Virus record (IMG/VR): IMGVR_UViG_3300027736_001781
Coordinates: 1 to 49,516 of that record
Direction: 5' to 3' (one strand)
Length of the DNA stretch: 49,516 nucleotides
Source: a virus
Shown here: positions 1 to 49,516 of the stretch, in pieces
How the letters are laid out: every line of letters starts with the position of its first letter
Position numbering within the stretch: position 1 is the stretch's first letter
Program-made: the position numbers and the translations under genes
The notes under the pieces: model-generated
Databases searched by the model: none
Told to the model about the DNA's origin: nothing
Seen by the model: the letters and a program-made list of their open reading frames with translations, nothing else

Positions 1-170
1 AGGGCAACAAGTAAATGAGTGGACAGCACGGGAATGTGAAACCCGTAGGATTGGGAGTAACCCGGTCGTAGAAGCAAAAAAAAGTAAAAGCAAACGACTC
101 ACAGTTCGCATTAGCCGCCTAAACTCGGCTTAGGGTTTCGGTAGGTTTCCTCGTAACAGAATAACCTACC
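1..170 (+). ncRNA. ssrA: tmRNA (ssrA), mRNA-like/coding segment, 5' end probably outside window
   Basis: Positions 90-122 read GCA AAC GAC TCA CAG TTC GCA TTA GCC GCC TAA, the tag ANDSQFALAA followed by stop. This is the ANDxxxALAA degradation tag of proteobacterial tmRNAs, preceded by the usual A-rich run with AGTAAAA just before the resume codon. Further upstream, ACGGGAATGTGAAACCC (about 27-43) resembles the D-domain region of E. coli tmRNA (ACGGGATTTGCGAAACCC). After the tag is an 8-bp hairpin (140-147 with 163-170). No T-arm (GGTTCRANTCC-like) or CCA end is visible between the tag and the next gene at 294. Either the gene is circularly permuted (two-piece) with its acceptor piece upstream of the window, or it is degenerate. 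tmRNA rescues stalled ribosomes with SmpB and tags the products for ClpXP-type proteolysis. The 3' boundary is a guess; the tag is certain. Confidence 0.8.
140..170 (+). other. Hairpin after tmRNA tag, copy 1
   Basis: GGTAGGTT at 140-147 pairs with AACCTACC at 163-170, an 8-bp stem with a 15-nt loop. It shares the TAGGTTTCCT...AGAATAACCTA core with the hairpin at 502-530, and the closing pair differs by a compensatory change (G-C here, A-T there). It is probably a structural element or 3' end of the tmRNA coding piece. Confidence 0.65.
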
Positions 171-293
171 AATGTTAGTTAGTCTATGCTTGATGCCAGC
201 AACCGATACCATTACATATCTCGTACTGAACACATTGCGACAAATCTGACAAGTTGATAGTATTATTTAAAAACTTTTTCTAAGGAAATTAAA

Positions 294-485
294 ATGAAAA
301 CATTGATCGCTACAATTTTGTCTGCATTTGCATTAACATCTTTCGCTGCTGAGCCAGCAAAAGCTACTGCACCAGCTGCACCTGCTTCTGCACCTGCTAA
401 AGCAGTTTCTGCTGCAGCACCTGCTAAAGCAGAAGTGAAGAAAGATGAGAAGAAAGTAGAAAAGAAAGCTGAAGCTAAGAAGTAA
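294..485 (+). CDS. Small exported Ala/Lys/Pro-rich protein
   Basis: The 63-residue product begins with a clear signal peptide (MKTLIATILSAFALTSFAA, probable cleavage before EPAKA). The mature part of about 44 residues is made almost only of Ala, Lys, Pro, Glu and Val, with APAKA-type repeats and a KKxEKK tail, so it should be disordered and strongly basic. The start is supported by AAGGA about 8 nt upstream. Such short periplasmic Ala/Lys-rich proteins are familiar from bacterial, notably betaproteobacterial, genomes rather than from phage core genomes, so acquisition from the host is plausible. It lies between the tmRNA segment and an outer-membrane protein gene, with a hairpin directly after its stop. 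Function is unknown; binding to the anionic envelope or to nucleic acid would suit its charge, but that is speculation. Confidence 0.7.
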   Translation: MKTLIATILSAFALTSFAAEPAKATAPAAPASAPAKAVSAAAPAKAEVKKDEKKVEKKAEAKK

Positions 486-501
486 TCTTTTCTAAGGTTT
501 T

Positions 502-530
502 AGTAGGTTTCCTTAAAAGAATAACCTACT
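502..530 (+). other. Hairpin, copy 2 of the tmRNA-tail hairpin (possible terminator)
   Basis: AGTAGGTT at 502-509 pairs with AACCTACT at 523-530 (8 bp, 13-nt loop), followed by a U-rich stretch (ATTTGTTTTA). Sequence and structure match the hairpin at 140-170, including the flanks TTTCCT and AGAAT in the loop, with one covarying pair. It may act as a terminator or processing site between the two exported-protein genes. Confidence 0.6.
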
Positions 531-555
531 ATTTGTTTTAACTTTTGGAGAAAAT

Positions 556-990
556 ATGAAGAAATTTACAATTGCTGTTTTGGCAACTTTATCACTTGCT
601 GCCAGCGCAGCAGAAGTTACAGTTTCTGGTGTAACTGATTACACTGGAACTGATAAGTCTGGCGTACGTATTGGCACTACTTATCAGGGAATTGGTTTAA
701 GCTATACTCGTATCGAAGATCGCTATAATCGCTATGCAGTTGGCAAACAGTTTGAAATTACTAAATTAGGACCAGTAGTATTTAGCGCTGGCGGCTCACT
801 GGTATATCAAGATACGCTAGTAGCAGCAGATAAGACTAATGGCTATGGTGTTACTGTCGGTGGTAAGGCAACACTCGCTCTTAATAAGAGTGTAGATCTT
901 ATTGCAGGCGTAGAGCGCTTCTATGGTCAAGATAGAATTAACCAATACAATGGTAATACTGGATCTTTGGGTTTAGCTGTAAAATTCTAA
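556..990 (+). CDS. Outer-membrane beta-barrel protein
   Basis: The 144-residue product has a signal peptide (MKKFTIAVLATLSLAASAA, cleavage before EVTVSG). A mature domain of about 125 residues follows, with alternating polar and hydrophobic strands, many Gly and Tyr, and a C-terminal Phe (LGLAVKF), the standard BAM-recognised end of outer-membrane barrels. The length fits a small 8-strand barrel (OmpA/OmpX/PagP-size class). GGAGA lies 8 nt upstream of the ATG. No catalytic motif is visible. An outer-membrane protein made by the phage could alter the host surface (superinfection exclusion, receptor masking, permeability), but the sequence does not say which. It sits with another exported-protein gene outside the phage structural modules, consistent with a host-derived cargo gene. 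Confidence 0.75.
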   Translation: MKKFTIAVLATLSLAASAAEVTVSGVTDYTGTDKSGVRIGTTYQGIGLSYTRIEDRYNRYAVGKQFEITKLGPVVFSAGGSLVYQDTLVAADKTNGYGVTVGGKATLALNKSVDLIAGVERFYGQDRINQYNGNTGSLGLAVKF

Positions 991-993
991 TCT

Positions 994-1001
994 AATAAAT
1001 A
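994..1001 (+). promoter_or_regulatory. Late-promoter-like motif AATAAATA
   Basis: AATAAATA differs by one base from the T4 late promoter TATAAATA and lies between the outer-membrane protein gene and the gene at 1066. The predicted start of transcription (about 1007) coincides with a 6-bp hairpin (AAGGTT-GGTG-AACCTT, 1006-1021) that would form the 5' end of the transcript. Confidence 0.35.
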
Positions 1002-1005
1002 ATAG

Positions 1006-1021
1006 AAGGTTGGTGAACCTT
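1006..1021 (+). other. Small hairpin AAGGTT-GGTG-AACCTT
   Basis: A perfect 6-bp stem with a 4-nt loop between two genes. It has the same AGGTT/AACCT core as the larger hairpins at 140-170 and 502-530 and no U-tract after it, so it is not a classical terminator. Confidence 0.5.
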
Positions 1022-1065
1022 ACAAAATCACCATACACACAGCTCATAACACACAAGGAGTAAAC

Positions 1066-1341
1066 ATGAGTAATTTAACCCCGTTCGAGATTCGCCTAGA
1101 ACTTTTAAAAATGGCGAAGGATATGCTTTCCGAGGAATATTACGGTAAGCGTGAAGTAATTAGCAACGACTGGCAAACTAAAGTCGAATCTGCTAAAATC
1201 AATGGAGGCACGATTCCTGATCATCCAGGATTCCCTGCTTATCCTGTCGAAACCGACATCATTACAAAGGCACAAGTCTTAAATGGTTTCGTTTCAAACA
1301 TCCCGCAACAAGATATAAAGACTAGCAAAAAGTCGACCTAA
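1066..1341 (+). CDS. Conserved small phage protein of unknown function
   Basis: The 91-residue soluble protein starts MSNLTPFEIRLELLKMAKDML; the ATG is preceded by AAGGAG at good spacing. The N-terminal half is a predicted amphipathic helix (FEIRLELLKMAKDMLSEEYYGKRE). The C-terminal half has a PDHPGFPAYPVE segment and a short basic tail. Proteins with this TPFEIRLxLLKMAK opening are, from memory, common in T4-like phages of aquatic bacteria, but I know of no assigned function. It has no signal peptide or membrane segment. It is followed by a strong hairpin (1352-1374) that probably ends its transcript. Confidence 0.7.
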   Translation: MSNLTPFEIRLELLKMAKDMLSEEYYGKREVISNDWQTKVESAKINGGTIPDHPGFPAYPVETDIITKAQVLNGFVSNIPQQDIKTSKKST

Positions 1342-1351
1342 TCTGGGATTA

Positions 1352-1374
1352 GAGAGACGGCATCGCCGTCTCTC
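1352..1374 (+). terminator. Strong hairpin, probable terminator/attenuator
   Basis: GAGAGACGGC (1352-1361) pairs perfectly with GCCGTCTCTC (1365-1374) around a 3-nt loop. The following CTTATTAAT is only moderately U-rich. Its 3' arm overlaps by three bases a second palindrome at 1372-1389 that contains the endolysin ribosome binding site, so the two structures compete. Confidence 0.65.
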
Positions 1375-1389
1375 CTTATTAATAAGGAG
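1372..1389 (+). promoter_or_regulatory. 18-nt perfect palindrome covering the endolysin RBS
   Basis: CTCCTTATTAATAAGGAG is its own reverse complement, and its right arm is the AAGGAG Shine-Dalgarno 6 nt before the ATG at 1395. In RNA the left arm (CTCCTT) can mask the Shine-Dalgarno. Formation of the upstream hairpin (1352-1374) would take up the first three bases of the left arm. Confidence 0.55.
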
Positions 1390-1394
1390 ATCTA

Positions 1395-1946
1395 ATGAAG
1401 AAAAGACTAATACTGTTGTCTTTGGTATTAATGCCATTCATTGCAGTAATGTATAATTACTTTATTCAGCATGAACAATCAAATGAAATTCAAGTATCAT
1501 TCGATTCATTCACGCCTTCTGTCCAAAAACAAGTGAGATGTCTTGCTGAAAACATTTATTACGAATCTGCGTATGAACCAGATGTTGGTAAAGTTGCAGT
1601 AGCATTTGTGACTTTAAATAGAACTAAATCTTCAAACTTTCCAAGTTCTATTTGCGATGTAGTTACACAGAAGACTCATACTACATGCCAATTTTCTTGG
1701 TATTGTCAGGAAAAACAAAAGCAAATGTTTTTAAGCAATGCGCTTCATGAAAGAAGAGATAACGTCTATGAGAATATTCTTAGCATTGCTTCTTTCGTAT
1801 ATGTTAATTATGAAAGAATTAGCGATCCAACTAATGGAGCGTTATTTTATCATGCCGATTACGTCAATCCAAGATGGAAGAATGTAGAACATACTGCTAC
1901 GATTGGAAGACATATTTTTTACATAAAGAAAGATAGAGAAATATGA
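1395..1946 (+). CDS. Endolysin, SleB-type cell wall hydrolase (Hydrolase_2)
   Basis: The 183-residue protein has an N-terminal hydrophobic segment (MKKRLILLSLVLMPFIAVMYNYF, residues 1-23), then a Hydrolase_2/SleB domain from about residue 48. Family hallmarks seen are CLAENIYYES with the catalytic-type Glu, VAVAFVTLNR, the SxICDVVxQ segment, the CQFSWYC pair, and GALFYHA near the end. SleB-family enzymes cut peptidoglycan glycan strands (lytic transglycosylase-like). The hydrophobic N terminus would work as a signal anchor or SAR sequence, so the enzyme could reach the periplasm through Sec. AAGGAG 6 nt before the ATG sets the start and is buried in a palindrome. The stop overlaps the next gene (ATGA), so the pair probably works as a lysis cassette. 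Confidence 0.85.
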   Translation: MKKRLILLSLVLMPFIAVMYNYFIQHEQSNEIQVSFDSFTPSVQKQVRCLAENIYYESAYEPDVGKVAVAFVTLNRTKSSNFPSSICDVVTQKTHTTCQFSWYCQEKQKQMFLSNALHERRDNVYENILSIASFVYVNYERISDPTNGALFYHADYVNPRWKNVEHTATIGRHIFYIKKDREI

Positions 1947-2185
1947 AAGATTTTTTTAAAATTGATTCGATCTTTGTTATATGTGTATCACTGATTGTGA
2001 TTATTGGAATTGGTGGTTTTACTCATTATCATGTTAATGATAGAAATTTAATGGCGTCTAATATAAAAGATGCTATTTCATCTGGAATTAATCCAATGTC
2101 AGTGCGTTGCTCTTACGCAAAAACAGATGACGCAGTGTGTGTAGCATATTCATTTTCAACAAGAACTCCAGTTTCCAGTAAATAA
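1943..2185 (+). CDS. Small single-TM protein, possible lysis partner
   Basis: The 80-residue protein has one transmembrane helix (about residues 9-27, IFVICVSLIVIIGIGGFTHYH). A C-terminal part of about 50 residues follows, carrying two cysteines (RCSYAK...AVCVAY) that could form a disulfide in the periplasm. Its ATG overlaps the endolysin stop by 4 nt, so the two are translationally coupled. The position suggests a holin, antiholin or spanin-like role, but one helix and a periplasmic domain with paired cysteines match no holin family I can name. It carries no lipobox. Treat it as a membrane protein of unknown function linked to lysis. Confidence 0.65.
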   Translation: MKDFFKIDSIFVICVSLIVIIGIGGFTHYHVNDRNLMASNIKDAISSGINPMSVRCSYAKTDDAVCVAYSFSTRTPVSSK

Positions 2186-2187
2186 TT

Positions 2188-2216
2188 TTTACATTAATTC
2201 GTGATCGATATATAAT
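2188..2216 (+). promoter_or_regulatory. Sigma70-type promoter for clpP-like gene
   Basis: TTTACA (2188-2193), a 17-nt spacer and TATAAT (2211-2216). The 15-nt sequence TTTACATTAATTCGT is repeated exactly at the promoter at 2980, so the two promoters are paralogous. Transcription should start near 2223, about 15 nt before the chosen ATG at 2238. Confidence 0.75.
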
Positions 2217-2237
2217 TGTATATTAATGGGAGATATA

Positions 2238-2867
2238 ATGGCTGATACACTTGAAATTGGAAGACCTAAAGTTCACTCGAATGGATTTTTTCCGGGTAAA
2301 CCAATCGCTAATCTTTATGAATTTTATTTGACGGAAGAGATTGATACTGCAGATAATTATGTTGAATGGTTTGATACTATTCGACATGCTGACGAGACAG
2401 ATTTAATTAAGATTTATATCAATAGTCCGGGCGGAGATCTTTTTACTGCAATACAATTTATGAGAGTTCTTGCGGATACCCAAGCTACTGTAGTATGTTC
2501 AGTAGAAGGTGCATGCATGTCAGCTGCAACTATGATTTTTTTATGCGGCCATAAATTTGAGGTTACTCCTCATTCTATCTTTATGTTCCACAATTATTCT
2601 GGTGGAGTATTTGGAAAAGGTGGAGAAATGATAGATCAACTTAAGCATGAACGTAAATGGTCAGAGCGTCTAATGAATGAAGTCTATAAAGACTTTATGA
2701 CAGAAGTAGAGATAAAAGCTATGCTTGAAAATAAAGATATGTGGATGGATGGTGAAGAAGTAGTCAAACGTTTAAATAATAAGATAGAAATGTCAAATAA
2801 GCCCACGCCTAAGCCTAGAGCCAAAAAGCCAGCAGTAAAAAAAGCAAGAAAAAAGCCTGTACAATAA
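2238..2867 (+). CDS. ClpP-like serine protease
   Basis: The start at 2238 (MADTLEIG) is preferred over the in-frame ATG at 2226, because GGGAG lies at the right distance before 2238. The 209-residue product has a ClpP fold: INSPGGDLFTA (residues 61-71, oxyanion region), catalytic Ser95 in GACMSAATM, His118 in FMFHNYSGG and Asp167 in ENKDMW, so the triad looks complete. The last 20 or so residues are Lys/Pro-rich (KPRAKKPAVKKARKKP), unlike bacterial ClpP. Known ClpP forms tetradecamers fed by ClpX/ClpA; phage copies are known in T4-like viruses. Possible roles are host or phage protein turnover, perhaps of tmRNA-tagged products, or capsid maturation. No N-terminal ClpP propeptide is evident. 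It has its own promoter. Confidence 0.8.
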   Translation: MADTLEIGRPKVHSNGFFPGKPIANLYEFYLTEEIDTADNYVEWFDTIRHADETDLIKIYINSPGGDLFTAIQFMRVLADTQATVVCSVEGACMSAATMIFLCGHKFEVTPHSIFMFHNYSGGVFGKGGEMIDQLKHERKWSERLMNEVYKDFMTEVEIKAMLENKDMWMDGEEVVKRLNNKIEMSNKPTPKPRAKKPAVKKARKKPVQ

Positions 2868-2886
2868 ATCGTCTATTTGATATAAT
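2858..2886 (+). promoter_or_regulatory. Sigma70-type promoter for tRNA-Arg
   Basis: TGTACA (2858-2863), a 17-nt spacer and TATAAT (2881-2886), overlapping the end of the ClpP-like gene. The predicted start falls a few bases before the tRNA 5' end at 2895. Confidence 0.6.
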
Positions 2887-2894
2887 AGATCTAT

Positions 2895-2969
2895 CTGGCG
2901 TTCGTTCAACGGATAGGACATGATTCTTCTAAAGTCATTATAGAGGTTCGATTCCTCTACGCCGGACCA
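2895..2969 (+). tRNA. trnR(ucu): tRNA-Arg (anticodon TCT)
   Basis: The full cloverleaf can be drawn. Acceptor: CTGGCGT with ACGCCGG (one T-G pair). D stem: GTTC/GGAC. Anticodon stem: TGATT/AGTCA, with loop CTTCTAA giving anticodon TCT (2928-2930). The variable loop has 4 nt. T stem: AGAGG/CCTCT with loop TTCGATT. Discriminator A is followed by an encoded CCA (2967-2969). It reads AGA, a codon used heavily in these AT-rich phage genes. It has its own TATAAT promoter just upstream. Confidence 0.95.
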
Positions 2970-2979
2970 AAAATAACTG

Positions 2980-3008
2980 TTTACATTAATTCGTAATTGT
3001 GGTATAAT
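2980..3008 (+). promoter_or_regulatory. Sigma70-type promoter with start codon at the transcription start
   Basis: TTTACA (2980-2985), a 17-nt spacer and TATAAT (3003-3008). The ATG of the next gene is at 3015, six bases after the -10 box, so the mRNA would be leaderless or nearly so. TTTACATTAATTCGT is shared exactly with the promoter at 2188. Confidence 0.75.
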
Positions 3009-3014
3009 ATACCT

Positions 3015-3242
3015 ATGGTAAATGTACAATTTCAACGAAAAATCGCTGGTGACGAACTACGCGAAACCCTCTTTTTTGCTACGGGTAACCGTGTCGAAAA
3101 AATCAGATCTCCAGAATTCGTAACTCTGCGTGTCCCAGAATTTGAAGTAAAAATAAAACACTTTAAACACATTACTGTAAATGGTGATGTATGTCGTTCA
3201 GTGTCTGAAGCCAAGTATACTATACAGGAACTCATTCGATGA
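3015..3242 (+). CDS. Hypothetical protein, probably leaderless mRNA
   Basis: The chosen start is the ATG at 3015 (MVNVQFQRK); an upstream in-frame TTG at 2997 lies inside the promoter and is rejected. The 75-residue basic, soluble protein has alternating beta-like stretches (FVTLRVPEFEVKIKHFKHITVNGDV) and a C-terminal helix (SEAKYTIQELIR). I recognise no motif. It is the first gene of an operon starting from the promoter at 2980; its stop overlaps the next ATG (ATGA). There is no Shine-Dalgarno, as expected if the transcript starts at the ATG. Confidence 0.65.
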   Translation: MVNVQFQRKIAGDELRETLFFATGNRVEKIRSPEFVTLRVPEFEVKIKHFKHITVNGDVCRSVSEAKYTIQELIR

Positions 3243-3574
3243 TTTATACTTCTATTCCAAAACGTAAACCCCAAAAGCCAAATGCTAAACAGCGCGAACT
3301 TGCTGCTGAATGGGATGCTCTTGTAAAAAAATATGCTCCTACTAAAAAGCTTAGCGGCGCTATAGTGTCTTCACTTATAGTTTCAAAACCATTTGTTCGT
3401 GAAACACCTAAGATTCCAAGTTTGAATACTGGCGATGGAGTTGCTTCTTCAAAGCCACGTATGCAATACACTGGCGATAAAATGTTAGGTATTGGTACTC
3501 TACATAAATCAAATGCAGTACCAGTGTTTAGCACTGATGAAGCTAAAGAAATGGCGCGCATGCGCCGAGGTTAA
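3239..3574 (+). CDS. Conserved phage hypothetical protein
   Basis: The 111-residue basic protein opens with a Lys/Pro-rich segment (PKRKPQKPNAKQRELAAEWDALVKKYAP). It ends in a conserved-looking block, PSLNTGDGVA ... YTGDKMLGIGTLHKSNAVPVFSTDEAKEMARMRR. That last block (GIGTLHKSNAVPVF followed by a helix ending MRR) is, from memory, widespread in aquatic tailed phages of several types, including podoviruses, with no known function. There is no membrane segment. Its ATG overlaps the stop of the previous gene by 4 nt, so it belongs to the same operon and may be coupled in translation. Confidence 0.7.
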   Translation: MIYTSIPKRKPQKPNAKQRELAAEWDALVKKYAPTKKLSGAIVSSLIVSKPFVRETPKIPSLNTGDGVASSKPRMQYTGDKMLGIGTLHKSNAVPVFSTDEAKEMARMRRG

Positions 3575-3603
3575 TTTACTTTTAAACATGAATGGTATAT
3601 AAT
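3575..3603 (+). promoter_or_regulatory. Sigma70-type promoter with start codon at the transcription start
   Basis: TTTACT (3575-3580), a 17-nt spacer and TATAAT (3598-3603). The ATG of the next gene follows only 5 nt after the -10 box (3609), again predicting a leaderless transcript. Confidence 0.7.
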
Positions 3604-3608
3604 AAACT

Positions 3609-3875
3609 ATGAATCGCAAACAAACTGAATCAGATATCGTAATAGCACATACATTTAATGATTATGATAAGCTATATGGAATTTATGTCGAACTTGTAAA
3701 TTCTCGATCTAAGCTCGATCGTTGGTTTAACAAATACTTAGATATGTTTGATGAAAAAATGTCTAAATCAACTAGACAAGATCCATTGTGGAAGCTTTAT
3801 CATATTAAACATGAAGAATATAGCGATATCAGCCAAACAATTAGAACAGCAGAATATTACTTAAAAAAGGCTTAA
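3609..3875 (+). CDS. Hypothetical helical protein
   Basis: The 88-residue charged protein is predicted nearly all helical (long segments YDKLYGIYVELVNSRSKLDRWFNKYLDMF and DPLWKLYHIKHEEYSDISQTIRTAEYYLKKA). I recognise no family. It is first in an operon with the gp33-like gene, which starts directly after its stop (TAAATG). No Shine-Dalgarno precedes the ATG, in line with the predicted leaderless mRNA. Position beside gp33, gp59 and gp32 suggests a part in replication or transcription control, but nothing in the sequence proves it. Confidence 0.65.
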   Translation: MNRKQTESDIVIAHTFNDYDKLYGIYVELVNSRSKLDRWFNKYLDMFDEKMSKSTRQDPLWKLYHIKHEEYSDISQTIRTAEYYLKKA

Positions 3876-4091
3876 ATGTTCAAAGGCGCATCAGCATTTT
3901 CTCTTCATATAGAAGACTTATCAAAGAAACATCGTATCTCTCATATGGACGCAGTATTAAAGTATTGTGAAGAGAATTTTCTAGAACCAGATGATATCAA
4001 GAGTCTTATTAATAAAACACTTAAGGATAAAATAGAAAGAGATATGCGAGAGGCAAACCTATTACCCAAGCAAGCAGCTTTAGACGTTTAG
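3876..4091 (+). CDS. 33: gp33-like late-transcription coactivator
   Basis: The 71-residue protein has the pattern of the short gp33 homologues of aquatic T4-like phages: helix 1 (FSLHIEDLSKK), MDAVLKYCEENFLEPDDI, SLINKTLKDKIERDMREANLLPKQAALDV. T4 gp33 bridges RNA polymerase beta-flap and the gp45 sliding clamp and, with gp55, activates late promoters. The order gp33 then gp59 then gp32 matches T4, and T4-type late promoter boxes are present in this window. At 71 residues it is shorter than T4 gp33 (112). The family call is from memory of similar small proteins, so moderate confidence. The ATG directly follows the previous stop. Confidence 0.55.
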   Translation: MFKGASAFSLHIEDLSKKHRISHMDAVLKYCEENFLEPDDIKSLINKTLKDKIERDMREANLLPKQAALDV

Positions 4092-4099
4092 AAAATAAT

Positions 4100-4348
4100 A
4101 TGAGTGACGAATTTTCAAAAGAAAAGCATAGCAAACGTCTTCATCAAGAAGAATCGGCAATTGCCAAACAGATGAAGATTGCTAAAGCACATGGAGTTCC
4201 TATTAAAGAACCCCATAAATTGCATAAACATCATGCACTAGATTGCGGAAACCCGAAGTGTGTAATGTGTTCTAGTCCTCGAAAAATATTTAAAGAAGTA
4301 ACCATACAAGAAAAGAAATTCATACAAACGGAGAATTGGAATGAATGA
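4100..4348 (+). CDS. Hypothetical small basic protein with Cys/His cluster
   Basis: The 82-residue protein has a Lys/His-rich N-terminal half (EKHSKRLHQEE, KEPHKLHKHHALD) and then DCGNPKCVMCSSPRK. The CxxxxCxxC spacing next to several His could bind a zinc ion. From memory, T4-like phages often carry a small protein with a CGNPxCxxCxNPRK-like element, of unknown function. There is no clear Shine-Dalgarno. Its last codons overlap the start of the next gene by 8 nt, so it is part of the gp33-gp32 operon. DNA or RNA binding is possible from its charge and metal site, but unproven. Confidence 0.65.
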   Translation: MSDEFSKEKHSKRLHQEESAIAKQMKIAKAHGVPIKEPHKLHKHHALDCGNPKCVMCSSPRKIFKEVTIQEKKFIQTENWNE

Positions 4349-4760
4349 AGAAGATAAAGATACTACATTTCATATAAACTATGCTAAAGTTCTAGATCAA
4401 AAGGATATGCTTCCAGTTACTAGATTACTTGCAGCTGATTTATTAAGTAATCCATATATGCCAGTCGGTGATTTTATTGCTGGTCTATCTGATGCTTCCT
4501 TAGCTGAATTGATTGAAGTATGCAATGATCAGAACCACACTCATTTCGAAGAACTACTCCTGATTGCAGAAATGTTATCAGCAGCAGAAGGTTTAGAATC
4601 TGGAACATTAGATACAATTCATCAGCGCACTAACCATCTCATAACTCTTATTGCAATAGAATCATTATCGCGAAAAGGCTTAGTGAAAGTTCATCATAAG
4701 AATATGTCTTTTGGTGACGATATGGGCGATAAAGTTATTGTGGAAAAACTGGACAAATAA
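4341..4760 (+). CDS. Hypothetical acidic helical protein
   Basis: The 139-residue acidic protein is predicted mostly alpha-helical (VTRLLAADLL, VGDFIAGLSDASLAELIEVC, HFEELLLIAEMLSAAEGL, LITLIAIESLSRKGLVKVH). GGAG 7 nt upstream supports the ATG at 4341. No catalytic motif or membrane segment is visible. Its place between gp33-like and gp59 suggests involvement in replication or transcription. I do not recognise a named family. Confidence 0.65.
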   Translation: MNEEDKDTTFHINYAKVLDQKDMLPVTRLLAADLLSNPYMPVGDFIAGLSDASLAELIEVCNDQNHTHFEELLLIAEMLSAAEGLESGTLDTIHQRTNHLITLIAIESLSRKGLVKVHHKNMSFGDDMGDKVIVEKLDK

Positions 4761-4761
4761 A

Positions 4762-4929
4762 ATGAAACTATCAATCGATGATGTGAATCAAATTTATTAT
4801 TGGATAGACGAAGAGGATGGAAGTGAATTGAGTCCTCGATTTGATTATGAAGAAGATGCTATACAATGGTATGATAGAATTTGTGATCAGGTTATTAGTC
4901 TCATATCAATCAAAGACTGGAAAGCATGA
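4762..4929 (+). CDS. Small hypothetical acidic protein
   Basis: The reading frame is open from 4711, but the natural start is the ATG at 4762, directly after the previous stop, giving 55 residues (MKLSIDDVNQIYYWIDEEDG...). It is acidic and rich in Trp and Tyr, with one probable helix at the end (AIQWYDRICDQVISLISIK). Its stop overlaps the gp59 ATG (ATGA), indicating translational coupling. Function unknown. Confidence 0.6.
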   Translation: MKLSIDDVNQIYYWIDEEDGSELSPRFDYEEDAIQWYDRICDQVISLISIKDWKA

Positions 4930-5522
4930 TCGGTGCTTTTGAAACTTACAAGTATTTTATGGCAATCAAATTGCATTTGACCACAGATCGATATGACGTG
5001 TTTGAAACGAATGGAAGAGTAAGTGGTTCACGCGAAACATTTGATAAGCGTAATGATAGGTTTCTCTTTGAGAAACTTGGGAACAAATTTAATACTCCAA
5101 GAGAGCTGATTGAATATTTTGTTTCTAATATTGGCTATGGAAATAAGAATGTCATATACTCTGGTGAATCAGATGATAACTATGAAACGTGGCAAAAACG
5201 AAAAGAATCTCGTTCCTACATATTTGAACGTCAATTAGATAATATTCGTGAATACATTGAAGACAACAATAAAAAATATGAAGAATTATTTTGTATAGAT
5301 AACTACGTACCAGAATTACTTAAGATGTACGTAGGAGGTCATATTCATTTAGAAACAATTGTTATTCTAAATGATTTTGAAAACTTTCTCCCGAAGTGGG
5401 AGCCACTAGTTTTAGTTTGGGGCGATCAACTTAGAATTTTAAATAAGATAAAAAAATTTGTAAAGTACGACAAAACTAAGATACAATCAATCTATAACAA
5501 TTTTAGGAATGAAATTCTTTGA
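4926..5522 (+). CDS. 59: gp59-like loader of DNA helicase
   Basis: The 198-residue protein is near the length of T4 gp59 (217). It shares its N-terminal pattern: ETYKYFMAIKLHLTTDRYDVFETNGRVSGSRETFDKRNDRFLFEKLGNKFNTPRELIEYFVSNI parallels YKLYLMIKQHMNGKYDVIKYN...KRRDKYFFQKLSEKY...LALIFISNL of T4. The C-terminal helical part (HLETIVILNDFENFLPKW) also fits. T4 gp59 loads the gp41 helicase onto gp32-coated forked DNA, so its place two genes before gp32 agrees. The ATG overlaps the previous stop. Confidence 0.85.
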   Translation: MIGAFETYKYFMAIKLHLTTDRYDVFETNGRVSGSRETFDKRNDRFLFEKLGNKFNTPRELIEYFVSNIGYGNKNVIYSGESDDNYETWQKRKESRSYIFERQLDNIREYIEDNNKKYEELFCIDNYVPELLKMYVGGHIHLETIVILNDFENFLPKWEPLVLVWGDQLRILNKIKKFVKYDKTKIQSIYNNFRNEIL

Positions 5523-5530
5523 GCTTCAAT

Positions 5531-5752
5531 ATGGGCCGCACTATTAATAAGTATGACGAAGAGGATCGTCGCAAAATAAAACCTGTAAAACATTCTAGAA
5601 ACATTCCCGGAAGAGGAATGCGCGTTATAAATAGTTGGTCAGAGGAAAATGATTACGATGAGTATGAAGATTCTGATGATTTAGATTATGAATATAACGA
5701 CAATACTTCGCAAACACAACGTAAACAAAAAGGAAATACAAATGGATATTAA
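5531..5752 (+). CDS. Hypothetical acidic-tailed protein between gp59 and gp32
   Basis: The ATG at 5531 (MGRTINKYDEEDRRK) is preferred over an in-frame TTG at 5519. The 73-residue protein has a basic N-terminal half (DEEDRRKIKPVKHSRNIPGRGMRVIN) and a very acidic, Tyr-rich middle (ENDYDEYEDSDDLDYEYND). The HSRNIPGRGM element is, from memory, shared with small proteins next to gp32 in other aquatic T4-like phages. The split charge could suit an interaction with gp32 or gp59, but this is inference. It overlaps the gp32 start by 11 nt. Confidence 0.6.
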   Translation: MGRTINKYDEEDRRKIKPVKHSRNIPGRGMRVINSWSEENDYDEYEDSDDLDYEYNDNTSQTQRKQKGNTNGY

Positions 5753-6641
5753 TACACTTCGTAAAATGCGTAATCAAGACTTCGGCAAAATCTCTGCTGA
5801 ATTCGACAAGATTGCTAATCCGCAATCTGAAACCAAATCCTACCAAGACGATCGCTTTTGGAAGCTAGAAGCTGACAAAGCTGGTAATGGTACGGCAACT
5901 ATTCGATTCCTCCCACGTGCAGAAGGTGATGAACTACCTTGGGTTAAAATTTTCTCGCACGGTTTCCAAGGTCCTACTGGAAAATGGTACATCGAAAACT
6001 CTCTAACTACAATTGGCGAAAATGATCCAGTTGGCGAACTAAATTCACGTTTGTGGAACACTGGTTCTGACGCTGACAAGGAAACTGCTCGTAAGCAAAA
6101 GCGTAAGCTTTCTTATTTCGCAAATGTTCTTATTGTTTCTGATTCTAAGCATCCAGAAAATGAAGGTAAGGTTAAACTCTTTAAGTTTGGCAAGAAAATC
6201 TTTGATAAGCTTATGGATAAAGCGAAGCCTACATTTGAAGATGAAACTCCAGTGAATGTTTTTGATCTTTGGGAAGGTGCTGATTTTAAACTTCGTATGC
6301 GTAAGGTTGATGGCTATCCTAACTACGATCAATCTGCATTCCAAGAACCTAGTGCTGTCGCTGATAGCGAAGACGAAATTTTGGCTATTGTCAATAGTCA
6401 ATATAAGCTTAGCGAATTCTTAGATCGTAAGAACTTTAAAACTTATGAAGAACTTTCACGTAAAATGGTGTCTGTTTTGAATAGTGAGATGGCAGCTCCA
6501 TCTCCAAGTGCAGCATCTATGTCAAATGATGATGAGTACGTACCTCCAGCACGTACTCAATTGAAAGCTGTCAAAATCGCAACTGGTGGCGAAGACGATG
6601 AGGCAATGAGTTACTTTAAAAAGATTGCTATGGAAGAGTGA
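5742..6641 (+). CDS. 32: gp32 single-stranded DNA-binding protein
   Basis: The true start is the ATG at 5742 (MDINTLRKMRN), with AAGGAAA upstream; the frame extends further 5' but lacks a site there. The 299-residue product (T4: 301) follows gp32: a basic N-terminal cooperativity segment, the core motif GNGTATIRFLPRAEGDELPW ... FSHGFQGPTGKWYIEN ... KLSYFANVLIVSDSKHPENEGKV ... FGKKIFDKL ... DLWEGADFKLRM, then an acidic C-terminal tail (GGEDDEAMSYFKKIAMEE). The T4 zinc site (His64, Cys77, Cys87, Cys90) is not conserved: the His in SHGF stays, but the three Cys positions read ENS and NDPVGELN, and the whole protein lacks cysteine. It coats ssDNA in replication and recombination. A strong terminator follows. 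Confidence 0.95.
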   Translation: MDINTLRKMRNQDFGKISAEFDKIANPQSETKSYQDDRFWKLEADKAGNGTATIRFLPRAEGDELPWVKIFSHGFQGPTGKWYIENSLTTIGENDPVGELNSRLWNTGSDADKETARKQKRKLSYFANVLIVSDSKHPENEGKVKLFKFGKKIFDKLMDKAKPTFEDETPVNVFDLWEGADFKLRMRKVDGYPNYDQSAFQEPSAVADSEDEILAIVNSQYKLSEFLDRKNFKTYEELSRKMVSVLNSEMAAPSPSAASMSNDDEYVPPARTQLKAVKIATGGEDDEAMSYFKKIAMEE

Positions 6642-6671
6642 TGTATCTACGTAAGCGTGGATAGATAGTGG

Positions 6672-6696
6672 GGAGGACTTAGGTCCTCCTTTTTTT
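6672..6696 (+). terminator. Rho-independent terminator after gp32
   Basis: GGAGGAC (6672-6678) pairs with GTCCTCC (6683-6689), loop TTAG, followed by seven T. It closes the gp33-gp59-gp32 operon. The T-run overlaps the stop codon of the convergent gp29 gene. A weaker hairpin (ATCTACG/CGTGGAT, about 6646-6663) precedes it. Confidence 0.9.
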
Positions 6697-8545
6697 ATCC
6701 GTAGATAAAGCGAGATGAAGTGTATCGTTGGAACCCACTATCATTATTACGAACTGGCGTTGGCATTGTAATATTTTGCTTGCTATTGCTAACATTGGTT
6801 GGAGCATTAACAACTACTGCTCCAGATGATTGAGTAGGTTTACCTGCAGCTTCAGCATTAGATGCTGATTTTTCAGTTACAACATTTGCTGCTTTTGCAG
6901 CAGGAGCTTCAGGAGAAGAAGAAGATTTAGCATCAGATCCAAATGGTCTAAATGGGCCAAATGAAACTTCTTTATCTATCACAGGAATTTTAAAAGCGAC
7001 CTTTGGAATCTCAAATCCAGTGACAAAATTTACAACACTATCTTTAATGGCTTTAAAGAACGCACCAATAGGTTCCATAAATTGCGTGAATGGCTGTTTG
7101 ATATATTTGTCAAATGATTCACCTAGCAATTGCGCAAATGCAGTTACTGGTTGAATGATGTAGTCGTTGACGAATCCAGTGATAGTGTTTTCAATACCAT
7201 CTTTAATAGTGTTAAATAATTCACCAATAGGTTCCATAAATTCTGTAAATGGAGTCTTAATATATTTGTCAAATGCTTCACCTAGCATTTCCGTAAATGC
7301 AGTTACTGGCTGAATAATATACTCGTCAACAAATTCGCTTACACTATCAACAATGTTTTGAACTGTGCTAGCATCAAATAGTCCAAATGTTAAGAATTCT
7401 AAAACTCCGCCAAGACCTTTGATTAGAGCTTGACCAATATCGCCGGTTTCAGCAAATTCTTTCCAACCATCCATAATACCATTTACTAATGACCCAATAA
7501 TCATAGTGATTGCAAATGCTTTACCCAAGAATTTAAGTATGTTTTTAGGACTAAACATAGTCTTAATCGCACTCATAAATCCTTCACCGAGGAAACTCAT
7601 AATTGAATCTAAGAAACCACCACTACTTTTGGGTTTTTGTTCTTTCAAGGGTTCAGCGCCAGTTTCTGAGCGAGTGTTTTCTTCAATCTTAGCTAATAGT
7701 TCAATCTGATGATCTAATGCACGTTGAGATTCTAAATTTGATTCTTGACTTGTGTCTTTCGATTCTTCTTTCTTCTTAGAAAGTTTAACAGTTTCTTTTT
7801 TGCCCTTTTCTTCACTGATATTAGAAGCACGTTTAGCAGTTGGCTCTTCTTTTTTATCATTGCCGACATCTGAAAATCTCTTATCGACTTTTTTCAGTTT
7901 TGATGTTAAGTCTTCACGGGTATCAAGCAATCCAGTCTTTTTAATTTGATCTTCGCCCCAACCGCCTTCTTTCATTTTTTCAATCTTACTCTCATTCTTT
8001 TTATTTTCTTTAAGAAGAGATTGCGATTGTTCGAATTGTTTACCAGCAGCTTTAGCACGAGTCTTTTCTTCTGGAGATCCCTTAACAAAGGTGTTCTTCG
8101 TTACTTCTAATTGTTGTTGAACAAAAGTTTTTTTAGCTTCAGCACGATCTGCTATCTTACTTAGCATTCCAGCACCACCACGTTTTGCTATTCCAGTTTG
8201 ATCTAAGAATCCACGAGCTGTAAAGAAATCTTTAGCCTTTTCTTTCTTTGCTTGGAACTTATCTCCAATAGTATCATACGTCTTTATCTTATCAGCTTTT
8301 TGTGTTACTTCTTCAGCTTTCTTACCACGAATTTCTTTGTCGCGTTTAGTTAATCCCTTGTTTAGATCTTTCATCTCTTTATAGATTTTCTCCATATTGG
8401 AGTTCATCATATTGTCTTGTTTATTGAGATCTCGATCTAACTTAGCTTGTTCTGCAACTTGGCTTAATTGGATTAATTTATCTTGTGTCAGATTCTTCTC
8501 GACACTTTCAAGAATAGCTGTTTGTTTTTCTAAGATTGCTTTCAT
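6695..8545 (-). CDS. 29: gp29-like tape measure / tail length determinator
   Basis: The 616-residue protein (T4 gp29: 590) is the last gene of the minus-strand tail operon. Residues 1-300 are highly charged and coiled-coil-like with many Lys/Glu. Residues about 310-362 hold hydrophobic helices (FLGKAFAITMIIGSLVNGIMDG). Residues about 405-510 hold two copies of a 53-residue repeat (DEYIIQPVTAF...DKYIKTPFTEFMEPIGELF). The C terminus (GAVVVNAPTNVSNSKQNITMP ... SRFIYG) is the end typical of tape measures in aquatic T4-like phages. Known role: spans the tail tube and sets its length. It follows gp26 and a gp51-like gene, the same order as chaperone then tape measure in siphophages; its ATG overlaps the gp51-like stop (ATGA). 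Confidence 0.8.
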   Translation of the reverse strand: MKAILEKQTAILESVEKNLTQDKLIQLSQVAEQAKLDRDLNKQDNMMNSNMEKIYKEMKDLNKGLTKRDKEIRGKKAEEVTQKADKIKTYDTIGDKFQAKKEKAKDFFTARGFLDQTGIAKRGGAGMLSKIADRAEAKKTFVQQQLEVTKNTFVKGSPEEKTRAKAAGKQFEQSQSLLKENKKNESKIEKMKEGGWGEDQIKKTGLLDTREDLTSKLKKVDKRFSDVGNDKKEEPTAKRASNISEEKGKKETVKLSKKKEESKDTSQESNLESQRALDHQIELLAKIEENTRSETGAEPLKEQKPKSSGGFLDSIMSFLGEGFMSAIKTMFSPKNILKFLGKAFAITMIIGSLVNGIMDGWKEFAETGDIGQALIKGLGGVLEFLTFGLFDASTVQNIVDSVSEFVDEYIIQPVTAFTEMLGEAFDKYIKTPFTEFMEPIGELFNTIKDGIENTITGFVNDYIIQPVTAFAQLLGESFDKYIKQPFTQFMEPIGAFFKAIKDSVVNFVTGFEIPKVAFKIPVIDKEVSFGPFRPFGSDAKSSSSPEAPAAKAANVVTEKSASNAEAAGKPTQSSGAVVVNAPTNVSNSKQNITMPTPVRNNDSGFQRYTSSRFIYG

Positions 8546-8685
8546 GCTTTCTGTCTCTCTAATCGTTGTTTTTCTTCTTCAAGATAATTAATGAGCATAG
8601 CAACGTATATTTCACGTTCAAAGGGAATCATATTCTCAAGGTCTGCTAAATTATATTTATGATATTGCATTAAAGCAAAATTCAT
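8542..8685 (-). CDS. 51: gp51-like small protein / frameshifted tail chaperone extension
   Basis: This short gene of 47 residues reads MNFALMQYHKYNLADLENMI, then PFEREIYVAMLINYLEEEKQ and a basic end; I found it by hand on the minus strand. The pattern (MNFAxMQxHxYxLxDLExMxPFERxIYVxxLxxYLEEE) resembles the small gp51-like proteins of aquatic T4-like phages. T4 gp51 is the baseplate hub assembly catalyst. The frame stays open upstream through the gp26 stop region and is -1 relative to gp26, so it may also be made as a gp26 fusion by slippage at the T8 run (8733-8726). Its stop overlaps the gp29 start. Confidence 0.7.
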   Translation of the reverse strand: MNFALMQYHKYNLADLENMIPFEREIYVAMLINYLEEEKQRLERQKA

Positions 8686-8723
8686 TTTATAGTAATTAGC
8701 TAAATTTTCATGACAAAAATTAA

Positions 8724-8736
8724 TTAAAAAAAACTG
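8724..8736 (-). promoter_or_regulatory. Putative -1 ribosomal frameshift site at end of gp26
   Basis: On the minus strand the last gp26 codons are AGT TTT TTT TAA, an eight-T homopolymer (8733-8726). A -1 slip on T TTT TTT passes the stop and enters a frame open without interruption from 8733 through the gp51-like gene to 8542. In the slipped frame the link is about 15 residues (F-F-L-I-N-F-C-H-E-N-L-A-N-Y-Y-K) before the gp51-like Met. I did not identify a stimulatory downstream structure. Confidence 0.45.
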
Positions 8737-9437
8737 TCGAGCCCTTGTATTGTATGTTTATGATGGTGATTACAAACAGGGCAATCAAACTCTATATCTT
8801 TCTCAAGCTTTGGCATAGTTTCAAAGAACTTTTGAACTTTAACGAATTGTTCTTGAGTAAGGTTATTGATAAAATCTTCAAGCTCTTCTTTAGTTTGCTC
8901 ATGCGCTGGATATACATTTTCTTCGTCAAAGATAGAATCTATACATTCTATTACTACATCAAACACTAAAGCTACATCTCCTTTAGGAACATCTTTCATT
9001 TTATTAATAATAGATAATCCTGGATACTTCATTTTGATACCAACGTCATTAAATAGCTTAATAATATTAGTATGTTCTTCGTTAAACTTAACTTCTAATG
9101 TAGTTAAATCAATATTAACATTCATCTTAGCTTTAGGATCATTGCATTCTAAACAACTAAAAATTAGTTCAGACATTTCGCCAACAGATCTTGCTCTTAA
9201 CTGAGTAAAGATATATTCAATGTCAAACATTGCTAATTTCTCTACATCCAATTTATTAGATGTACATGCTTTAATGACATTCTTTAACGTGTCAAGCATA
9301 ACACTTTGATCTTCGCTCTGTTGAGCAATTAACAATGCTTTTTCTTCTTTAACAAGGAAAGGTCTAAATTTAACCTTTTGCTTTGAAGATGGGACAGTCA
9401 ATTCATATGTCGGAGTTGACATTACTGGTAAAGCCAT
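8724..9437 (-). CDS. 26: gp26-like baseplate hub protein / tail assembly chaperone
   Basis: The 237-residue protein (T4 gp26: 208) belongs to the T4 gp26 baseplate hub family: N-terminal TYELTVPSSKQKVKFRPFLVKEEKALLIAQQSED, middle RARSVGEMSELIFSCLECNDPKAKMNVNIDL, a long acidic helical region, and C-terminal CPVCNHHHKHTIQGLDSFF. Cysteines in CLEC and CPVC with nearby His suggest a zinc site. The family is needed for hub assembly and contacts gp29. The gene ends in AGT followed by eight T and AA, a possible -1 slippage site into the gp51-like frame. gp16 ends just upstream (9439). Confidence 0.85.
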   Translation of the reverse strand: MALPVMSTPTYELTVPSSKQKVKFRPFLVKEEKALLIAQQSEDQSVMLDTLKNVIKACTSNKLDVEKLAMFDIEYIFTQLRARSVGEMSELIFSCLECNDPKAKMNVNIDLTTLEVKFNEEHTNIIKLFNDVGIKMKYPGLSIINKMKDVPKGDVALVFDVVIECIDSIFDEENVYPAHEQTKEELEDFINNLTQEQFVKVQKFFETMPKLEKDIEFDCPVCNHHHKHTIQGLDSFF

Positions 9438-9438
9438 A

Positions 9439-9846
9439 TTATTTTCCTTTTCTCAAATCATTTAACATTTTACTAAGTTCATTGGTGCTACCAACAAATA
9501 TAGCGTTATTAGTAACACTCTTTCTTTCCTCTTTTGTTGGAGCTTCAATAGATTGTTTTTTCTTATGAAGATCTAGCAATTGAGTATTGATATCCGAAAG
9601 GTGTTTCATTAAACCACCTACAACCTCGAATGCACGAGGGTGTTCACTAGCCTTAGCTACTTCAAGTGCATGATATAACGCATCTTGCCCTTGCTGTAAA
9701 ATTGTATGAAGATTAGAACGAGTAGTTTCATAATCATCATCCAATTGATCATTCTTAATTTGTCGTGCCGCCACTTGAGGAAATACCTCTGTATTACCAA
9801 TCGGTGTCACGTCAAAGACCTGACTCAATTTATCATCTATAATCAC
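9439..9846 (-). CDS. 16: Small terminase subunit gp16
   Basis: The 135-residue protein starts at a GTG (9846) overlapping the stop of the preceding gene (GTGA). It matches the T4 gp16 pattern: QLDDDYETTRSNLHTILQQGQDALYHALEVAKASEHPRAFEVVGGLMKHLSDINTQLLDLHKKKQSI ... NNAIFVGSTNELSKMLNDL. The T4 parallels are the LEDDY start, the ADSPRHMEVFATLM helix and the NATVFMGSPTELM end. It recognises phage DNA and regulates the gp17 motor-nuclease during packaging. gp17 is not in this window, so the two terminase genes are split here, with gp16 inserted in a tail operon. Confidence 0.85.
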   Translation of the reverse strand: MIIDDKLSQVFDVTPIGNTEVFPQVAARQIKNDQLDDDYETTRSNLHTILQQGQDALYHALEVAKASEHPRAFEVVGGLMKHLSDINTQLLDLHKKKQSIEAPTKEERKSVTNNAIFVGSTNELSKMLNDLRKGK

Positions 9847-10613
9847 ACGAAAATTCCTCCTAAACCTAAGTCTTCGCCCATATTTTCTATAGAGTCGATT
9901 GACTTAACGCCATAACTAAAATCGTAATTATTAAATTCCCCTTGGAATTCGTCGAAATTATTGAAGTACTGATCTGGTATAGAGAATGCATCCATATTTG
10001 CCATTGAAGTATTTTCAGTTGATTCATACATTTGCTGTTCTATTCCTATCATAGAAGTGCTACCAATAGCTGAAGGACTATAGGTTTGACTAACTTCATA
10101 ATATTGATAAACCATTGTTACTTGCATTTTCATTATATCTTTAGAGGCATAATCTAATTGAATTGGCGCAATAATTTTTGGATATGCTTTGAATAAAGTA
10201 ACATTATATTTTGGAGAATCCATACTGTCTTGCACTGTAATTTCAAACTTATTAGTAGTGTATTGATCTGGATAATTAAAATCGCGAGTAGTAGAATCTT
10301 GCACTATTGCTATCCACGCATCAAATAATCTTTTCACGTTCATATCTACGTCAACGTAAAAACTCAATTGAATTGGTTCATATAATTTTTCGTATGGTAT
10401 TTCTCTAAATTCACCATAAGATCTTACTTGGTTTGTTGAAAAAGATATTCCTGGAATCTGCGCCTGATCACAGAACAAAAGAATCTTATTCATGTTCGAT
10501 CTAGCAGGTTCGTAATTGCTCAACGCTGTAGGAAGAGTTAACATTACCGAGAAGAATGACGTCTTCGCCATTCCTATCTTTACGTTTGATATGAATTCGT
10601 TTAATTTACTCAT
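9843..10613 (-). CDS. 54: gp54-like tail-tube-fold protein (tube initiator)
   Basis: The 256-residue protein has the tail-tube fold pattern of T4 gp54/gp19: KILLFCDQAQIPGISFSTNQVRSYGEFREIPYEKLYEPIQLSFYVDVDMNVKRLFDAWIAIVQD ... NKFEITVQDSMDSPKYNVTLFKAYPKIIAPIQLDYASKDIMKMQVTMVYQYYE. T4 gp54 has the same order (PENRLSYETDW ... LDPLVISFRMDSEACNYRAMQDWVNSVQD ... VMFTGCIPISVSAPELSYD ... FDVTFAYRVM). gp54 tops the baseplate and starts tube polymerisation. The C-terminal 70 residues are acidic and Gly/Asn-rich. Its ATG overlaps the stop of the gene before it. The gp19 tube protein itself is an alternative but is less likely given the operon. Confidence 0.65.
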   Translation of the reverse strand: MSKLNEFISNVKIGMAKTSFFSVMLTLPTALSNYEPARSNMNKILLFCDQAQIPGISFSTNQVRSYGEFREIPYEKLYEPIQLSFYVDVDMNVKRLFDAWIAIVQDSTTRDFNYPDQYTTNKFEITVQDSMDSPKYNVTLFKAYPKIIAPIQLDYASKDIMKMQVTMVYQYYEVSQTYSPSAIGSTSMIGIEQQMYESTENTSMANMDAFSIPDQYFNNFDEFQGEFNNYDFSYGVKSIDSIENMGEDLGLGGIFV

Positions 10614-11182
10614 CTAAGAGAATCTCCCCACACTCTAGTCTTATTTACTGTGAATTTTTCTACTGGTAGCATCATTGCGGTATGCCAATTATCTCCGGGA
10701 ATTTCAATAAACATTGAACGCACATGATCTGCTAAGTAATGTTTAATACAGGATTCGGCAAGCTGGAATTTTGACACACCAGCAATTAAAGCCCACGAAT
10801 ATCTTATTCTAGTATTTTCATCTAAAGCTTTATTAGAAGAAAATTGCATTAATCTTGTCATCAACTGAACTCTATAATAATAAGGAAGATAGTGCATGTT
10901 TAATCCCATAAACCCACCTTCTACTTTTTGATAGGGGAATACTAATGGGAATCTATCGTAATATGGAAGTGTATCTTTATATTTTGCATCATATAAAAAC
11001 ATATAGAGTTTTCCAGGAACTATATTACTAGTTATCTTTTCTTGAGAGAATAGCTTTTTATGATCGATTCTCTTTCTTGCTAAAAGAGTGGTTTGCTGTT
11101 GAAACCACGTCTGTGACTTTAGCGCGATAGATTTATCGAACTTATTCTTCTCGAAAATTGTTTGTAGGCTATCCTTTGCCAT
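10610..11182 (-). CDS. Conserved T4-like phage protein of unknown function
   Basis: The 190-residue basic protein has a central block PGKLYMFLYDAKYKDTLPYYDRFPLVFPYQ, then GGFMGLNMHYLPYYYRVQLMTRLM, and a C-terminal MLPVEKFTVNKTRVWGDSLR. From memory this PYYDRFPLVFP/GLNMHYLP combination is widely conserved in aquatic T4-like phages without an agreed function. It lies between gp4 and the gp54-like gene, so a head-completion or neck/tail-joining role is likely. The DNA-end protector gp2 is gp4's neighbour in T4, but I cannot show homology. Start and stop overlap both neighbours, so it is tightly coupled in the operon. Confidence 0.7.
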   Translation of the reverse strand: MAKDSLQTIFEKNKFDKSIALKSQTWFQQQTTLLARKRIDHKKLFSQEKITSNIVPGKLYMFLYDAKYKDTLPYYDRFPLVFPYQKVEGGFMGLNMHYLPYYYRVQLMTRLMQFSSNKALDENTRIRYSWALIAGVSKFQLAESCIKHYLADHVRSMFIEIPGDNWHTAMMLPVEKFTVNKTRVWGDSLR

Positions 11183-11603
11183 ACGTTAATCCTAATTCGT
11201 GTTCAGTTATAACTATAAATTCCCAGTTTCTATCTTTAGCATATCTTCTAGCATATTCCCACTTCGCTTGATTTACTAAATAGTTACTAGCTTCAAGCAA
11301 AAACTTTTTAGTCTTCTTAGTGCCTTCAGGTGGAAGTGTTTGTTTCTTTGGTTTTATTTCCACGAGATACGTTTTATTGTTTGACGTTTGTATTTTAAAA
11401 TCTACAAAATATCTATGCATTCTACCGTCTATAGGTGAAACATAAGGTACGACTGTTTCTTCAGAACTCCATTTTATTATTTGTGGATTCTTATCACACC
11501 AGATAGCAAATCTGGTTTCCCAACTTGATCTCATGATCACGTTTGATGGGTCACCAGCGTATTTTTCTGGAAATAGCGGAACATATTTTCTCTTATGAAA
11601 CAT
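11169..11603 (-). CDS. 4: gp4 head completion protein (TnsA-like nuclease fold)
   Basis: The 144-residue protein matches T4 gp4 (150 residues): PEKYAGDPSNVIMRSSWETRFAIWCDKNPQIIKWSSEETVVPYVSPIDGRMHRYFVDFKIQTSNNKTYLVEIKPKKQT parallels T4 PEKYMGD...YRSSWE...WCD.NP.VIKWASEE..IPY...TGK..RYFPDYF...YIVEVKP. The Glu/Asp/ExK elements (SSWE, FVDFK, LVEIKPKKQ) are those of TnsA/Holliday-resolvase-type nucleases. gp4 acts after DNA packaging in head completion. It is the first gene of the leftward operon; a late promoter on the minus strand lies at 11633-11640. Confidence 0.85.
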   Translation of the reverse strand: MFHKRKYVPLFPEKYAGDPSNVIMRSSWETRFAIWCDKNPQIIKWSSEETVVPYVSPIDGRMHRYFVDFKIQTSNNKTYLVEIKPKKQTLPPEGTKKTKKFLLEASNYLVNQAKWEYARRYAKDRNWEFIVITEHELGLTYGKG

Positions 11604-11604
11604 C

Positions 11605-11612
11605 TATAAATA
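11605..11612 (+). promoter_or_regulatory. T4-type late promoter (rightward)
   Basis: TATAAATA, the exact T4 late promoter core, 36 nt before the gp48 ATG. It is back to back with a minus-strand copy, so the two structural operons diverge from here. Confidence 0.7.
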
Positions 11613-11632
11613 AATATACTATAACCCTCTTA

Positions 11633-11640
11633 TATTTATA
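11633..11640 (-). promoter_or_regulatory. T4-type late promoter (leftward)
   Basis: Reads TATAAATA on the minus strand, about 29 nt before the gp4 start codon. With 11605-11612 it makes a divergent late promoter pair, crossing each other's leader region. Confidence 0.7.
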
Positions 11641-11648
11641 CCACCATT

Positions 11649-12866
11649 ATGGAATATCCAGACGACTTCTCAAATACAGGCACAGATGCTATAGCTGGTG
11701 CTTTCCCTAGTGGATTATCCGGTAATTCAGCTACCGGAGGAGTCCTAGGATCATATGCTGATAGCACTCCTCAAACTGGAAAGTCTATACAGGCATTTCA
11801 GCCAAATTACACAGCATCGAAATTATCTTCTCAATATGATTTGAAGGGTATGTCGTATCCAGAAAATCTAATGACAAGCAAAGAATATGGCAACAATCGA
11901 GTAGTTTTCTATATAAATGTTTCTGTAGATTCTCGAGTACTTGCAAATGGCGGTGAAGGTGCTCAAGTAGTTGAAGGAGTTCAACGAAATGAAAGAGGCG
12001 CTTTGGTTGGACAAAATATTACTAGTCTTCAAGCAATTACGGCAAGTACAGTAGCTGGTGGTGCTAGTGGTGTGGTAATAGGCGCGCTGGGAGGAAGTGC
12101 AGGTGGAGGTGGAGTTGCAGGTGCTGCTGTTGGAGCTGTCGGTGCATCAGTAATTTCATCTAATGCGAATAATAATGAAGTGCCTCCTGGAGATGAAAAG
12201 GACGTTACGTTTACGCGTCCTCAAAAAAGATTGAAGACAGCAATCGCATTATATATTCCTAATCAACTTAGTGCAAGATATTCTGCTTCTTGGGGAGAAG
12301 AAGATACTGCAGCATTTTCTGCACTAGCAAAAGGCGCTGAAGAAATCGGACGCGCTTTAGGTAAAGATGGTGATATTAAACGTAGTGGTGGTTTAGTGCG
12401 AGATATAGTAACTGCAATGGCACTTAATTCGGGTCCAATGGGTAAAGAGATGGGAATTGCAACTGGATTAGCTGCAAACCCAAAGAAAGAACAAGCATTT
12501 AAGAATGTGGATTTTAGAACATTCTCGTTTGATTATCAATTTGCTCCAAAATCAGCAACTGAAGCAGAAAATGTATTGAACATTATTCGATCATTTAAAT
12601 ATCATATGCATCCAGAATTTAAAGATACGACTGGATTCCTATACATTTATCCATCTGAATTTGATATCGTATATTATAAAGGCACTCAAGAAAATTTGAA
12701 TATTCATCGTCATACATCATGTGTATTAACAGAAATGAATGTTAATTATACTCCAAATGGAATATTCAGTACATTTGCAAATGGTATGCCAACTCAGATT
12801 AACATTACCTTGACATTCAAAGAGCTTATGCTTTTGTCAAAGGAACTTATCGAGAAATTTACTTAA
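11649..12866 (+). CDS. 48: gp48 baseplate tail-tube cap
   Basis: The 405-residue protein (T4 gp48: 364). The C-terminal half has the tube-fold motif FRTFSFDYQFAPKSATEAENVLNIIRSFKYHMHPEFKDTTGFLYIYPSEFDIVYYKG ... LTEMNVNYTPNGIFSTFANGMPTQINITLTFKELMLLSKE, typical of gp48. An Ala/Gly-rich hydrophobic stretch (about residues 130-175, GALGGSAGGGGVAGAAVGAVGA) precedes it. Known role: sits on the hub and, with gp54, starts tail tube polymerisation. It is the first gene of the rightward baseplate operon behind a late promoter; gp53 follows after 1 nt. The ATG lacks a strong Shine-Dalgarno. Confidence 0.85.
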   Translation: MEYPDDFSNTGTDAIAGAFPSGLSGNSATGGVLGSYADSTPQTGKSIQAFQPNYTASKLSSQYDLKGMSYPENLMTSKEYGNNRVVFYINVSVDSRVLANGGEGAQVVEGVQRNERGALVGQNITSLQAITASTVAGGASGVVIGALGGSAGGGGVAGAAVGAVGASVISSNANNNEVPPGDEKDVTFTRPQKRLKTAIALYIPNQLSARYSASWGEEDTAAFSALAKGAEEIGRALGKDGDIKRSGGLVRDIVTAMALNSGPMGKEMGIATGLAANPKKEQAFKNVDFRTFSFDYQFAPKSATEAENVLNIIRSFKYHMHPEFKDTTGFLYIYPSEFDIVYYKGTQENLNIHRHTSCVLTEMNVNYTPNGIFSTFANGMPTQINITLTFKELMLLSKELIEKFT

Positions 12867-12867
12867 A

Positions 12868-13659
12868 ATGTATTTTAAACAATTTCCAAAAATATTTTAC
12901 GATTTTCCGCAAGATAGTACGTCTACTACTCTTCAGATCTTAACTGATATTACAACTAATGTTAGAATAAGAAAAGAGATTCTAGAGAACGTTACTATCT
13001 ATGATGAATATGATATTCAAGAGGGAGAAACTCCTGAAATTATTGCTGAGAAAATATATGGTGACCCAGAACTTCATTGGGTTATAATGCTAGCAAATCA
13101 GCGTTATGATTATCTGCGCGATTTTCCAATGACTGAATACGAGTTACGCATATACATCGAAGACAAATATGAAAATCCAGAATATGTTCATCACTATGAA
13201 CGCAATGGCATAACCGTAGAGGGAGTTGCTACATTAAAACTTCCTTCTACTGTAACGCCTCTGATTAAGTTTGGATATACGACTAATCTCTTAGAAAATC
13301 AGCGTGAAATAACGCATGATTTTATTACTAAGTATCCATACGCAAATGCTAGAATAGAATCTGTGGATTCTGTAACTAATACAGTTGTAATACTATTAGA
13401 CTATGGAAGATTTTCTCCAGGCGATTTAGTTTCGCTAAATGGTATACGCTATGACGAATCTCTTGGTAAAAATGTCTATACCACTATAACTAATTTTACT
13501 GTTCCAACAAATGGTTTTAGACTAAATGACGAATACCATCCTGTTACTAACGAAGAATACGAAATAAGAGAAAACGAAAGTAAACGCAGAATTAAATTAA
13601 TTTCAAAGAATTTAATCGATCAATTCGTCAAAGAATTCCAAGATTTAATAACTCCATAA
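12868..13659 (+). CDS. 53: gp53 baseplate wedge protein
   Basis: The 263-residue protein shows the gp53 pattern EILENVTIYDEYDIQEGETPEIIAEKIYGDPELHWVIMLANQRYDYLRDFPMTEYELRIYIEDKYENPEYVHHYE; T4 has RPEELANAIYGNPQLYWVLLMCNDNYDPYYGW...YHVNENG. The C-terminal end (NESKRRIKLISKNLIDQFVKEFQDLI) also matches T4 (RQIKIIAKSDINSFMNDL). It is longer than T4 gp53 (196) because of an extra beta-rich insert (about residues 118-225). The LysM-like fold holds adjacent wedges together. It overlaps or abuts its neighbours in the operon. Confidence 0.85.
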   Translation: MYFKQFPKIFYDFPQDSTSTTLQILTDITTNVRIRKEILENVTIYDEYDIQEGETPEIIAEKIYGDPELHWVIMLANQRYDYLRDFPMTEYELRIYIEDKYENPEYVHHYERNGITVEGVATLKLPSTVTPLIKFGYTTNLLENQREITHDFITKYPYANARIESVDSVTNTVVILLDYGRFSPGDLVSLNGIRYDESLGKNVYTTITNFTVPTNGFRLNDEYHPVTNEEYEIRENESKRRIKLISKNLIDQFVKEFQDLITP

Positions 13660-13660
13660 G

Positions 13661-14920
13661 ATGGCAACTACAGCTCTAAAATTTGCTGGCGATATACAGA
13701 TAAGAGAAGTTCAACTTAATTCGTTGAACGGCCAAGCCGCAAACATAACTAATCAAGTTTCAATGATTGAAATTTATGAAGATATGTTTTCGCCTTTTAC
13801 GACAATGACAATCGTATTAAGAGAATCCGTTGATTACATTAATATATTTCCATTTGTGGGAGAAGAGTTCGTCGACATTGATATAGTGACTCCATCATTA
13901 GATGTTCCTATTAAAGGCCGTTTTTATGTGTATAAGATTACTGATCGCGAATACACTAAAGAACGAGAAGTAGTTTATGCGCTCAAGTGTATATCTTCAG
14001 ATTTTCTAATTGATGCTAATAAAAAGATTAGCAAAACATACGATGGCAAAGTAAATGAATTGGCTTTTAGTATTATTGGCGAAAAAGGATTAGCTACTAC
14101 TAAAAAGGTTAATATAGAACCAACTTCTAATTCTATTAAATTTGTTGCTAACTTTTGGTCACCAGTAAAATGTCTAAATTACTTATGTGAAAATGCTTTA
14201 AGTGTTAATTATTCTCCATCGTATCTATTTTATGAAAATCGAGATGGTCTTAATTTTCGTTCAATTAATGAAATATTAAAATCTAAACCTTCTCATAAAT
14301 TCGTTAAAGATAATTATACACGAACAATGCTTGCGTCTGGCGGTAGTACTAAAGATCCACAAGAAGATTTTAAGAGAATTCTTGATATTAGTGTTCCAGT
14401 ATTAACTGATTATATGAATGATATTCAATCTGGTAGAATTAAATCTAGACTTATTACGCACGATATTACTACTAAAAAATATACAGTAAAAGATTATAGT
14501 ATAAAGAAAGATCCTAAACCAGATACTTTATTAAATCCTAATCCAGCATATTCTAAATACACTATAGCAAATGCTCAAAGTGCTCAAATGCTTATGCCAA
14601 AGTATTATGGGAATTTTAATAACTATGGTGATACCACTTCTTTTAAGTTTCAGCAAAAAAGAATTTCGTTCTTTCAAAATCTTTCTAAGTATAAAGTGAA
14701 CTTACAAGTATATGGAAGAACAGACTATACTGTAGGAAGAGTAATTGACTTATATTTACCAAGAGCTACACAAATAACTAAAGATGATCTAGATCCAAGA
14801 GATAAGATTCTTTCTGGCAAATATTTAATATCTGCTATAAGTCATACGATTACACGTGAAAATCATATATGTAATATGGAAATTGTTAAGAATTCCGTAT
14901 TAGTTAACCTGAGCGCATAA
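13661..14920 (+). CDS. 27: gp27 baseplate hub protein
   Basis: The 419-residue protein (T4 gp27: 391). It has the hub pattern LKFAGDIQIREVQLNS ... NITNQVSMIEIYEDMFSPFTTMTIVLRESVDYINIFPFVGEEFVDIDIVTP ... FYVYKITDREYTKEREVVYALKCISSDFLIDANKKISKTYDGKVNELAFSII ... NFWSPVKCLNYLCENAL ... and the C-terminal LPRATQITKDDLDPRDKILSGKYLISAISHTI. gp27 forms a trimeric ring that seats the gp5 needle and continues the tube lumen. gp5 follows after one base, as expected for partners. Confidence 0.85.
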   Translation: MATTALKFAGDIQIREVQLNSLNGQAANITNQVSMIEIYEDMFSPFTTMTIVLRESVDYINIFPFVGEEFVDIDIVTPSLDVPIKGRFYVYKITDREYTKEREVVYALKCISSDFLIDANKKISKTYDGKVNELAFSIIGEKGLATTKKVNIEPTSNSIKFVANFWSPVKCLNYLCENALSVNYSPSYLFYENRDGLNFRSINEILKSKPSHKFVKDNYTRTMLASGGSTKDPQEDFKRILDISVPVLTDYMNDIQSGRIKSRLITHDITTKKYTVKDYSIKKDPKPDTLLNPNPAYSKYTIANAQSAQMLMPKYYGNFNNYGDTTSFKFQQKRISFFQNLSKYKVNLQVYGRTDYTVGRVIDLYLPRATQITKDDLDPRDKILSGKYLISAISHTITRENHICNMEIVKNSVLVNLSA

Positions 14921-14921
14921 G

Positions 14922-17630
14922 ATGAATTTATATACTGGTTGCATAGAAAATAGAAATGATCCATTAAAACTTGGTAGATGCCAAGTTAGAGTTGTTGGTC
15001 TGCATACGCATGATAAGACTTTATTGCCAACTGAAGATTTACCTTGGGCCTATCCTCTTCAGCCAATAACTTCTGCTGCAATGAATGGAATTGGCACTAC
15101 GCCACTTGGAGTCGTAGAAGGTACTTGGGTTGTTATTATGTTTAGAGACATTGAACAGCAGCAACCAATTATACTAGGCAGTATTGGCGGCATACCTCAA
15201 GATGAAAGTAAAGCAATTGATGAAGATGAAGATGATAGCATTTCAATTGATATTAAACCTCCAAAAGTAGAATCTACTCCTGCAGGAAATGTTGTTACTG
15301 ACGGATCTGGCGCTATAGTTACTGATGGAAGCGGTAATCCAATTACGACTGGAACAGAATCTAATCCTTCGCCAAATTCTGCAACTGATAAAGCTGCAGT
15401 GCAAAGTAAACCTGGAAAGGCTCCACCAGCAAATGCTAAACCTGGAATAGATGCGTTAAAAGCAGCAATGAATAAAGCAGGAGTTACTGGCAAATATGGT
15501 AGGGCAGCCATATTAGGAATCGCTGGCGGCGAATGTGGATGGATACCACAAGATGAAGGTTCTAGTTATTCTGGTGAAGCTTTATTAAAAGTATTCCCTA
15601 AAACATTTAGCAATAAGCCAGATATGGTTGCAAAATATGCTAGATGGAAAGGATCTAAAGAAACATTCTTTAACTATCTTTATGCTCCAGAAAACAACGG
15701 ATCACAACTTGGAAATACGCAAGTAGGTGATGGTGGTAGGTATTATGGAAGAGGATTTATTCAAATAACTGGACGTGCTAATTATTCGCGATATGGCAAA
15801 TTAGCTGGAATAGATATACTTACAGTTCCAAGTTTATTGAGCGTAGATTATGCAGTATCTGCTCAAGTTGCTGTAGAATATTTTAGAGATAGAGTAAAAG
15901 TTTCTGATTCCGATCCTGGATATTTTCAAGCAGCATTAAAAGCTGTAGGCGGTGCTTCGAGTGGATTTGCGAAAAAAGAAGCGTATTATCATTATTTTTT
16001 AGGAGATGATACTCCACCTCCAGAACAGACTGACAAATCTACTAAAAAGGGAGAAGACGTTCAACCAGTTCCGATTGCTGAGAATGGATTACCTGAAGAT
16101 CGTCAAAAGAATTTAGTAAATGGATTTAGCGATCCAAATATGAAGTATCCTCTTCGTAGTTATATTGGAGAGCCAGATACTAATAGATTAGCTCGCGGAA
16201 AAATTGCAGGAACTATTGTTGAATATAAAGATGAAAAGCGTCTTGACGGAATAGTTACAGCTGATCAATTTGAATGGGATCAACCTGATATTCCATTTAA
16301 CGCTAAGTATCCATACAATAAAGTTATGGAAACTGAGTCAGGTCATTTAATGGAATTTGATGATACGCCTGAAAATGAGCGTATTCATATGTACCATCGT
16401 AAAGGTACATACACTGAAATTGATGCCAATGGCTCACAAGTTAATCGTATAGTTGGCGACGGCTATTACATAATGGAAAGAAATGGGTACGTATTTATCG
16501 GCGGTGATTGCAATGTGACTATTAATGGAACTGCTCGCGTATTAGTTCAAGCAGATGCTTTCATTGATGTTACAGGCGATACGACGATTAATATGGCAGG
16601 TGATGCAGACATTAGTGTTGCTAATGACTTATCGATGCGTGTTGGAGGCGAATTTAGATTAAGAGCTGCTAATATAAAGATGGATTCTGAATCTGACTTT
16701 AACGTTCTTGCTCAAGGATCTAACAAGCTTACTTCTTCTGGAGGATTCCACGCAAATGCTAGCGGTGAAGCTAAGATTGAAGGTGCCACTGTGCATCTTG
16801 CCGAAGGAGCTGACAGAGCATCTTCAGCTGACTTAGCAGCTGCTGTTTCTCAAGGTACGAAGAACACTGATAAGTTTGAACAATTGAAAACACCTCCACG
16901 AAATCTTGAAGAAGAATTAGGATACGAAACTCCTGAAGAAAATCAAGAAGATGGCGCTAAAAAATTCCATGAAGAAAGAGAAACTCCAAAAACTAGTGAT
17001 AAAGCAGTAGTAGTTGAAAATACTCCTCCTCCAGAAAATAAAAAAGCTTCAACGAATGTTGATTGCGATGTGATTTTTGGAATGGCATCATTCCCAGATT
17101 CATACGTATTACACACAGATAGAACAGGATATAAATGGACTATTGGCGTAGTCACAAAAGGCAATAATATTTCTGGAGGTAGATTCGGCAAACCTGCTAG
17201 AAATTACACTACTCAAGAAATCGTATGTAATCTTAAAGCTCTATGCGTTAATATTCTTGGACCTATTAATGAACAAGTGGGACAAGTAGGAAAAGCTTGG
17301 CAAATTACTTCATGCTATAGAAATTATATTCCTGCAGGAGGATCTGCTACTTCTCAGCATTTAACTGGAAGTGCAGCCGACGTATCCATAGGTGGCAATT
17401 TTGGATATAAGATTAATTATGATTGGGCAACTAAATTTGCATCATCATTACCAATTGATCAATTGCTATTAGAATATCGTGATCCTGGGATTAATGGTAA
17501 TAAGAACTCAAAGCGTATTAATTGGATTCATTTATCATATAATAACGGTGGAAGTGGTAAGAAACAAGTTTTAACATTCTTAAATGATAAGACACACTCT
17601 CAAGGATTAACGAATCTTGGCACTGCTTAA
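14922..17630 (+). CDS. 5: gp5 baseplate hub spike with GH19-like and M15-like domains
   Basis: The 902-residue multidomain protein (T4 gp5: 575). An N-terminal OB fold (residues 1-95, GCIENRNDPLKLGRCQVRVVGLH) is followed by a Pro/Ser/Asp-rich linker. A GH19-type hydrolase domain (about 178-360) shows Glu204 in GGECGW and the GRYYGRGFIQITGRANYSRYG signature. The beta-helix needle (about 410-640; VRI/TGD-type repeats NVTINGTARVLVQADAFIDVTGDTTINMAGDADI) comes next. A C-terminal M15-type peptidase domain (about 712-895) has His813-x6-Asp820 in SQHLTGSAADVS and His870 in WIHLSY, the zinc ligands of DD-carboxypeptidase-like M15 enzymes. T4 gp5 has a GH24-type lysozyme and no peptidase. It pierces the outer membrane and digests peptidoglycan at infection. 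Confidence 0.9.
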   Translation: MNLYTGCIENRNDPLKLGRCQVRVVGLHTHDKTLLPTEDLPWAYPLQPITSAAMNGIGTTPLGVVEGTWVVIMFRDIEQQQPIILGSIGGIPQDESKAIDEDEDDSISIDIKPPKVESTPAGNVVTDGSGAIVTDGSGNPITTGTESNPSPNSATDKAAVQSKPGKAPPANAKPGIDALKAAMNKAGVTGKYGRAAILGIAGGECGWIPQDEGSSYSGEALLKVFPKTFSNKPDMVAKYARWKGSKETFFNYLYAPENNGSQLGNTQVGDGGRYYGRGFIQITGRANYSRYGKLAGIDILTVPSLLSVDYAVSAQVAVEYFRDRVKVSDSDPGYFQAALKAVGGASSGFAKKEAYYHYFLGDDTPPPEQTDKSTKKGEDVQPVPIAENGLPEDRQKNLVNGFSDPNMKYPLRSYIGEPDTNRLARGKIAGTIVEYKDEKRLDGIVTADQFEWDQPDIPFNAKYPYNKVMETESGHLMEFDDTPENERIHMYHRKGTYTEIDANGSQVNRIVGDGYYIMERNGYVFIGGDCNVTINGTARVLVQADAFIDVTGDTTINMAGDADISVANDLSMRVGGEFRLRAANIKMDSESDFNVLAQGSNKLTSSGGFHANASGEAKIEGATVHLAEGADRASSADLAAAVSQGTKNTDKFEQLKTPPRNLEEELGYETPEENQEDGAKKFHEERETPKTSDKAVVVENTPPPENKKASTNVDCDVIFGMASFPDSYVLHTDRTGYKWTIGVVTKGNNISGGRFGKPARNYTTQEIVCNLKALCVNILGPINEQVGQVGKAWQITSCYRNYIPAGGSATSQHLTGSAADVSIGGNFGYKINYDWATKFASSLPIDQLLLEYRDPGINGNKNSKRINWIHLSYNNGGSGKKQVLTFLNDKTHSQGLTNLGTA

Positions 17631-18201
17631 AATAGCGAAAAGTAATAAAAGCGGATTCCCTACAATTGCAATTCAAAGCAAGTATAGCGACCCCGAAGGA
17701 GCAGGTCCTCCTCAAAATGTTATAGATGGAGTATACGAGGGTGGTGACGTATTCTCAATTGATATTGGCTTTTTAGCACCGGTACCTCCAATAGGTGGAG
17801 GTGAAGGTGAACCCACGTATGAGCCAGCAACTATAACAAAATTAGTATCAGTCGAATCTGATATTGCGGGTATCACTTTTACAAAAGTTGGCGATATTAT
17901 CAGAATTTCTGGTAGTGCAACAGGAGTATTCACTGATTCATATTATCAATTTATTATGAAAGATAAGTCTTTGAAGATACTTCCAGTTGACACTGAAGAA
18001 CCATATCTTTCTATTGTTAAGTGGTCACCACCTTCAATAAAGCAAAAATTGGATGTGCCATATAATATTAAAATAAAATATACTTCTACAAGTATTTTAA
18101 CTGAAACTGAAGAAACTGTGACAATATTGCAAGACATATATTGGTCTTATCCTCCAGCTGTAGCTGGATTTAAAGCTTTATTGGCTAAAGGAACTATATA
18201 A
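17617..18201 (+). CDS. Hypothetical virion protein between gp5 and PAAR
   Basis: The 194-residue protein uses a TTG start at 17617, overlapping the gp5 end by 14 nt; AAGGA lies about 10 nt upstream, and no ATG start is available near the beginning, so the start is tentative. The N-terminal part is basic and Gly/Pro-rich (APVPPIGGGEGEPTYEPA). The middle looks like an Ig-like beta domain (TKLVSVESDIAGITFTKVGDIIRISGSATGVFTDSYYQFIMKD), and the end is SYPPAVAGFKALLAKG. Position between the spike and its PAAR tip suggests a spike-associated or baseplate protein. No family recognised. Confidence 0.6.
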   Translation: MALLKIAKSNKSGFPTIAIQSKYSDPEGAGPPQNVIDGVYEGGDVFSIDIGFLAPVPPIGGGEGEPTYEPATITKLVSVESDIAGITFTKVGDIIRISGSATGVFTDSYYQFIMKDKSLKILPVDTEEPYLSIVKWSPPSIKQKLDVPYNIKIKYTSTSILTETEETVTILQDIYWSYPPAVAGFKALLAKGTI

Positions 18202-18512
18202 TGCCAGCAGTTGCTAGAAGCGGAACTGATTCCGTATTTTCACCAGATGGTGCTGGATGGAAATGCCAATTTCCAATGACCACTAATACTGGACCTCCCA
18301 CTCAACGTAAAGTTTCTGCTATGAAAACTTTAGTAGTCATTGCTGGAGATTTAGTTGGAGCACATCCAAGAGGAGGATGCACTCCAGATATGAGTACTTT
18401 AGATAGTTATTCCAGTAGAGTTTCTGCAACTGGCGGGAAAATTGGAAGAATCGGAGATACTTATGGAAATAACACTATTATTTCAGGTGCTGCACGAGTT
18501 TTTTCCGGATGA
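18201..18512 (+). CDS. 5.4: PAAR-repeat spike tip protein (gp5.4-like)
   Basis: The 103-residue protein has the PAAR pattern: MPAVARSGTDSVFSPDG, VSAMKTLVVIAGDLVGAHPRGG, SSRVSATGGKIGRIGDTYGNNTIISGAARVFSG, with repeating turn motifs and His/Cys residues (AHPRGGC) that could bind the metal ion at the cone tip. PAAR proteins cap the gp5 needle in T4 and VgrG in type VI secretion. It directly follows the gp5 locus and precedes gp25, as in T4-like genomes. The first codon overlaps the last base of the previous gene. Confidence 0.85.
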   Translation: MPAVARSGTDSVFSPDGAGWKCQFPMTTNTGPPTQRKVSAMKTLVVIAGDLVGAHPRGGCTPDMSTLDSYSSRVSATGGKIGRIGDTYGNNTIISGAARVFSG

Positions 18513-18522
18513 CGTAAAATCA

Positions 18523-18530
18523 AATAAATA
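18523..18530 (+). promoter_or_regulatory. Late-promoter-like motif AATAAATA before gp25
   Basis: One-base variant of TATAAATA in the short gap between the PAAR gene and gp25. The expected transcription start (about 18536) is the gp25 ATG itself, so a transcript from here would be leaderless. Confidence 0.4.
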
Positions 18531-18535
18531 ACAAT

Positions 18536-18928
18536 ATGGCACGTAATACTAGAACATTCACAGATTTAGATTTTAACTTCTTACCACATCCTGCAACAAA
18601 AGATGTGGCAGTGCGCTATGACGAAAACGCAGTTAAACAATCTATAAGAAATTTAGTTCTAACTAGAAATTTTGAAAGACCATTTAGAAGTAATATTGGA
18701 TGTCAAGTAAAGGCTTTACTATTTGAACCAATTACTCCAATCTTAACTGCTATGATTGAGAGAACTATAGGCGACACTATTACTAATTTTGAACCTCGCG
18801 TAGATCTTCTTGGAGTTGCAGTTAGATTTAGTCCAGAAAATAATGACGCGTATATAACTGTTATGTTTAAAATAAAGAATACACAAACTCCAGTGTCAGT
18901 CAATTTAATCTTAGAGAGAACTAGATGA
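18536..18928 (+). CDS. 25: gp25 baseplate wedge protein
   Basis: The 130-residue protein (T4 gp25: 132) matches the gp25/lysozyme-like family: FTDLDFNFLPHPATKDVAVRYDENAVKQSIRNLVLTRNFERPFRSNIGCQVKALLFEPITPILTAMIERTIGDTITNFEPRVDLLGVAVRFSPENNDAYITVMFKI. The NERPF..IGC element is the family signature. It joins the gp6-gp7 wedge and helps trigger sheath contraction; homologues occur in type VI secretion (TssE). It overlaps gp6 by 4 nt, and an AATAAATA box sits 5 nt upstream. Confidence 0.9.
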   Translation: MARNTRTFTDLDFNFLPHPATKDVAVRYDENAVKQSIRNLVLTRNFERPFRSNIGCQVKALLFEPITPILTAMIERTIGDTITNFEPRVDLLGVAVRFSPENNDAYITVMFKIKNTQTPVSVNLILERTR

Positions 18929-20766
18929 CTACGAATAATAGAATTAAAGTATCTGATTTAGATTATAATCAGATTAGAGAAAATTTAAAGACCTTCATGA
19001 GAGGTCAAAGTCAGTTTAGCGATTATGACTTTGAAGGATCTGCTCTTTCTACGTTAATAGATTTACTTGCTTATAACACCCATTACAATGCTCTGTATAC
19101 AAACTTAGCAATTAATGAAATGTTCTTGGATTCTGCAAGTAAGAGAAGCAGCGTTGTTTCTATTGCTAATAATTTTGGTTATACTCCAGAATCATGTCTT
19201 GCCGCAAGAGCAAAACTTAATTTAACTGTGACTATTCCAGTTAGTACTGCAAACCCTCCTCAAATTAAGTATATTCCAAAACTAAGTAGTTTTACTACAG
19301 TTATTGATAAAGTCCCTTATGCATTTTATACGTTACAGGATTATGCAGCTGAAAGAAATGGTTTAGCATATTCATTTAGCGGAATCGATATTTACGAAGG
19401 CACTCCACAAACTTTATTATTTGTTTGTACCGAGCCATATCAAAAATTTATTCTTAATAATAAGAACATTGATATTTCTACTCTTACTATCACAGTTCAG
19501 CCTACAGGAGAACAACCAGATTATGAAAGATATGAAAGAGCAGTAGATGTTTTACAACTAACTCCAACTAGCAAAGTGTATTACGTGAAAGAGTTAGATG
19601 ATGGAACATACCAAATATCATTTGGTTCAAACGATTTAGGAATTCCTATTCAAACTGGTAATGTAATTACTGCACAATTTGTAATTACTAGTAAAGCTGC
19701 TGGTAATGGAGCAAAAGTATTTACGTACACTGGAACTGGACTTGGCGGTGGCATTGCAATCGAATTAACAGCTACGTCTTATGGCGGAAGAGAATCGGAA
19801 ACAGTTGATCAAATTCGCTCTAACGTTTCTCATTCATTTTTTAATCAGAATAGAGCTGTTACTACGGGCGACTATACATCGCTATTAAAGAAACTTTATC
19901 CAAATTTAGATTCTATTAGCGTTTGGGGAGGTGAAGATAATGATCCTCCTCAATATGGTAAAGTGTATCTTTCGCTTAAGCCTACTAATGGACCTTATTT
20001 AACTCCTCCAGAAAAAAGTTATATTACTGAATCGTTACTAAAGTCTCGTAACGTAGTTTCGATTACGCCTGAAATTGTAGATCCATCTTATTTAGATTTA
20101 GAGATTACGACTTCAATTTATTATAATAAAAATAAAACAACTCGTTCTATGGATGAGATAAAAAATGCTGTACTAATTAGCATTCAGAATTATAGAAATG
20201 ATAATCTTAGAAAATTTGATGGCATATTTAGAATGTCAAAATTTTCTGCTGCAATAGACGCAGCAGATCAATCAATTTTAAGTAATATTACTACCTTTAA
20301 AATTTATGCTGAAGTTACTCCGAAATATAACATTGCAGCAGAATATAGATTAAACATTGTCAATCCAATTTATAATGAAAGTGTGCCAGAAGAATCATTT
20401 ACGTCTACTGGCTTTTATTTAGATAATAGTGATACGGTATATTATATGGACGATGATGGTTCTGGTAATGTGCGTACGTATAGTATTGTTGAAGGCACAG
20501 GAACTAAAATTGTTAAAAATCCTAAAATCGGCACAATTGATTATGCCAACGGTGTTGTTAAAATTTCAGGATTAAAAATTGTGAACTTAGTTGACGCTAA
20601 TTTCTATTTCATTATTAAAACACAAAGTTTTGACGTAGTTTCATTGCGTAATTACATTGTAAATATACCAGATTCTAGAATTAGTATTAGCGTAATACCT
20701 GATACTAGTTTATCAGGTATTACTACAACAGCAAACAATTATACATTTACGTCAAGTAGAAATTAA
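18925..20766 (+). CDS. 6: gp6 baseplate wedge protein
   Basis: The 613-residue protein (T4 gp6: 660) has the gp6/baseplate-J-like pattern: N-terminal DLDYNQIRENLKTFMRGQSQFSDYDFEGSALSTLIDLLAYNTHYNALYTNLAINEMFLDSASKRSSVVSIANNFGYTPES, and a central EADQIRSNVSHSFFNQNRAVTTGDYTSLLKKLYPNLDSISVWGGEDNDPPQYGKVYLSLKP. The C-terminal part is beta-rich. gp6 forms the inner ring of the baseplate with gp25 and gp53. It overlaps both neighbours by a few bases. Confidence 0.9.
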   Translation: MTTNNRIKVSDLDYNQIRENLKTFMRGQSQFSDYDFEGSALSTLIDLLAYNTHYNALYTNLAINEMFLDSASKRSSVVSIANNFGYTPESCLAARAKLNLTVTIPVSTANPPQIKYIPKLSSFTTVIDKVPYAFYTLQDYAAERNGLAYSFSGIDIYEGTPQTLLFVCTEPYQKFILNNKNIDISTLTITVQPTGEQPDYERYERAVDVLQLTPTSKVYYVKELDDGTYQISFGSNDLGIPIQTGNVITAQFVITSKAAGNGAKVFTYTGTGLGGGIAIELTATSYGGRESETVDQIRSNVSHSFFNQNRAVTTGDYTSLLKKLYPNLDSISVWGGEDNDPPQYGKVYLSLKPTNGPYLTPPEKSYITESLLKSRNVVSITPEIVDPSYLDLEITTSIYYNKNKTTRSMDEIKNAVLISIQNYRNDNLRKFDGIFRMSKFSAAIDAADQSILSNITTFKIYAEVTPKYNIAAEYRLNIVNPIYNESVPEESFTSTGFYLDNSDTVYYMDDDGSGNVRTYSIVEGTGTKIVKNPKIGTIDYANGVVKISGLKIVNLVDANFYFIIKTQSFDVVSLRNYIVNIPDSRISISVIPDTSLSGITTTANNYTFTSSRN

Positions 20767-23708
20767 TGAGCAGCAAATTAAGTCAATCGATAGCAGTTCA
20801 GAGACAAATACCTGAACATGTTAGAGAAACATATCCAGCTTTCGTAGAATTCGTAAAAGTTTATTACGGATGGCTAGAGGATACACAATCACAAAATCTT
20901 GAAAGTATTCGAGATGTTGATACTACTCTTGACGAATTTATCAATAATTTTAAAAGTGAATTAGCTAAAAACTTACCAATTGAATTTGCTGAAGATCCGC
21001 GTAAATTATTAAAGCACTTAAGAGAATTCTATCTTTCACGCGGCAGTGAAGATTCTTTTAAGTTTTTATTTAGAACATTATTTAATAAAGAAGCTTCTTT
21101 ATTTTATCCTTCAACTCAAGTTCTTCGTGTTTCTGATGGCAAATGGAAACAGGATGTTTCGATTTTTGTTGAGATGACAGGTAATACAACTACGTTGACA
21201 CCAGTTAATGGCACATTCATAACAATACAAACTCCAAAAAAGAAGATTCAGACCTACGTAGAGAATGTTTTAGAATATTCTATAACTGTATTTGAAATTT
21301 TTATTCAGCGTGATTATCTAAATGAAATTGAAATAGGATCGATTGTCACTGCTACTATTAATGGAGTTACGTACACTGGTAAGATTCTTCCATGCCCTTC
21401 TAAAATTAAAATATTTAAAGCAGGAAAAGGATTTAAGATTGGCGATTTGTACGCGCTTAAAACTAATTTAGGCCGCGGTTGCGTTATTAAAATTACTAAA
21501 ATTAATTCTGATGGTGGTATTAAGGCCTTTCAGATTATTAGATTTGGGTTAGATTATAAATCAACATTCTATTCGTATCTTTCAAGTAAAGATATTTTAG
21601 CTTGGGAATATATTCATCCATTGCAAGTTACTGGAACGACTGATAATAAGACATACACTGTTACTGGAATTGTCGGTAATACAGTATATCAAACATTTAA
21701 TGTAAATTATGCTATCAATCAAGATGTTCCATCGCTTGACGTTAAAGTGACGCGTTCTGGGGTAACATTTGTTCCAAAAAGATATGCAGCTACGACTGGA
21801 TTTAATGTTAATATCTATGATCTTCAAAATGGAGACGTCGTTACTCTTCGTGGATTATCAAATCCATCATATATAGAAAATTCTGGTGGTTTTGTCGATT
21901 ATGGTTTTGCAAGTAAGCAAACATATTTCTTTTATGACGAGAGTATTCCAGTTGGTGCACCTGAAAATAGAGCAGATCGTTTCTTCGCTGATCCATCTTA
22001 TGTCGGCGAAATTGTTCAGCAATTTTATGCTGACACGACAACAAAAGTAATTGATGAAGATTTAGCAATTATTGAAATTAATCTTGGTGCTGTTGCTAAG
22101 TATCCAGGATATTATTTAAAAGCTGATGGATTCATTTCAGATGAAATGTATATTCATGATGGTAAGTATTATCAGGCTTTTTCATATGTCATTAAAGTTG
22201 AAGAAGAGCTTCGCAAATACGCAGATATCGTAAAATCACTATTACATCCTGCAGGTATGCGAGGATATTCAGAATACGCTATTTTTAATATTTTACAACT
22301 ATCTCTTGTTGAGAGTAATCCATTACGACTTCTACAGTTTTCTGATACAGAACCTGTGTATGATGGAGGTTATGGATATGATAATTATGGCGTAACATTT
22401 AACGGATTATATTCGATTGATGGTTCAAATAAATTATTTTCTGATGTAAGCATTTCTTTAGTTGAAGGCGCAAATCAAGTATTCTCAAGTCAAGGCAAGT
22501 TAGCATATTTTGCTACAAAGAATCTTTTTGAAAGTTTAACTCAGCCTTACATTTATCAAGATGGAACTAATGCTGGTTCACTATTGCCAAGCACAGGTAA
22601 CGTTACACCACCAAAAGCTTTTACTAAGAATTTATTAGTTGATGCAGTTTCCACTCCATATACTTATCAAGATGGAACTAATGCTGGTTCACTATTGCCA
22701 AGCACAGGTAACGTTACACCACCAAAATTTGTAAGTAAAGTAGTTCCAGTTAATATATCTGGCAGTATTAGTCTTGATGGCGATGGACAAAGAATCGGTG
22801 ATTTAGCTATTCCACAAGATGCTGGTTTTAATTATGATGCATATACTATTAGCTTAACTGGAACAGTCGTTACTCATACTCCAAGTGGCAATTTAATTGT
22901 TTCTGATTCTGGAAGACCAGCGTTAATTGTTTCTAAACTTCATGTTGATTCAGTATCATTAACTGAATTAGATGCTACAACTGGATTGCTAATTCCAAAA
23001 GCTTTCACTAAGAATATGCCAGAGGAAATTCTAAGTACGCCAGATACGTATCCAAAAGCTTTCACTAAGAATATGCCAGAGGAAATTCTAAGCATCACTA
23101 ACGAAGTAATCAATAAAGATTATTTTAAGGATATGCCTTTAGAGACATTGATTGTAACAGATCCATTATCTAACTTTACGACTAAAAATCTTCCAGAAGA
23201 TACAGTAAGTACATCGGATACGTATTTTAATACTCCAGAACTTATTAAATCTAATATTGTAACTTTAATAGATGATGGTAAACCCGTTCTTACTAAACTT
23301 GATATCGTTGAACTATTTGCTACTGACGTATATCAAAACTTATATGATAAGAATCACACTGAAACGTTAACGTTAAGTAATCCTTTACTTGGACATGATA
23401 TTACTAAAAATCATGTTGAATCATTAGTATCAACTGATGCATACGCCCCACAATTGACTAAAAATCTTCCAGAAGAATTATTAAGCCTAATTGATGCATA
23501 TCAGGTAGGGGAATTTACTAAAAACTTAATTGATAGTATTCTTGCTCAAGAAGCATCATATACTAAAGATTATACAAAGGGTCTTAGCGATTCAATAAAT
23601 ATATTGAGTCCTGGTTTAATTAGACAAAATCCATACGGCAATGACGATCCATCTACAGGTTATTTCGTTCTATTGTCGGATTATAACGCCTTCACGGCAA
23701 TAACTTAA
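20766..23708 (+). CDS. 7: gp7-position baseplate wedge protein with C-terminal repeat array
   Basis: The 980-residue protein sits between gp6 and gp8, where T4 has gp7 (1032 residues). The N terminus (VQRQIPEHVRETYPAFVEFVKVYYGWLEDTQSQNLESIRDVDTTLDEFINNF ... KHLREFYLSRGSEDSFKFLFRTLFNKEASLFYPS) is the usual start of this protein in aquatic T4-like phages. Residues about 585-960 are a chain of ~20-residue repeats of the form FTKNLPEEILSxxDxY, at least ten copies. Two pairs are identical at DNA level: 64 nt (22553-22616 and 22664-22727) and 41 nt (22995-23035 and 23052-23092), so duplication was recent. I infer a baseplate wedge with an extended adhesive or structural tail. Confidence 0.65.
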   Translation: MSSKLSQSIAVQRQIPEHVRETYPAFVEFVKVYYGWLEDTQSQNLESIRDVDTTLDEFINNFKSELAKNLPIEFAEDPRKLLKHLREFYLSRGSEDSFKFLFRTLFNKEASLFYPSTQVLRVSDGKWKQDVSIFVEMTGNTTTLTPVNGTFITIQTPKKKIQTYVENVLEYSITVFEIFIQRDYLNEIEIGSIVTATINGVTYTGKILPCPSKIKIFKAGKGFKIGDLYALKTNLGRGCVIKITKINSDGGIKAFQIIRFGLDYKSTFYSYLSSKDILAWEYIHPLQVTGTTDNKTYTVTGIVGNTVYQTFNVNYAINQDVPSLDVKVTRSGVTFVPKRYAATTGFNVNIYDLQNGDVVTLRGLSNPSYIENSGGFVDYGFASKQTYFFYDESIPVGAPENRADRFFADPSYVGEIVQQFYADTTTKVIDEDLAIIEINLGAVAKYPGYYLKADGFISDEMYIHDGKYYQAFSYVIKVEEELRKYADIVKSLLHPAGMRGYSEYAIFNILQLSLVESNPLRLLQFSDTEPVYDGGYGYDNYGVTFNGLYSIDGSNKLFSDVSISLVEGANQVFSSQGKLAYFATKNLFESLTQPYIYQDGTNAGSLLPSTGNVTPPKAFTKNLLVDAVSTPYTYQDGTNAGSLLPSTGNVTPPKFVSKVVPVNISGSISLDGDGQRIGDLAIPQDAGFNYDAYTISLTGTVVTHTPSGNLIVSDSGRPALIVSKLHVDSVSLTELDATTGLLIPKAFTKNMPEEILSTPDTYPKAFTKNMPEEILSITNEVINKDYFKDMPLETLIVTDPLSNFTTKNLPEDTVSTSDTYFNTPELIKSNIVTLIDDGKPVLTKLDIVELFATDVYQNLYDKNHTETLTLSNPLLGHDITKNHVESLVSTDAYAPQLTKNLPEELLSLIDAYQVGEFTKNLIDSILAQEASYTKDYTKGLSDSINILSPGLIRQNPYGNDDPSTGYFVLLSDYNAFTAIT
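22553..22727 (+). repeat. 64-nt exact direct repeat in gp7-like gene
   Basis: 22553-22616 and 22664-22727 are identical; the unit spacing is 111 nt (37 codons), so the frame is kept. It encodes YQDGTNAGSLLPSTGNVTPPK twice (21 codons, interrupted here only by description). Confidence 0.9.
22995..23092 (+). repeat. 41-nt exact direct repeat in gp7-like gene
   Basis: 22995-23035 and 23052-23092 are identical, spaced 57 nt (19 codons), encoding PKAFTKNMPEEILS twice. A third, diverged PKAFTKN stands at about 22611. Confidence 0.9.
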
Positions 23709-23728
23709 AATCCTATTAGGAGAAACAA

Positions 23729-24250
23729 ATGATTTTAATTCCAAAATATAAGAACACTATCGAAATTGAAGGTGCACTATCTCTTATTCTTACAGATACA
23801 GAGCAAAACATCGTTAAGCAAGAAGTGTATGTTCCAAACATTGTAGTTTATGACGGCAAGAAGTTTATCGCTTCTCGTATGTTAGGTACTACATTTGCAG
23901 TTATGTCTCACATTGGTATTGGTACTAGTGCAACAGCTGAAGTAGCTGGCGGTCCTGGTATTGGTGCAGGTGATACAGCACTTGGCGCCGAATTGACAGT
24001 TGGTGGTGGCTATACTTCTTATTCAAGAGCAGCTTTGACTGTTGCAACTGCTACAAATAATACTGTAACTTATTCTGCTAACTTCCCAGCAAATAATCCA
24101 TCTGCTCCTGCAGGCGGCGCTATTCTACGCGAAGCCGCTATCTTTAACGCAGCAACAGCAGGTACAATGCTTTGCCGTACTACTTTCCCAACTGTTACTA
24201 AGCTTCCAGCTGACGCATTAACAGTTACTTGGACAATCACAATTAGCTAA
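23729..24250 (+). CDS. Small virion structural protein
   Basis: The 173-residue protein has a strong AGGAGA site before its ATG. It shows ILTDTEQNIVKQEVYVPNIVVYDGKKFIASRMLGTT, MSHIGIGTSA, then an Ala/Gly/Thr-rich beta domain and AGTMLCRTTFPTVTKLPADALTVTWTITIS. The MSHIGIGTS...AILREAAIFNA...MLCRTTF...K..AD.LTVTWTI pattern is common in phage structural proteins of baseplate or fibre neighbourhoods; T4 has no clear counterpart. It may sit on the baseplate periphery or bind a fibre. The gap before it is 20 nt and holds only its ribosome binding site. Confidence 0.7.
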   Translation: MILIPKYKNTIEIEGALSLILTDTEQNIVKQEVYVPNIVVYDGKKFIASRMLGTTFAVMSHIGIGTSATAEVAGGPGIGAGDTALGAELTVGGGYTSYSRAALTVATATNNTVTYSANFPANNPSAPAGGAILREAAIFNAATAGTMLCRTTFPTVTKLPADALTVTWTITIS

Positions 24251-24274
24251 TCAGTTTAATTTTACGGGGCTACA

Positions 24275-26680
24275 ATGGCAACTGGAACGACCTTACTTAA
24301 ATATTCGTTAAAGACGAATATCGTTAAGTCGATTTTCTTTGAAATTATCTCAAAGGTGTCAAGATACTATTACACCTTTGGGAGAAGTTCTGTGTGGCCT
24401 ACCGTCACAGCAATAGATAATCAAAATCAAGTTTATACTGTTTCTAGCGAAGAGGATCCACCAGCAGTGTCTGATTCATATCCTTATGAATTAGAAACTC
24501 GCAGAAACATGATTTATTCTAAATATATCGACTCTAATGACGTTGCTGTAGTTGTTAATAGAGTTAATTGGCAACCTGGCACAGTATATGATATGTATGA
24601 CGACTATACGTCTGATGCACCATCATATACTGGTGCTACTTCTACTGCAGATTCATTGTTTTATGCGATCACTGATGAATTCAACGTTTATAAGTGTCTA
24701 TTTAATAATAACGATTCCGCTTCTACTAGTAAGCCTATAAGCACTAGCACTGAAGCCATTTTAATGGATGACGGATATCTATGGAAGTTCATGTATACTG
24801 TTCCATTATATCTTCGTAATAAATTCTTAACAACAAGTTATATGCCAGTGTTAACGGCGTTGACTAATCAATTCTATTCAAATGGATCCATCACTGGATT
24901 TGCTATTGAGAATAGAGGTTTAAAATACATCAAGTCACTATGGAAAGTAAAACGAGTTACTGTTCTTAGTGGTGGTATTAATTACACTGGTTCTACTATT
25001 ACCTTTGATGCAGCATCAGCTGGCGGAGTTCGTGCTACAGGCACTATCACAAGTTATGATTCTAATGGCGGTATTGCCACAATTACTATTACTAATCAAG
25101 GTTCTGGATATATTAATCAACCTAAGTTTACAGTAACTAGTCCACTAACTACTGCAAGAGGATTTGATTATATCATTGAGTATGAAAGAGATGATGCAAA
25201 TGGTTTTACTGAAATTCAAATAACCGGTGATGGATATAATGAATTGAATCCTTATTCGCTAAAGAGAGTCAACATTCTCAACAGAGGAACATTTGACACT
25301 CAGCCTAGTGGTGATTTATTCATCTTCCCTCCTCCTGGAAAGTCTTATGGTCGCAGACCAACAATCACTGTTGCATTTAGAAACAAAGCTGCTCCTAATG
25401 CTTCTAAGTTTGAAGTAGATACGGTAACTGTAGTGGATGGTGGTTATGGATACACTGAAAGATTATTATTTTCTGGATCTACAGTTGGTACAGCTAATGT
25501 AAGTTCTACAGTATTATCAACTGGTGGATTTACATGTAATTTCGATGAAACCACGCAAAAGAATGAAGCAGAGCTTCTTCCATTAATTAATGCAAGTGGA
25601 GAGGTTGAATCTCTTACAATTGCTTCTCCTGGAATTGGTTATACATTTGCTTCTGTAAAAGTCGTATGTAAGAAAAGACTTGTACCAGGAAATTTAGCAA
25701 GCCCTCTTATAACTATAACTCCAGAAAATGCTAGTAATCCCGACATAGGTCTTACTGGATTCTTAGATGCTAGTATCTTGTTAAATTTTGGCATTGGCGA
25801 TATTGAAACTAAACAATCTAACGTTGAGCTATTGGCAGTTGATGGATCTATTCCAGTTATTAAAGTTGATTTTGGTGGGAACGGTTATCCAGCATTCAAT
25901 AAGACGATTGATTCTAATGGTATTGTAACATACACTGGTACTCGTTTAACAGTTATTGGCGATGGGTCTGGTTGTACTGCAGAACCTGTAATCGTATCAG
26001 GTAAGATTACCAGAGTGATAGTTACTAACCCAGGACAAAATTACACTAACGCAACTGTGATAATTAATATTGGCGATGGCCCTGATCAATCTGGTTTATC
26101 GCGAGCTCAATTAAGAGCAATCATTTCTCCAAAGGGAGGACATGGTAAAGATGCTATTGGAGAACTTTATGCTAAGACTATTATGTTACAAACGCGTTTA
26201 GTAAAAGAAGAAAATAAAGGCGTTCCAATCACTAATGACTTTAGACAAATTGCTATCATTAAAAACCCTAAAGAATATTCATCAGATTCATTCTTTAGAA
26301 AAGCAGTAGGTTCTTCTTGTTTAGTATTCACATCTGAAGTTAATGCTACTAATACTGCTACATATTCCTTATTGGTAAAGGATGATATTTTATATTTAAG
26401 TAGTGACTCAGTTAAAACATTTACTTTAATAGAGAAGACACAAATAGATAATAAATACTATTTAGTTGCGCAAATTAATAATAATTTTAAACAACTTCCA
26501 TCCCAAGGCTCTACTCTTTATAAAAATGTAGGCAATTCAACAGCTAGTATTAGCGTGACTTCGGTCGAAGTTCCAGATTATAATAAGTACTCCGGAGAAC
26601 TATTATACATAGACAATAGAGTTAAGTTTGTATCTTCGGAAGATCAAACTGTTGCGGTATCTACTCTAATTTCATTCTAA
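24275..26680 (+). CDS. 8: gp8-like baseplate wedge protein (long form)
   Basis: The 801-residue protein. Residues 1-215 match T4 gp8 in KSIFFEIISKVSRYYYTFGRSSVWP, RNMIYSKYIDSNDVAVVVNRVNWQPGTVYDMYDDY, ADSLFYAITDEFNVYKCLFNNNDSASTSKPISTSTEAILMDDGYLWKFMYTVPL. T4 gp8 is only 334 residues. The extra about 470 residues are beta-rich with repeating GxGY-type units (VTVVDGGYGYTERLLFSG, IASPGIGYTFASVKV, GDGSGCTAEPVIVSGKITRVIVTNPGQNYTNATVIIN), resembling parallel beta repeats. gp8 links the wedge core to gp7 and gp10. Start codon has GGGG upstream. Confidence 0.8.
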   Translation: MATGTTLLKYSLKTNIVKSIFFEIISKVSRYYYTFGRSSVWPTVTAIDNQNQVYTVSSEEDPPAVSDSYPYELETRRNMIYSKYIDSNDVAVVVNRVNWQPGTVYDMYDDYTSDAPSYTGATSTADSLFYAITDEFNVYKCLFNNNDSASTSKPISTSTEAILMDDGYLWKFMYTVPLYLRNKFLTTSYMPVLTALTNQFYSNGSITGFAIENRGLKYIKSLWKVKRVTVLSGGINYTGSTITFDAASAGGVRATGTITSYDSNGGIATITITNQGSGYINQPKFTVTSPLTTARGFDYIIEYERDDANGFTEIQITGDGYNELNPYSLKRVNILNRGTFDTQPSGDLFIFPPPGKSYGRRPTITVAFRNKAAPNASKFEVDTVTVVDGGYGYTERLLFSGSTVGTANVSSTVLSTGGFTCNFDETTQKNEAELLPLINASGEVESLTIASPGIGYTFASVKVVCKKRLVPGNLASPLITITPENASNPDIGLTGFLDASILLNFGIGDIETKQSNVELLAVDGSIPVIKVDFGGNGYPAFNKTIDSNGIVTYTGTRLTVIGDGSGCTAEPVIVSGKITRVIVTNPGQNYTNATVIINIGDGPDQSGLSRAQLRAIISPKGGHGKDAIGELYAKTIMLQTRLVKEENKGVPITNDFRQIAIIKNPKEYSSDSFFRKAVGSSCLVFTSEVNATNTATYSLLVKDDILYLSSDSVKTFTLIEKTQIDNKYYLVAQINNNFKQLPSQGSTLYKNVGNSTASISVTSVEVPDYNKYSGELLYIDNRVKFVSSEDQTVAVSTLISF

Positions 26681-26693
26681 CAGAGAAAAAAAT

Positions 26694-29600
26694 ATGGCAC
26701 TAGATTTTTCAATTGAACCATTCTTTGACGATTATTCAGAAGACAATAAATTTTATAAAATTTTATTTAGACCTGGTTATGCGGTTCAGGCAAGAGAGTT
26801 AACGCAACTTCAAACAATTCTTCAAGAGCAAGTTCGTCGTCACGGTGATCACATCTTCAAAGAAGGTGCAATGGTCATTCCAGGGCAAATCTCTTATGAT
26901 TTAAATCTTAATTATGTTAAGCTTTCTTTTAGTGCAGGAGTTAAAGCTGAAAACATTTTATCTGGAATCGTCGGTAAAGAAATTAGGAATTCTCTTGGAT
27001 TAATTGCTAAAGTTGTAACTTATACGTTAAAAGAAAATAATGATTTAGACACTATCTTTGTCAAGTATCAAAATTCTGTTCAAACTATTACTGGCATCAA
27101 CGTATCTGCGTTTGCTCCAAATGATATATTGACTCCGGTTGATGGAAGCACTGGCTATAATGTTACTGTTGCTGATATCGCTCTTCCAACTGGTAAAGGA
27201 TGTTCTGCGACAATTCAACGTGGTGTATATTACATCAAAAAGAATTTTGTTTTAGTTACAGATCAAACTATTATTCTTGACAAGTATACTACAACTCCAA
27301 GTTATAGAGTTGGTTTGAAATTAAATGAAGAAGTTATTTATCCAGAAGACGATGAAAACTTATTAGATAACGCTTTAGGCTCACCTAATTATTCTGCTCC
27401 AGGAGCAGCTCGTTATTTCATGGATTTAGTGCTTAGTAAAATAGACCTAAGAGTTAGTGCAAGCCCATTCTCAGATTTCAATACGTCAAATGATGAAGAC
27501 TTTATTGATCTATTAGCTTTACAAGAAGGCAGAGTTATATTTAAAGTTGATCGTACACAATACGCAGAATTAGAGAAGACTCTTGCTCGTCGTACATATG
27601 ATGAATCCGGAGATTACTCATTATCACCATTTAATATGCAAGTGCGCGAGTTACGTAATAATTTACGTGGAGATTGGGCTGCAGGTGAGAAATTCATTCA
27701 AGGAGATATCATCAAAGTTACCGATGGATCTACTGGATTCTGGTATTTCGTTGCAGTAACTAATGGTACTAGTTCGAACTTATCTTCTAAACCCGCTGCA
27801 TTTAAAACTAATAAGCCAACTGGATTTAGTCTTCAAACTATAGATTCTATAACGGATAATGATATTACTTGGGAATATGTTTTATATCCTGACTTTAATC
27901 AGGGCGTATACACATTCACAGCAGGCGATTCTGAATATTCTACATTTACATTAAATGACCACATCCGTTTGGCTGGTCATTCTTGTATTGGTGTAGAAAG
28001 TGGAAAAGCTTATGTTCGTGGTTACGAAATTGAAAAACTTTCTACAGAATTCTTACCTATTCAAAAATCTAGAAATCTTCCAGTTGGTAGTGCAGCTTTA
28101 GCAACTTTCTTTGCAGCAAATTCTTTACCAGCTATACAGGATTCAATTTCTCCTAGTAAAACTGTTGATATTGATGTCTCAAGTGGATCATACGTACAGG
28201 TAACTGGACTTGATTATTTTCCAAACTTAGTTGATTTACCGACTGTAAATCTACATAGTGCAGTTAAAGGTAGCATTTCAACTGGTACTGTTATTGGTAC
28301 TGCAAGAGTTCGCGCACTAGAAAAGCTTGACACTAGTAATGTCAGCCCAGCGTTATGGACTTACAATTTATTTTTGTTTGATGTCAAGATGAATGTTGCT
28401 AAGGATTTTAAGAACGTTTTATCTATTACTAATAACGCTAATTCTGCAACTGCATTTAGATGTAATACCGTATTACAAAATGGCATTACAGCGATGAATA
28501 ATCCAGTAGGAGATTCATTAATTTATGCTCTTCCAGATTATGCAGTAAGCAGTATACTAGAAGCAACTTATTCTGTGGTAATACCATTTACTAAAGTTGC
28601 ATCTAGCTCAAAGATTGAACAGGATGCGCCAACTGGATATACATTCGAAAGTATATTTGATTCTGACAATTATGTTCTAATGAATAATACTACTGGTGTT
28701 GCTGTGGCATTAGTAGCAGGAAGCAATTTAACTGCAACTAATAATAAACTTACTATCACTGGATTGACTAACACTCAATCTTATACAGTATTTGCTGCAA
28801 TGAAAAGATCAGACGCAGTTAATGCAGAAGTTAATTTTACAGTAACTGATTTAGCGTCACCGCTTCAACTTACAGCTCAAGCTGCAGCTACTGCAACTAC
28901 TATAACATTAGGACATCCATATGTTACTCGCATTACATCTATATTGATGGATGCACGTGGATTTACTACTCAGACTGCAGCAAATCCAGTTTATAGTCTT
29001 AATATTACTTCTAGATATAATTTCAACTCTTCACAAAAGAGTAGTCATATGGATTTAGCTAGCATTACACTAGCACCTGGTCAATCTGCTCCAACTGGTC
29101 CTATTAGAATTTCATATGAATATCTTGCCACTGGTTCTCAAGATCCAGGTGGATTCTTTGGCGTAAATTCATATACGTATTCTGATGATTCACGTATGAC
29201 GTATGATCAGATTTATTCAGTATCTAATCTATCTCTTCGTGATTCTGTCGACTTCCGTGCAATGGCCAGTGGAGCTGGATTTGCATTAAAGTACTTCCCA
29301 AAATATGGAACTACTGCATCATTTAAATATACACATTACTATTCTAGAATCGATAATGTTTCTTTAACTAATACTGGACAATTTATTCTTAATCGCGGAG
29401 TTCCATCAGATTTTCCATCTGAACCAACTATTCCAGCCAATTCTATGAAATTGGCAAGACTAAGTGTAGAACCGTATACATTTAAAGGAAGCCGTAATAA
29501 TGGTATCTTAGTTGATAGAGTAGAAAATAAACGCTATACTATGCGTGATATTGGTTCTCTTGAGCGTCGTATTCAAGATCTTGAGTATTACACGTCTCTA

Positions 29601-32600
29601 ACTTTAACTGAGTTAGAAACCAAAAACATGAGAATTGTTGACGCAGACGGTAATGAACGTTATCAAAATGGATTCTTAGTTGATTCTTTTGATGGACAGG
29701 GCGTTGGTAATACTGGATCTGAAGATTGGAATGCTTCTGTTGATACGAAGAACAAAGAACTTCGCCCATTCTTCTCGCAAAAACAGGTTTCGCTACTTGA
29801 AAACGTATCTGCTGCAAGCAGAACATATAAAGTTTCTGGTGACTTAGTTACATTGCCGTATACTGAAACTGAACTTATTGCACAGCGTAAAGCTTCTATA
29901 TCAGAATTCTTAAATCCGTATGCTCTTTATAGCTGGAAAGGAATTGTGGATATTAATCCTTGGTCTGACACTTGGTTTGCAACTCAATATCGTCCTGATA
30001 TTATTCTTACTGATGAAAGCCAATATATTGCTGTTAAGACTAAAGCTGAAAAAGATGGAGTTCTAGGTACAGTATGGAATGCTTGGCAAACAGTATTCTC
30101 TTCTACTAAGTCTCTTGCAGAAAGAAAATCAAATCTTGGTCAATGGTCGACAGCTGATAATGAAGTTCTTAATGCCTCTAATAACGGTGGTACTTTCTGG
30201 CGTAGTCGTTCTACGTTTACTGCAGAAGAACTAGACTTAATTGGTAATACTAATCGTGATGTTTGGTCTGCTCAAGCAAGTAGTGTTGCTGGTTCACGTG
30301 TAGTCACAGTTGAAACATCTGCAACAGAAACAACCCAAGCACGTGCGGGCGTAAGAAGCTTTATAGTCGATAAAGTTGATTCTAAAATTCTTGATGATCG
30401 TGTAGTTGATACACAGATTGTTCCATATATTCGTCCACGAGCAGTATTGTTTACGGGGTATGGATTTAAACCATCTACAAGAATGTATTCATATTTCGAT
30501 AATACATCTGTAGAAGATTATATTACTCCAGCAACTAGATTAAAAGTTGCTAAAATAGATGGATATGAAGCTAAGTTTGATACAGTGCGTAATGCAGGCT
30601 CAGCAGTTTCTGAACCAACACGTACTGTATACTATAGTGACGGTACGGCTATTTCTGGCACAATCACTCTAACATTAAATAGCACTAGCGTTGAAGGACT
30701 TGCAACTGCATTTACTCAACAGGTTGAAGTTGGTGATATTCTAAACGTTGGAACTCCGACTAAATACACCGTAACTGCTATTACTGATAATGATACTTTA
30801 GTAATTTCTCCAGCATGGACAGCAGCAACAGAATCTGGCGTATCTGCTAAGGTTATTGGTCCTAAACATACTACTGAAGAAGTTGAAGTAGCATTCAACC
30901 ACGGTGAAGTAATTAAAGAATACGTGAATGGTACTGCTACTGGCAATACTGCTATTGTAGTAGGACAAGAAGTTTATGGAACTGATTATTATCTTCATGT
31001 GTTAAACATTAAGGGTAACGGTCAATTCTCGACTGCAAGTAATGCATACTTTGAAGGCGAATATCTTTCAACAAATGGTTTAAAACCAAGAGCAAAGTTT
31101 GTATCTGGTGGAAGAACAGATTACACAAGTTTAGTGTCTTCGCTAACTGGTCTAATCACTGGTATTTTTAGAATTCCAAGTAGTCCATTAGTTAAATTTA
31201 GAACAGGTAAGCGTGAACTTCGCTTCTCTGATAGTTCTTCTACAAATCCAGCAACACGCGGAGATCAAGAATCTACGAGTGGAGGAATGATTTATGAGGC
31301 AAATGGTTTAGTAGAAATTAAACAACGTACAATTCTTTCTACAAGAACAGCTTCAGTTACTTCTACGCAAGTTTCTGATCAAAATACAATCGTTAGCACA
31401 AGCGATAGAGTAACGCGTGATACTGGTTGGTTCGATCCACTAGCACAAACTTTCTTAGTTCAACAAGAAGGTGGAGCATTTATTACTTCAATTGATTTAT
31501 TCTTTGAAAGTAAAGACGAAAAGATTCCTATGAGAATCGAAATTCGTGAAGTTGTAAATGGCTATCCAGGAAGTGCTGTTATTCCATTCTCACGAGTTGA
31601 GAAGAAAGCAGCTTCTATTGCTACTAGTACAGATAGCACAATAGCTACAACGTTTACATTCCCTTCTCCAGTATTTTTACAAAATGGTGTTGAATACGCA
31701 TTAGTTGCGCTATCTGATTCTAACATATACAAAATTTGGATCTCACAAACAGATACTCTTGATGTAGCAACAAAGGTGAGAATTAGTTCTCAGCCATATA
31801 ATGGCGTACTATTCAAATCGCAGAATGGTTCTACATGGACTGCTGATCAAACGCAGGATATGAAGTTTGTAATTCGTAGAGCAGTATTTGATACTTCTCA
31901 GTCTAGATCAATTGAATTGATTCCTCCAAAACTATCTGCTAAAACTTTAGATTTTAACCCATTTAACTTTATTAGTGGAAGTAAGAAGTGTAGAGTTAAT
32001 CATTCAAATCATGGTATGATCGATGGCGAAGTTGTTAAATTTACTTCTCGTCAAGTCATTGATAGTATTAATGGAATTCCAGCAACTGAAATATTCAGAA
32101 ATACTGGATATACAATTTCAAATGTAGAATTAGATTATTATATCGTAGAGTTCCCAACTGCATCTAATGCAAGTGGACAAGTTGGAGGTTCGTATATTAC
32201 TGCGACTGAAAACTATGAATTCCAGACATCGATGATTGAGATTGCAGAAATCGTTCCACCTGGAACAAGCATTTCTTATAGCGCTAAAGTAATTAACCAT
32301 AGCGATGTTTCAAGCGAATTTCCAATGATTCCAAAAGAAAATTATACTTTCCCAGAAACGAAAGTATATCCTTCTTCTATGAATTATACTAGCACTACAT
32401 TCCCATCTGGATTAAGTGTTATTGCTACCTTATATCCTTCTTCATCTTTAAATTCTGTTTCTCCAGTTATTGATCTAGGAAGACTAGCAATGACTCTCGT
32501 AAGTAATAAAATTGATGATCCAACATTATCAGTTAATGACACTGAGTTAGATTATTTTAGAATTTCTGGTGCAAATGGAGTTGCTGCAACTTCTATTATT

Positions 32601-33434
32601 CAGGGTGTAACTTACACTATTGCAACAGCCGGTACCAATTATTCTACTGTAGGAGGACCGTCTAATACTACAGCTGCATCAATTGGAATTACATTTACTG
32701 CATCAGCTTCTGGTAGTGGATTGACTGGTGGCGGTACTGTAAATTCTCATAATGCAGAGATTGGAAGCGGCAAACCATTTGTTCTAGTAACTAATGCTGA
32801 TGACAGCAAATCATTAACAGTTGACTCATTAGCTCAAACTGCGCTATATAATCATTGCTCTAATAATTTATTAGCTGGTCATGTTCTAAGATTTACGTAT
32901 AATGGAATTACTAATGCCACTCGCGATATGGTTATTAAGAGCATATCAGTAGTTTTAAATGGAAGCACTCCGGTGTTGTATATCACATTAGTTGGATTTG
33001 ATGGAGTTACCACTATTCAAGATACTGTTAATGCAATAGGTGCACAGATATTCTGGTTATCTCACTTTAAATCAGATTATGCTCCATCTGGAGGTTCTAC
33101 TCATAGTAAATATGTGACTAAGAAAATTAATTTCTCACGTCCTTCCGAGATGCTTAAAATTATGTTTGCAGCAGTTATTCCACCAGATGCAAATGTTGAA
33201 GTATATTATAAAACAGGTTTAAGCGTAAGCGGAGACTTTATTGCATCTTCTTATAATAAAGTTGAACCAAAATCTGGCTATACTAAGTCTTTAACTGAAT
33301 TCACTGATATCACATGTGATATTGAAGGATTAGATGCATTTGATAGTGTGATGGTTAAACTAGTTATGAAATCCATAAATAAATCTCAGGTACCACGTAT
33401 TAAAGATTTTAGAGTAATTGCATGCGCCGCGTAA
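26694..33434 (+). CDS. Giant DUF4815-type tail/baseplate protein
   Basis: The 2246-residue protein is the largest gene here. Its N terminus (DYSEDNKFYKILFRPGYAVQARELTQLQTILQEQVRRHGDHIFKEGAMVIPG) is that of DUF4815 proteins, which occur after gp8 in aquatic T4-like phages, in the place of gp9/gp10 of T4. Later segments include RYTMRDIGSLERRIQDLEYYTSLTLTELETKNM (coiled-coil-like, about residues 950-985), and the GWFDPLAQTFLVQQEGGAFITSIDLFFESKD with MRIEIREVVNGYPG block (about 1580-1630), a conserved carbohydrate-binding-like fold in this family. The C-terminal about 650 residues are beta-rich. A tail-pin or fibre-attachment role is likely. It overlaps the next gene by 13 nt. Confidence 0.75.
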   Translation: MALDFSIEPFFDDYSEDNKFYKILFRPGYAVQARELTQLQTILQEQVRRHGDHIFKEGAMVIPGQISYDLNLNYVKLSFSAGVKAENILSGIVGKEIRNSLGLIAKVVTYTLKENNDLDTIFVKYQNSVQTITGINVSAFAPNDILTPVDGSTGYNVTVADIALPTGKGCSATIQRGVYYIKKNFVLVTDQTIILDKYTTTPSYRVGLKLNEEVIYPEDDENLLDNALGSPNYSAPGAARYFMDLVLSKIDLRVSASPFSDFNTSNDEDFIDLLALQEGRVIFKVDRTQYAELEKTLARRTYDESGDYSLSPFNMQVRELRNNLRGDWAAGEKFIQGDIIKVTDGSTGFWYFVAVTNGTSSNLSSKPAAFKTNKPTGFSLQTIDSITDNDITWEYVLYPDFNQGVYTFTAGDSEYSTFTLNDHIRLAGHSCIGVESGKAYVRGYEIEKLSTEFLPIQKSRNLPVGSAALATFFAANSLPAIQDSISPSKTVDIDVSSGSYVQVTGLDYFPNLVDLPTVNLHSAVKGSISTGTVIGTARVRALEKLDTSNVSPALWTYNLFLFDVKMNVAKDFKNVLSITNNANSATAFRCNTVLQNGITAMNNPVGDSLIYALPDYAVSSILEATYSVVIPFTKVASSSKIEQDAPTGYTFESIFDSDNYVLMNNTTGVAVALVAGSNLTATNNKLTITGLTNTQSYTVFAAMKRSDAVNAEVNFTVTDLASPLQLTAQAAATATTITLGHPYVTRITSILMDARGFTTQTAANPVYSLNITSRYNFNSSQKSSHMDLASITLAPGQSAPTGPIRISYEYLATGSQDPGGFFGVNSYTYSDDSRMTYDQIYSVSNLSLRDSVDFRAMASGAGFALKYFPKYGTTASFKYTHYYSRIDNVSLTNTGQFILNRGVPSDFPSEPTIPANSMKLARLSVEPYTFKGSRNNGILVDRVENKRYTMRDIGSLERRIQDLEYYTSLTLTELETKNMRIVDADGNERYQNGFLVDSFDGQGVGNTGSEDWNASVDTKNKELRPFFSQKQVSLLENVSAASRTYKVSGDLVTLPYTETELIAQRKASISEFLNPYALYSWKGIVDINPWSDTWFATQYRPDIILTDESQYIAVKTKAEKDGVLGTVWNAWQTVFSSTKSLAERKSNLGQWSTADNEVLNASNNGGTFWRSRSTFTAEELDLIGNTNRDVWSAQASSVAGSRVVTVETSATETTQARAGVRSFIVDKVDSKILDDRVVDTQIVPYIRPRAVLFTGYGFKPSTRMYSYFDNTSVEDYITPATRLKVAKIDGYEAKFDTVRNAGSAVSEPTRTVYYSDGTAISGTITLTLNSTSVEGLATAFTQQVEVGDILNVGTPTKYTVTAITDNDTLVISPAWTAATESGVSAKVIGPKHTTEEVEVAFNHGEVIKEYVNGTATGNTAIVVGQEVYGTDYYLHVLNIKGNGQFSTASNAYFEGEYLSTNGLKPRAKFVSGGRTDYTSLVSSLTGLITGIFRIPSSPLVKFRTGKRELRFSDSSSTNPATRGDQESTSGGMIYEANGLVEIKQRTILSTRTASVTSTQVSDQNTIVSTSDRVTRDTGWFDPLAQTFLVQQEGGAFITSIDLFFESKDEKIPMRIEIREVVNGYPGSAVIPFSRVEKKAASIATSTDSTIATTFTFPSPVFLQNGVEYALVALSDSNIYKIWISQTDTLDVATKVRISSQPYNGVLFKSQNGSTWTADQTQDMKFVIRRAVFDTSQSRSIELIPPKLSAKTLDFNPFNFISGSKKCRVNHSNHGMIDGEVVKFTSRQVIDSINGIPATEIFRNTGYTISNVELDYYIVEFPTASNASGQVGGSYITATENYEFQTSMIEIAEIVPPGTSISYSAKVINHSDVSSEFPMIPKENYTFPETKVYPSSMNYTSTTFPSGLSVIATLYPSSSLNSVSPVIDLGRLAMTLVSNKIDDPTLSVNDTELDYFRISGANGVAATSIIQGVTYTIATAGTNYSTVGGPSNTTAASIGITFTASASGSGLTGGGTVNSHNAEIGSGKPFVLVTNADDSKSLTVDSLAQTALYNHCSNNLLAGHVLRFTYNGITNATRDMVIKSISVVLNGSTPVLYITLVGFDGVTTIQDTVNAIGAQIFWLSHFKSDYAPSGGSTHSKYVTKKINFSRPSEMLKIMFAAVIPPDANVEVYYKTGLSVSGDFIASSYNKVEPKSGYTKSLTEFTDITCDIEGLDAFDSVMVKLVMKSINKSQVPRIKDFRVIACAA

Positions 33435-33661
33435 TTCCACAATTCGCAAAAGTAGAAGGGCATGAATCTTTTGTAAGAGACATGTCTTCTCATGCTATAG
33501 TTTCTACTAATGATGATGAATTTACTGCATATCAGAGAAAAAGATTCTCAGAAAAAAAACAAAAACAAATAGTAGAACAACAGTCGCAAGAAATTGCTTC
33601 TCTAAAGTCTGATATAGAAGAAATAAAGCAAATGCTTAGCCAAGTTCTTAGAGGAAAATAA
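33422..33661 (+). CDS. Small coiled-coil phage protein
   Basis: The 79-residue protein overlaps the preceding gene by 13 nt. The first half, KVEGHESFVRDMSSHAIVSTNDDEFTAYQRKR, has a pattern seen in many T4-like phages (RDxSSHAIxSTN). The second half is a coiled coil (EKKQKQIVEQQSQEIASLKSDIEEIKQMLSQVL). Homologous small proteins are usually placed in baseplate or neck clusters; function unknown. A role as assembly or trimerisation partner of the DUF4815 protein or the following fibre would fit its position. Confidence 0.75.
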   Translation: MRRVIPQFAKVEGHESFVRDMSSHAIVSTNDDEFTAYQRKRFSEKKQKQIVEQQSQEIASLKSDIEEIKQMLSQVLRGK

Positions 33662-33664
33662 TCA

Positions 33665-35287
33665 ATGGCAACAACGTTTAATCCTGTACGTTTAGGTACT
33701 TTAGAGTATGTAAACTTATCTACCAATCTTACATTAGGCACAAGTAGGATTGATGGAGTCATTGTCGTATCTGGTAATAGAATTTTAGTTAAAGCACAAA
33801 CTGATAGATCTCAGAACGGCATATACACAATTGGTTCTAATGGAAGTTGGACTAGAGCTTCTGATTTTGCAGCAGCATCTAGTGTAGATGGTGGTACGAT
33901 TGTATTCGTTCAAGAAGGCGATAACCTAGCAGATACTGGTTGGGTGATTAGTACTAATGGAAGTACTACAGTAGGAAGTGGAAATATAGAATTTGAAAAG
34001 TTCTCTATTAACTTAAAGATTCAAGGTGCAAGCATTCCATCTTCTATTATTCTTCGTGCTGAAAAGGGTTATCCATTAACCATTGAAGAACTAGATAACA
34101 ACTTTAAATATCTTGGAGTTTCATTAACTCAAAAACTAAACACAATTGATTTTAATTCAACCTCTGTAAGAGATAAAATCAATGCATTAAGTGCTGCTCA
34201 AGCAAATTTAAACTCTTGGAAACTCCAAGATAAGCTACCTTCTTTTTCATCTGCACCAAATACTATCGCAGTAAGAGACGGCGATAGTAGTTTAACTGCA
34301 ATTAATTTTATTGGTCACTTAACTGGATACGCCGATGATGCATATAATGCTGATCACGCCGACGTTGCAACTGATGTCGATGGTGTAGTTCAAATTACTA
34401 ATGGTGGAACTGGTTCTACTGATGCAGTAGGTGCTCGTACTAACCTTGCAGTAGTTGGTATTGGCGGCGGAGAGCAAATGACAGGTAGACTAAGATTAGC
34501 TCCTGGTGCAGCTAATTATGCTTCTTTAAGAATTCCTCCATATAACGTTCAACCTACTACTCCAGAAAATGGAGATGTTTGGGCTAATACTACAAATTTA
34601 TTTTATCGCTTAAATAGTGTAACTTCTACATTCGCGCCATTAGAAAATCCAGTATTTACTGGAAGCGCTCAAACTCCTGATGCATTAATCTCTAGCAATA
34701 GCGCAACAATTGCAAACACAAAATTTGTTTGGTTACATAGAACAGAAATTAATACTGCGTTAAATTTAAAAGCACCTCTTGCAGCTCCTGCTTTAACAAA
34801 AGATGCAAATGATGTTTTCCCAACTACTCCAACACCAGTAACAACTGATGGAAGATTTAGAGTTCAAGGTGATCCTGGATATAATGCGCTTGTAGCACCT
34901 GTTTTTATTGAAGTTGGTTCTACGAAAATAGCTAATACTCAATATGTAGTTAATAGAATTAGTAAAACTTTATTAGATTATTATACTGGCGTAGCTACTG
35001 ATGCTGCGATTGCAGCCGCGCTGGTTTCTTATTCTACTTCTACTCAAGTAGATGGTAAAATAACTACAGCACTAACTAGTTATTATACTAAGACAGCAAC
35101 TGATACTACGTTCACTAATTATACCACAACTACAGGTATGAATAATGCAATTTCTAATGCAGTTTCTACAAGAGCGTCAAAAGTTTATGTTGACGAGCAG
35201 CAACCGATGTGGGGAACCTCTCGCAAATTTATTCAAACCACCGAGCCAACAACAGCGGTAGAAGGTGACTTCTGGTTTAAAGTCTAA
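33665..35287 (+). CDS. Tail fibre protein
   Basis: The 540-residue protein begins with a phage-fibre domain (ATTFNPVRLGTLEYVNLSTNLTLGTSRIDGVIVVSGNRILVKAQTDRSQNGIYTIGSNGSWTRASDFAAASSVDGGTIVFVQEGD) found at the N terminus of many fibres. It then has QITNGGTGSTDAVGARTNLAVVGIGGGEQMTGRL, a common fibre linker, and low-complexity Thr/Ala/Ser-rich repeats (ATDAAIAAALVSYSTSTQVDGKITTALTSYYT). The end is EGDFWFKV. No S74 chaperone is visible. It is the first of the fibre genes and follows the coiled-coil gene after 3 nt. Confidence 0.8.
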   Translation: MATTFNPVRLGTLEYVNLSTNLTLGTSRIDGVIVVSGNRILVKAQTDRSQNGIYTIGSNGSWTRASDFAAASSVDGGTIVFVQEGDNLADTGWVISTNGSTTVGSGNIEFEKFSINLKIQGASIPSSIILRAEKGYPLTIEELDNNFKYLGVSLTQKLNTIDFNSTSVRDKINALSAAQANLNSWKLQDKLPSFSSAPNTIAVRDGDSSLTAINFIGHLTGYADDAYNADHADVATDVDGVVQITNGGTGSTDAVGARTNLAVVGIGGGEQMTGRLRLAPGAANYASLRIPPYNVQPTTPENGDVWANTTNLFYRLNSVTSTFAPLENPVFTGSAQTPDALISSNSATIANTKFVWLHRTEINTALNLKAPLAAPALTKDANDVFPTTPTPVTTDGRFRVQGDPGYNALVAPVFIEVGSTKIANTQYVVNRISKTLLDYYTGVATDAAIAAALVSYSTSTQVDGKITTALTSYYTKTATDTTFTNYTTTTGMNNAISNAVSTRASKVYVDEQQPMWGTSRKFIQTTEPTTAVEGDFWFKV

Positions 35288-35289
35288 AT

Positions 35290-36900
35290 ATGATTGAATT
35301 TACATTTGATGGCACAATTAAAAAATTGACCGCGATCGCTGATTGCGTTTTGTCGTTTGTATTAGTTGGCGCTGGAGGTGCACCTGGAGGCTATGATAGA
35401 TATGGCCCATCTACAGGTATAAGTGGTGATACTTTAAATGGAAAAGTATCATTAAAAAAGGGAGATATTCTCTATTGTGCTGTGGCTAGTAGAGGCCTCC
35501 AAGGGGTTGGAGGTTGGTATACTCAACCTGGAGGTGTAGGAGGAACTTCAATAGACGGTTTCTCTGGAGGCAGAGGAGGAAACTCTGGGCCTAGTGGCGC
35601 TAGTGGTTCTGGCGGTGGTGGCGGTGGTGCCACTGTGCTATGGAAAAATTCTTTAACGCCAACTCTTGGAGAAGTGACATATACTTATACATCTGTCATT
35701 CATAAATCTTCATACATCACTGGTAATTTTTCTCCATTTTATTTAATACGTCCACTTGCAACCAGTAATGGATTTTTCGTTAGAAGCGCTGAAGCTTTAA
35801 CTAGAAACAATAGTATTAATAATCAGCGTGATTTGCGCGAATGGTGGGTAGTTATTAATGGCGCTATAGTATATCATAGTACAACTTATCCTCCAATTGA
35901 ATATTTGGCTAATAAATTCATATCATCTGAATATGCACTTTGGGAAACTTGGCCCGGCGGTGGCGATTTTATTACAATTTATGATGTAGAAGAAAGAATA
36001 CAGACGCCTAATTATGGCAGTAATAATATTGTTGCAATTGCTGCTGGCGGTGGTGGCGGTGGCGGTGGCGGTTGTTTCGGTCCTGGATATATAAGTGCAA
36101 ATCCTATAGTAGAAAAAACATATGTTGGATCAATGAGTCAGGATCCTTGGCATGGTATACTTGCTCCTGGGCAGTCTGGATATTATGTTTTTGGTCGAGC
36201 ATATTATGATGGTGCTAATGAAGGCTCTGTAGAGCTCTTTAATGGCTCGATGGTTATCGTTGTTATAAATGGAAAGATAGTTCAGGGCGTAACAAACAAT
36301 GTTAATATTTCTCCAAAACTTGCTGTCCCAACTGAATATATGGGAGAGGTTTTTAGTGAATCAGATGGTTATTTTCAAAGAAACGTAGTTCAGTGTTTTA
36401 GTTTTAGATCTACATTTGATATTGATTTAGTTCCTAGGAGAGCTTATGCGTATTCGCAATCAGCGAATGGATTATATGATACGCGCGGTGCAGCTGGTCA
36501 ATATCATCGTGGAGACGGCGGCGGTGCTGGCGGCGGCGGTGGTGGATATCGTGGCGGATCTGGCGGAACTGCTCCAGGCGGTGATACTGGAGGACAAGCT
36601 GGTTCTAATGGTATGTCATACCTTTCACCAGAAGTAACTCCTGTATATGATATTAATGTAGGACAAGCTGGTTCATATGGAGGCAATTGGGATGTTAATG
36701 TATATGACAATGATACAAATGGATATGCAGCCTTCGATTCATTGCAAACTAACGCATTCGTATATACGAAAAGCGTAAATGGAGTGGAATACACTAAAGT
36801 AAATACTCCAGCATATTATCCAAAAGCTCCATATCTACAAGACTGGGAATATATCCAAGTTGAAGATAACGCTATGCCACCATCATACTACAATGGTTAA
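35290..36900 (+). CDS. Glycine-rich adhesin-like fibre tip protein
   Basis: The 536-residue protein has three clusters of glycine repeats: residues about 72-114 (GGVGGTSIDGFSGGRGGNSGPSG, GGGGGGA), 252-262 (AAGGGGGGGGGG) and 408-437 (GDGGGAGGGGGGYRGGSGG). They alternate with beta-rich stretches. Sets of Gly-rich loops packed as polyglycine-II helices are a feature of gp38-type adhesins of T-even phages (T2 type). N-terminal motif: IEFTFDGTIKKLTAIADCVLSFVLVGAGG. The gp38 analogy is structural inference. The start abuts the preceding fibre gene (2-nt gap). It could form a receptor-binding tip. Confidence 0.65.
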   Translation: MIEFTFDGTIKKLTAIADCVLSFVLVGAGGAPGGYDRYGPSTGISGDTLNGKVSLKKGDILYCAVASRGLQGVGGWYTQPGGVGGTSIDGFSGGRGGNSGPSGASGSGGGGGGATVLWKNSLTPTLGEVTYTYTSVIHKSSYITGNFSPFYLIRPLATSNGFFVRSAEALTRNNSINNQRDLREWWVVINGAIVYHSTTYPPIEYLANKFISSEYALWETWPGGGDFITIYDVEERIQTPNYGSNNIVAIAAGGGGGGGGGCFGPGYISANPIVEKTYVGSMSQDPWHGILAPGQSGYYVFGRAYYDGANEGSVELFNGSMVIVVINGKIVQGVTNNVNISPKLAVPTEYMGEVFSESDGYFQRNVVQCFSFRSTFDIDLVPRRAYAYSQSANGLYDTRGAAGQYHRGDGGGAGGGGGGYRGGSGGTAPGGDTGGQAGSNGMSYLSPEVTPVYDINVGQAGSYGGNWDVNVYDNDTNGYAAFDSLQTNAFVYTKSVNGVEYTKVNTPAYYPKAPYLQDWEYIQVEDNAMPPSYYNG

Positions 36901-36930
36901 TTATATAGTAAAGTATTTAGGAGAAAAACT

Positions 36931-38382
36931 ATGAGTTTTATGAATACCTATGCTGTATGGTCTGGGCCTTTAAGAGATGTTCCAGGAACTGGAAGTATAG
37001 GCAGCGATATATCGTGTAAACTAACATGGAAAGTATATTTTCCAGTTACTCAGGACTATACTTTTGAATTAACTGCAGATAATTATGGAGAGTTATTGGT
37101 AGATGACACGCGCATAGTATACACTAGCGATGGTGACTTTAGTTCATGGTTATTAACTACGACTGTTACGAAACGTATTACTATTGGTTGGCATACAGTA
37201 ACAGCGTATGCCAGAAATTATGGTGGTCCTGCTGGCGTTGGCGGAAGAATAACATATCTAAAACAAATCTTAACTTCTGTTACTTCAGTTTCTGAAACAT
37301 TCACATCAGAAATTACTGAGATTTGGACCACTCTTAGTGAAATTAATCCATTATCAGAACCTAAGTATTATACTCCATTAAACGATTTGGATCAGCTATC
37401 ATATTCTAGTGGATTATTAAATCTATCTTATAAACTTGCAATTAGTAGCAATATTAGAGCATACACTAGTAATCAATGGACTAATCCATTTGCTGGACCA
37501 GCTCCAACTACAAGAGGATGGACTGGTACTGATTTTAATACGATACCAGCTGGAGCATCAGGGTATTACGTATTGGGAAAACTTAGATATTTTTACTTTT
37601 ATCCAGAATCGTATTGCGTAGTTATCGATGGTGTAAAAGTATATGGACCAAGCTCATCGCCTCCACCAGATTCTATAGCTAAAGCTCAACCATACAGCGG
37701 ACAATATGTATATGCTTCTCGAGTTATGTCAGATGACAGTGAATGGGATTGGGCATATGCATATGATTTTTATACTCCAGTAAAAAATACTATTGGAAGT
37801 GACACGTTTACTTGGAATGTGTATTTTCCCACAAGCGGAAATTATCATATACAATTAACACTAAATGATTATGGTATTATGAAAATAGATAATTTTACAA
37901 TGATAGATTTATCTAAGTCTCAAGTAAGTAATTGGAATTCAATTAATTCTAGAACAGTAAAGCTTACAGCAGGTTATCATACTATAACTATACAGAATAC
38001 GAATCTTGGAGGCCTTGGCGGAGTTGCTGCTAGAATTTATAGTGGTAGCACTGCAACAGGAATTCCCCTTTGGACTACAAGAGATAATTATAATGTAAAC
38101 TCAGTTGAAACAGTAACAGGAATTAATGAATGGAAACCTATTGAAGAAGTTAAAGTAAAACGAAATGGTCAATGGCTTACAATTCCTAATGTCTACGTTA
38201 AGAGAAATTCTGCCTGGGTTAAAGTGTTTGGAAATGAAACACCGACATATACTTCTATAAGTGGATCGATGAATAATACTTCTGGTGCTATGTATCCACC
38301 GTTTGCCCCTCCTCCAATTCCAGATGTTGAATATAATTATCAAGGTAATGCTACTGGCTATGGCAGTTCAGATGTATTCTAA
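36931..38382 (+). CDS. Protein with two PA14-like carbohydrate-binding domains
   Basis: The 483-residue protein carries two copies of a beta-sandwich of the PA14/GLEYA type. Copy 1, about residues 28-107: TWKVYFPVTQDYTFELTADNYGELLVDDTRIV ... TIGWHTVTAYARNYGG. Copy 2, about residues 288-368: TWNVYFPTSGNYHIQLTLNDYGIMKIDNFTMI ... LTAGYHTITIQNTNLGG. The TADNYGELLVDD and LNDYGIMKIDN elements are the conserved PA14 turn. The C terminus is hydrophilic and Pro/Tyr-rich. PA14 domains bind glycans; here they may bind surface sugars of the host. It begins with AGGAGA before the ATG. Confidence 0.7.
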   Translation: MSFMNTYAVWSGPLRDVPGTGSIGSDISCKLTWKVYFPVTQDYTFELTADNYGELLVDDTRIVYTSDGDFSSWLLTTTVTKRITIGWHTVTAYARNYGGPAGVGGRITYLKQILTSVTSVSETFTSEITEIWTTLSEINPLSEPKYYTPLNDLDQLSYSSGLLNLSYKLAISSNIRAYTSNQWTNPFAGPAPTTRGWTGTDFNTIPAGASGYYVLGKLRYFYFYPESYCVVIDGVKVYGPSSSPPPDSIAKAQPYSGQYVYASRVMSDDSEWDWAYAYDFYTPVKNTIGSDTFTWNVYFPTSGNYHIQLTLNDYGIMKIDNFTMIDLSKSQVSNWNSINSRTVKLTAGYHTITIQNTNLGGLGGVAARIYSGSTATGIPLWTTRDNYNVNSVETVTGINEWKPIEEVKVKRNGQWLTIPNVYVKRNSAWVKVFGNETPTYTSISGSMNNTSGAMYPPFAPPPIPDVEYNYQGNATGYGSSDVF

Positions 38383-38386
38383 TGTC

Positions 38387-38394
38387 AATAAATA
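38387..38394 (+). promoter_or_regulatory. Late-promoter-like motif AATAAATA
   Basis: One base off TATAAATA, in the gap between the PA14-like gene and the S74 fibre gene. The ATG with its AAGGA site lies 28 nt downstream. Confidence 0.4.
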
Positions 38395-38421
38395 TAGTAT
38401 AGAAATTTAAGGAAAAAAGAA

Positions 38422-40620
38422 ATGGCATTTCTAAAATACAGAGTTTCAAAACCAGCTGTAGGTAGCGTAAGAAGCGCAGATGTAAGTGGAAGTCAATTGT
38501 CGAATGATGATATTGACTTGAACTTTGCCACGCTCGATTATAAAAAGTTTGAAACAGCTGGCGGTACGATTAGTGGTAACGTTACTATCACCGGTGATCT
38601 TACTATTACTGGTTCTAGTACTACCATTAATACTGCTACTCTAAACGTTGATGATAAGAACATTGAATTAGGTGCCGTTGATAGTCCTACGAATGCCACA
38701 GCCGATGGTGGTGGTATTACATTGTTAGGCGCCACTAATAAATCAATTATTTGGGATAGCACCAATTCAAACTGGACATCCAGTGAGAATTGGAATATTG
38801 CATCTGGTAAAACATTTAAGATTAATAACGTTGAAGTTTTAGCAACAAATAAAGTTCAACAATTATCATATACTTCATTATATCCAAACGCATTGTTAGC
38901 TACTAACATTGATAGAACCAGCAACGTAGTTACTGTTACAACATCAACCGTACATGGTTTTATAGTAGGTGATGTAGTTTCATTAATGCCAGAAAATAGT
39001 TTTAGTACTTTCTATGGAGCCCTTGATGTTACTATTACTGCTGTGCCAAGTACAACTACATTTAGATTTACACAAACTGGTATAGATGCAACTAGTGGTT
39101 CTGGCACGTATGTGTTAAAGGGAAGCCAAACTTCGTTTGTTTTACGCGATAGTTTTGGAGATATACGATTAGGTAGATTTGTGTATGCGCAAAACTATTC
39201 TGGTAATTGGAATGGCGTAGCAATTCCTCCATTAAAAGGTGGAACTGGATTAACTGCTTTAGCAGCAGGAGATATTTTCTATGCGTCTAGTACAACTGCA
39301 ATTTCTAGATTAGCTAAAGGTACTGATGGCCAAGTTCTTAAGTTGTCAGGCGGTCTACCAGCGTGGGGCACAGATATCGATACTAATACTGTCACTACTG
39401 TTAAAGGTGGCACTGGCACTGCAGTATCTGGTGTGGTAGAATTTGCTGCTGGTACTAATGTATCTATTACTCAATCTGGACAAATTATTACTATTAATTC
39501 TAGTTATGTAGACACTAACACTGATACTACATATTCAATTGCATCAGGTACTGGCACAGGTGGCGCTAATTTAGGTTTAGCAGCTGGTGGATCTGGATCA
39601 GGTACTGATAACGTATTATTTCAGAGCGATGGTGGTACTACAGTATCAAGTCCTGATGCTAATACTATTAAGATATCTTCACCATCAGTTGGAGATGGTG
39701 CTCTTACCATAAACTCAACTGCAGCATTAACTAGTGTTGCTGTTACTCTAGCACTAAGTGGTGCATATTCTGCTAACACTTCTACAGCAAGAGAATTACA
39801 GTTTAAAGTAGGTCCAGCACTAACAGCTCTCGCAACGTTTATGGGAACTGCTACTGCAGGCTTTATTAGACGTACAGCTGCAGACACTTATGCTATTGAT
39901 ACTAGTACATACCTAACATCATATACAGAATCTGATACCTTAGCATCTGTAACAGGAAGAGGTAATGCTACAACAACGACATTATGTAATTTCAATGGCG
40001 GTCTTAGTGTTGACTATTTGCAACGTCTTACAATTGGTGGTGCGACCAGCGCGGAAGGTGCTTCTTTTGTAAAAACTCCCGATGATGATGTTAGTTATTA
40101 TTGGGGGGCTACATTAGTATCAGGGCTGTATGGCTCACTGTCGTATGCTGTAGGTCAAACTAACACATATGCTACTAGATTTGTAACTGGTTTAACTCAA
40201 GGTTATAACAATGGAAGATCGCATTCTTTCCAAAGAGCTTCTACTTACAGTGGCGCAGGTTCTGCTATTTCTTGGGTCGATCTCTTGTATATTAAACATG
40301 ATGGATCTGTTTGGGCAAAAGGTGACGTAACTGCTTACTCTGATGCTCGTGTTAAAGGAAATGTTAAGACTATAGATAATGCTCTTAATAAAGTAGAACA
40401 ATTAAGAGGCGTTACTTATGAAAGAACTGATTTAGAAAATAAGAAGAGCCTTGGCGTTATTGCTCAAGAAGTTCAAGCAGTACTTCCAGAACTTGTATCT
40501 GAAGATCAAGATGGTATGCTATCGGTTGCTTATGGAAATATGGTTGGTGTTCTAATTGAAGCTATTAAAGAATTAAATGCTAAAGTTGAAGATCTCCAAA
40601 AACAAATTGCTAATAAATAA
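38422..40620 (+). CDS. Tail fibre with S74 intramolecular chaperone
   Basis: The 732-residue protein. N-terminal MAFLKYRVSKPAVGSVRSADVSGSQLSNDDIDLNFATLDYKKFETAGG; middle beta-repeat fibre with NGTIT-type repeats (LTITGSSTTINTATLNVDDKNIELG), GGTGLTALAAGDIFYASS and SYTESDTLASVTGRG linkers. From about residue 640 the C terminus is a Peptidase_S74 (endosialidase chaperone): YSDARVKGNVKTIDNALNKVEQLRGVTYERTD ... SLGVIAQEVQAVLPELVSEDQDGMLSVAYGNMVGVLIEAIKELNAKVEDLQKQ, with the Ser-Asp autocleavage site at YSD. It is the only fibre here with this domain; the domain folds the trimer and is usually cut off. Confidence 0.9.
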   Translation: MAFLKYRVSKPAVGSVRSADVSGSQLSNDDIDLNFATLDYKKFETAGGTISGNVTITGDLTITGSSTTINTATLNVDDKNIELGAVDSPTNATADGGGITLLGATNKSIIWDSTNSNWTSSENWNIASGKTFKINNVEVLATNKVQQLSYTSLYPNALLATNIDRTSNVVTVTTSTVHGFIVGDVVSLMPENSFSTFYGALDVTITAVPSTTTFRFTQTGIDATSGSGTYVLKGSQTSFVLRDSFGDIRLGRFVYAQNYSGNWNGVAIPPLKGGTGLTALAAGDIFYASSTTAISRLAKGTDGQVLKLSGGLPAWGTDIDTNTVTTVKGGTGTAVSGVVEFAAGTNVSITQSGQIITINSSYVDTNTDTTYSIASGTGTGGANLGLAAGGSGSGTDNVLFQSDGGTTVSSPDANTIKISSPSVGDGALTINSTAALTSVAVTLALSGAYSANTSTARELQFKVGPALTALATFMGTATAGFIRRTAADTYAIDTSTYLTSYTESDTLASVTGRGNATTTTLCNFNGGLSVDYLQRLTIGGATSAEGASFVKTPDDDVSYYWGATLVSGLYGSLSYAVGQTNTYATRFVTGLTQGYNNGRSHSFQRASTYSGAGSAISWVDLLYIKHDGSVWAKGDVTAYSDARVKGNVKTIDNALNKVEQLRGVTYERTDLENKKSLGVIAQEVQAVLPELVSEDQDGMLSVAYGNMVGVLIEAIKELNAKVEDLQKQIANK

Positions 40621-40636
40621 GTAAGAGGAATTCAAT

Positions 40637-40978
40637 ATGGCCGTATTAGCAAATTTAGAAATCGATCAAGGATCTGATTTCGTAACTCAAATGATTTTAG
40701 AAAATGATGACGGAACTCCTATGAATTTGACTGGAATCTCAGTCTATTCTCAATTTCGAAAAAGCTATAACTCAACTGTAGGGTATTCATTTACTTCAAC
40801 TATGGTCGATGCTCTTAATGGGTCATTCAAATTATCGTTATCTGGAACTACTTCAAGTACTATAAAGCCAGGAAGATACTTATATGATGTTGAAATATTA
40901 AATACATTAAACAATACTAAAAATAGAGTTGTTGAAGGCATTGTTTCGATTAATCCAGAAATTACTAGAATACCATGA
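40637..40978 (+). CDS. Small beta-sandwich virion protein
   Basis: The 113-residue protein: LANLEIDQGSDFVTQMILENDDGTPMNLTGISVYSQFRKSYNSTVGYSFTSTMVDALNGSFKLSLSGTTSSTIKPGRYLYDVEILNTLNNTKNRVVEGIVSINPEITR. The IDQGS...L.LTG....RK...S......PG.Y.YD.......VVEG pattern is a compact Ig-like/BppU-type fold common in fibre loci of T4-like phages. Likely function: baseplate or fibre attachment. The next gene overlaps its stop by 4 nt (ATGA). Confidence 0.7.
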   Translation: MAVLANLEIDQGSDFVTQMILENDDGTPMNLTGISVYSQFRKSYNSTVGYSFTSTMVDALNGSFKLSLSGTTSSTIKPGRYLYDVEILNTLNNTKNRVVEGIVSINPEITRIP

Positions 40979-41214
40979 AAATAACGGTAAGTAATCAGTC
41001 TGCAAAAATAGTATCTGTGAATACACAGGGAACTACAGAAGTTATTTCGGCTGGCATTCAAGGTCCTTCTGGACCGAATAATATTAGCACTGCTAACGAT
41101 GTAGATCTTAACACTCTTGAAGACGGGTCAGTATTAGTATACAAAAGTAGTTCTCTAAAATGGAGATCTACTAGACTTCTAGATCAGCAAAATCTAGAGG
41201 GCGGACAATATTAA
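40975..41214 (+). CDS. Small hypothetical structural protein
   Basis: The 79-residue protein, coupled to the gene before it. The N-terminal half is beta-rich (KITVSNQSAKIVSVNTQGTTEVISAGIQG), followed by PSGPNN and TANDVDLNTLEDGSVLVYKSSSLKWRSTRLLDQQNLEGGQY. The DGSVLVYKSSSLKWRST element is typical of phage head/tail-fibre joiner proteins of the type VLVYxxxxxxWxxT. Probably a small adaptor of the neighbouring fibre. Confidence 0.6.
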   Translation: MKITVSNQSAKIVSVNTQGTTEVISAGIQGPSGPNNISTANDVDLNTLEDGSVLVYKSSSLKWRSTRLLDQQNLEGGQY

Positions 41215-41225
41215 AGGAAAAATAA

Positions 41226-43619
41226 ATGGCATCAATTATTAGAATTAAACGTTCTGACACTTCTGGTAATCCATCGACATTAGGACAAGGCGAATTAGCA
41301 TATTCAGCTTTAACTAACAACGATATAAATGGAGGTGATAGACTTTATATTGGTCTTGGCACTGAAACTGCTGGGAATGCTTCAACACATGCGATAATTG
41401 GTGGTAAGTATTTTACTGACTTATTAGATCATACTCGCGGTAATCTACAACCAAGTTCTGCATTAATCACAGATGCAAGCAGCAAGATCGATCAGCTTAA
41501 AGTTGACAATATAGATCTTAATGGTAATACGATTATTACAACTGATACCAATGGTGATCTTAATATCACTCCAAATGGTACTGGTTCTACTCGCATTAAA
41601 AATCTTATAGCTTCTAATGTAACTAATTCAGATCTTACTGTAGGACGAGTTACATTCGCAGGGACTGCAGGTATTCTTGATGATGATTCTAATTTCTTAT
41701 GGGATGATACCAATAAGCAACTTAACATCACTGGTGCTGCAAAGGTCGATAACGTTAAGCTTGATGGCAATGTTATTTCGACTACCAATGATAATGGTAA
41801 CTTAATTCTTCGTCCTCTTCAAACAAATGCAGATACGACAGCTTCTCAAGCCGTTGTTCAAATCGATAACATCAGAGGTTTGGTAATTCCAGTTGGTACG
41901 ACAACCAATCGTCCATCTTCTCCTATACAAGGTTTGATTCGTTATAACACGACTATATCTCAGTTTGAAGGTTATAACGGCACTAGCTACATTTCAATTG
42001 GCGGTGTTCGTGACGTAGATGGTAACACCTACATCATTCCAGAACTTTCTCCAGGTTCTAATGAAAATACGTTGTTCTTCTACACAGATGGTGTAGAAAG
42101 AATGACACTTTCAACTAGTGCGTTAAGTGTTCACACTAGTATTACAACTACGTTCAATGCAACTACCGCATCAACTACTACGACAACTGGTGCCGTTCAA
42201 GTTGTTGGCGGTGTTGGTATTGGCGGACAGCTTAATGTAGGCGGCGCAACTAATAAATTTACCGCAGCTACTGCTTCTACAACATCTGCAACTGGTGCAT
42301 TAGTCGTAACAGGCGGAGTTGGTATTGGTGGTAACTTAAATGTTGCAGGTGATACAACAGTTACCGGTGCGTTTACAGTTGCTTCTGATGGAGCTCCTCG
42401 GGCTGTTAGCATTGAAGCTTCAACCTTAAATCTACAAGCACAACAAAATGCTTCGGTTGGTTTAAGCACAAATAGTGCTACTACATATACTCTTACTCTT
42501 GATGCTCTCAACTCGGGCGTTGGTGGTGCACATCTTGATGTTAACGTTAAATCTGACTTCACTCTTGATGCTACAACTGTAAGTATTGACTCTACAGATT
42601 CTAGCAACTTATCAATGACTTCAAATAGTTCGTCTACTAAGACGTTAACTATTGATGCTACTAACTCTGGTGCCGGTCAAGCTTCTATCGTAATTGGTTC
42701 TGTTGATACGGATATTGTTTCACTTAATGCTAACGCAACTACCGGCGTAGTCGATGTTAACGCAAGTCAGATCACAGTCGATGTACCAAATGTAGACGTT
42801 AATGCTTCTACTGTTGATATTGTTACATCTGGAGGTAGTGATGCTGTAACAGTTACATCTGCTACTAGTAATGTTAATTCAAATACAGTTAACGTAATCG
42901 GTAAGAATGGCACAGCCGATGCAACAGTAAATATCACTGGTATTCTTAATGTAGATAATCTACGTCTTGATGGTAACACCATTTATACAACTGATGGATC
43001 TAATACACTTTACTTAGATCCAGCGCCAATGAACAATAGTGGCGGTGTAGTTGTTATCAAAGGTGACTTACAAGTTGATGGAACAACTACAACAATCAAT
43101 TCTACCCAAGTTACAATCGATGATCCAATCTTTGTTCTAGGTGGAGATACAACACCAGCTGCTGATGATAATCTAGATCGTGGTGTTGAATTCAAATGGC
43201 ACAATGGAACATCTGCTAAGCTTGGCTTCTTTGGTTTTGATGATTCCGAAAATGAATTCATCTTTATTCCAGATGCAACAGATACTGCAACAGTTATCTC
43301 AGGAACAAATGGTAATGCAGCATTTGGTAAATTACGTCTAACAGATTCTACTGCTTCTACTACAACCACAACTGGCGCATTAACTGTTTCAGGTGGAGTA
43401 GGTATTTCTGGTCAGTTAAATGTAGGTGGAGCAACTAATAAATTTACTGCTGCAACTGCTTCTACTTCAACAACTTCTGGTGCATTAGTTGTAGCAGGTG
43501 GAGTTGGTATCGCTGGAACAATGTATATCGGTGATGATATCATTGGTGCAGGCGCAGGAACTCTTGCATCTCCAGGATCAGTAATCGATGGATTCCAAAT
43601 TGACGGCGGAACTTATTGA
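41226..43619 (+). CDS. Tail fibre, long repetitive beta-repeat protein
   Basis: The 797-residue protein. N terminus MASIIRIKRSDTSGNPSTLGQGELAYSALTNNDINGGDRLYIGLG is the typical fibre N-terminal domain of aquatic T4-like phages (virion-attachment part). Then come many TGA-VVGGVGIGGQLNVGGATNKFTAATASTT repeats (at least four), long Asn/Thr/Val-rich DATTVSIDST repeats, and ends GDDIIGAGAGTLASPGSVIDGFQIDGGTY. No S74 domain. The repeated GGVGIGGNLNVAG units look like triple-beta-spiral or beta-helix fibre shaft. A terminator follows at 43644. Confidence 0.85.
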   Translation: MASIIRIKRSDTSGNPSTLGQGELAYSALTNNDINGGDRLYIGLGTETAGNASTHAIIGGKYFTDLLDHTRGNLQPSSALITDASSKIDQLKVDNIDLNGNTIITTDTNGDLNITPNGTGSTRIKNLIASNVTNSDLTVGRVTFAGTAGILDDDSNFLWDDTNKQLNITGAAKVDNVKLDGNVISTTNDNGNLILRPLQTNADTTASQAVVQIDNIRGLVIPVGTTTNRPSSPIQGLIRYNTTISQFEGYNGTSYISIGGVRDVDGNTYIIPELSPGSNENTLFFYTDGVERMTLSTSALSVHTSITTTFNATTASTTTTTGAVQVVGGVGIGGQLNVGGATNKFTAATASTTSATGALVVTGGVGIGGNLNVAGDTTVTGAFTVASDGAPRAVSIEASTLNLQAQQNASVGLSTNSATTYTLTLDALNSGVGGAHLDVNVKSDFTLDATTVSIDSTDSSNLSMTSNSSSTKTLTIDATNSGAGQASIVIGSVDTDIVSLNANATTGVVDVNASQITVDVPNVDVNASTVDIVTSGGSDAVTVTSATSNVNSNTVNVIGKNGTADATVNITGILNVDNLRLDGNTIYTTDGSNTLYLDPAPMNNSGGVVVIKGDLQVDGTTTTINSTQVTIDDPIFVLGGDTTPAADDNLDRGVEFKWHNGTSAKLGFFGFDDSENEFIFIPDATDTATVISGTNGNAAFGKLRLTDSTASTTTTTGALTVSGGVGISGQLNVGGATNKFTAATASTSTTSGALVVAGGVGIAGTMYIGDDIIGAGAGTLASPGSVIDGFQIDGGTY

Positions 43620-43636
43620 TTTGTCCTTAAAATGTT

Positions 43637-43644
43637 AATAAATA
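43637..43644 (+). promoter_or_regulatory. Late-promoter-like motif AATAAATA
   Basis: One base off TATAAATA, directly before the terminator hairpin at 43644-43669. The predicted start (about 43650) is inside the stem, so the new transcript would begin with GGAGAGT-TCTT-ACTCTCC. Confidence 0.4.
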
Positions 43645-43671
43645 AAAGGAGAGTTCTTACTCTCCTTTTTT
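43644..43671 (+). terminator. Rho-independent terminator
   Basis: AAAAGGAGAGT (43644-43654) pairs with ACTCTCCTTTT (43659-43669), loop TCTT, followed by further T residues. It ends the fibre gene at 41226-43619 and separates it from the next fibre, which starts at 43698. Confidence 0.9.
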
Positions 43672-43697
43672 AATTTTGTCCTTATTAGGAACTTGAC

Positions 43698-45902
43698 ATG
43701 TCAAATACGTTACTTCTAAAGAAGTCCTCTGTTGCAGGACGCATCCCTCTCGCCGGCGATCTAGAGTATGGTGAATTAGCATTAAACTATACCGACGGCA
43801 AACTCTATTATAAAACATCAACTAACACCGTTGCTAGTCTCGGCGGTGATACTTATGTACAAATTGATAGAAAATCATATTCAGCAACTGCTGGTCAAAC
43901 GACCTTTTCTGTAACATACGCACTTCCTTACGTTGATGTTTATGTCAACGGCGTGCATATGAGTGATGAAGATTACGCTGCAACAAATGGAACTTCAATT
44001 GTTTTAACTCAAGCATGTTCTGCAGGTGATCAAGTTGATCTAATGGGATTTAGTGGAACTCTAATATCTCCAAGTCAAAAGACAAATGGTGAAGTTCTAG
44101 TTTATAATGGTACTACTAGAGTTTGGGATAACGTTGCTCAATCTACACTTACTGCAGGAAATGCAACTAAATGGGCAACTGCTCGTAATCTTTCTTTAAC
44201 TGGAGATGCTACTGCTACTCTAACCGGTGTTGATGGATCTGCAGCAGTATCGGCGGCACTAACATTAGCAACAGTCAATTCTAATGTAGGTACATTTGGT
44301 TCTACAACTGTAATTCCAATAATTACAGTTAATGCTAAGGGATTAGTTACTGGTGTAACAACTGCAAGTATATCAGGTTCAATTTCGGTTACTGGTGGAG
44401 ATCTAACATTATCTGGTAATACAGGTACAGCAATTACTAATGCAACACTTGCAACAGTCAATTCTAATGTAGGTACATTTGGTTCTTCTACTTCAGTTCC
44501 AGTCGTAACTGTAAACTCCAAAGGTCTTGTTACTAGCGTAACGACTGCTAATATATCTGGCGCTTTAACATTCACCGGTGATGTTACTGGTTCAGGTACA
44601 ACAGGTACTTCAACCGCATTAACAATTTCGCCATTAGCAGTTACAAACTCAATGTTAGCGGGTTCAATTGCTAACGCTAAATTGTCTAATAGCGCAATAA
44701 CAATTGGTTCAACATCAATTGCACTGGGAGCCACGTCAACTACATTGGCAGGTTTAACTTCAGTTACATCAACTGGTTTTACCGGTGCATTAACTGGTAA
44801 TGCTGATACGGCTACTGCATTAGCAACAGCTCGTAACATCCAAGGTGTAAGTTTTGATGGTAGCGCAGCAATTACGGTTGTTACGGCTGGCACTGGTGTT
44901 AGTGTTTCTGGTACAGCTGTTAGCATTGGACAAGCAGTTGGTACTGGTAGCAACGTTACATTTAATGACTTAACTGTTAATGGTAACTTAACAGTCAGTG
45001 GTACAACTACTTCTATTAATACAACTACATTAAATGTAGCTGATTTGAACATCACTGTAGCTAACGGCGCAGCCACAGCGGCAGCAGCTAATGGTGCTGG
45101 TTTAACAGTCAATGGCCCAGTTACTCCTGCTACATTGACTTATACCAGTGCTGATGATCGGTGGAATCTAAATAAGAATCTAAACGTCACTACAGTTTAT
45201 GGCGCGTTAAGCGGTAACGCAAGTACTGCAACTGCTTTAGCAACAGGAAGAACTATCGCTATAACTGGTGACATTGCTTACACAAGCGGAAGTTTTGATG
45301 GCACGGGTAACGTTACTGGCGCTGGTACTTTAGCGACAGTCAATTCTAACGTAGGCTCTTTTGGTTCTGCTAGTGCAGTTCCAGTAATTACGGTTAATGC
45401 TAAAGGATTAGTTACTAGCGTAACTACAACTGCTGTTGCAGGAGTATCTAATGTAACTTATAATACGTCAACCGGCGTTCTTCAAATTGATACTTCTAAT
45501 GGTAGCACCTACACAGTTGATGTTGGTGTAGGAACATCGGATAGTCCTACATTTGCTACTTCAATAACTCTAGACAATTCTAGAATTCAATCAAATACAG
45601 CGACTACAACTGCAACTACTGCTGATCAAGTTTTAGTTTCACTTGCTGGTGCATCATATCGTTCTGCAGAATTTCAAATACAAGCAACAGATGCAACCGG
45701 CAGCAAATATCACACAGCGACTATAAAAGCACTTCATAATGGAACTAGCGCAATTCATACAGAATTTTCTACATTGAATATCGGTGGAGTATGTGCTACA
45801 TTTAATGTAGACTATTCAGGAGGAAATTTAAGATTACTTTGCACTCCTTCATCTGCAAATAGTACAGTCTTTAAAATAACGTCTATAATCGGTAAAGTAT
45901 AA
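43698..45902 (+). CDS. Tail fibre, modular
   Basis: The 734-residue protein. N terminus MSNTLLLKKSSVAGRIPLAGDLEYGELALNYTDGKLYYKTSTNTVASLGGDTYVQIDRKSYSATAGQTTFSVTYALPYVDVYVNGVHMSDEDYAATNGTSIVLTQ is the virion-attachment and beta-sandwich part of many T4-like fibres. The shaft has LATVNSNVGTFGS-type repeats (36-nt exact copies at 44268-44303 and 44451-44486) and GNADTATALATARNIQGVSFDGSAAITV units. A module about 300 nt long (about 44940-45240) is paralogous to about 46380-46645 in the following gene. The C-terminal about 100 residues (SYRSAEFQIQATDATGSKYHTATIKALHNGTSAIHTEFSTLNIGGVCATFNVDYSGG) form a beta-sandwich tip domain. No S74. Confidence 0.85.
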   Translation: MSNTLLLKKSSVAGRIPLAGDLEYGELALNYTDGKLYYKTSTNTVASLGGDTYVQIDRKSYSATAGQTTFSVTYALPYVDVYVNGVHMSDEDYAATNGTSIVLTQACSAGDQVDLMGFSGTLISPSQKTNGEVLVYNGTTRVWDNVAQSTLTAGNATKWATARNLSLTGDATATLTGVDGSAAVSAALTLATVNSNVGTFGSTTVIPIITVNAKGLVTGVTTASISGSISVTGGDLTLSGNTGTAITNATLATVNSNVGTFGSSTSVPVVTVNSKGLVTSVTTANISGALTFTGDVTGSGTTGTSTALTISPLAVTNSMLAGSIANAKLSNSAITIGSTSIALGATSTTLAGLTSVTSTGFTGALTGNADTATALATARNIQGVSFDGSAAITVVTAGTGVSVSGTAVSIGQAVGTGSNVTFNDLTVNGNLTVSGTTTSINTTTLNVADLNITVANGAATAAAANGAGLTVNGPVTPATLTYTSADDRWNLNKNLNVTTVYGALSGNASTATALATGRTIAITGDIAYTSGSFDGTGNVTGAGTLATVNSNVGSFGSASAVPVITVNAKGLVTSVTTTAVAGVSNVTYNTSTGVLQIDTSNGSTYTVDVGVGTSDSPTFATSITLDNSRIQSNTATTTATTADQVLVSLAGASYRSAEFQIQATDATGSKYHTATIKALHNGTSAIHTEFSTLNIGGVCATFNVDYSGGNLRLLCTPSSANSTVFKITSIIGKV
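44268..44486 (+). repeat. 36-nt exact direct repeat in fibre gene
   Basis: 44268-44303 and 44451-44486 are identical; a third, diverged copy starts near 45333. It encodes ATVNSNVGTFGS. Confidence 0.9.
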
Positions 45903-45905
45903 ATA
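45898..45905 (+). promoter_or_regulatory. T4-type late promoter
   Basis: Exact TATAAATA overlapping the end of the preceding fibre gene, 46 nt before the ATG at 45951. Transcription would begin near 45911. A TATAAT at 45911-45916 is also present but lacks a clear -35 partner. Confidence 0.65.
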
Positions 45906-45950
45906 TCTATTATAATCTCATAACAAAAAACATCAGGGGATAGTGAACCT

Positions 45951-48900
45951 ATGTCAAGTACTAAATTCATAGCTCGAAATGGGCTTGCCGTAGGAACATC
46001 TGCAGTTGATGTAGTCGATTCCACCGGCGAACTTCTCATCAATGCACCTACTGCTAGTAAACTTCTAACAGCTCGTACTATCTCTTTAAGTGGAGATGTA
46101 GTAGGAAGCGTTTCATTTGATGGTTCTGGCAATGCAGCTATTGCTACAACTATTCAAGCAGATTCAGTTGCTCTTGGCACTGATACGACTGGCAATTATA
46201 TGCTTAACGTATCTGCAGGAACTGGCGTATCTGTTTCTCATACACAAAGTGAAGGTTCTACTGCAACCGTTTCTATTGGTCAAGCAGTTGGAACTACTGA
46301 TAACGTCACGTTTAATAATGTCACAGTAAGTGGAACTCTCACTTCTGATGATATTACAAGTACTAATATCTCGGTTGCTGGTAACGCAACAATCACTGGC
46401 AATTTAACAGTAAGCGGTACAACAACCACAATCAATTCAACGACAATTGCAATCGCTGATCTTAATTTAGAATTAGCACGAAATGCGGCAACCGCAGCTG
46501 CTGCAAATGGCGCGGGTATTACTGTTACAGGTCCTGCGACTCCAGCAACATTTACATATACTAGTGCAGATGATCGTTGGAATCTAAATAAAAATTTAAA
46601 TGTTAGTACTGTTTATGGCGCATTGAGTGGAAATGCTTCTACTGCAACTACATTACAAACAACACGCGCTATTCAAGGTGTTAACTTTGACGGTAGCGCA
46701 GCAATCACAGTTGTTACGGCCGGCACTGGTATTAGCGTAAGTGGTACAGCAGTTACTAACACAGGTATTTTAAGTATCTCTGGCACAGCACCAGTTAGTG
46801 CAAGTACAGTAAGTGGCGCAACTACAATCAGCATGGCGGCTGCAACAGCTTCCGTCAATGGCTATATGACCAGCACATACGCTTCTAAGTTAGATGGCAT
46901 TGCAACAGGTGCAACTAATGTAACTAACACTAATCAGTTAACAAATGGTGCTGGTTATATTACTGGTTACACTGAGACTGATACGTTAGCAACTGTTACT
47001 GGACGTGGTGCTACGACAAGTTCCACGCTAACTTCCACTACTACTACGCCATTTGCGCTTCAAAGTAATAGTAATACAGGAACGTACACACAAACAGTAA
47101 TATATGCTAATCAAAATAATACGACAGCCAATACTGCTAACGGTGTCTTTATTGAAAGAGGTAGATTAACTGATTCAGCAAGCGGTGAAATTCGTTATCT
47201 TACTATTGGTGCTAGAGGCGGACAGATTCAATGGCAAGTTGATGGTAGTGGAAATACTACACAGACTGGCACAATTGGTGCATCTAATTTCTCTGGTAGT
47301 CATAGTGGAACATCATCTGGTACAAATACTGGTGATAATGCTGGCGTTACATCAGTAAGTGGTACAGCTCCTGTAGTTTCATCTGGTGGTACTACTCCTG
47401 CAATTAGTATGGCTGCTGCGTCGTCTGGTGTAAATGGCTACATGACGGGAACATATGCGACCAAGTTAGACGGCATTGCATCTGGTGCAACCAATGTAAC
47501 AAACAACAATCAGTTAACTAACGGTGCTGGGTATATTACAGGTTATACAGAAGTTGATACGCTAGCGACAGTAACTGGGCGAGGTGCAAGTACAAGCTCA
47601 GCAGTTAGCTTAAATGGATCGGTGCATGCTCCAATCCTTTACTTGTCTAGTCATGGCGACCTAAACCACGTATTAAAGAAAAACAGCGATACATTTAATG
47701 GCAAGTCAAATGGCCAGCAAATGAGGTTTTATAATTATCAAAACTTTTATTCTAGTGAAACAAGTACTTCGGTATTGCACTTAGACTCTAATAGTTTTAT
47801 TGGTATGGGTACCACTAGTCCTTTATCAAAACTTCATATGACTGGTGCCAATTCATACACAGGAGCAGGACTCTTATTAGGTTCTGCTGGAGTAGCAAGC
47901 GGTTATATTTGGACTACAGATAATTTATACATTAAACCGAACACTGCAGCCAACACTGCTAGTGGTGGAGTTTATATACAAAATTTTGCAGGTAGCACAC
48001 AATTCTCGTTTCAATCTTATGATGGCGTAGGGCTTGCATCAGCTTCTTGGCGTGCACCAATCTTCTATGATTCTGATGATACTGGTTACTACGTTGACCC
48101 TAACAGCTACAGTCGTATTAACACTATTGCTATTGGAAACCAGGGAAGTCTAATCGGCGCCAGTAATACGTATGCTGCTAGCCTATACCATAATAGTCGT
48201 TATTTAATGGCATTTAGAAATAGCAGTAGCGGTACCAGTAATTATCCTTGGCTAGCGCATGATAGTTGGAACGGTGATGCTGTTATATTTCACTTTAACG
48301 GTATCGCCGATAGATTTAGATTTAGTAGTGGCGGTATAGGTCAAGCTGATGCTGATTTCCGTGCTCCAATCTTCTATGATTCAAATGATACTAATTATTG
48401 GGTTGATCCCGCCGCAAGTCAGTCTGCAAACTTTGCAGGTCACGTATGGATAGGAAGTACATCATTTGCAAATCCTGGTGGTTGGAATAAAACTCTAACA
48501 CTTGATGGAACTAATCACGCAAGAATTCGCTTAAAGGCGTCTGCATATGGTTCATATAGCGCGAATGAAACTTATATGTGGCTTGATAATACTGGTACAC
48601 CTAATAGTGGTATTGTTGCACCAAACGTTTTCTATCTAAATGCTAGCTATACACAAATGGCTAACAGCGCTCGTGCTCCTATCTTCTATGATTTAGATAA
48701 TACTGGTTATTATGTAGATCCTAACAGCACATCTAATCTTGTAGGACTAACTGTTGCTAATACTATTTCAGCTAATATTTCTGGCAATTCTGCTACAACT
48801 AGCCAATCTACTTTTGGTGATTTATATACTAACGGTTGGTTTCGTAATAATAATTCCAATCAAGGCTTATATAACCAAGTAACAACACAACATTTAAGTT

Positions 48901-49516
48901 CAAACACAAATGGTTGGTGGGATATGTCTAGCACCAATTCTACTAGTGGTATCAGACTTTATACTAGTGGTCACGTGACCACTCTTCGAGGTCACGTTTA
49001 TGCAGACTCTTCAAACCAAATTGGATTCTTAACTAATGATGGTAATTGGGGACTAAGAGTAGATAGCAGTAAAAATGTACAGGTATATGGTACAGACCTT
49101 ACTGTAGGAAATTCTACGTCTTCTAACATTTACATGACGGATACCGATGAAACTACACGTCGCATTCATTGTAACTCTAACCGTATTGGTTTCTTAAATT
49201 CAAGTAATGGCTGGAGTGCATATAGTAGTAACAATGGCGATTGGACAACCGATACTATTGGTTATGCTGGTGCATCGTTTAGAGCACCAATTTATTATGA
49301 TTCTAATAACACTGGTTATTATGTAGACCCAAATAGTACAAGTAGACTTTCAAGTATTGACTTTGGATCTAGTGGTTATTATATTCATTCGGGTGATTGG
49401 GGTATGCGTAACACTACCCCGTACGGCTGGATTCAACTTGGTCCAGCAAACGCTGGGCATGCCCATATTTATACTAGTATGAGCAATTTTTACTTTAATG
49501 CCATGATACAAGTAAA
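45951..49516 (+). CDS. Tail fibre, modular, truncated by window end
   Basis: The frame is open from the ATG at 45951 (MSSTKFIARNGLAVGTSAVDVVDSTG) to the window end (over 1188 residues), with no stop seen. Modules: an attachment domain; a paralogous shaft with VSGTTTTINSTTIAIADLNLELARNAATAAAANGAG and DDRWNLNKNLNVSTVYGALSGNAST; a duplicated block NGYMTSTYASKLDGIATGATNVTNTNQLTNGAGYITGYTETDTLATVTGRGA (about 46850-47020 and 47430-47600); then RAPIFYDSDDTGYYVDPNS repeats (start of each at 48054, 48363, 48675 and 49284). The last type is spaced 103-104 codons, except the last, which is twice that. It is a long receptor-binding fibre or its proximal part. A late promoter lies just upstream. Confidence 0.85.
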   Translation, partial: MSSTKFIARNGLAVGTSAVDVVDSTGELLINAPTASKLLTARTISLSGDVVGSVSFDGSGNAAIATTIQADSVALGTDTTGNYMLNVSAGTGVSVSHTQSEGSTATVSIGQAVGTTDNVTFNNVTVSGTLTSDDITSTNISVAGNATITGNLTVSGTTTTINSTTIAIADLNLELARNAATAAAANGAGITVTGPATPATFTYTSADDRWNLNKNLNVSTVYGALSGNASTATTLQTTRAIQGVNFDGSAAITVVTAGTGISVSGTAVTNTGILSISGTAPVSASTVSGATTISMAAATASVNGYMTSTYASKLDGIATGATNVTNTNQLTNGAGYITGYTETDTLATVTGRGATTSSTLTSTTTTPFALQSNSNTGTYTQTVIYANQNNTTANTANGVFIERGRLTDSASGEIRYLTIGARGGQIQWQVDGSGNTTQTGTIGASNFSGSHSGTSSGTNTGDNAGVTSVSGTAPVVSSGGTTPAISMAAASSGVNGYMTGTYATKLDGIASGATNVTNNNQLTNGAGYITGYTEVDTLATVTGRGASTSSAVSLNGSVHAPILYLSSHGDLNHVLKKNSDTFNGKSNGQQMRFYNYQNFYSSETSTSVLHLDSNSFIGMGTTSPLSKLHMTGANSYTGAGLLLGSAGVASGYIWTTDNLYIKPNTAANTASGGVYIQNFAGSTQFSFQSYDGVGLASASWRAPIFYDSDDTGYYVDPNSYSRINTIAIGNQGSLIGASNTYAASLYHNSRYLMAFRNSSSGTSNYPWLAHDSWNGDAVIFHFNGIADRFRFSSGGIGQADADFRAPIFYDSNDTNYWVDPAASQSANFAGHVWIGSTSFANPGGWNKTLTLDGTNHARIRLKASAYGSYSANETYMWLDNTGTPNSGIVAPNVFYLNASYTQMANSARAPIFYDLDNTGYYVDPNSTSNLVGLTVANTISANISGNSATTSQSTFGDLYTNGWFRNNNSNQGLYNQVTTQHLSSNTNGWWDMSSTNSTSGIRLYTSGHVTTLRGHVYADSSNQIGFLTNDGNWGLRVDSSKNVQVYGTDLTVGNSTSSNIYMTDTDETTRRIHCNSNRIGFLNSSNGWSAYSSNNGDWTTDTIGYAGASFRAPIYYDSNNTGYYVDPNSTSRLSSIDFGSSGYYIHSGDWGMRNTTPYGWIQLGPANAGHAHIYTSMSNFYFNAMIQV

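Follow-up and report, generated by a model that had tools for sequence, protein, structure and literature searches.

gp26 and an Overlapping gp51-like Frame in a Lake-Water T4 Relative: A Probable Tail Assembly Chaperone Gene Read in Two Ways

The gp26 Locus

The window, i.e., the whole 49,516-nucleotide stretch of DNA that was analysed (IMG/VR record IMGVR_UViG_3300027736_001781), comes from a lake-water relative of T4. A gp26-type gene on its minus strand ends in a run of T and is overlapped by a second reading frame, which in turn overlaps a long gene:

8724-9437, minus strand: gene of a gp26-type protein, 237 aa (PF12322 T4_baseplate, phrog_150), with ATG at 9437 and stop TAA at 8726-8724
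8742-8746, minus strand: AAGGG, resembling a Shine-Dalgarno (SD) sequence, 8 nt upstream of the heptamer; a possible frameshift stimulator, weak here (-4.2 kcal/mol)
8727-8733, minus strand: slippery heptamer T_TTT_TTT, made up of the final T of AGT and both Phe codons, adjoining the stop TAA (8726-8724)
8542-8727, minus strand: -1 frame past the slip, 61 codons (LINFCHENLANYYKMNFAL...) and a stop at 8544-8542; matches to phrog_634 (mini-gp51) and to the C-terminus of T4 gp51
8542-8685, minus strand: mini-gp51 from its first ATG, the form that gene-calling software would report; without an SD sequence, the conserved peptide beginning upstream
6695-8545, minus strand: putative tape measure protein, 616 aa, assigned from position and relatives; 4-nt overlap with the -1 stop (ATGA)

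In frame 0, the gp26 gene ends AGT (8735-8733) TTT TTT TAA, and the run comprises eight T (8733-8726), the final one being the first base of the stop. From 8733, the -1 frame is open until the TGA at 8544-8542, and a ribosome that slipped back by one base would read TTT TTT TTA ATT AAT TTT TGT CAT and onward, with 61 codons between TTT TTT and the TGA. The product would be FF followed by LINFCHENLANYYKMNFALMQYHKYNLADLENMIPFEREIYVAMLINYLEEEKQRLERQKA, and the predicted gp26-51 fusion would be 298 aa long. The earlier note on this DNA had described gp26 as ending in eight T at its stop and the -1 frame as open between 8733 and 8542, and its coordinates and frame were right for the minus strand. 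No ATG occurs in the -1 frame until 8685, 16 codons beyond the slip, and that one lacks an SD sequence; the ATG of the 616-aa gene (8545-8543) overlaps the -1 stop.

The gp26 protein matches PF12322 over its full length (E = 1.3e-63, residues 9-237), and all 41 aligned gp26 relatives match that family too. For the -1 product, phrog_634 ("baseplate hub assembly catalyst", mini-gp51) is a match at E = 2.8e-25. A further match of this product, to the end of phrog_150, the gp26 profile, suggests that gp26 and mini-gp51 are fused in some phrog_150 members. The window gp26 has two zinc-ribbon-like CxxC motifs; C95, C219 and C222 (gene at 8724-9437, minus strand) are invariant among 41 relatives, and its matches to zinc-ribbon profiles are weak. 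These cysteine motifs suggest a zinc-binding insert in the chaperones. In the window, a gp16-like small terminase subunit gene (9439-9846, minus strand; PF11053, phrog_445, E = 1e-40) separates the tail tube gene (9843-10613) from gp26, while in phiM19 and K575 the tail tube gene directly precedes gp26.

The earlier note had the pair "followed at once by the tape measure", a claim that position and relatives support, although the 616-aa protein of the window itself had no significant tape-measure match in the profile search. Its equivalents in HTVC008M, K575 and phiM19 match PHROG tape-measure families (8e-12, 1e-6 and 2e-5, respectively), and a long, fast-evolving ORF follows the -1 frame in nearly all loci whose downstream region was covered. 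The gene at 6695-8545 (minus strand) diverges fast, although relatives keep both its position and its size; tblastn with the putative tape measure gave only one weak match among 50,697 phage records. A terminator-like hairpin (GGGGAGGACTTAGGTCCTCCTTTTTTT, 6660-6695, plus strand) lies between this gene and the convergent gp32 gene (5688-6641, plus strand).

Conservation of the Slip Site and the -1 Frame

Loci were collected from IMG/VR by gp26 and by the -1 peptide, and named phages were added; a scan of viral contigs seeded from a vibriophage found nothing. The peptide-seeded set was selected by the very peptide in question, which makes the gp26-seeded set the less biased one; both agree. A mini-gp51 was present in the -1 frame in 108/108 distinct IMG/VR loci, and T_TTT_TTT or T_TTT_TTC occurred in phase at the gp26 end in 160 of 161 loci, the lone exception being phiM9 with T_TTT_TTG. 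Elsewhere in the same gp26 genes, T_TTT_TTY was found once in 12,895 other codon positions, and just one of 48 other FF dipeptides was encoded by a slippery sequence. The distance from the heptamer to the gp26 stop varies (0, 1, 2 or 8 codons); the heptamer is constant. Under each gene's own codon usage, the log10 probability was about -5.8 for T as the third base before FF and -6.5 for TTT as the first Phe codon, figures computed over 21 lineages at no more than 60% identity that are still related, and hence to be taken as guides. With the -1 frame in every distinct locus, the motif in all but one and its near-absence elsewhere in gp26, the -1 layout is not due to chance. Two marks of tail chaperones of the lambda G/GT kind are found here, namely a conserved slippery sequence in the correct phase, and a second frame at -1 that overlaps the end of the first gene and is open without a start of its own.

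Selection on the -1 Peptide

The stretch from the slip to the first ATG usually spans 16-21 codons and has the conserved peptide L-I-N-L-C-H-E-S-L-x-N-Y-Y, and 93 of 110 -1 ORFs have no ATG in their first 16 codons. Among those 93, nearest-pair substitutions at -1 codon positions 1, 2 and 3 numbered 32, 25 and 93 (p 7e-13), and the codon changes in this pre-ATG stretch comprised 75 synonymous and 49 nonsynonymous ones. By these substitution patterns, the -1 extension is under protein-level selection upstream of any ATG and appears to be read as protein from the slip onward.

GenBank records list mini-gp51 separately as a "baseplate hub assembly catalyst", and a separate mini-gene, translated by internal initiation or by stop-start reinitiation near the gp26 stop with no fusion formed, was weighed as an alternative. 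In S-CRM01, K575, Ps15 and a few others, an ATG overlaps the gp26 stop, and reinitiation would be possible there. However, the first ATG of the -1 frame has a mean SD pairing of -0.4 kcal/mol, versus -6.6 for gp26 starts, and the stretch before it is selected as protein even though most of the ORFs have no early ATG; on these two grounds reinitiation was rejected. A separate mini-gene would also leave the invariant T_TTT_TTY and its synonymous choice unexplained, and T4-type phages have the equivalent segment solely at the end of a full fusion. We consider this alternative improbable.

Signals around the Slip Site

Many gp26 relatives have an SD-like sequence upstream of the heptamer, most often GGAGGG, and its pairing has a sharp optimum at a gap of 7-9 nt between the 8-mer and the heptamer. 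The mean best pairing energy was -7.6 kcal/mol, versus -4.8 in synonymous re-draws of the same peptide, and the element was stronger than its synonymous controls in 47 of 55 representatives (Wilcoxon p 2e-9, with rows that are not fully independent). In the -1 frameshift of E. coli dnaX, an SD-like sequence lies about 10 nt upstream of the slippery heptamer A_AAA_AAG and a hairpin lies 3' of it. A conserved stem-loop or pseudoknot 3' of the gp26 slip was not found in the 55 representatives (mean z -0.5, z below -2 in only 8/55), and 3' RNA structure was rejected as a stimulator on these figures. This negative result and the weak SD-like element of the window itself both count against the main reading.

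The same fusion could be made by transcriptional slippage on the T-run, giving mRNAs that differ by one base, and the eight T of the window and the 7-8 T of 26/55 representative loci would suit it. The other 29/55 have only TTTTTT followed by C, a run of six being too short for efficient polymerase slippage, and transcriptional slippage was rejected for that reason; ribosomal slippage is also favoured by the codon phase and by the dnaX-like spacing of the SD-like element. Its probability is, if anything, slightly lower still than that of a separate mini-gene. As for a chance T-run beside a decayed or misassembled fusion gene, the genome is AT-rich and T-runs are common, but conservation refutes this reading: 160/161 relatives, isolates and independently assembled sequences alike, have the identical layout, and the -1 peptide is under selection. 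Its probability is negligible.

The Two-Gene Form of T4

T2 and Aes508 transcribe genes 26 and 51 divergently. Residues 1-201 of T4-type gp51 match PF12322 (E=4e-55), the protein being a whole gp26-like domain plus a mini-gp51 tail. It is co-linear with the fusion made in silico by frameshifting (fusion 23-280, gp51 15-245), whereas the alignment with T4 gp26 ends at 236. The mini-gp51 HMM detects the tails of T4-type gp51 (E 2.5e-10 to 0.02), and the C-terminal segment of T4 gp51 itself matches phrog_634. T2 gp26 still ends ...KEFFELL, its T-run lost. The earlier note held that the layout would tie T4 gp26 and gp51 to the chaperone family of lambda-like and other long-tailed phages. T4 gp51 is homologous to the fusion, but the T4 pair are divergent genes with no frameshift.

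A tree built on the shared domain has T4 gp26 as one group (99/99) and T4 gp51 as another (100/100), and the two together are split from all frameshift-form sequences (branch 95/87; the tree is unrooted and has long branches). These relationships are best explained by a frameshifting ancestor whose gene was duplicated once in the T4 line. The frameshift form is kept in vibriophage K575, which is probably KVP40-like to judge by its size and host, and in the Straboviridae phage Ahp1, which places the switch to two genes inside the Straboviridae.

Variants in the Ackermannviridae

In ViI-like Ackermannviridae the gp26 gene is retained, as is a -1 frame that is both open and conserved; the slip sequence is ATTTTC (CTTTTTC in Kuja). 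After gp26 in our ViI-like loci L183-L200 (e.g., L193, about 3280-3460), the conserved -1 frame reads FHLIFEIDLLSYFVMCDELK...MPWHLDLLTE..., and an invariant ATTTTCATYTAA stands in place of the T6-T8 run. In Klebsiella phage May, the -1 frame after gp26 is unannotated. T7 gene 10 uses GGTTTTC, which makes a slip at ATTTTC plausible in the ViI-like phages, and by that analogy a frameshift in the Ackermannviridae is plausible, if less certain. The poorer slip site that goes with the retained -1 frame in these phages counts against our main reading.

For T4-like phages outside the T4 sublineage, we lean towards a compound frameshift signal (an rRNA-pairing SD-like element at dnaX spacing upstream of a poly-T heptamer, with no conserved 3' structure) and towards regarding it as ancestral, lost in T4 through the one duplication that gave gp26 and gp51, with the Ackermannviridae having moved to the weaker ATTTTC and kept the -1 frame.

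Comparison of Structures

The models of gp26 (pLDDT 85) and T4-type gp51 (pLDDT 83) have the same order of elements, with extra C-terminal helices in gp51, and against viral models gp26 matches T4-type gp26 and proteins named gp51. Among the 50 matches of the gp26 model listed from the PDB, the best probabilities belonged to 2OB9_A, the HK97 chaperone (0.28; 4.0 A over 61 columns), and to 3FGX, counted as a phage tail assembly chaperone (PMC9603447; chain A, 0.18; 3.1 A over 45). Chains 2ob9_A, 2ob9_B and 3fgx_A came within the top 31 of 350,542, yet with E = 2.4-3.6. Neither a significant sequence link nor a fold link was found between gp26 and lambda G or HK97 gp13; the T4-type gp51 model had no fold match in the PDB, with no solved tail assembly chaperone in its top 50. 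Both results count against the main reading. PDB sequence searches gave no homologue for gp26 and none that was meaningful for gp51, and no Pfam tail-chaperone family was among those shown for the 41 gp26 members. Of the kinship of gp26 with known chaperones that the earlier note had proposed to seek in predicted structure, what is left is a modelled likeness to HK97 gp13 (2OB9), which is suggestive and not proof; homology to lambda G was not found. The assignment of gp26 to the chaperones, for which the case is strong, is by function and layout.

A Gene Read in Two Ways

Taken together, gp26 and the mini-gp51 frame are very probably one tail assembly chaperone gene that is read in two ways by a programmed -1 frameshift. 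The layout, its conservation, the selection on the slip codons and on the extension, and the homology of T4 gp51 to the fusion are demonstrated; from them we infer the slippage, its rate and the chaperone roles. Most ribosomes would stop after TTT TTT and give gp26, the 237-aa, G-like short form, and a minority would slip one base back on T_TTT_TTT and give the 298-aa, GT-like gp26-51 fusion. In many relatives the slip may be aided by the SD-like sequence 7-9 nt upstream pairing with 16S rRNA. If the roles resemble those in lambda, the tape measure protein of the next gene would be coated or folded by the gp26 part, and tail-tube subunits would be recruited by the 61-aa extension; the virion need not contain either form. 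T4 and its close kin would make the same two products after the duplication from two genes, gp26 as the short form and gp51 as the gp26-like domain with the tail.

Relation to Known Systems

Atkins et al. (2016) described G-T frameshifting as conserved in long-tailed phages "except T4", and T4 is listed as the exception in PMC5009743. T4 gp51 is required, yet is not in the particle (PMC3004832), and Sullivan et al. (2010) noted that the gp51 of cyanophages and marine vibriophages is without the first ~200 residues. The earlier note could not say whether its proposal had been described for T4-like phages, and it had been. Vladimirov, Gautam and Davidson (2022; Virology 566:9-15) identified the tail assembly chaperones of T4-like phages, as reported by PMC10885494 and PMC12846349, which credit them with poly-T slippery sites in the short-form gene and state that some T4-like phages have a short gene and a separate, longer fusion gene. 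As those papers describe it, this is the same system as gp26/mini-gp51 of the window. The G/GT layout of the earlier note is right, its slippery T-run and open -1 frame being real and deeply conserved and the extension apparently read as protein, and the core of the finding is mostly known because, on the citing papers' account, Vladimirov et al. (2022) had identified these genes. Beyond that account, the present analysis is broader in coverage, points to a likely stimulator and puts the forms in evolutionary order. The literature searched on T4-like tail chaperones, a search that covered work other than Vladimirov et al. (2022), nowhere mentions the SD-like element or the -1 frame of the Ackermannviridae. 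For a whole group of phages from the sea and from fresh water, the result corrects annotation that either omits gp51 or gives it as a separate "baseplate hub assembly catalyst". It is ordinary in kind, well supported and useful for annotation.

With dnaX, many gp26 relatives share an SD-like element upstream of the slip heptamer at similar spacing; dnaX slips on A_AAA_AAG with its 3' hairpin, whereas the gp26 loci slip on poly-T with no consistent 3' structure. The E/E' genes of the contractile-tailed phage P2 reportedly slip on T_TTT_TTG (Christie 2002), and the slip of phiM9 is exactly that heptamer. Lambda G/GT (Levin 1993; Xu 2004; reviewed in PMC5009743) has a slip site of its own in contrast to the poly-T of gp26, and gp26 differs from lambda G in being longer (237 aa) and zinc-ribbon-like, with no detectable sequence homology. 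Bacillus phage 0305phi8-36, for which PMC2147016 reports no frameshifting relatives, differs in that respect, yet it has paralogous short and long chaperones made without a frameshift, as T4 has in gp26 and gp51.
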